The notes beneath the pieces were generated by a model, which made no database searches, was not told where the DNA came from, and worked only from the letters and a program-made list of their open reading frames with translations. Position numbers and translations under genes: made by a program. From assembly GCA_030539615.1 (NCBI GenBank), contig JAUNXU010000010.1:1-32000 (forward strand): DNA of 32,000 nt, given 5' to 3'. Source of the DNA: Methanobacteriaceae archaeon. Its GTDB lineage: Archaea; Methanobacteriota; Methanobacteria; Methanobacteriales; Methanobacteriaceae. Shown in pieces: positions 1 through 32,000 of this stretch (the first letter of the stretch is position 1; every line of letters begins with the position of its first letter).

Positions 1-192
1 TATAAAAATACTAAAAATATAATTATTTATTTCCAAGATAATGGTGTTAAATTTAATATTAATAAGCATATTCAAAAGAATGATTATAACTTAGAGCAGA
101 TTGGAATTAATCTAACAAATAATATTTCAGAAAATATTGAATATGATTATAATCTTAATCTAAATAATACAAAGATAATATTACCATTATAA
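1..192 (+). CDS. C-terminal end of a probable sensor histidine kinase (partial)
   Basis: Frame 1 is open from the window edge and ends at TAA 190-192, giving the last 63 residues of a protein. The segment reads like the end of a GHKL ATPase domain: a hydrophobic strand followed by DNG (G1 box), then a spaced IGINLTNNI segment where the G2 box and its helix (usually LGLxLV) fall, then a final strand with a T-K-I-I-L-P-L ending. Histidine kinases of the PAS/HisKA_2 type common in Methanobacteriales end this way. The G2 glycines are weak, so the assignment is by pattern only. It converges on the phosphatase gene of the partner-switching set. The rest of the gene lies outside the window. Confidence 0.45.
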   Translation, partial: YKNTKNIIIYFQDNGVKFNINKHIQKNDYNLEQIGINLTNNISENIEYDYNLNLNNTKIILPL

Positions 193-210
193 TTACTAAT
201 AATAAAGTAT

Positions 211-239
211 AAAAAGAATATTATTTCTTTATTCTTTTT
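211..239. terminator. Bidirectional hairpin terminator between converging genes
   Basis: A perfect 10-bp inverted repeat (AAAAAGAATA at 211-220, TATTCTTTTT at 230-239) with a 9-nt loop runs into T-rich DNA on the plus strand and A-rich DNA before it. It lies just after the plus-strand gene ending at 192 and just before the minus-strand stop at 241, so it could end transcripts from both sides. Confidence 0.55.
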
Positions 240-240
240 T

Positions 241-2175
241 TTATTTTTTGTTACTCAAGATTAAAAGAGTTATATCATCAAATTGTTCAATATCCACCAT
301 AAACTTATTAACATCCCTCATTATATCTTCAGTTATTTCTTTAACATTTTTTGAATGTATATTATTTACTGTTTTTATTAAATTATCTGTTTGATAAAAT
401 TTTCCATATTTATTATTTGCTTCTGTTATTCCATCAGTATACAATATTAATGTATCTTCCAATATTATTTTTGAATGTTCATATCCAATATCTTCAAATA
501 CACCTAATACTAAATTAGATTCTGATTTTAGAAGATGATAATTATCTTTTTCTTTAATTAATGGAGGATTATGTCCAGCATTAGAATATATTAATTCATG
601 AGAATTTATATTATATAATCCTAACCATAATGTTACAAACATAGATTCTTCATTGTTTTCACATAATTGATTATTTGTTTTATATAATATTTCATCAGGA
701 TTATTACCTTGATTTGCAAAACTTTTTATTAAAGCTTGTGTTTTAACTGAAAATAAAGCACCAGGTATTCCTTTTCCAGATGCATCTGCTATAATTATTG
801 CAATTGTTTCATCATCAATATTAAAGAAATCATAGAAATCACCACCAACTTCTTTAGCAGGCTTACTATATGCATATAATTGATAATTATTATTTTTTGG
901 AAAATTTATTGGAAGAATTGATTTTTGTATTTTTTCTGCTATTTTCAGTTCAGTTTGGATTCTTTCTTGTTCTTTAGTTATTTTTTGAAGATTTAATATA
1001 TATTTATTAATATCTTTAGCTATTTTTATATATGCATTTGATAAGGTACCAATTTCATTTTTTTTGTTAATATATTTAGAATAATCTTCTATAATTTTAT
1101 CGGTATTTATTTTTTCATCTGTTTTAACATATTTTGTTGCTTTTGAAAACACTATAATTGGTTTTACAATCTCTTTTTCAACATAATTTAATATCAATAT
1201 TGTAGGAATAAAAAATATAGTTACAATAATATCCATAAACAATAATGAAAATAACTCTATTTGTAAACTAGAACTAACCCCAACAACTTCTAATGAAGTT
1301 AAATATGCAAAAACTCCTGATATTGAAAATAATATTAATGTTAATACTAAGAAAAATAACATTAAATCTTCAATTATTGATATTTGATATTTCTTTTTCT
1401 GAATTTCAAAAATCACAGGTTTTGTTAAATAAACAAGTAAAAATATTATTATAGAATATAAAATATAATTTCCTAAATCCTGATATTTTGGAAATATTAT
1501 TAATGATAATATTAACATAATACTAGTTACAATAAACAATACCTTATATAACTTATTTAAATATTTTCTTTTTATATTAATAGTAGGTAGTTCTAATCCA
1601 ATATTTAACCTATTTGATACAGTTATACCAATAACTCCAAATATAAATGAAAAATTAAATGTATTTAACAAATATTTTAAAGTAAACAATGAATCATATT
1701 GATATCTATCTATATTAATATCCAACATTAATGATACCAATAATGAATAAATTATACTAGTTACCATCAATATTAATATAAATTTTATTATATTATGAAT
1801 ATTACTTAATGAAGGTATTGATTGTTTAGTATCATTTGAATTACCCCATGTATACCATAATTTATAAGGTAAATATGATGCCATTATATTGATTAATGAA
1901 TATGGAATAAGAATTGTTGATGCATAACCTTGTTTAAACCCAATTATTAAATTAGCCAAAACAGTTCCAATTCCACCATATACCCCAAATAATAATCCCA
2001 TACTTGAATGTAAACCAAGATATGGATTTAATCCAACTCCAAAAGGAGTGTGTGTATTTGAAATATCTAAAAATAAATACACCACAATAAACAATGAAAA
2101 AGATACAATTATATGTTTTAAATGAAATATTTTCATTTTAGCATCTTCTTTTATAATAATTAACACCTCTTTCAT
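241..2175 (-). CDS. Membrane-bound PP2C-type (SpoIIE/RsbU-like) serine phosphatase
   Basis: The 644-residue protein has about nine predicted membrane segments (roughly 18-38, 55-78, 85-105, 129-151, 170-186, 209-228, 236-252, 270-292, 306-330), a HAMP-like linker (331-400) and a C-terminal PP2C/SpoIIE phosphatase domain (about 405-642). Metal-site motifs are intact: GGDFYD 444-449, DASGKG 464-469, TDG 580-582 and FDD 632-634, so catalysis is likely. In bacteria such enzymes dephosphorylate a STAS protein; a STAS gene and a GHKL kinase gene lie just upstream on the same strand. The first membrane segments are Gly-rich, slightly like ECF-transporter S-components, suggesting a ligand-sensing role (inference). 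The start is uncertain: ATG 2175 lacks a Shine-Dalgarno site, ATG 2136 (residue 14) has only a weak one, and a GAGGTG lies inside codons 3-4. Confidence 0.85.
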   Translation of the reverse strand: MKEVLIIIKEDAKMKIFHLKHIIVSFSLFIVVYLFLDISNTHTPFGVGLNPYLGLHSSMGLLFGVYGGIGTVLANLIIGFKQGYASTILIPYSLINIMASYLPYKLWYTWGNSNDTKQSIPSLSNIHNIIKFILILMVTSIIYSLLVSLMLDINIDRYQYDSLFTLKYLLNTFNFSFIFGVIGITVSNRLNIGLELPTINIKRKYLNKLYKVLFIVTSIMLILSLIIFPKYQDLGNYILYSIIIFLLVYLTKPVIFEIQKKKYQISIIEDLMLFFLVLTLILFSISGVFAYLTSLEVVGVSSSLQIELFSLLFMDIIVTIFFIPTILILNYVEKEIVKPIIVFSKATKYVKTDEKINTDKIIEDYSKYINKKNEIGTLSNAYIKIAKDINKYILNLQKITKEQERIQTELKIAEKIQKSILPINFPKNNNYQLYAYSKPAKEVGGDFYDFFNIDDETIAIIIADASGKGIPGALFSVKTQALIKSFANQGNNPDEILYKTNNQLCENNEESMFVTLWLGLYNINSHELIYSNAGHNPPLIKEKDNYHLLKSESNLVLGVFEDIGYEHSKIILEDTLILYTDGITEANNKYGKFYQTDNLIKTVNNIHSKNVKEITEDIMRDVNKFMVDIEQFDDITLLILSNKK

Positions 2176-2195
2176 TACATTATTTATTTAAATAA

Positions 2196-2576
2196 TTATA
2201 TTCCAATTAAAATAGTTAATTTATTTAAATTATCAACATATTCATAAGAAATTTCATAAGCATATTTTTTAACTAAATAAATACCCAAACCACCAATTTT
2301 CCTTTGATCTAATGATGAATCTACATCTTGATCTTTCACAGATTTAGGATTAAAGGGAATACCATCATCAATAAATTGAATTTTTATTAGATCCCCACAT
2401 ACATCTAAAAAGTTTACTTGTATAAATGTAGCATTAGAATAATTAACAATATTAACAAATACTTCCTCTAATATTATTTCAATAGGAAATGTATTATCTG
2501 TTACTATTAAAGATAAAATAAAATTATTCAAATTATCTAATTCTTTTTTATCTGGTTTTAATAATAATGTCCTCAT
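2196..2576 (-). CDS. RsbW-like serine kinase / GHKL ATP-binding protein
   Basis: This 126-residue protein is essentially one GHKL ATPase domain. The N box is ILEEVFVNIVNYS (E38 and N42), the G1 box is DDG 70-72, and the G2 box is GGLGIYLVKK from residue 95. There is no His-phosphorylation or sensor domain, so it matches the free-standing anti-sigma kinases (RsbW/SpoIIAB/RsbT type) that phosphorylate a STAS partner on serine. The start is supported by an AGGGTGAT Shine-Dalgarno site at about 2580-2587. It ends 20 nt before the phosphatase gene, so the two are probably co-transcribed. Archaea have no sigma factor, so what this kinase binds apart from the STAS protein is unknown. Confidence 0.8.
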   Translation of the reverse strand: MRTLLLKPDKKELDNLNNFILSLIVTDNTFPIEIILEEVFVNIVNYSNATFIQVNFLDVCGDLIKIQFIDDGIPFNPKSVKDQDVDSSLDQRKIGGLGIYLVKKYAYEISYEYVDNLNKLTILIGI

Positions 2577-2796
2577 TTAATCACCCTAAACTAAAAAAAA
2601 TATAATCAATTATTATAAATATAAATATTACTCTTTTTTCCTAATAAAAATTCATTTAAACTTAATAGTATACTATATAATTTTTAAGTTAAATATTTAG
2701 TTAAGTAAAATACAAATAAATCATGTTTTTAAAAATTCTTATAAAAAAAAATTATTAACAAGAATGAATATTTAAAATAAAATTAAAAATCTAGAA
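2577..2796. other. 220-nt gap inside the partner-switching set
   Basis: AT-rich DNA with no supported gene. Read on the minus strand it holds TATA-like sequence around 2665-2690 (for example AATTATATAG), so the kinase and phosphatase genes may have their own promoter separate from the STAS gene. No strong hairpin was seen. Confidence 0.3.
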
Positions 2797-3099
2797 TTAT
2801 TTTATATTTAATACTTTAACAAATCCTGATATTTCAAATATTTCCATTAAAATATCATTAACATTTATAATAACCATATTTTTATTAGATTTATTTAACT
2901 TTTTTTGTGTTGATATTAATAATCTTAAACCAGCACTTGATATGTAATTTAATTCTTTAAAATCAAAAATAATAGAATTATATTTTTTTAAATCATCAGA
3001 AATATCGTTTTGGAGTTTTGAAGAGGTATTTGTATCTAATCTACCAGTTACAAGAATTTTTAATGTATTTTCATTTTTAAAATCTTTTTTAATTTCCAT
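2797..3099 (-). CDS. STAS-domain anti-anti-sigma-like protein (RsbV/SpoIIAA type)
   Basis: A 100-residue single STAS domain. The conserved loop YISSAGLRLL at 52-61 carries the serine pair (S54, S55); in SpoIIAA/RsbV the second serine is the one phosphorylated by the partner kinase and dephosphorylated by the PP2C phosphatase. The length matches free-standing STAS antagonists. The start at ATG 3099 is supported by a GGGGGAT ribosome-binding site (3105-3111). It is the first gene of the set in transcription order, followed by a 220-nt gap, the GHKL kinase and the phosphatase. The family assignment is firm; the partner-switching role in this organism is inferred from the neighbours. Confidence 0.85.
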   Translation of the reverse strand: MEIKKDFKNENTLKILVTGRLDTNTSSKLQNDISDDLKKYNSIIFDFKELNYISSAGLRLLISTQKKLNKSNKNMVIINVNDILMEIFEISGFVKVLNIK

Positions 3100-3342
3100 A
3101 ATTAATCCCCCGTAATCATATTTTAAAATAATTTCAATAGTTTAATATATCATTGTAATGTTAATTATTTTTAATAATTATATTAAGTATGATTTTTTAT
3201 TAAAACTTTTAAAAATAGAGTAATTAACTAATTATAAATCAATACTTAAAAAGGCAGATATACAAGTAGAGTTTAAATATCTTAGAAAAAGAGCAAATAT
3301 ACATATAATGAGTAATTTATTTAAGAAAAAGTTTTTTTATTA

Positions 3343-3419
<77 letters not shown>

Positions 3420-3465
3420 ATTATTATAAACAAATGTAAATTCCAAATATATTTCCATATTTAGA

Positions 3466-3549
<84 letters not shown>

Positions 3550-3622
3550 TAGTAAATATTAATTTTCTATTATAACGGCTTAAAATTATAAAAGAAAATA
3601 TTCGTTAAAATCAAATAAGTAA

Positions 3623-3697
3623 TGCTCCGACCGGGATTCGAACCCGAGTCTTCGGCTCGAAAGGCCGAAATGATTGGCCGGACTACACTATCGGAGC
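3623..3697 (-). tRNA. tRNA-Glu (TTC)
   Basis: A 75-nt cloverleaf: acceptor GCTCCGA/TCGGAGC, anticodon stem TCGGC/GCCGA with loop CTTTCGA (anticodon TTC), T loop TTCGAAT, discriminator A, no encoded CCA. In archaea this type of tRNA serves glutamate decoding and, in methanogens, tetrapyrrole synthesis through glutamyl-tRNA reductase (general knowledge). Confidence 0.95.
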
Positions 3698-3710
3698 ATA
3701 AATATACTAT

Positions 3711-3789
<79 letters not shown>

Positions 3790-3799
3790 GAATTAATAA

Positions 3800-3872
<73 letters not shown>

Positions 3873-3919
3873 ACATCAATTACATTTAATTACAGTACAA
3901 TAAACTATTTATTTTTAGT

Positions 3920-3933
3920 CCTATATATAGTTT
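3920..3933 (-). promoter_or_regulatory. Probable TATA box of the tRNA cluster
   Basis: On the minus strand AAACTATATATAGG lies about 50 nt upstream of the 5' end of tRNA-Asn (3872). An archaeal start site 25-27 nt downstream would fall near 3900. All five tRNAs share the strand with gaps of 11-74 nt and no internal promoter of equal quality was noticed, so one transcript is plausible. Confidence 0.5.
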
Positions 3934-4100
3934 ATGTTTTATACTTGATTTGTAACATATCTATAAAACTAGAATGTTTCTTCCTATGAAGGATATTAAT
4001 ATGTTGTATCGTTTTTATATATATACTTTTCGGATACTATTTTTATTTTTTAAAAAAATAATAAAAGATATAAAAAACAGATAAAATAATAATGGATAAT

Positions 4101-4110
4101 GTTTATATAA
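4101..4110 (+). promoter_or_regulatory. Probable TATA box of the radical SAM gene
   Basis: GTTTATATAA lies 30-39 nt before the ATG at 4140. A start site near 4130 would leave a very short leader that still contains the AAGGATT ribosome-binding site. Confidence 0.45.
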
Positions 4111-4139
4111 CACTTATTAAAATTTTATAAAGGATTATA

Positions 4140-5183
4140 ATGACTATGGATTTAATTAACAAAATAAAAAAGCATGAAATATTAGATATGCTAGAAGAAT
4201 CAGATAAAATAACTTTAAAAAATCATGGAAATAAAATTAGTCTTGAACGAGCAATTTTCTTATCTTGGTGGTGTAATAAAGGTGATTGTAAATTTTGTTA
4301 TATGTCTTCTCAAAAAGATCGTATTGAAAAATCATCTAAAAAAGATAATACTCCCGAATCTGATAAAGCTAAAAGACATATAAAAGGAATTTATGCTGAA
4401 GCTGAACTTACTAAACGTATGGGATGGAACATAGAATTCTTATCTGGAGGATATGGTGCATATTCCACTAGTGAAATTCAAGAAATTTGTCAAAATATTT
4501 ATGATATAACTGATAATCCTGTTTGGCTTAATATTGGTATTACAGAAGATCTTGAAGAATATGGTGAAGAAATTATTGGAGTAACAGGAGCTGTTGAAAC
4601 AGCAAATCCTAAATTACATGAATATATTTGTCCAAGTAAATCATTAAATGACATTAGTAATATGTTACTAAAAGCTGGTGATTTAGGTTATAAAAAAGCT
4701 ATAACAATTATTATTGGATTAGGTGAAACTCCTGAACAGTTAGAAGATTTATTTGAATTAATAGAAAGACTTTCTATTGATAGAATAATTTTTTATTCAT
4801 TGAATCCACACCCTGATACAATGTATGCTGATACACCTCAACCTGCTTCATTTTATTATGCGGGAATGGTAGCTGCAGTTAGAATTAGATTTCCTAATAT
4901 TGAAATTATTACTGGTACATGGACTGATAATTTAGCTAATATTGGATTATTATTAAAAGCTGGATCTAATGGAATTACTAAGTTTCCTTTATTTAAAATG
5001 TATGGTAATCGTTATGGTAAACGTGTTGAAGAAGAAATTAAATGGTCTAATAGAGAATTGATTGGAAGTTTTTCGGATATGGATCGTTTAAAAAGTGACA
5101 TTGTTTTACGACCAGAACTTGAACCATATATTCAACGTTATATTGATATGTGTTATAAAAATCTTAATATCAAAAAAATTTAA
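4140..5183 (+). CDS. Radical SAM protein, BioB/HmdB-like
   Basis: The 347-residue protein has an iron-sulfur cluster motif at C45, C50 and C53. The spacing is CX4CX2C, not the canonical CX3CX2C, and the last Cys is followed by Y as in many family members. A GGYG segment near residue 105 fits the SAM-binding glycines. VETANPKLHEYICPS (about 152-166) resembles the ET-S/N motif of biotin-synthase-like enzymes, and GLGET near 197 fits a further SAM-contacting strand. It most resembles the biotin-synthase-related radical SAM proteins of methanogens; the substrate cannot be told. ATG 4140 follows AAGGATT; ATG 4146 is an alternative. It stands alone, 141 nt before gatB, and diverges from the tRNA cluster. 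Confidence 0.8.
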   Translation: MTMDLINKIKKHEILDMLEESDKITLKNHGNKISLERAIFLSWWCNKGDCKFCYMSSQKDRIEKSSKKDNTPESDKAKRHIKGIYAEAELTKRMGWNIEFLSGGYGAYSTSEIQEICQNIYDITDNPVWLNIGITEDLEEYGEEIIGVTGAVETANPKLHEYICPSKSLNDISNMLLKAGDLGYKKAITIIIGLGETPEQLEDLFELIERLSIDRIIFYSLNPHPDTMYADTPQPASFYYAGMVAAVRIRFPNIEIITGTWTDNLANIGLLLKAGSNGITKFPLFKMYGNRYGKRVEEEIKWSNRELIGSFSDMDRLKSDIVLRPELEPYIQRYIDMCYKNLNIKKI

Positions 5184-5202
5184 TTAAAAGTTAATATTAA
5201 AG

Positions 5203-5222
5203 TAGGATATATAAATATATAT
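5203..5222 (+). promoter_or_regulatory. TATA-rich promoter candidate for the gatB operon
   Basis: AGGATATATAAATATATATA lies about 100 nt before the gatB coding region and 20 nt after the radical SAM stop. It contains overlapping TATA matches, so the exact box and start site cannot be fixed. Confidence 0.35.
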
Positions 5223-5324
5223 AGAATAATATGAAGAATTAATTTTCAAATAATTTTTTTAATTCAATATGATACTTAATCACTAAATTTAATTTTTTAA
5301 TTGGAGGAATTTATTATTACAGAT

Positions 5325-6680
5325 ATGATGTGTGGACTTGAAATCCACGTTCAATTAGCAACAGAATCTAAATTATTTTGTAGTTGTCCAACAAATTACC
5401 AATCAGCACCTGCAAATACAAACATATGCCCAACATGTTTAAATCAACCAGGGGCAAAACCTTATCCACCTAATCAAACAGCATTAGATAGTGCTATAAA
5501 AGTAGCATTAATGTTAGGTTGTGAAATAAGTACTGATACAGTTTATTTCCAAAGAAAACACTATGATTATCCTGATTTATCTTCAGGTTATCAAAGAACT
5601 AGTGTTCCAGTAGGTCATCATGGAGAACTTAATGGTGTTCGTATATTAGAAGTTCACGTTGAAGAAGATCCAGGACAATATAAACCAGATCTTGGAACTG
5701 TGGACTTTAATAGATCAGGAATAGCATTAATAGAAATTGTAACAGAACCTGATATGAAATCTCCAGAAGAAGCAAGAAATTTTTTAAATGAATTAATACG
5801 TGTGTTAAATTATAGTGGAAGTGCTCGTGGAGAAGGAACTATGAGAGCTGATGTTAACATTTCAATTGAAGGCGGTAAACGTGCAGAAGTTAAAAATGTT
5901 AATTCTATTCGTGGAGCTTACAAAGTTCTTAAATTTGAACTTATTAGACAAAAAAATGTTTTAAGACGTGGACAAACTGTTCAACAAGAAACAAGAGCTT
6001 ATCTTGAATCTCAAATGATCACTGTTCCAATGAGACTTAAAGAAGATGCTGATGATTATAGATATATACCTGATCCAGATCTTCCACCATTAAAATTTGA
6101 TCCAGAACATGTTAAAGAAATAAAAGAAAAAATGCCAGAACCAGCTCATCTTAAAACTGAACGTTTTGTTGAAGAATATGGTATATTACATGATGATGCA
6201 AAAGTTTTAACATCTGAACTTGAATTAGCAGATGCATTTGAAGAAGTATGTAAAAAAATTAAACCTGAAGATGCAGCTACTTGGATGAGAGATGAATTAA
6301 AAAGAGTTCTTAATTATAATAAATTAGCATATTCTGAAAGTGGTATTTCTACTGATAATATTATAGAGATATTAAATTTAATTAATGATAAAAAAATAAC
6401 TCCCGAAGCAGCACATAAATTAGTTGAAAAAATGCCTAATAATTCTAAAACACCTACTGAAATTGGTAAAGAAATGGATGTTATAGGTGTTGCTGATGAT
6501 GATCTTATTCAAAAAGTTGTTATTCAAGTTATTGATGAAAATCCAGAAGCAGTAGCTGATTATAATGAAGGTAAAGGTAATGCACTTAATTATCTTGTAG
6601 GACAAGTTATGAGATTAACTCGTGGAAAAGCTAATGCAAAACAAGCAAACAATATGTTAAAAGAACAGTTAGATAAATAA
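5325..6680 (+). CDS. gatB: Aspartyl/glutamyl-tRNA amidotransferase subunit B
   Basis: GatB is the subunit of GatCAB that phosphorylates misacylated Asp-tRNA(Asn) (or Glu-tRNA(Gln)) and transfers ammonia from GatA. Archaea normally use GatCAB for Asn and GatDE for Gln. The family signature CGLEIHVQL is at the N terminus, followed by the cradle-domain stretches RKHYDYPDLSSGYQ, VEEDPG and FNRSGIALIEIVTEPD, and YRYIPDPDLPP. The C-terminal part (about 300-451) is the helical YqeY-like tail that contacts tRNA. With ATG 5325 the protein has 451 residues, normal for the family. The start is odd: GGAGG sits at 5303-5307, 17 nt from this ATG, and TTG 5301 overlaps it. It heads an operon with the CBS gene (30-nt gap) and hisE. 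Confidence 0.95.
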   Translation: MMCGLEIHVQLATESKLFCSCPTNYQSAPANTNICPTCLNQPGAKPYPPNQTALDSAIKVALMLGCEISTDTVYFQRKHYDYPDLSSGYQRTSVPVGHHGELNGVRILEVHVEEDPGQYKPDLGTVDFNRSGIALIEIVTEPDMKSPEEARNFLNELIRVLNYSGSARGEGTMRADVNISIEGGKRAEVKNVNSIRGAYKVLKFELIRQKNVLRRGQTVQQETRAYLESQMITVPMRLKEDADDYRYIPDPDLPPLKFDPEHVKEIKEKMPEPAHLKTERFVEEYGILHDDAKVLTSELELADAFEEVCKKIKPEDAATWMRDELKRVLNYNKLAYSESGISTDNIIEILNLINDKKITPEAAHKLVEKMPNNSKTPTEIGKEMDVIGVADDDLIQKVVIQVIDENPEAVADYNEGKGNALNYLVGQVMRLTRGKANAKQANNMLKEQLDK

Positions 6681-6710
6681 AAAAATTTAATTTGAAGAAG
6701 GTGTTAAACT

Positions 6711-7529
6711 ATGGCAGAATTTAACAAAGTAAAAAATTATATGACAAAAGACGTCATAACTGTAACTGAAGACACAACACCTGTAGAAATACAAAATATG
6801 ATAAAAAAAACAGGACATGATGGGTTTCCTGTTCAAAATAATGAAAATAAAATAGTTGGTATTGTTACTGCATCTGATTTAATAACAAAAGATTTTACTC
6901 CAACTATTAGAGATATGATGTCAACAGATATTGTAGTTGCTAATGAAGAATTAACAATCAATGATGCTGCTAGAGTTATGTTCAGAATGGGTATTTCTAG
7001 ATTACCTGTAACTAATGAAGAAGAAGGTGTAATTGGTATTATTACAAATACTGATATTTTAAGAAGTCATATTGAAAGATCTACACCTACAAAAGTTAAT
7101 CAATTTAGAACATCTTTAGAACAATTATATAATATTAAAACTACCCTTCATGAAGAAAATGTTCCTATAAAGTTAATGAAACCTACTCAAGATAAAATTT
7201 ATGCTGATGAATTACAAGGAAGAACATATGAAATTGAGAGAGGTCTAGCTGAACCTGTTATTCTTGTAAAAACTAAAGATAAATATGTTGTAGTTGATGG
7301 ACATCATCGTATTGTTGCTGCTTATCAAAAAGGGTATGATAAAATTGGTGCTTATGTTATTCAATTAAGTAAAGATATTAAATTAGGTCTTGAAAAAACT
7401 GCTGAAAAGAATAATATATTTTCATTAGATGATATTGAAATTATTGAAGATGCTCAACATCCATTAATTGCTATTACAGACAGTATAAAAAATCAAAATA
7501 AAGAAAAGAATAAGAAAAAAGGGATATAA
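6711..7529 (+). CDS. CBS-pair protein fused to a ParB/SerK-like domain
   Basis: The 272-residue protein begins with two CBS domains (about 8-60 and 65-123), which bind adenine nucleotides in many proteins. A linker follows, then a ParB/sulfiredoxin-fold domain (about 150-235) with the diagnostic DGHHR at 196-200. DGHHR occurs in the ADP-dependent serine kinase SerK of Thermococcus and in SbnI, which descend from ParB-like proteins and phosphorylate free serine. That points to small-molecule kinase activity rather than DNA partitioning, but the substrate is an inference. The C terminus is Lys-rich. The start has a strong GAAGGTG site (6697-6703). It lies between gatB (30 nt) and hisE (0 nt), clearly in one operon. 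Confidence 0.8.
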   Translation: MAEFNKVKNYMTKDVITVTEDTTPVEIQNMIKKTGHDGFPVQNNENKIVGIVTASDLITKDFTPTIRDMMSTDIVVANEELTINDAARVMFRMGISRLPVTNEEEGVIGIITNTDILRSHIERSTPTKVNQFRTSLEQLYNIKTTLHEENVPIKLMKPTQDKIYADELQGRTYEIERGLAEPVILVKTKDKYVVVDGHHRIVAAYQKGYDKIGAYVIQLSKDIKLGLEKTAEKNNIFSLDDIEIIEDAQHPLIAITDSIKNQNKEKNKKKGI

Positions 7530-7820
7530 ATGAATGATGAAATATTAAGAGAAGTTTTTGAAACATTGAAAAATAGAAGAGATAATCCTATTGATTCATA
7601 TACATCTAACTTAATGAAAGACAGTGATAAAAAAGCCGAAGATAAAATTCTTGAAAAGATCGGTGAAGAAAGTGCAGAAGTTATACTTGCTTCTAAAAAT
7701 AATGAAGCATTAGTTGAAGAATCATGTGACTTAATCTTTTTCACATTATTAAATCTTGTTTATAAAAACATAGAACTAGACGAAATATTTGAAGAACTCA
7801 AAAAACGTCATAATAAATAA
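7530..7820 (+). CDS. hisE: Phosphoribosyl-ATP pyrophosphatase
   Basis: HisE hydrolyses phosphoribosyl-ATP to phosphoribosyl-AMP and pyrophosphate, the second step of histidine synthesis. The 96-residue length and all-helical MazG-like pattern fit: SYTSNLM near 24-30, the acidic metal-binding segment [12 protein letters not shown] (43-54), and a second acidic helix [15 protein letters not shown] (62-76). ATG 7530 directly follows the stop of the CBS gene, with GGGAT just upstream, so translation is probably coupled. HisE is a separate protein here, not fused to HisI. No other his gene is in the window. Confidence 0.93.
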
Positions 7821-7838
7821 TAAATTTTCATCATCCCC

Positions 7839-7846
7839 TTTTTTTT
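7839..7846 (+). terminator. T-run terminator after hisE
   Basis: CCCC followed by eight T residues 19 nt after the hisE stop, with a second T run at 7854-7859. Archaeal RNA polymerase stops at T tracts with or without a hairpin; none is obvious here. Confidence 0.4.
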
Positions 7847-8075
7847 ATTACTATTTTTTAATAAAATTTCCATACTAAAAACCGAATATCAAAAATACTT
7901 AAAATATAATATCAAATAAATAGAAAAGATATTTTATACAATATAAGTTTTAAAAGTGAGATATGTCAAACATGATTACTAAACAATATAAATAGTAAAC
8001 TGTATAAACTTAATATATATTAAAAAAAATCCTTAAATACATTTTTATTAGCTAATAAATAAAAGAGTGATAATA

Positions 8076-8678
8076 ATGGATAATAAATTAAAAGTAATTA
8101 TAGCTATTGTTATAATTGCCATAGTTACTATTGGAGGATATTTTGCATATTCTTCTTATATGAATGAGAACTTTTCAACAAATATGGCTAGTGCTGTAAA
8201 TTGTGAAGTATCTATACAAAATATTGCAAATAATAATTCTGCATCAACAACCGTTGATCAAACAGAACAAGTAAATCAAATAATTAATAAACTTAATGAA
8301 GAAAAAACCCATTTAAATAATGCAAAAAGTTTTACTATAAATAGTGCTGAAAAACAATATGTGGATTTACAACTTGAAAAAGTAGATATTGAAATAGCTC
8401 AGTATAATGATCTTTTAAAAACATATGCAACTTCAGATTCTTTTGATATGGAAACAATGCAAGAAATACATAAAATTGATGATGATTATACTAATCAAGT
8501 AATTAAATTAAATGAAAATCAAAAACAAGTAAAAGATCTTTTATCTAAAAATTCTGATTTAAATAAAGTAATAACAGGATTACCTGACATTAATAAAATT
8601 GAAATGAATGGATTTTTAGGTAATAATGTAATAAATAATTCAACATTTGGAAATACAACAACAAACAGCACAACATGA
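8076..8678 (+). CDS. Membrane-anchored coiled-coil protein of unknown function
   Basis: A 200-residue protein not recognised as a named family. Residues 5-27 form one hydrophobic segment that could be a signal anchor or uncleaved signal peptide, with the rest outside the cell. The body (about 50-160) is rich in Glu, Lys, Asn and Gln in a heptad-like helical pattern, and the tail is Asn/Thr/Ser-rich, typical of surface proteins in this group. An upstream GTG at 8067 overlaps the AGAGTGAT ribosome-binding site (8064-8071), so ATG 8076 is the better start. It appears monocistronic: 255 nt separate it from hisE and a hairpin follows it. Confidence 0.65.
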   Translation: MDNKLKVIIAIVIIAIVTIGGYFAYSSYMNENFSTNMASAVNCEVSIQNIANNNSASTTVDQTEQVNQIINKLNEEKTHLNNAKSFTINSAEKQYVDLQLEKVDIEIAQYNDLLKTYATSDSFDMETMQEIHKIDDDYTNQVIKLNENQKQVKDLLSKNSDLNKVITGLPDINKIEMNGFLGNNVINNSTFGNTTTNSTT

Positions 8679-8692
8679 ATAAATAAAATAAT

Positions 8693-8737
8693 AAATAAGT
8701 ATGTAATTTATTACATACAACTTATTAACTTTTTTTT
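8693..8737 (+). terminator. Hairpin terminator with T tract
   Basis: GTATGTAA (8699-8706) and TTACATAC (8711-8718) form a perfect 8-bp stem with a 4-nt loop. AATAA/TTATT outside it extends the pairing across a short bulge, and eight T residues follow (8730-8737). It lies between converging genes ending at 8678 and 8789. Confidence 0.6.
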
Positions 8738-8788
8738 AAGTGATTTGTACTAGTACACCTGAACATATCCACTATTTAATTTAAATTT

Positions 8789-10228
8789 TTATAAATTAAT
8801 ATTTTCCTTTGCCCAAATAGCACCTTTTGATAAAGCATCTATATTTAATGGGATGAGTTTTTGTTTATTTTTAAAGATCTCTTTAATTGCAGCTTCATAA
8901 TATTTAGGATCTATATTAGTAAATCCAGTTTCCATTAATATACCTAATATTACTACATTAGCTACTTTTACATTACCCATTTCTTTTGCAATTTTTGTTC
9001 CAGGAACTTTAAATGTATGAATACCATCACGTGGAGTATAATCAGATATAATATCATCATATAATATTAATCCACCATCACGCACATTATCTTCAAACAT
9101 TTCTAAAGAAGGTTTATTCATTGCAATAAGAATATTTATATCATGAACTGCAGGAGAACCAATTAAATCACCAGATAATATAACTGTACAATTACTTGTT
9201 CCACCTCTTTGTTCAGGTCCATATGCTGGATACCATGAAGCATGTTTCTGATTTTGAACACCAGCTTGTGCTAATGTTAATCCCATACTTAATATTCCTT
9301 GACCACCAAAACCTGCTAATTTTGTTACTATTGGTTTAAATTCAGAATCATTTATTATATTCAAATCATTTTCTTCATCAATATTAAATATATTATCTAA
9401 TGTTTCTTTTGTAAAATCACTTTCAAGCCTTTTTATAGGTTCTGTTGTATTAATATTATCTCTAAAGTTTTTTAATGGGAATTCTTCTTCCATTAATGTA
9501 TTAACAAAATCTTGTGCTTCTTTAGTATTTTGTTTTAAATTTGTTGGACATGGAGATAATATTTCTACAAATGCATATCCTTTTTTATCACGTTGAATTT
9601 CTAATGCTTTTTTTATTGCTACTTTTGCTTTTTTGATATGATCAATATCTGCTACAGATACTCTTTCAATAAATACTGGAGCTTTTAGATTGTTTATTAT
9701 TTCAGATATGTGTAATGGATATCCTGTAAAATTAGGATCTCTTCCTGCTGGACAACTTGTTGTTACTTCATCAATTAGTGTTGTTGGTGCCATTTGCCCA
9801 CCAGTCATTCCATATACTGTATTATTTATGAAAAATACAACCATTTTTTCTCCACGATTAGCTGCTTGTATTGTTTCATTTAATCCAATTGATGCAAGAT
9901 CACCATCACCTTGATATGAGATTAATATTGCATCTTCTTCAGCTCTTGAAATTCCTGTTGCTACTGCTGGTGCTCTTCCATGTGCTGTTTGTATGTTTCC
10001 ACAGTTAAAATAATAATATGCAAATACTGAACATCCTACAGGACTAATCATTACAGTTCTATCTTGTATTTCAAGAGTATCCATTGCTTCACCAATTAAT
10101 TTATGGACTATTCCATGACCACATCCTGGACAATAATGGGTTGCTGTCATTGCATTTCCACCTTTTCTTGTAAATACATCATTTAAAGAATCAGCTTTTT
10201 TTATTATTCTTTCTTTGGAGTTATTCAT
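8789..10228 (-). CDS. vorA: 2-oxoacid:ferredoxin oxidoreductase, fused beta and gamma subunits (VorA type)
   Basis: The 479-residue protein joins two subunits that are separate in most relatives. Residues 1-290 are the beta subunit: CPGCGHG with C33 and C36, GCS with C66 and SPCP with C227 supply the 4Fe-4S ligands, and GDGD 107-110 through NN 135-136 is the thiamine diphosphate/Mg site. Residues 298-479 are the gamma subunit, starting [11 protein letters not shown]. The beta-gamma fusion with separate alpha and small ferredoxin genes in order C-B-A matches the vorCBA operon (2-oxoisovalerate oxidoreductase) of Methanothermobacter. The enzyme interconverts branched 2-oxo acids and acyl-CoA plus CO2 with ferredoxin. 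GGAGGG precedes ATG 10228; the gap to vorB is 37 nt. Confidence 0.9.
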
Positions 10229-10265
10229 TATATAGACCCTCCTTTAACATCTGTTTTATTATTCA

Positions 10266-11351
10266 TTAAAATTCCACCCATTCATCTTCACTATTTTTAT
10301 GAATTCTGTGTATTTCATCTTTTATACTTTTCATATCCATTATGTTTCCACCCATTCTGTTTACTAAAGTTACAGGTCTTGTACATTCAATTGCTAATTT
10401 TATATCTTCAATCATTTGTCCATTACTCATTTCAACAGATACTAAATGACAATCAGGTTTAGTACTTATTATTGATTTTAACTCATTTTTTGGGAAAGGA
10501 TATAATGTTTTTGGTCTAAATAATCCCACTGGTATATTTTCTTCTTCTCTTACTTGATCAATTACTGATCTTGCAATTCTACTACTTATACCATATGCAA
10601 CTAATATAATTTCTGCATCATTTATTTTATATGATTCATAGTCAGATTCAGTATCTTCTATTAATTGATATTTATCTTGTAAATAATAATTGAAATCTTC
10701 TAATTGTTTAAAATCAAGAAAAATTGATGTTACTAAGTTATCTTTTGTTTCTGAATTTCCCCTTACATTCCATTCATTATTAAATTCAGGTGTTTCTGCT
10801 TTTTCAGGAAATTTTAATGGTTCTATCATTTGTCCAAGTACTCCATCAGCTAGTACAAATGTTGGATTTCTATATTTTGTACCTAATTGGAATGCTTTTT
10901 GTGTAAAGTCACACATTTCTTGAACTGAATTTGGTGCAAGTACTATGTTTTTATAGTTTCCATGTCCTCCACCTTTTACTACTTGATTATAATCTCCTTG
11001 TTCAGGACCAATATTTCCAAGACCAGGACCTGCCCTTACTATATCTATTATTACTGCTGGTAATTGTGCTCCAGCTAAATAGGAAATTCCTTCTTGTTTT
11101 AAACTTATTCCAGGTCCAGATGATGCTGCCATTACTTTATGTCCTGTTGATGCTGCACCATATACCATATTTATTGCTGCTTCTTCAGATTCTGCTTGTA
11201 AAAATTTTCTTCCAGCTTTTGGAAAATGTTTAGATGCTTCTTCTAATATTTCTGTTGCTGGTGTTATTGGATAACCAAAGAAACAATCACATCCTGAATA
11301 TAAAGCTCCTATTACAACTGCTAAATTTCCTTTTGTTAATTGTACTGCCAT
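10266..11351 (-). CDS. vorB: 2-oxoacid:ferredoxin oxidoreductase alpha subunit (VorB type)
   Basis: A 361-residue alpha subunit. The N-terminal pyrimidine-binding domain carries [10 protein letters not shown] (26-35), the E54-E56 region (AESEEAA) that activates thiamine diphosphate, and [12 protein letters not shown] (77-88). The C-terminal domain ends with [10 protein letters not shown]. Together with VorA and VorC it forms the complete oxidoreductase. It begins 1 nt after the vorC stop; its AAGGAG site overlaps the vorC end, implying coupled translation. The 2-oxoisovalerate preference is inferred from operon order and fusion, not from residues; a phenylpyruvate or general 2-oxoacid enzyme is the alternative. 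Confidence 0.9.
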
Positions 11352-11352
11352 T

Positions 11353-11580
11353 TTAGTTCTCCTTTATTGGTATATGTATCTCTATTGCTAATGGTTCAGG
11401 ACAGGTGTAATAACAATTTAGACATCCTATACATCCTTCACCATTATATTCCACATATTTATATCCTCTTTGATTTAGATTATCCGATAATTTTAATAAA
11501 TCCTGAGGACATGCTATTACACATCTTTCACATGATTTACATTCTAAAATATTTATTTTAGGGTATGGTTCATTTGTCAT
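11353..11580 (-). CDS. vorC: Ferredoxin-like delta subunit (VorC type)
   Basis: A 75-residue two-cluster ferredoxin. [12 protein letters not shown] and [12 protein letters not shown] give eight cysteines in two CX2CX2CX3CP sets, enough for two 4Fe-4S clusters that carry electrons between the catalytic subunits and external ferredoxin. The AAGGAAG site before ATG 11580 supports the start. It lies 15 nt after the acyl-CoA synthetase gene and abuts vorB. Confidence 0.92.
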
Positions 11581-11595
11581 ATAACTTCCTTCTAT

Positions 11596-13278
11596 CTATT
11601 TTTTAGATTTTAATTTTTCTTCATCTTCTAATCTTATTTTTTTACGCATTAATTTTCCACTGAAAGTTTTTGGTAGTTTTTCAACATACTCAATTGCTCG
11701 AGGATATTTATAAGGTGCTGTTACTTGTTTTACATGATTTTGTAATTCTTTTGTTAATTCATCAGAAGGTGTGTAACCTTTTGATAATACTATTGTTGCT
11801 TTTACAATTTGACCTCTTATTTGATGAGGTATTCCAGTTATAGCACAATCAAATACTGCATCATGTTCTAATAATGCACTTTCTACTTCAAAAGGACCTA
11901 TTTTATATCCTGAACTTTTAATTACATCATCAACTCGACCTTTAAACCAATAATATCCTTCTTCATCTTTCCAGGCAGTATCTCCGGTATGATAATATCC
12001 TCCACGATATGCTTCATTGGTTTTTTCAGGATCATTATAATAACCTGTAAATAATCCTACAGGAATACCTTCACTTACATTAATTACAATTTCCCCTTCT
12101 TCTCCAATATCACATTCGTTTCCTTCATGGTTCATTAACATTACATCATATATTGGTGCTGGTTTTCCCATAGAGCCAAGTTTTATATCCATCCAAAAAA
12201 ATGTTGCAATACTTACTACAGATTCTGTTTGACCAAATCCTTGTTTTATTTCTAATCCAGTTACTTCTTTGAATTTTCTGAATACTTCATCATTTAATGG
12301 TTCACCAGCTGTTACTACTTGTTGTATTGATGAAAAATCAAATTTCTTTATATTTTCTTTTATAAATAATCTATACATTGTTGGTGGACAACATAATGTT
12401 GTAATGTTATGTTTTAAACAATGGTTTAATACTTGTTCAGCATGGAATCTATCATAATCATATACAAATACTGCAGATCCAGAAATCCATTGACCATAAA
12501 TTTCACCCCATAATGCTTTACCCCATCCAGTATCAGCTATAGTATAATGTAATCCATCTTCAACTACATTTTGCCAATATTTTGCAGTGACAATATGTCC
12601 TAAAGGATATCTATAATCATGTTTAACCATCTTAGGAAGTCCAGTTGTTCCTGATGAAAAGAATATTACTGCAGTATCTGTTTCTTTTGTTGCTTCAGAT
12701 CCTGTTGGTCTTACAAAATCTTTAGATGCTTTTTGTATTTCTTCTCTTAAATTATACCATCCATGTAGATCTTCTTCACCTGCAAATATTTTAATAATTT
12801 CTTTTCCAGATTCTTTTTCTGCTTTTTGGAAATTTTCTGGAACTTCATCTTCTCTTATAGTTATTACTGCTTTTATATCTCCTGCTTGTAAACGATAAAC
12901 AATATCTTCAGGTTTTAACATATGTGTTGCAGGAATTACTATTGCTCCAATTTTATGTAAAGCTATTATTGATATCCAAAAGTCATACCTACTTTTTAAT
13001 GTTAACATTACTTTATCAGATTTTTTAATCCCTAAGCTTTTAAAAAAATTTGCTGCTTTATCTGTATAAAATTTTAAATCTTCAAAAGTGAATATTTTTT
13101 CTGTTATATCATTGCACCATACTAATGCTATTTTTTCAGGTTTTATTTTTGCATATTCATCTACTACATCATATGCAAAATTAAAATTTTTTGGAACATC
13201 TATCTTGAAATTCTCATTAAAATCTTTGTATGAATCAAATGTTGAGTTTTTAACAAATTTATTTAATAATAAAGTCAT
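11596..13278 (-). CDS. AMP-forming acyl-CoA synthetase (short/medium/branched chain)
   Basis: A 560-residue adenylate-forming enzyme that activates a carboxylic acid to acyl-CoA with ATP and CoA. The P-loop [11 protein letters not shown] is at 206-216, YHTGDTAW and [20 protein letters not shown] form the hinge region, and the catalytic lysine is K542 in [11 protein letters not shown]. Overall it resembles the medium-chain acyl-CoA synthetases (ACSM/Macs) rather than acetyl-CoA synthetase; the Methanosarcina enzyme of this type is recalled to favour 2-methylbutyrate. AAAGGTG precedes ATG 13278. It lies 20 nt after the regulator and 15 nt before vorC, so the CoA ester is probably fed to the Vor enzyme. 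Confidence 0.9.
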
Positions 13279-13298
13279 TTATACACCTTTTATAATAT

Positions 13299-13853
13299 TT
13301 ATAGTATTATTGATAAAAATTTTGTTGGTTTACCATCTAATGCTTCCATTGCATGGTCATATCTTGAATCAAAGTACATTGAATCTTCTGGATCAAGTTC
13401 AATTTCATTTTCATGTATATAAACTTTTAATCTTCCATCTAATACATATACAAATTCTTGTCCTTTATGTGCATTTGTATCTGGTTTTGTACCATCTAAT
13501 CTAGGATTTACTGTTACTACAAATGGTTCTAATCTTTTATGGATGAAGTTTGATGCTAAATTTTCATAGTTGTATTGTTCTCTTCTATCTACTTTAACAC
13601 CTTTATTTTTTCGTGTTATAGTAAATATGTTCATTCTTGATTCTTCACCTGTTAAAAGTAAATTTGTATCCACATTAAATATCTGTGCTGCTTCAAATAG
13701 TATACTTGCAGGTATGTCTACTACTGCATTTTCATAGTCATTGTATGTATCTGTGGATATACATAATTTTGATGCTATTTCTTCCACACTAATATCTGAT
13801 AATTCTCTTATATCTTGTACTCTTGAGGCTATTTCTTTTCTTGTATCTACCAT
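13299..13853 (-). CDS. HTH-XRE / cupin transcriptional regulator
   Basis: A 184-residue protein with an N-terminal XRE-type helix-turn-helix (about 5-68, with SVEEIASKLCISTDTYNDYEN as the recognition region) and a C-terminal cupin domain (about 108-180; NAHKGQEFVYVLDGRLKV and a late DHAMEA segment). Such proteins bind a small ligand in the cupin barrel and regulate adjacent genes. It is the first gene of the operon with acyl-CoA synthetase and vorCBA, so the ligand may be an acid, acyl-CoA or amino acid of that pathway (inference). GGAG sits 8 nt before ATG 13853. Autoregulation is plausible. Confidence 0.88.
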   Translation of the reverse strand: MVDTRKEIASRVQDIRELSDISVEEIASKLCISTDTYNDYENAVVDIPASILFEAAQIFNVDTNLLLTGEESRMNIFTITRKNKGVKVDRREQYNYENLASNFIHKRLEPFVVTVNPRLDGTKPDTNAHKGQEFVYVLDGRLKVYIHENEIELDPEDSMYFDSRYDHAMEALDGKPTKFLSIIL

Positions 13854-14148
13854 TATTGTTCTCCTATTAGTTATTTTTTTTACATTAGAATTTATTATAT
13901 TTATTTTTAAAAATAGAATTTTTTTTATAAATTGGAATATAATGTAAAGTTTTAGTTATTAAATTAATTATGTGTAAATTAATGATTAAATTAAAAATTG
14001 ATAACTAATTTTTTAATTCTTAATTAATTATCATATAATATATATTTTTGTTATCATTTAATATATAAAAAATTCTACAGTACATATTTTATTATTAAAA
14101 TTTGAAAATAAAAAAAAAGAGAAAAAGAAGAATATTAACTTAAGTTAT
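13854..14148. other. Promoter region of the regulator-acyl-CoA synthetase-vor operon
   Basis: A 295-nt AT-rich gap without a supported gene. On the minus strand TTTATAAA (13924-13931), flanked by A-rich sequence, is the best TATA candidate, about 75 nt before the regulator start. The left end of the gap is the operon leader; the right end is the terminator of the phosphohexomutase gene. No clear dyad operator was recognised. Confidence 0.4.
14110..14147 (-). terminator. Palindrome and T tract after the phosphohexomutase gene
   Basis: Read on the minus strand, the 12-nt palindrome TAACTTAAGTTA (14136-14147) lies immediately after the stop and is followed by pyrimidine-rich DNA ending in nine T residues (A run at 14110-14118 on the plus strand). 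Confidence 0.5.
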
Positions 14149-15492
14149 TTATTTTAAATGTTTATTTATAAGTTCCATTCCCCAATCAGCTAATTCTTCT
14201 GCTTTTTTCTGAGTTTTAGCTTCTGAAAAACATCTAAATATTGGTTCAGTTCCAGAAGGTCTTATTATTACCCATCCTTCATCAGTAATTATTTTAACTC
14301 CATCAGTTTTATCTACATTATATTCTTTAGTATCATCTAATATTTTTGTTATCATTTCATTTTTTAAGTTATCTGAACATTCAATTTTTCTTTTTTGTGA
14401 GTAATATGTTGGTAATTCATCAATTAATTGAGATAATGGTTTATTTTTTGTTGCTAATATTTCTAATATCATTGCTGTTGCTAATCCAGAATCTCTTCCA
14501 TATACAAAGTCTGGAAATATTAGTCCACCATTTTCTTCCCCACCAAATAATCCATTAACTTCTTTAAGTTTTCTTGCTACTACTAAATCCCCTACTTTTG
14601 TCAGTATGATTTCACCATTATTTTCTTTAGCAATTTGTGCAATTGCTTCTGAAGTTGCAACAGTTGTTACTATTATTCCACCATTATTTTTTTCAAGCAT
14701 ATATTTTTCTACTAAAGCAAATGATTTATCACCATATACAAATTGTCCTTTTTCATCTATACAAATAGTTCTATCAGCATCTCCATCATGAGCTATTCCT
14801 ATATCAGCACCTGTTGCTTTTACTACATTTATTAAATCTTGTAGGTTTGGTTCTGTTGGTTCAGGATTTCTTCCTGGGAAAAATCCATCAGGTTGACAAT
14901 TAAGAGTTGTTACTTCACAACCTAATTTTTTTAGTAAATAGGGTGTTGTTGAACAAGCTGCTCCACTTCCACTATCTACTACTACTTTAAGTTTCTTTTC
15001 ATGGAGTTTTTCTGAGTCTACTCTTTTTATGATTTCTTGAATATATTCATCAATAATTTCTTGTTTGTATGCTTTTTTAATATTATCCCATGATACTCTT
15101 TTTTGTTTGTCATTGAAATATATATCTTCAATTTCTTCTTCTAATTCATCTGGAGTTCCTATCCCATCTTTATCTAATAATTTTAGTCCATTGTATTGAG
15201 GTGGATTGTGTGATGCTGTTATCATTATTCCACCATCATGATTTTTTCTTACTGCATATTGTAATGCTGGTGTTGGTAACATTCCATAGTCTACTACATC
15301 ACATCCAACTGATAATAATCCTGCTGTTACTGCATGTTTTATCATTTCTGAAGATGTTCTTGGATCGGATCCTATAGCTATAGTTCCTTTTGTTGTTGTT
15401 CCAAAAGCAGCAGCTATTTTTGATGCAAATTCTGGCGTTAATACTTGATTTGCTATTCTTCTTACTCCAAATGTTCCAAATAATTGTTTCAT
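14149..15492 (-). CDS. glmM: Phosphoglucosamine mutase / phosphohexomutase
   Basis: A 447-residue alpha-D-phosphohexomutase. All four catalytic loops are present: TASHNPP with phosphoserine S94, metal loop DGDADR 236-241, sugar-specificity loop GGEENGG 317-323 and phosphate-binding RPSGTEP 411-417. The GEENGG-type specificity loop and N terminus (LFGTFGVR) fit archaeal GlmM, which converts glucosamine-6-phosphate to glucosamine-1-phosphate for UDP-GlcNAc; phosphomannomutase or phosphoglucomutase activity cannot be excluded. UDP-GlcNAc feeds pseudomurein and glycan synthesis, fitting the upstream surface-protein genes. AAGGAG lies 13 nt before ATG 15492, and the gap to the upstream gene is 19 nt, so it is probably the last gene of that transcript. 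Confidence 0.85.
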   Translation of the reverse strand: MKQLFGTFGVRRIANQVLTPEFASKIAAAFGTTTKGTIAIGSDPRTSSEMIKHAVTAGLLSVGCDVVDYGMLPTPALQYAVRKNHDGGIMITASHNPPQYNGLKLLDKDGIGTPDELEEEIEDIYFNDKQKRVSWDNIKKAYKQEIIDEYIQEIIKRVDSEKLHEKKLKVVVDSGSGAACSTTPYLLKKLGCEVTTLNCQPDGFFPGRNPEPTEPNLQDLINVVKATGADIGIAHDGDADRTICIDEKGQFVYGDKSFALVEKYMLEKNNGGIIVTTVATSEAIAQIAKENNGEIILTKVGDLVVARKLKEVNGLFGGEENGGLIFPDFVYGRDSGLATAMILEILATKNKPLSQLIDELPTYYSQKRKIECSDNLKNEMITKILDDTKEYNVDKTDGVKIITDEGWVIIRPSGTEPIFRCFSEAKTQKKAEELADWGMELINKHLK

Positions 15493-15511
15493 TTTATCTT
15501 TTTTTCTCCTT

Positions 15512-16975
15512 TTAATTATTTTTTCTTATAGTATATACTGGCATATTGTCTGTACATATCCATGCATCTTCTTTTGAAATCCATAGATATTTATTATTTT
15601 CATGTATTTCAGTCCATGTATTATTATCTTGATTTTTAATCCATTTTACATAATAATATGTTGTATTATTGTATTTATATTCTACGTTCCACGTATTATT
15701 TTGCTTGGTATAAAACCATTCATAACCTGTTTTTGATGTACAACACCATGAATCTTGATCTATTTTTGTCCAATAATATGTATGTATTCCATACCATTTA
15801 ACTATCCAATGATTAGTTCCACCTTGAATATGTACTGATTGATTATTAGAATCAATCCAATTTGATGAATATAACATGTCAATTAATGGAGGATATTCTT
15901 TATTTACCGAAATACTCTTATCATTTTGTATTTGAGGTATTTGAGAACCAAGTACAATCTTTTTAGTACCATATAATCCTGTTAATTCATTTAATGTTCT
16001 ATTATTTGTTAATATTGTTGTATTTATATTATTTTCATGAAGTAATGTTATAAAATTTTCTGTTATATAATCTGGTTCTTCCATTTGGATGTATGATGAT
16101 GGTGTATTTCTTGTTATGAAAACTTGTGTTATATTATTTTGTTTAAGATAATCTACTGTTTTTTGATTATTACTTGTTGGATCTTCTATTGAGATTGCAT
16201 TACATGCAACTATATTTTTTATTGTTGAAGGTATTTCCCCATAAAATCCAGCATATGCTGTGTCTATTGTAGAATTTGATAATTCTTTTATCTTTTCTGA
16301 TATTATAATACTTTTATCTACACCATTTATTCCATTATATTCTTCTATTTGAATATTCATATCTTTTAATTCATTTTTTAATAAATCAGGTATTTGTCCA
16401 ACAATTATTACTTTTTTTATTTGATGTTTTTCAATATAATTCTTATAATTAACATCTAATTTTGTATCTGATTCATATTCACCATTTTTTGCTGTTACAA
16501 ATACGGGTATTTTCATATATGCACCAAGTAATGATGCTTCTGGATCAGAAGGAGTTAATATAATCGTATCATTATTATGATCAAGAGTATTATCAGCAAT
16601 CTTTGTTAATATTTCTTGTTTATTATTCCCCGTTATTTGTTGTACATGAGTATATGTTGATAATTCAAACAGTTCTAATGAATCCATATCACCTACAACA
16701 ATTATTTTTGTTATATTATGTTCCATTATATATGATGGAATCCATGTTTTTAATTGAATAGGTATTTTATCATCAGTTAATACCATAGGAACTTGTTTAT
16801 ATCCCGAATATGCAGCAATTCCCACTTCTAAACCTTTAAATTCCCCTATAGCATTTGTTATAATTAGTGTTTGATTATCAGTTTCTAATTGATTTGTATA
16901 TAATTGTGTTGTTAATATTCCTATTGTTATTAAAAGAATAATAACTATAATTATTAATTTTTGATAATTTTTCAT
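15512..16975 (-). CDS. Exported protein with cell-wall-binding-like repeats and a Trp/Tyr-rich tail
   Basis: A 487-residue protein with one N-terminal membrane segment (7-27) and the rest probably outside. Residues 37-115, 137-215 and 285-345 look like copies of cell-wall-binding repeat 2 (PF04122 type): each has a strand ending in a VVGDMDSL- or IVGQIPDL-like turn (93-100, 191-198, 341-348). Residues 370-480 form a separate region very rich in Trp, Tyr, Asn and Thr with four Cys, including short WxxKW / YYVKW units. It may bind pseudomurein or another wall polymer, but this is by analogy with bacteria. Many N-x-S/T sites suggest glycosylation. The gap to the upstream GT-C-like gene is 24 nt and to glmM 19 nt. 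Confidence 0.65.
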   Translation of the reverse strand: MKNYQKLIIIVIILLITIGILTTQLYTNQLETDNQTLIITNAIGEFKGLEVGIAAYSGYKQVPMVLTDDKIPIQLKTWIPSYIMEHNITKIIVVGDMDSLELFELSTYTHVQQITGNNKQEILTKIADNTLDHNNDTIILTPSDPEASLLGAYMKIPVFVTAKNGEYESDTKLDVNYKNYIEKHQIKKVIIVGQIPDLLKNELKDMNIQIEEYNGINGVDKSIIISEKIKELSNSTIDTAYAGFYGEIPSTIKNIVACNAISIEDPTSNNQKTVDYLKQNNITQVFITRNTPSSYIQMEEPDYITENFITLLHENNINTTILTNNRTLNELTGLYGTKKIVLGSQIPQIQNDKSISVNKEYPPLIDMLYSSNWIDSNNQSVHIQGGTNHWIVKWYGIHTYYWTKIDQDSWCCTSKTGYEWFYTKQNNTWNVEYKYNNTTYYYVKWIKNQDNNTWTEIHENNKYLWISKEDAWICTDNMPVYTIRKNN

Positions 16976-16999
16976 TAAAGTATTTCCTCAATAATTATA

Positions 17000-18517
17000 T
17001 TATATTCTTATTTCACATATTTTATAATGATTATTCTTATAGACTTCTTGTGAGTAATTTGGTACTGGTGTATCTTCTTTTAATAGTAGATATTTTATAT
17101 TAAGATCTGCTAGTTCATTACGAGTTGATTTATTATAAATTATATGAATTGGATCTAACACATAATCAGGTATAGTTTCTGTATATCCACCATAGACTAC
17201 AGAAGCGTTAGTATTTGATACTATTATTGTATCCATAATTGAATCTTCTGAAACTATTAAATCATTAGTTGGATGATGTTTAAACCAATACAAAATATCT
17301 AATCTATCTTCTGATAGAGACATATCTTGAAATCTATCAGTTATTATTGTTGGTTTATATATTGTTCCAATTGGATCAATTATTTTATGAACATTATAAT
17401 CTATTAATAAATTAGTTTCTCCTTCTTTTGATAGATTTGGAGTGTATGAATCAACTATTGTTATTGATGTTATAGTTGAAACTATTAAAAGTATTATAAT
17501 TAGGACATTAGCATATTTTATTATATTTTTTTTAGTTATTATTTTTTTAAATCCTATTGCAGCTAGAATTATTATTGGATATGATATTAATTCTAGTATC
17601 CTTATTGGAACTATATTTAGGCCTAAATATTTAGTAAAACTTAATAATGTTAAAGAAATAATCCATACAATTAATAACATGAATTGAGGAGATTTATATT
17701 TAGATCTTATTTTATATAATCCATATATTGAAAGTACAGTAGGTATTATTCCCATATATTTTATAAAATAAGTTATTAAATCAATATTATTACCTTTTAT
17801 AGGATTAGTTATATAACCATATTTGAATATTGAAATACACCACCATAAAGTAGAGATTATAAAAATTAATAAAGGTATTTTCAATTGTTTATAAGTTATT
17901 CTTTTTTTAGTAGTGTATATAAAAATTATAGTATATAGTCCTAAAATACCAATTGTTAAAAGTGTTGTAAATAAATGAGTGTTAATTAATAATCCTAAAA
18001 ATATTGTTGATAGTATTATATCGTTTTGTTTTGTATTTATTAGATAATTGTAATAAAAGTATATTGTAAGTAATGAGAATATAATTGCTAATGTTGCAGG
18101 AGTACTTATTATTGCACGATTTATTATTACAAATGTAAATAAAGATAAAATTCCAGTTATTAGTCCTGTTTGATTGTCATATATTCTTGCAGTAATAGTA
18201 GTTATAGTTAATATCAAACTAAAAGCAAATATTGGTTGTAATAATCTAATAATATTTAATGGTATAATATTAGTTAATTTAGATAATTCTACTATTAATA
18301 AATGGTATAATGGAGGATATTGGATTGCTCTTCCAATTGGTGAAACAGTAAATGGATCCCAAAAGATAATCCCATTTGTCATATATAAATTTATTAAATG
18401 TAAATGATAATAAATATCCCAGGTTAGTGGAAAAGAATATTTTATTACTGGAATTAATCCTATAAATAGTGCTAGTATAGATGGAAATAAAAGTATACTC
18501 TTTTTTTTCATATTCAT
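17000..18517 (-). CDS. Multi-pass membrane protein, GT-C glycosyltransferase-like
   Basis: About 505 residues with 11-13 predicted membrane helices in the first 350 and a C-terminal soluble part. The first outer loop (WDIYYHLHLIN at about 33-43, then FWDPF and QYPPLYHLLI) has the acidic residue plus aromatic/His pattern of polyprenyl-phosphate-dependent GT-C enzymes such as STT3/AglB and PMT relatives. The sugar and acceptor are unknown. The STT3 WWDYG motif was not seen, so an oligosaccharyltransferase is unlikely. A TTG at 18526 overlaps the GAGAG ribosome-binding site, making ATG 18517 (or 18511) the better start. It is followed after 24 nt by the wall-binding-repeat protein. Confidence 0.65.
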   Translation of the reverse strand: MNMKKKSILLFPSILALFIGLIPVIKYSFPLTWDIYYHLHLINLYMTNGIIFWDPFTVSPIGRAIQYPPLYHLLIVELSKLTNIIPLNIIRLLQPIFAFSLILTITTITARIYDNQTGLITGILSLFTFVIINRAIISTPATLAIIFSLLTIYFYYNYLINTKQNDIILSTIFLGLLINTHLFTTLLTIGILGLYTIIFIYTTKKRITYKQLKIPLLIFIISTLWWCISIFKYGYITNPIKGNNIDLITYFIKYMGIIPTVLSIYGLYKIRSKYKSPQFMLLIVWIISLTLLSFTKYLGLNIVPIRILELISYPIIILAAIGFKKIITKKNIIKYANVLIIILLIVSTITSITIVDSYTPNLSKEGETNLLIDYNVHKIIDPIGTIYKPTIITDRFQDMSLSEDRLDILYWFKHHPTNDLIVSEDSIMDTIIVSNTNASVVYGGYTETIPDYVLDPIHIIYNKSTRNELADLNIKYLLLKEDTPVPNYSQEVYKNNHYKICEIRI

Positions 18518-18600
18518 TAGATACAATACTCTCTTTTTTTAGTCTGTTTTTAAAAAATTATAAATTCTTAAGTTGTTTATTATTTGATATTTATTAGAAG

Positions 18601-18957
18601 TTAAATTATCTTTAGTTTACTTGTATCTTCTAATATTAGTTCAATTTGTCCTTTGTATTGTGTTACTTTAGCTGTGCATTCTATTTGTTGATTTTCTTTT
18701 AGTTGTGGTATGTCTGTATTAAATATTACTAATGTTATTTGTCCTGTGTTATCTTGTATTGTTATATAATTTGCATTTTTTGTTGTTGTAATTTGTGTTA
18801 TTGATCCTGTTATTGTTAATTCTTTATCTATTTCTGTTTTTGTAATTTTATTTATTGTTGTTTTTTGTGGTGTTATTGTTCCTATTAATAGTATCATACC
18901 TATTAATCCAATTATTGTTGTTAGTATTGCTATTTTAAATATTGTATTATCTTGCAT
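18601..18957 (-). CDS. Membrane-anchored OB-fold protein
   Basis: A 118-residue protein with one N-terminal hydrophobic segment (about 7-28) and a C-terminal OB-fold (about 42-116), recognisable by ITGSITQI, the YITIQDNTGQITLVIF strand pair and QIECTAKVTQYKGQIEL. It resembles archaeal OB-fold nucleic-acid-binding proteins with a membrane anchor. The orientation would place the OB domain outside, so its ligand may not be DNA. The coding strand is richer in A and C than its neighbours. GGAG lies 18 nt before ATG 18957, farther than usual. It lies 68 nt after the ligase gene and about 83 nt before the GT-C-like gene. Confidence 0.7.
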   Translation of the reverse strand: MQDNTIFKIAILTTIIGLIGMILLIGTITPQKTTINKITKTEIDKELTITGSITQITTTKNANYITIQDNTGQITLVIFNTDIPQLKENQQIECTAKVTQYKGQIELILEDTSKLKII

Positions 18958-19025
18958 ATTTTTTTACTAATTTCTCCATAAAAGTAAGTATTACATTATA
19001 TGTATTTTAGTAATAATATATTTTG

Positions 19026-20708
19026 TTATTTTTTAGATAATTCAATTATAGATTTCAATTTAGACAAAGTATCAACATCACTTCCACTTATATCATCTCT
19101 AACTCTTTTAACTACAGGAAATCTTAAAGAATACCCACTTTCATACTCATTACTTTCAACTATCTCACTATAAGAAATTTCAAGTATTACCTCAGGCTTA
19201 AATTTTACTTCCCTTCCTTTTCGACTAATTACCAACTTTTCCATCCTTTTTGTTAAACTTTCTAACAATTGATCATTCATACCAGTAGCAGCATGAGCAA
19301 GTGTCACATAATTTCCCACATCATCTTGTAAAGATACTAAATAAGAACCAAAGAATTTTGCCCGTTTACCCTTACCATAAATTCCACCAGTAATTATACA
19401 ATCTAATGACTCTTGAACAGGTTTATATTTAAGCATTTTTTTTCCTCGATTTCCAGGTTTATATTCACCATACATATCTTTTAACATTATCCCCTCATGA
19501 CCATTATTTATCGACCATTCAAATAACTTTTCAGCTTCTTCAATATTAGAACAAGATACTTTTTTCATAGTACTTAATTCAACATTTTTTGAAGTAGTTA
19601 CTAATTCTTCCAATAACTCTCGTCTTTTATAAATTGGTTGATCTACAGTTTGCCCCTCATAATATAAAACATCAAATAAAAACACTTTTAATGGTATTTT
19701 TTTAACCATTTCTTCAATATTATGTTTTCTTTTTACTCTTTGTAGAATATATTGAAATGATATAGGTTGTCCATCTTTTGTTGCTATAACTTCTCCTTCA
19801 ACTATATAATTTTCTATGTTTAATGCTTTTTCTAAATAAGTTACAACTTCAGGTAATGCATTAGTTACATTTTCTAATCGTCTTGTAAATATATTAATTT
19901 TCCCATTTTTATTATGGATTTGAACACGAATTCCATCATATTTTGTTTCACATATTACTTCTTTTAATTCAGATACTGTTTCTTTTATACCTTCAGATAA
20001 TTGTGCTAACATTGGTTTTACTGGTTTTCCAGGAGTAAGAGTAATTTTTTTTAATTCATCTTCACTTATTCTTGCTTTATCTGCAACATATCCTAAATCA
20101 TTAGATAACATTAATGCTTTTTCTACTGATTTTTTATTTACATCATATGCCTTTGCTATTGCATCAACAACTGTTCCTTCACCAACCCCAATTCTTAGTT
20201 GTTCTGTTATTGTACGAGTTATATATTTTGCTTCTTTAGCTGAAGCTGATACATATAATTCTAAAATAAGATTTATTTTTTTATTTTGAGATTTTTTTCC
20301 AGTAATTGTTTCAATTTTTCTTAGATTAGAATATACTTTATTTACTGTCAATTTATTTGTGAAAAATGATGTTTGGGTTTTATTCTTTAATAAACTTTCA
20401 GTTATTTCACCTAAATCACCAACAGATCCTAATTTTGTTTCAATTACTGAAGGCTTCTCTGTTATTACTTCTGATATTGCTTTTATAATTATTTGTGTTC
20501 CAACACCTAATTCCTTATCACTCCAAGGTGGAAAAACTTTTCCCATAAGTAATAAAGTTATGTTATATATTTCTTCAGGATTTGTTTTATTAATACTATT
20601 TAAAAAATCAGCTATTATATCTGTTTTCTCTAATCTACTTGATGTTGCATCTATTTTATCATATACCTTTACTAGTTCTTCATATGCAATTTTACTCAAA
20701 TTTACCAT
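19026..20708 (-). CDS. lig: ATP-dependent DNA ligase
   Basis: A 560-residue archaeal DNA ligase I, which seals nicks at Okazaki-fragment and repair sites. The N-terminal DNA-binding domain spans about 1-215. The adenylation domain carries motif I ETKYDGIRVQIH with nucleophile K256, motif III VEGEVIA, motif IV HEGIMLKD and motif V LKYKP. The C-terminal OB domain ends with RFPVVKRVRDD. The length is typical. ATG 20708 has a GGGG stretch only 2 nt upstream, so the start is slightly uncertain. It shares a divergent promoter region (20709-20835) with the DUF3795-like gene. Confidence 0.95.
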   Translation of the reverse strand: MVNLSKIAYEELVKVYDKIDATSSRLEKTDIIADFLNSINKTNPEEIYNITLLLMGKVFPPWSDKELGVGTQIIIKAISEVITEKPSVIETKLGSVGDLGEITESLLKNKTQTSFFTNKLTVNKVYSNLRKIETITGKKSQNKKINLILELYVSASAKEAKYITRTITEQLRIGVGEGTVVDAIAKAYDVNKKSVEKALMLSNDLGYVADKARISEDELKKITLTPGKPVKPMLAQLSEGIKETVSELKEVICETKYDGIRVQIHNKNGKINIFTRRLENVTNALPEVVTYLEKALNIENYIVEGEVIATKDGQPISFQYILQRVKRKHNIEEMVKKIPLKVFLFDVLYYEGQTVDQPIYKRRELLEELVTTSKNVELSTMKKVSCSNIEEAEKLFEWSINNGHEGIMLKDMYGEYKPGNRGKKMLKYKPVQESLDCIITGGIYGKGKRAKFFGSYLVSLQDDVGNYVTLAHAATGMNDQLLESLTKRMEKLVISRKGREVKFKPEVILEISYSEIVESNEYESGYSLRFPVVKRVRDDISGSDVDTLSKLKSIIELSKK

Positions 20709-20835
20709 TTCCCCTTTATTAATCCTGACTTTTAATATAATATATACTTTTAACTATTATAATTTAAATTTTTTACTAATGGTAAAAAAGATTAAATAAA
20801 TAATATATATTAAGTATTAGGAGAATGTGAAACTG
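20709..20835. promoter_or_regulatory. Divergent promoter region
   Basis: The 127-nt gap between the ligase gene (minus) and the Cys-rich gene (plus) holds TATA-like sequence for both: AAAGTATATATTATA around 20737-20751 on the minus strand, and AATAATATATATTAAG around 20799-20814 on the plus strand. Confidence 0.4.
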
Positions 20836-21246
20836 ATGTTAATGCCTGAAAAAATTGATAATAATATGTTTGCCCCATGTGGAGTTGATTGTATGACATG
20901 TACTTACCATATTAGTTCATGTCCTGGTTGTAGAATGGGAAATCATGGAAAAACTAAAAGTACTTTAAAATGTAAGATTAAAGCTTGTTTTGATAATAAA
21001 AAATTTAAATACTGTTCTAGATGTAGTCAGTTTCCATGTAAATTAATTAAAAAACACGACAAAAACTATAAAAAACGTTACAATATAAGTCCAATAAATA
21101 ATTCTAAAGAAGTTGAAAATAGAGGTATTAACAATTTCATGAAAAAAGAACAATTAGAGTGGTCTTGTCCTGATTGTAATCATATTATTTCATTTAATGA
21201 TAAAATTTGTAGTAATTGTAAAAAAATAAAAGAGGAAAATATTTAA
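20836..21246 (+). CDS. DUF3795-like Cys-rich protein with C-terminal zinc ribbon
   Basis: About 136 residues. The first two thirds match the DUF3795 pattern: CGVDCMTC, CPGCR, CKIKACF, then YCSRCSQFPC followed by KLIKKHDKNYKKRY. The C-terminal 30 residues form a separate zinc ribbon (CPDCN at about 113-117 and CSNC near the end). About fifteen cysteines suggest zinc or iron-sulfur binding; function is unknown. The open frame starts at GTG 20827, but AGGAGA (20819-20824) is too close to it, so ATG 20836 is preferred; ATG 20842 is also possible. It is followed by a 179-nt AT-rich gap and polD. Confidence 0.75.
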   Translation: MLMPEKIDNNMFAPCGVDCMTCTYHISSCPGCRMGNHGKTKSTLKCKIKACFDNKKFKYCSRCSQFPCKLIKKHDKNYKKRYNISPINNSKEVENRGINNFMKKEQLEWSCPDCNHIISFNDKICSNCKKIKEENI

Positions 21247-21425
21247 AAGTATTTCTCTTATTAGATAAAAAAAAAATAGTTTAGTTAATACATTTTATAT
21301 TACTTATTTAATATTTAAAACCACATATATTACTATAATATATTATAATAAAAAAAAAATAAAAAATATAATGTTTTTAAGCTAATCTAAGAAAAAAATA
21401 GATTAAAAGGAGGAGCTATAGTTTT

Positions 21426-24400
21426 ATGGAATATAATAAAAAATATTTTGAAACATTAGATATTGAAACTAAGAAATTATATGATATATCAAATAAAGCT
21501 CGTGAAGAAGGAAAAGATCTTAAACTTACAACTGAAGTACCCCTTGCAAAAAACTTAGCTGAACGTGTTGAAGGACTTGTTGGTCCAAAAGATGTTGCTA
21601 AAAAAATACGTAAATTAGAAGAAACTATGTCTCGTGAAGAAGTAGCATTTCAAATTGCTAGAGATATTGTAACTTCTACAGATGTTGAAGGAGTTAAAGA
21701 TTCATTAGAAGTTCAAGAAGAAAAAGCAGATTCAGCTATAAGAACTGCTCTTGCTATATTAACAGAAGGTGTAGTTGCAGCACCATTAGAGGGTATTGCT
21801 CGTATAAAAATCAAAGATAATTTTGATGGAACTAAATATTTTGCTGTATTTTTTGCAGGTCCTATCCGTAGTGCTGGAGGTACTGCTGCAGCTCTTGCAG
21901 TACTTATTGGAGATTATATTCGTATATCATTAGGATTAGATGTTTATAAAATTACTGATGATGAAACAGAACGGTATGTTGAAGAAGTTGAATTATATGA
22001 ATCAGAAGTAACAAATCTTCAATATTCACCTACTCCTGATGAAGTTAGAAAAGCTGTTAGAAATATTCCTGTTGAAGTAACTGGTGAACAAACAGATCAA
22101 GTAGAAGTTCAACATAGAGATCTTGAACGTGTTGAAACAAACTTTATTCGTGGTGGAGCATTACTTGCTATTGCTGAAGGTGTTATTCAGAAATCTCGTA
22201 AGATTGTTAAATATGCAAATACTTTAAAAATTGATGGATGGGATTGGCTTAGTGATTTTACATCTACTAAAAAAGAAGATAGTAAATCTGCAGAAGATGA
22301 AGATAAACCTAAAGAAAAGAAAATTGCTAAATATATGCAGGATATAATTGGTGGTAGACCAGTTATGAGTTATCCCGGAGCTAAAGGTGGTTTCAGATTA
22401 AGATATGGTAGATCCCGTAATACAGGACTTGCTGCTATGGGAGTTCATCCAGCTACAATGGAATTGGTTGAATTTCTTGCTGTTGGTACTCAAATGAAAA
22501 TAGAAAAACCTGGAAAAGGAAATTGTGTTGTTCCAGTAGATTCTATTGAAGGTCCTATTGTTAAACTTAGAAATGGTGATGTTGTTCGAATTAATAGTGT
22601 TAATCAAGCAAATTCTATCCGTAAAGATGTTGTAGAAATACTATTTTTAGGAGATATGCTTGTAGCATTTGGAGAATTTTTAAGAAATAATATTCCTCTT
22701 GAAGCTTCTTGTTGGTGTGAAGAATGGTGGGCTCAACTTATTGAAATATCAGATTATTATAAAGAAAATGGTGGAGATTTAGGCATTGGTTTTGAAAAAG
22801 AAATGGCTCTTGATAAATTATTAAAATTAGATATTGATGCCCGTACAGCTTTTGATATTGCTAAAAAAACAGATACTCCACTTCATCCTAAGTTTACATT
22901 TAATTATGATGCTGTATCTATTGATGAACTTAATATTATTCAGAGGTATCTTTATGAAAATGTTAATAGTGTTGACATTATCTTTAATAATGATCATCAT
23001 CGTATGGTTTATGGTTTTGAAAAACGGATTTTGGAAGCTTTAGGTGTTTGCCATATTGTTAAAGGAGAAACTATTACTATTGAAAATAATGATTTATATT
23101 CTTTAATGGTTGTTCTTAATCAACAGTTAGATACTACTTGTAACTCAAGTATTGAAGCAGTACATAAAATTAGTCCTGTTAAAATTAAAATTCGAGATCC
23201 TGTTTATATTGGTGCTCGTGTAGGTCGTCCTGAAAAAACTAAAGAAAGGCTTATGAGACCTGCACCTCATTCATTGTTTCCAGTAAGTACTGCTGATGGT
23301 AATAGACGAAATCTTGTTGCTGCTTGTACTAGAGGAAATATTAAAGTAGATATTGCTAAATGTAGATGTACAAATCCTGATTGTGGTGTTACATCTTTTA
23401 TGGCAACTTGTCCTGTTTGCGGATCACATACAACACTTGAAAGTTCAGGAATTAAAAGTATTAAACTTAATTCTTTATTTAAAAAAGCATTGGATAATGT
23501 TAATGTTCGTAGAATTGATGAGGTTAAAGGTGTTAAGGGTTTAATTTCAGAAGATAAATTTCCAGAACCATTAGAAAAAGGTATTTTAAGGGCTAAAAAT
23601 GAAGTATTCACATATCGTGATGCTACTATTCGTCATGATTCAACTGATTTACCATTAACACATTTTATTCCTCGTGAAATTGGAGTTAGTTATGAAAAAA
23701 TCATTGAATTAGGTTATAATGAAGATATTTATGGTAATGAAATTGTAAATGATGATCAAATCATTGAAATTAAAATTCAAGATGTTGTTGTATCTGAAAA
23801 TTGTGGTGATTATTTATTACGTGTATCTCATTTTATTGATGATTTATTAGAAAATTTTTATCATATGGATAGATATTATAATGCTGAAACTCGTTTAGAT
23901 TTAGTTGGTCATTTAATAGCTGGACTTGCACCACATACATCTGCTGGTGTTTTAGGTCGTATTATAGGATTTACTAAAGCTGCTTGTTGTTATGCACATC
24001 CATATTTCCATTCTGCAAAAAGACGAAATTGTGATAGTGATGAAGATGCTGTTATGTTATTGTTAGATGCATTACTTAATTTTTCAAAGACATATCTTCC
24101 TAATACCAGAGGTGGTAGTATGGATGCACCTTTAGTTTTATCTTCTCGTATTGATCCTGAAGAAATTGATGATGAATCACATAATATTGATGCTATGTGG
24201 AGAGTTCCATTAGAAATTTATGATGCATCATATAAAGGTGTAAAACCATCAGATATTAATAAGTTTGTTGATAATGTTGAAAAAAGATTAGCTACTGATG
24301 ATCAGTATCATGGTCTTATTTATTCCCACCCAACTAGTTCGATACATAGTGGACCAAAAGTTTGTTTATATAAGTCTTTGCAAGCAATGAGTGAAAAAGT

Positions 24401-24779
24401 TGAAAAACAAATAAGGTTAGCTGAACTTATTAGAGCAGTTGATCAAAAAGGAGTTGTGGAAGGTATATTGAATTCACACTTCTTACCTGACATTGCAGGA
24501 AATATTAGAGCATTTTCAAGACAAAAAGTCAGATGTACTAAATGTGGGACTAAATATAGGCGAATACCATTATCAGGAGAATGTAAATGTGGAAACAACC
24601 TCATATTAAGTATATCAAAAGGATCAGTTCTTAAGTATTTAGAAATATCAAAGGATTTATCCCATAGATATCCAATAGATCCTTACATTACTGAACGTAT
24701 AGAGATATTTGAAACTGCTATAGTCTCTTTATTTGAAAGTGATAAATCTAAGCAAAGTTCATTAGATGCTTTCTTTTAA
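21426..24779 (+). CDS. polC: DNA polymerase D large subunit (DP2)
   Basis: The 1117-residue catalytic subunit of the archaeal replicative family D polymerase. The active-site motif NCDSDED begins at 868, with D870 and D872 matching the catalytic aspartate pair; Pyrococcus has NCDGDED, so Gly is Ser here. Cys clusters lie near 646-670 (CRCTNPDC, CPVC) and 1037-1056 (CTKC, CKC). The extreme C terminus QSSLDAFF (1110-1117) is a textbook PCNA-interacting peptide. An acidic Lys-rich insertion at about 283-300 replaces nothing recognisable. There is no intein, although relatives often carry one. ATG 21426 follows GGAGGAG (21409-21415). The small subunit DP1 is not in the window. Confidence 0.97.
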   Translation: MEYNKKYFETLDIETKKLYDISNKAREEGKDLKLTTEVPLAKNLAERVEGLVGPKDVAKKIRKLEETMSREEVAFQIARDIVTSTDVEGVKDSLEVQEEKADSAIRTALAILTEGVVAAPLEGIARIKIKDNFDGTKYFAVFFAGPIRSAGGTAAALAVLIGDYIRISLGLDVYKITDDETERYVEEVELYESEVTNLQYSPTPDEVRKAVRNIPVEVTGEQTDQVEVQHRDLERVETNFIRGGALLAIAEGVIQKSRKIVKYANTLKIDGWDWLSDFTSTKKEDSKSAEDEDKPKEKKIAKYMQDIIGGRPVMSYPGAKGGFRLRYGRSRNTGLAAMGVHPATMELVEFLAVGTQMKIEKPGKGNCVVPVDSIEGPIVKLRNGDVVRINSVNQANSIRKDVVEILFLGDMLVAFGEFLRNNIPLEASCWCEEWWAQLIEISDYYKENGGDLGIGFEKEMALDKLLKLDIDARTAFDIAKKTDTPLHPKFTFNYDAVSIDELNIIQRYLYENVNSVDIIFNNDHHRMVYGFEKRILEALGVCHIVKGETITIENNDLYSLMVVLNQQLDTTCNSSIEAVHKISPVKIKIRDPVYIGARVGRPEKTKERLMRPAPHSLFPVSTADGNRRNLVAACTRGNIKVDIAKCRCTNPDCGVTSFMATCPVCGSHTTLESSGIKSIKLNSLFKKALDNVNVRRIDEVKGVKGLISEDKFPEPLEKGILRAKNEVFTYRDATIRHDSTDLPLTHFIPREIGVSYEKIIELGYNEDIYGNEIVNDDQIIEIKIQDVVVSENCGDYLLRVSHFIDDLLENFYHMDRYYNAETRLDLVGHLIAGLAPHTSAGVLGRIIGFTKAACCYAHPYFHSAKRRNCDSDEDAVMLLLDALLNFSKTYLPNTRGGSMDAPLVLSSRIDPEEIDDESHNIDAMWRVPLEIYDASYKGVKPSDINKFVDNVEKRLATDDQYHGLIYSHPTSSIHSGPKVCLYKSLQAMSEKVEKQIRLAELIRAVDQKGVVEGILNSHFLPDIAGNIRAFSRQKVRCTKCGTKYRRIPLSGECKCGNNLILSISKGSVLKYLEISKDLSHRYPIDPYITERIEIFETAIVSLFESDKSKQSSLDAFF

Positions 24780-24870
24780 TCCTCTTACTTTTTTTTAAAT
24801 TAATAATACACTATAAACTCACTTAAACACCAATACATCCATACAATAAAAGTATTAATTTAGACGAACT

Positions 24871-24886
24871 AAAAAACTTAAATACT
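24871..24886 (+). promoter_or_regulatory. Probable BRE/TATA promoter of nrdD
   Basis: AAAAAACTTAAATACT, an A-rich BRE-like stretch leading into TTAAATAC (24878-24885), lies about 60 nt before ATG 24941. A T run at 24788-24796 just after the polymerase stop separates the two transcripts. Confidence 0.5.
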
Positions 24887-24940
24887 ACTAAAAATAAATG
24901 AATAAACAATAAGTTAAATAAAAGTAGGTCTAAAAAAAAC

Positions 24941-27250
24941 ATGATGAAAAATTCAAAAACTATCCAAGAAGAGTATAATTTAAATGACATATACGTAATA
25001 AAAAATGATGGAATAACAGAAAAATTCAACTACGAAAAAATCATACGATCATGTATAATGATAAACATACCACTGGGAATAGCAGAAAAAATAGCATTTA
25101 AAATCTCCAAAAATGCTCGTGACCAAATGACAACAAAAGAAATCAAAGCAGAGATATACAAAATACTACAAAAAGAAAATAAAAATTTAGCAGACAAATA
25201 TTACAATACCAACACATTAAGAGTTAGAACCGGAAGAGACACAATAGAACCATTTGATAAAGAAAAAATTAAAAATACTCTCATAGAAGAAACTCAAACA
25301 ACAGACAAACTAGCAGATAAAATAGCAACAGAAGTATACAAAGAACTTAAAAAACTAAAATTAGATTATTTAACAGCCCCAATAATAAGAGAAATGGTAA
25401 ACACCAAATTAACAGAAAATGGTTTAGAATCATTACGAAGAAAATATACTAGACTTGGAATACCTGTATACAATATAACAAATCTAATCGAAAATGGAAA
25501 TAGAGACAATGCAAACATGATTCATAATCCAGAAACAATACACAAATATGTTGCAGACGAATCATTAAAACAATATACTTTACTAAACATATTACCACAC
25601 AACTTAGCAGATGCACATATGAATGGATCAGTACATATACACGATTTAGAATTCTTTGCAGGAAGACCAATCAACTGTCTTCAACACGATTTAAGAACAT
25701 TTATAAGATTTGGATTAAAAGTAGATGGAACTGGAGACCATACAAGTGTAGCTGGTGCACCAAACCACTTAGAAACATTAATGAACCATAGTGGTGAAAT
25801 AATGTTAGCTGCTCAACAGAATATGAGTGGAGGACAAGCAATGAGCCTATGGAATATTTTTGTAGCACCATTTGCAAAAGGTCAACCATACACAAAAATT
25901 AAACAAGCAGTAGAAATGTTAGTATTCAATTTAAATATGGCATATGCTGCACGTGGAGGTCAAGTACCATTTACAAGTATTGGATTAGAATTTACTGTTC
26001 CTGATTTTCTTAAAAATGAACCAGCATGGGGTCCAGGAGGAAAACAAGTAGGAGTATATGGCGATTTTGAAGAAGAAGCACGATTACTTCAAAGAGCATT
26101 TACTGAAACATTACTTAAAGGAGATTCAGAAGGAAAACCACATTTATTCCCAAATACAATATACTACTTAAGAAAAGAATGTTTAACTCCAGAATTTGAT
26201 GAAGACATAAGAAGAGTACATTTATTATCTGCAAAATTCGGAACAGCTTATTTCATCAATATGTTACCAGACTACATGGGAAATATGACAAATTATATGG
26301 GATGTAGAACAAGATTATCTGATAATTGGACAGGTAATTGGGATACAGATTGTTTAAGAAGTGGAAACCTTGCATATGTAACAATGAACTTACCAAGAAT
26401 AGGTTATAATTCCCGTGATGAAACAGAAGTATTTGAATACATTGATGACTACATGAAATTATCTGAAGAAATATTATTATTAAGAAGAGATCGAGCATTA
26501 AAATGTTTAAATGATTATAAAATACTCCCATTTTTATCACAAGAACCAAATAATGAACCATATTATAGAATACAAAATAGTACATTATCATTTGGATTTG
26601 TAGGACTAAATGAAATGTTATTATCACAATGTGGAGCAGGAATATCTGATAGTGATGCAAACAAATTTGGATTAAAAGTAATTAAACATATAAATGAAAG
26701 AGTAGATGAACTTAAAAAAGAAACAGGATTACGTTGGGGAGTAATACAAACACCTGCTGAATCAACAGCATACAGATTTGCTACAATGGACAGAGAAAAA
26801 TTCCCAGAACAAGTAATATGTAATGGAGATGCAAAAGCATCATATTATACTAATAGTTCACATGTTCCTGTAGATGCAGATGTTAGTTTACCTGAAAAAA
26901 TTAAAATAGAATCAGATTACCATCCATTAACTCAAGGAGGACATATCTTCCATGCATTCATGGGAGAAGCATATAGTGATCCTGATAGTTTAATGAGTTT
27001 AACTAATAAAATAGCCAAAAAAAGTAATATTGGATTTTGGGCATACAGTAGTGCATTAAGTTTTTGTATAAAATGTAAAACACTCATGAAAGGACTACAA
27101 ACAGAATGTTCAAATTGTGGTGAAAAAAGAGATGTTGAATGGTATGACCGTATAACAGGATACGTCCAACAAGTTGGTAGAGCAGAATCCGCATCTGGTG
27201 GATGGAATAAAGGTAAAAAACAAGAATTAATGGATAGAAAAAGATTTTAA
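24941..27250 (+). CDS. nrdD: Anaerobic (class III) ribonucleoside-triphosphate reductase
   Basis: The 769-residue glycyl-radical enzyme that makes dNTPs from NTPs. Two ATP-cone domains at the N terminus (about 18-95 and 96-180) are the allosteric activity sites; most NrdDs have one. The barrel follows from about 190 (for example HMNGSVHIHDLEFF and MSGGQAMSLWNIF). The C-terminal zinc site has CIKC and CSNC, and RITGY places the radical glycine at about G740, followed by GGWN. Activation needs the radical SAM protein NrdG, not found in the window. ATG 24941 is followed by a second ATG; AGGT lies 11 nt upstream. Third codon positions are richer in A and poorer in T than in the adjacent polymerase gene. 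Confidence 0.95.
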   Translation: MMKNSKTIQEEYNLNDIYVIKNDGITEKFNYEKIIRSCIMINIPLGIAEKIAFKISKNARDQMTTKEIKAEIYKILQKENKNLADKYYNTNTLRVRTGRDTIEPFDKEKIKNTLIEETQTTDKLADKIATEVYKELKKLKLDYLTAPIIREMVNTKLTENGLESLRRKYTRLGIPVYNITNLIENGNRDNANMIHNPETIHKYVADESLKQYTLLNILPHNLADAHMNGSVHIHDLEFFAGRPINCLQHDLRTFIRFGLKVDGTGDHTSVAGAPNHLETLMNHSGEIMLAAQQNMSGGQAMSLWNIFVAPFAKGQPYTKIKQAVEMLVFNLNMAYAARGGQVPFTSIGLEFTVPDFLKNEPAWGPGGKQVGVYGDFEEEARLLQRAFTETLLKGDSEGKPHLFPNTIYYLRKECLTPEFDEDIRRVHLLSAKFGTAYFINMLPDYMGNMTNYMGCRTRLSDNWTGNWDTDCLRSGNLAYVTMNLPRIGYNSRDETEVFEYIDDYMKLSEEILLLRRDRALKCLNDYKILPFLSQEPNNEPYYRIQNSTLSFGFVGLNEMLLSQCGAGISDSDANKFGLKVIKHINERVDELKKETGLRWGVIQTPAESTAYRFATMDREKFPEQVICNGDAKASYYTNSSHVPVDADVSLPEKIKIESDYHPLTQGGHIFHAFMGEAYSDPDSLMSLTNKIAKKSNIGFWAYSSALSFCIKCKTLMKGLQTECSNCGEKRDVEWYDRITGYVQQVGRAESASGGWNKGKKQELMDRKRF

Positions 27251-27283
27251 ATAAAATTCTTTTTCATTATTTTTTTATAATTA
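27251..27283. terminator. Short convergent terminator region
   Basis: Only 33 nt separate the nrdD stop from the MATE stop. The plus strand has TTCTTTTTC and seven consecutive T residues, so nrdD transcripts can end here. The minus-strand transcript has no clear T tract before entering nrdD. Confidence 0.35.
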
Positions 27284-28654
27284 TTAAATACCATCTAAAT
27301 TATTTTCAGAATGTCTAATAAATAACTTAAATGCAAAGTAAGACATGACAGAACCTATAGTTACACCCACTATTAAACCCCACCAAACACCTTGTTCTCC
27401 AAAGTTTAATACAAAACCCAATATATATGAAAATACTAATACAAATATTAATTCTCTTAACACAGTTAATACAAGTGATATTGTTCCTTTTCCAACCCCT
27501 TGGAATAAATATGCAGCTATTGCACCAACTGGTATTGGTAATAAGAAAAGACATATTACTCTTATAAAACTTTCTAATTGTAATAATAATACAGGATCTC
27601 CTGAATATGCAAAGATATATGCTATTTGTGGAGATAATACATACATTAATGCAGTTATTATAATAGACATTAATAACCCTATTTTTATAGAATAATTTAA
27701 AGTTATTTTTAGATTTTCAAAATTTTTAGCACCATATGCAACACCACCTACTGTTAATGCAGACATTGCCAACCCTAATGCTGGAACCATTCCTAATGAT
27801 ACTATTCTCCACCCCACAGTAAATACTGCTACAGCAGTTGTTCCAGCAATTATAGTTAACATTAAATTTATAACCATTGCAACAATTTGTATTATTATTT
27901 CTTCCAAACTTGATGGAATTGATACAGATATTATATCCTTTACAATTTTAGAATCATATATAAATTCATTTAAATTTAAATCCAAATATAAATCTTTTTT
28001 TACAAGTATCCAATAAAATATAATAACAGCTGATACCAATGATGAAAGTACTGTTGCTATTGCTGCACCAGCCATTCCCCATCCAAACACATATATAAAT
28101 ATTGGATCTAAAATCATATTTAATACTGAAGTTAAAGCCATAATTATTGTTGCTCTTTTTACATCACCTTCACCACGTAATATTGCTGAACCCATCATTG
28201 AAAAAAATACTGTAAATGAACAAATAAATACAATTAAACCATACTCTTTTGCTATTGATAGGACTTTCTGTGCACCCAATGCTACTAATAATGGATCAAT
28301 AAAAATTACAGCCAATATAGGTATTATTATAGATAGTATAACCATCAACAAAATAGAATGTAATCCAGCATTATTTGCTGTTTTTTTATCATCAGCTCCA
28401 ATACTTCTTGCAATTAATGATGTTGCTCCTACACCCATCCCAGTTCCAATACCAATTAATATCATATATACAGGAGAAATAAAACCTAATGCAGCTAATG
28501 CATCAGTTCCTAATCCAGCCACCCATATACTATCAACTATATTATATGCCATTATCAAAATAAAAGAAAGCACCATAGGTACTGCTAATTTAACTATTGC
28601 TTTTTTTGGATCTCCTGTTATTAAATCTACCCCATTGGTTGTTTCATTAACCAA
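27284..28654 (-). CDS. MATE-family efflux transporter
   Basis: A 456-residue membrane protein with 12 predicted helices in two similar halves, typical of MATE cation antiporters that export drugs or metabolites using Na+ or H+ gradients. Family features include DPKKAIVKLAVPMVLS at the N terminus, YNIVDSIWVAGLGTDALAALGF (helix 1-2 region) and ATSLIARSIGADD. The gene starts with TTG: GGAGGT (28662-28667) is 7 nt from TTG 28654 and no ATG occurs until residue 27, inside the first helix. Its substrate cannot be told. It is on its own, 89 nt downstream of the YbjQ genes' far end. Confidence 0.92.
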   Translation of the reverse strand: MVNETTNGVDLITGDPKKAIVKLAVPMVLSFILIMAYNIVDSIWVAGLGTDALAALGFISPVYMILIGIGTGMGVGATSLIARSIGADDKKTANNAGLHSILLMVILSIIIPILAVIFIDPLLVALGAQKVLSIAKEYGLIVFICSFTVFFSMMGSAILRGEGDVKRATIIMALTSVLNMILDPIFIYVFGWGMAGAAIATVLSSLVSAVIIFYWILVKKDLYLDLNLNEFIYDSKIVKDIISVSIPSSLEEIIIQIVAMVINLMLTIIAGTTAVAVFTVGWRIVSLGMVPALGLAMSALTVGGVAYGAKNFENLKITLNYSIKIGLLMSIIITALMYVLSPQIAYIFAYSGDPVLLLQLESFIRVICLFLLPIPVGAIAAYLFQGVGKGTISLVLTVLRELIFVLVFSYILGFVLNFGEQGVWWGLIVGVTIGSVMSYFAFKLFIRHSENNLDGI

Positions 28655-28743
28655 TTAATATACCTCCTATTTTTTATTAAAGTTGTAAAATTCATTAGTT
28701 TATTTTGTAAAAAAAAAAGAAATTAATTTTAAAATCAGTACTA

Positions 28744-29562
28744 TTATAAAACTACTGCAGTTCCACTAGCTGCAACCATTACATCAGGATTTAACCTATC
28801 ATTCAAAGGTATATATTCTAATTGAATATCAATAATAGCATTAGCACCACAATTAATAGCTTTTTCTTCAATAGATTCTAATACATAAGATTCAATAATC
28901 ATATAATCCAATTCCTGAACAGTTTTCCTTTCATTAAATTTTGAACCAAGATAATCCAATTTTTCCTTAGAATTTTTATCATCAAAATTTAATATAATTT
29001 CATCTACAACAAAAGATTTATACTCTTTTATTGGAATATCAGGACAATTAGTAAACATTAAAATTTGAAAATCTTGATACGGATGTTTTTTTTCATAAAT
29101 TATTTCATTATTAGTAATTTTAAAAATATTATCCCCTAAACATTTCCCAAATAACCCAAGAATATATGTTAAACCAAGAATTATTCCATAAATTAGATAA
29201 TTTATTGCTATAGGAAAAGCTGCTTGTATCATTAAACCTAAACCACCAAATGTTAAAAGATTCCATTGAATAGGCGTCTCAGGGAAAAACCAACCAATAA
29301 TATTTGTTAAGATAAATAAAATAATAGCACTTATTGCACCAGTACTTCGTTTACATAATCTAAGAGCAACAAAAGTTTCAGTAAATCCAGCAATCAATGG
29401 TGAAATTATAATAAATAAATTAAATCCAAAAATCTCTAAATTAAACCTCATACAGATATATAAAGACAATATCCCCACAGCAGTTCCTATAAGTATAGAA
29501 TTAATTGCATCAGAATTATCCTTAATATATAACTTAATATTTTCTAAACTATACTTTTTCAT
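28744..29562 (-). CDS. Membrane protein with C-terminal YbjQ-like domain
   Basis: A 272-residue fusion. Residues 18-140 contain four or five membrane helices with no family I recognise. Residues 165-272 look like a YbjQ/heavy-metal-associated domain (PF01906 type), best seen in ESIEEKAINCGANAIIDIQLEY and the terminal AASGTAVVL. The same pattern ([23 protein letters not shown]) appears in the neighbouring small gene, so the two share an ancestor. YbjQ proteins form pentamers of unknown function. A sequence AAAGGTT precedes ATG 29562. The gap to the upstream YbjQ gene is 29 nt, indicating one operon. Confidence 0.7.
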   Translation of the reverse strand: MKKYSLENIKLYIKDNSDAINSILIGTAVGILSLYICMRFNLEIFGFNLFIIISPLIAGFTETFVALRLCKRSTGAISAIILFILTNIIGWFFPETPIQWNLLTFGGLGLMIQAAFPIAINYLIYGIILGLTYILGLFGKCLGDNIFKITNNEIIYEKKHPYQDFQILMFTNCPDIPIKEYKSFVVDEIILNFDDKNSKEKLDYLGSKFNERKTVQELDYMIIESYVLESIEEKAINCGANAIIDIQLEYIPLNDRLNPDVMVAASGTAVVL

Positions 29563-29591
29563 GATATAAACCTTTAAATAAATAATATATA

Positions 29592-29915
29592 TTATTTATA
29601 AGTAACAGCTGTTCCAGTTACATTAACCAAGATAGTATTACCCATTGTTCCACCAAGATTACTGTATTTTATTCTAACACTAACAATAGCATTAGCACCA
29701 TATTCCTTTGCTTTTTCTTCCATACTACTAATTGCAATATCTCTTGCTTTTTTTATTTCTTTTTCATAAGTTGAAGTTCTTCCTCCAACAACATCTCTTA
29801 CCCCTGAAAAAAGATCTTTATATACATTTGCTCCAAGTAAACCTTCTCCAGTTACTATCCCAAAATATTCCACAATTTCTCTTTTTTCTATATTAGGCGT
29901 TGTAGTAATTAACAT
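29592..29915 (-). CDS. YbjQ-family protein (UPF0145)
   Basis: A 107-residue protein matching YbjQ/UPF0145 over its whole length: [24 protein letters not shown] at the start, the [24 protein letters not shown] loop, the helix [20 protein letters not shown] and the terminal strand VTGTAVTY. The family was once annotated as heavy-metal binding, but its function is not established. AAGGAG lies 7 nt before ATG 29915. It is the first gene of a two-gene operon with the membrane-fused paralogue. A TATA-like stretch (minus strand, AATATAAATTTATAC, about 29966-29980) lies upstream. Confidence 0.9.
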
Positions 29916-29976
29916 AAAACAAACTCCTTTATTTTTCTAAAAAATAATTTAAAACCATAATATAATGTATAAATTT

Positions 29977-30038
29977 ATATTAAAATAAAACTTTGCTAAA
30001 AAATATTTTTTTTTGAAGTTTTGTTTTATTTTTAATAT
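29977..30038. repeat. Long imperfect inverted repeat with internal palindrome
   Basis: The left arm 29977-29993 (ATATTAAAATAAAACTT) is complementary to 30016-30038 apart from a 1-nt and a 5-nt insertion on the right. The loop holds a perfect 14-nt palindrome, AAAAAATATTTTTT (29998-30011), and another 14-nt palindrome (TTTTTATATAAAAA) lies at 30045-30058. It lies between the adhesin stop and the YbjQ promoter and may terminate the adhesin transcript. Confidence 0.4.
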
Positions 30039-30097
30039 TTTAAGTTTTTATATAAAAAGAAATAAGGGAGTGGAATAGAGGATTTTGAATGTTTTTT

Positions 30098-32000
30098 TTA
30101 GGTTATTGTTAGTGTACTGTTTGTTCTTGTTTCTTGGTTGTTTTTTGTTTCTCCGTACATGATTGTGATGTTGTGTGTTCCTTTTTTGTATGTGTTGTTG
30201 TTGATTGTGTATGTGATTATTCCGTTTTTGTCGGGTGTTAGGTTGTTTGTTAGTGTTTTTTGGTTGATTTTGATTCCTGTTTTTCCGTTTGTTAGTGGTT
30301 TTTGTGTTTGGTTATTGGTTATTTTTGCTGTTATTGTAAATGGTGTTTTTTCGGGTATTATTAATGGGTTTGTTGTTATGTTTGTTGGTGTTTTTTGTAG
30401 TGTTAGTGTGGTGTTGGTTTCTGTTCTTTGGTAGTTTTTGTCTGAGAGTACTGCTGTTATTGTATAGTTTTTTGCACTGTAGTTTTTGGGTATTGTGTAT
30501 GTTAGTGTTGCTTTTCCATTGGTGATGTTTGTTTTTCCTATGGTTTTTTGATTGATTTTGTAGATTATTGTTCCGGTGTTTAGTGGTGTTCCTTTCATAT
30601 CTGTGATGTTTGTGGTTAGTTGTATTGTTGTTCCTGCATATCCTTTTATGGGTGTTATTTGTATCTTGGCTTGTTTTTTGGTTAGTGTTAGTGTGGTGTT
30701 AGTGGTTGCTTTTGTGAATATATTATTTTCCCCATATATTACGGTTATTGTATAATTTTTGCTTGTGTAGGTGTTGGGTATTGTGTAGTTTAGTATGGCT
30801 TGTCCATTTGTAGTGTTTGTTTTTCCTATGGTGTGTCCGTTTAGTTTAAATGCTACAAGTCCTGTTATGGTTTGGTTTCGTGTGTTGGTTATGTTTGCTG
30901 TTATTTGTATGTTGTCTCCTGCTTGTGCTACTATTGGATCTATTAGTATGGTTGTTGGTATTTTGTTTATTGTGAAGTTGGTTGTTACTATTGATTCTAC
31001 ATATTGTGTGTCTCCACTATATGCTGCTATTAGTGTATATTCACCTAATGGAAGATCTCTTAGTGTCTTGTTTTCGTGTATTTTTTCTGTTGTTGTTATT
31101 GTTTTTCCATCTAGTATGTATGTTATTGTTCCTGTTGCATTTATGGGTAGGTATGGTGCTATTGTTATATTGTCTCCTATGTAAAATGGAGGTGTTAATA
31201 CATCAATTGTAAATGTGGTGTCAGATTCTACTGTGAAGTATATTGTATCTGTACTTGGTAGGTATTGGGTGTTTCCTGTATAGGTTCCTGTTATGTTATG
31301 TTTTCCTATGGATAGTCCTGTTATTGTTATGGTTTCTTTGGTGTTTCTTGTTTGGTAATATTTACCATCTAGGTAGTAGGTTATTGTTCCGGTTGCTTCT
31401 GTTGGTGTTAAAGTAGGAATAATTTTCATAGTTCTTGTTGGTGAAATAATTAATGGCTGAATACTTAATGATAAATTAGTATCTAATTTTCCAATATATA
31501 ATATTATTGAATCATTACTAGGATTATACTTATCAGTTACTCCACTGTAAACTAATGATATGTTATATAATCCTGGAGTATATCTTGATATATTTAATAA
31601 TCCTTTACCATCTTGAATATTCACAGTTTTAAAAGGCGTACTATTTAAAGATATTGTTACATTACCTTCATTTAATAAGTACTCCTGATCATTTATTAGT
31701 ACAGTATTTGTTATTATTATTAATTCATCATGTTTACTATTGTTTATACTTGTTATATTAGTAGTAGTACCTGCTTTTAGTATAATCCAATCTGTTATAC
31801 TACTTGATGAATTGAATTTATTGTTACCATGGTATGTTATATTTATCTTGTATGTTCCTGCTATGAGTTTTGTTATGTTGATTGTGTTTAATGTCCATTG
31901 GATCATTCCAGTATTGTTTAATATTTGTGTGTTATTGTATATTACTTGTGTATTGTTTATTATGTATAATGTGGCATTACCATCTACTGGGATGTTAAGT
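30098..32000 (-). CDS. Adhesin-like surface protein with Ig-like repeats (5' part outside window)
   Basis: The frame is open from the right edge to TAA at 30098, giving at least 633 residues; ATG 31906 is internal, since about 31 codons upstream continue the same Asn/Thr-rich pattern. The protein consists of tandem Ig-like (Big_3 type) domains of about 85-97 residues. Numbered from Met 31906, units begin near 43, 141, 228, 316, 412 and 506, after a partial one. Recurrent signatures are ATGTITYxLDGK, YSGDTQY, IGKTNxTNGxAxLxYTIP and KNYTITxxY. The chain is rich in N-x-S/T. It ends right after the last strand, with no membrane helix or sorting motif. It belongs to the adhesin-like proteins abundant in gut Methanobacteriales; the binding target is unknown. 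Confidence 0.85.
   Translation of the reverse strand, partial: LNIPVDGNATLYIINNTQVIYNNTQILNNTGMIQWTLNTINITKLIAGTYKINITYHGNNKFNSSSSITDWIILKAGTTTNITSINNSKHDELIIITNTVLINDQEYLLNEGNVTISLNSTPFKTVNIQDGKGLLNISRYTPGLYNISLVYSGVTDKYNPSNDSIILYIGKLDTNLSLSIQPLIISPTRTMKIIPTLTPTEATGTITYYLDGKYYQTRNTKETITITGLSIGKHNITGTYTGNTQYLPSTDTIYFTVESDTTFTIDVLTPPFYIGDNITIAPYLPINATGTITYILDGKTITTTEKIHENKTLRDLPLGEYTLIAAYSGDTQYVESIVTTNFTINKIPTTILIDPIVAQAGDNIQITANITNTRNQTITGLVAFKLNGHTIGKTNTTNGQAILNYTIPNTYTSKNYTITVIYGENNIFTKATTNTTLTLTKKQAKIQITPIKGYAGTTIQLTTNITDMKGTPLNTGTIIYKINQKTIGKTNITNGKATLTYTIPKNYSAKNYTITAVLSDKNYQRTETNTTLTLQKTPTNITTNPLIIPEKTPFTITAKITNNQTQKPLTNGKTGIKINQKTLTNNLTPDKNGIITYTINNNTYKKGTHNITIMYGETKNNQETRTNSTLTIT

Follow-up and report, generated by a model that had tools for sequence, protein, structure and literature searches.

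The RsbU-RsbV-RsbW and SpoIIE-SpoIIAA-SpoIIAB switches of Bacillus and the locus described here share three protein families, the motifs of these proteins and the clustering of the genes. The locus differs from the Bacillus systems in its archaeal host, archaea having to our knowledge no sigma factors, and in its likely targets, which are a MATE exporter with a GHKL tail that lacks the G2 box and GH3 or NRPS synthetases. Partner switches that do not act on sigma factors are known from bacteria: SiaA/B/C/D of Pseudomonas aeruginosa and the Moorella stressosome modules consist of a PP2C phosphatase, a GHKL kinase and a STAS-like protein. These modules resemble the switch proposed here in having an enzyme instead of a sigma factor as output. 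Their output is a second-messenger enzyme, whereas here it would be a transporter together with a synthetase for amides or peptides, both bearing switch domains.

Such a trio has been described in archaea before. A SpoII-type trio was reported in Methanomicrobiales and said to be absent elsewhere, and its target was left open (PMC2686161). The same trio is present in the methanogens studied here, where SpoIIE was found in 85 of 151 genomes of the order Methanobacteriales and a candidate target can be named; all 85 genomes belong to one family, Methanobacteriaceae, and a search across the whole phylum added one further genome. The trio also lies near NRPS genes in M. ruminantium: neighbourhoods mru0066-0071 and mru0513-0516 contain a serine phosphatase, an antagonist, a kinase, a PPTase and MatE, for which roles in sensing the environment, in regulating the expression of NRPS genes and in export were suggested (PMC2812497). 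The available part of that account makes no mention of a MATE-GHKL fusion, a GH3 link, a family-wide test or a bacterial counterpart. The planctomycete OlsH, a bacterial GH3 homologue, makes an acyl-amino-acid amide (PMC12493201); it is a GH3-type amide synthetase, as here, and the accessible portion of that paper mentions no partner switch. In the literature consulted, mostly papers readable without subscription, neither the MATE-GHKL fusion nor the GH3 link nor the cross-domain cassette was found described.

The window, by which we mean the whole stretch of 32,000 nucleotides that was analysed, comes in our judgement probably from a Methanosphaera and contains the trio near its start:

241-2175, minus strand: membrane PP2C phosphatase of the RsbU/SpoIIE type, 644 aa (PF07228, 159 bits, E = 1.3e-46; AlphaFold model)
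2196-2576, minus strand: stand-alone GHKL Ser/Thr kinase of the RsbW/SpoIIAB type, 126 aa (PF13581 HATPase_c_2, 43.6 bits, E = 3.7e-11)
2797-3099, minus strand: STAS protein of the RsbV/SpoIIAA anti-sigma-antagonist type, 100 aa (TIGR00377, 65.7 bits, E = 3e-18; PF01740, 55.3 bits, E = 6.4e-15)

An earlier interpretation made from the letters of the window (the sequence-only reading) had placed a STAS protein, a GHKL kinase and a PP2C phosphatase on the minus strand, all with intact motifs. Re-reading of the ORF coordinates bore out the positions and the strand, and alignments bore out the motifs. The STAS protein has the phospho-acceptor loop SSAG (S54, S55), which is common to 46 of 61 relatives, 11 others having SSSG. 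The kinase has its N, G1 and G2 boxes (EExxxN, DxG and GGLG, motifs common to 52 relatives), and the metal-site motifs of the phosphatase (GGDFYD, ADASGKG, YTDG and DD) include residues that are invariant or nearly so across 42 homologues.

The matches to PF07228, PF13581, PF01740 and TIGR00377 exceed the curated cut-offs, but none of the three proteins passed the RsbV, RsbW or SpoIIE equivalog cut-offs of NCBIfam, and we therefore regard them as members of the kind rather than as RsbV, RsbW and SpoIIE themselves. The kinase matched RsbW models alone in NCBIfam, with scores below the RsbW cut-offs. Since its phmmer matches to PDB sequences were marginal GHKL matches, its identity rests on Pfam and on the motifs.

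The phosphatase is built of an N-terminal membrane sensor, a coiled coil and the C-terminal PP2C domain (residues 454-641), with a HAMP-like linker, spotted by eye, at about 333-380. Its AlphaFold model (pLDDT 86.6) matches the fold of the phosphatase domains of RssB, SpoIIE, the RsbU part of Rv1364c and SiaA, with RssB, SpoIIE and RsbU as its nearest PDB counterparts; the PDB structures met in the comparisons included the SiaA phosphatase and 3zt9. In the membrane sensor (residues 1-270) an FGPYGALGA-like motif is kept in the homologues. One of the 42 homologues weakly matches an ECF riboflavin S-component there (E = 0.0022), a match that does not establish the identity of the sensor.

The nearest PDB matches of the STAS protein were 4hyl and SpoIIAA. 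In the alignment S55 stands opposite SpoIIAA S57, and A56 opposite SpoIIAA S58, which we take to be the phospho-serine of SpoIIAA. The residue at the S55 position is presumably the acceptor in RsbV (S56). The alignment and the RsbV position together make S55 a likelier phospho-acceptor than S54. Directly upstream of the STAS gene, at 3344-3873 on the minus strand, lie five tRNA genes (His, Leu, Glu, Met, Asn), an array that may be an integration-prone site for the switch locus.

The window starts at the end of contig C105 of its genome (G000:C105). The sequence-only reading, which could not see what lies beyond the contig end, took positions 1-192 for the tail of a probable histidine kinase; that assignment had to be replaced when a matching gene was found at the end of another contig, C98, of the same genome:

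1-192 of the window, plus strand: last 63 residues of a protein that fuses a MATE exporter to a GHKL domain, truncated by the contig end
7204-8773 of locus L144 (C98): first 523 residues of the MATE-GHKL protein, with a HATPase half-domain at C98:8623-8766
5147-7177 of locus L144 (C98), directly upstream of the MATE gene: STAS-GH3 fusion, 676 aa (GH3, PF03321, E = 2.1e-66)

C98 ends inside the fusion gene, after the MATE part and the first half of the GHKL domain, and C105 opens with the second half. The ends overlap by 4 bases (TATA), the reading frame continues across them (DIRIKY/YKNTKN), and intact relatives of 586 and 582 aa cover both halves with no gap; this overlap and the continuity of the protein suggest that C98 and C105 are adjacent. 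The part before the half-domain matched MatE (PF01554, E = 3e-25) and no histidine-kinase family. It has no H-box or DHp, and on these grounds a histidine kinase was rejected, a rejection that holds if the join holds. The AlphaFold model of the MATE-GHKL protein has a pLDDT of 86.9.

Given the join, the locus reads STAS-GH3 and MATE-GHKL in one direction, followed by PP2C, kinase and STAS in the opposite one, and an amide-forming synthetase and an exporter stand in the same locus as the switch. The STAS-GH3 protein consists of a STAS domain with an SSSG loop and a complete GH3 amide-synthetase domain. This fusion was found in this draft genome only, and so could reflect a lost stop codon. An NRPS of about 1665 aa (L152, G000:C17) and a second, solitary GH3 (L153, G000:C7) are encoded away from the switch locus. 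At the far end of the window (30098-31999, minus strand) lies a gene for a large adhesin-like protein with repeated bacterial Ig-like domains (Big_3_5).

Of the 151 Methanobacteriales genomes, 72 from Methanobacteriaceae were used to read the loci. Conservation of the trio in related genomes, on which the sequence-only reading had staked its proposal, was observed: in 49 of the 72 the STAS, kinase and PP2C genes form a cluster, each within four genes of the others. Two arrangements recur. In the first, MATE-GHKL comes after an NRPS gene; this pair usually diverges from STAS-kinase-PP2C, and a 4′-phosphopantetheinyl transferase gene often stands behind the phosphatase. The second comprises STAS, a GH3 gene or a pair of them, MATE-GHKL or ABC exporters, kinase and PP2C. 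MATE-GHKL was found in 31 sampled genomes; an NRPS gene is no more than two genes away from it in 21 of them, and a GH3 gene in 8. GH3 was found in 18 genomes, and in 16 of these a STAS or kinase gene lies within two genes of it.

Fusions involve every component: PP2C-kinase, GH3-kinase, MATE-GHKL and, in the own genome, STAS-GH3. Four related genomes encode a GH3 joined to an intact kinase domain, and phosphatase-kinase fusions are found beside a STAS gene. Large STAS-domain proteins of 824 and 427 aa are encoded in or near two related loci (L165, G142:C69, and L180). In L098 and L097 (genomes G122 and G121) the phosphatase gene is broken into two frames and is apparently decaying. G122, which is 99% complete, has no NRPS, and no STAS gene adjoins its kinase gene; decay of the switch along with its client would give this picture, which was seen in one genome.

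The conservation in the family and the phosphatase-kinase fusions beside STAS genes lend good support to an archaeal partner switch without sigma output, as had been proposed; the bacterial output on sigma does not apply. We propose that the trio is a sigma-free partner switch that governs how a small amide or peptide product is made and exported, and we put the probability of this reading at about 0.55.

The main rival is that the switch acts on transcription of the NRPS or GH3-MATE cluster by way of an archaeal regulator, in which case the GHKL domain on the MATE protein would merely report the state of the exporter. The association of trio and cluster could equally reflect such control. The same trio in bacteria usually ends in control of transcription, trio and NRPS gene often diverge from a common intergenic region, and regulation of NRPS expression is what the available part of the M. 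ruminantium account proposed (PMC2812497). However, the surroundings of the trio in related genomes showed no transcription factor as a conserved part of the clusters, a TetR gene being nearby in some; the families that recur there are mainly those of syntenic genes (YcaO, TfuA, M24 peptidase, DUF4013). The switch domains, moreover, are fused to synthetase and pump, not to DNA-binding proteins. We consider transcriptional control unlikely, though it deserves more weight than the other alternatives.

Another alternative is that trio and synthetase clusters, being accessory genes or gained by horizontal transfer, merely accompany each other in larger genomes and are not coupled in function. Genomes that carry the trio are indeed larger on average (2.2 Mb versus 1.8 Mb without it). 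SpoIIE and NRPS occur together in 73 of the 151 genomes, SpoIIE alone in 12, NRPS alone in 6 and neither in 60; the 12 genomes with SpoIIE and no NRPS, nine of which also have no GH3, speak against the proposed reading. When permuted within genus-by-genome-size strata, the association persisted with p of about 2e-4, and it held for genomes at least 90% complete, whereas the restriction gene HsdM, an accessory control, showed no association in the same strata (p = 0.96); these p values, like the one below, are indicative only, as genomes within a genus remain related. For this control (PF02384) the strict threshold E ≤ 1e-100 was chosen after E ≤ 1e-3 had proved too common (142 of 151 genomes). 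Co-occurrence of GH3 and SpoIIE was weak after the same stratification (p = 0.11), and the case for GH3 therefore rests on linkage and fusion.

That the genes can move is apparent from a scan of named genomes for the GH3 family, which gave 80 loci, 13 archaeal and 67 bacterial. The hosts were Methanobrevibacter, Candidatus Methanovirga, Methanomethylophilaceae, many gut Clostridia, Bifidobacterium pongonis, Atopobiaceae and Spirochaetaceae. All 13 archaeal loci but only 21 of the 67 bacterial ones have switch genes no more than four ORFs from GH3, and the low bacterial share weighs against the proposed reading; clusters that combine GH3 with these switch genes were found in Lachnospiraceae, Bifidobacterium and Methanomethylophilaceae. 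Among 83 other neighbours in the bacterial and Methanomethylophilaceae clusters the commonest Pfam family was that of RimK-type ATP-grasp ligases, and no sigma factor was among the 25 most frequent families. Four loci of Lachnospiraceae and Eubacterium (L208, L210, L213, L231) encode a GH3 of about 850 aa with roughly 280 extra residues. In a quick GH3 tree, with long branches and an unsure placement of L144, archaeal and bacterial sequences interleave (at least five forced changes), and the genes thus probably moved between domains. Such mobility favours co-travel, but hitch-hiking would not lead one to expect the repeated domain fusions or a tail confined to cluster MATEs. Complete MATE proteins beside NRPS or GH3 carry the GHKL tail, with one exception in which it is very eroded (L273); those outside such clusters (L104, L270 and the MATE at 27284-28654 of the window) have none. 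The tail-finding HMM misses the tails of L131, L136, L160 and L164, which are visible in the alignment. Taken with the stratified result, this makes co-travel improbable.

The tails themselves bear on a third alternative, in which the MATE tail is an active kinase acting on STAS and the STAS-GH3 enzyme is the sole output, switched by phosphorylation of its STAS domain. STAS is directly fused to GH3 in the own genome, and in the alignment of 37 MATE tails the N-box Glu is retained in all 37, the N-box Asn in 33 and the G1 Gly in 36. The first two glycines of the G2 box (GGLG) are missing in all 37, however, and the lid is shortened; the trio kinases retain these glycines in 52/53 and 53/53 cases, and a separate, intact kinase is encoded in the same locus. 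An active tail is accordingly a poor candidate. SpoIIAB and RsbW models match several of the tails, and an RsbW-like domain that lacks the G2 box is, from its motifs, a natural candidate for a STAS docking site. The MATE parts resemble the natural-product exporters WgkD, MbnM and SolL of the tryglysin, methanobactin and solanimycin clusters, below family cut-offs where these are shown. A reading in which positions 1-192 end an ordinary histidine kinase, and in which the trio stands on its own and serves in general stress, is very improbable: the tail is of the GHKL type and long HATPase-domain proteins are common in related genomes, but the matching N-terminal piece is a MATE and the intact relatives are MATE-GHKL proteins of 582-600 aa. 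Anti-phage defence was also considered and rejected, as PADLOC gave no match for the trio, GH3 or MATE.

For the sigma-free switch that we favour, we infer phosphorylation, binding partners, direction of effect and nature of the product as follows. The kinase would phosphorylate STAS proteins, probably the trio STAS at S55 and also the STAS part of the GH3 fusion. Upon sensing its signal, the membrane PP2C would strip the phosphate from STAS. Unphosphorylated STAS would bind the RsbW-like tail of the MATE exporter, a GHKL domain without the G2 box. This docking would recruit the synthetase or activate it; in the own genome it would bring the attached GH3 amide synthetase to the pump, with the result that synthesis and export of the product would be switched together. 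A gate at the protein level is the simplest output, because switch domains are physically attached to both synthetase and pump. It had been suggested that the kinase releases something other than a sigma factor or that the switch acts through the STAS protein; the direction of this suggestion was right, but it missed the likely target, a MATE with an RsbW-like tail together with a GH3 or NRPS synthetase. That phosphorylation-controlled docking of STAS, alone or fused to a synthetase, on the G2-less domain of the MATE protein gates the synthesis and export of natural products in gut archaea and gut bacteria alike is a tentative model, held with less confidence than the switch itself.

The role of anti-sigma kinase systems in organisms without sigma factors has been a question in print since 2009 (PMC2686161), and the locus offers a testable answer to it. 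The trio marks a family of predicted secreted peptide or amide clusters in gut methanogens, with the regulator encoded alongside, and the cassette of switch and synthetase is a shared feature that connects archaea and bacteria of the gut community. If the docking model is true, a membrane exporter would be a new kind of partner-switch output.
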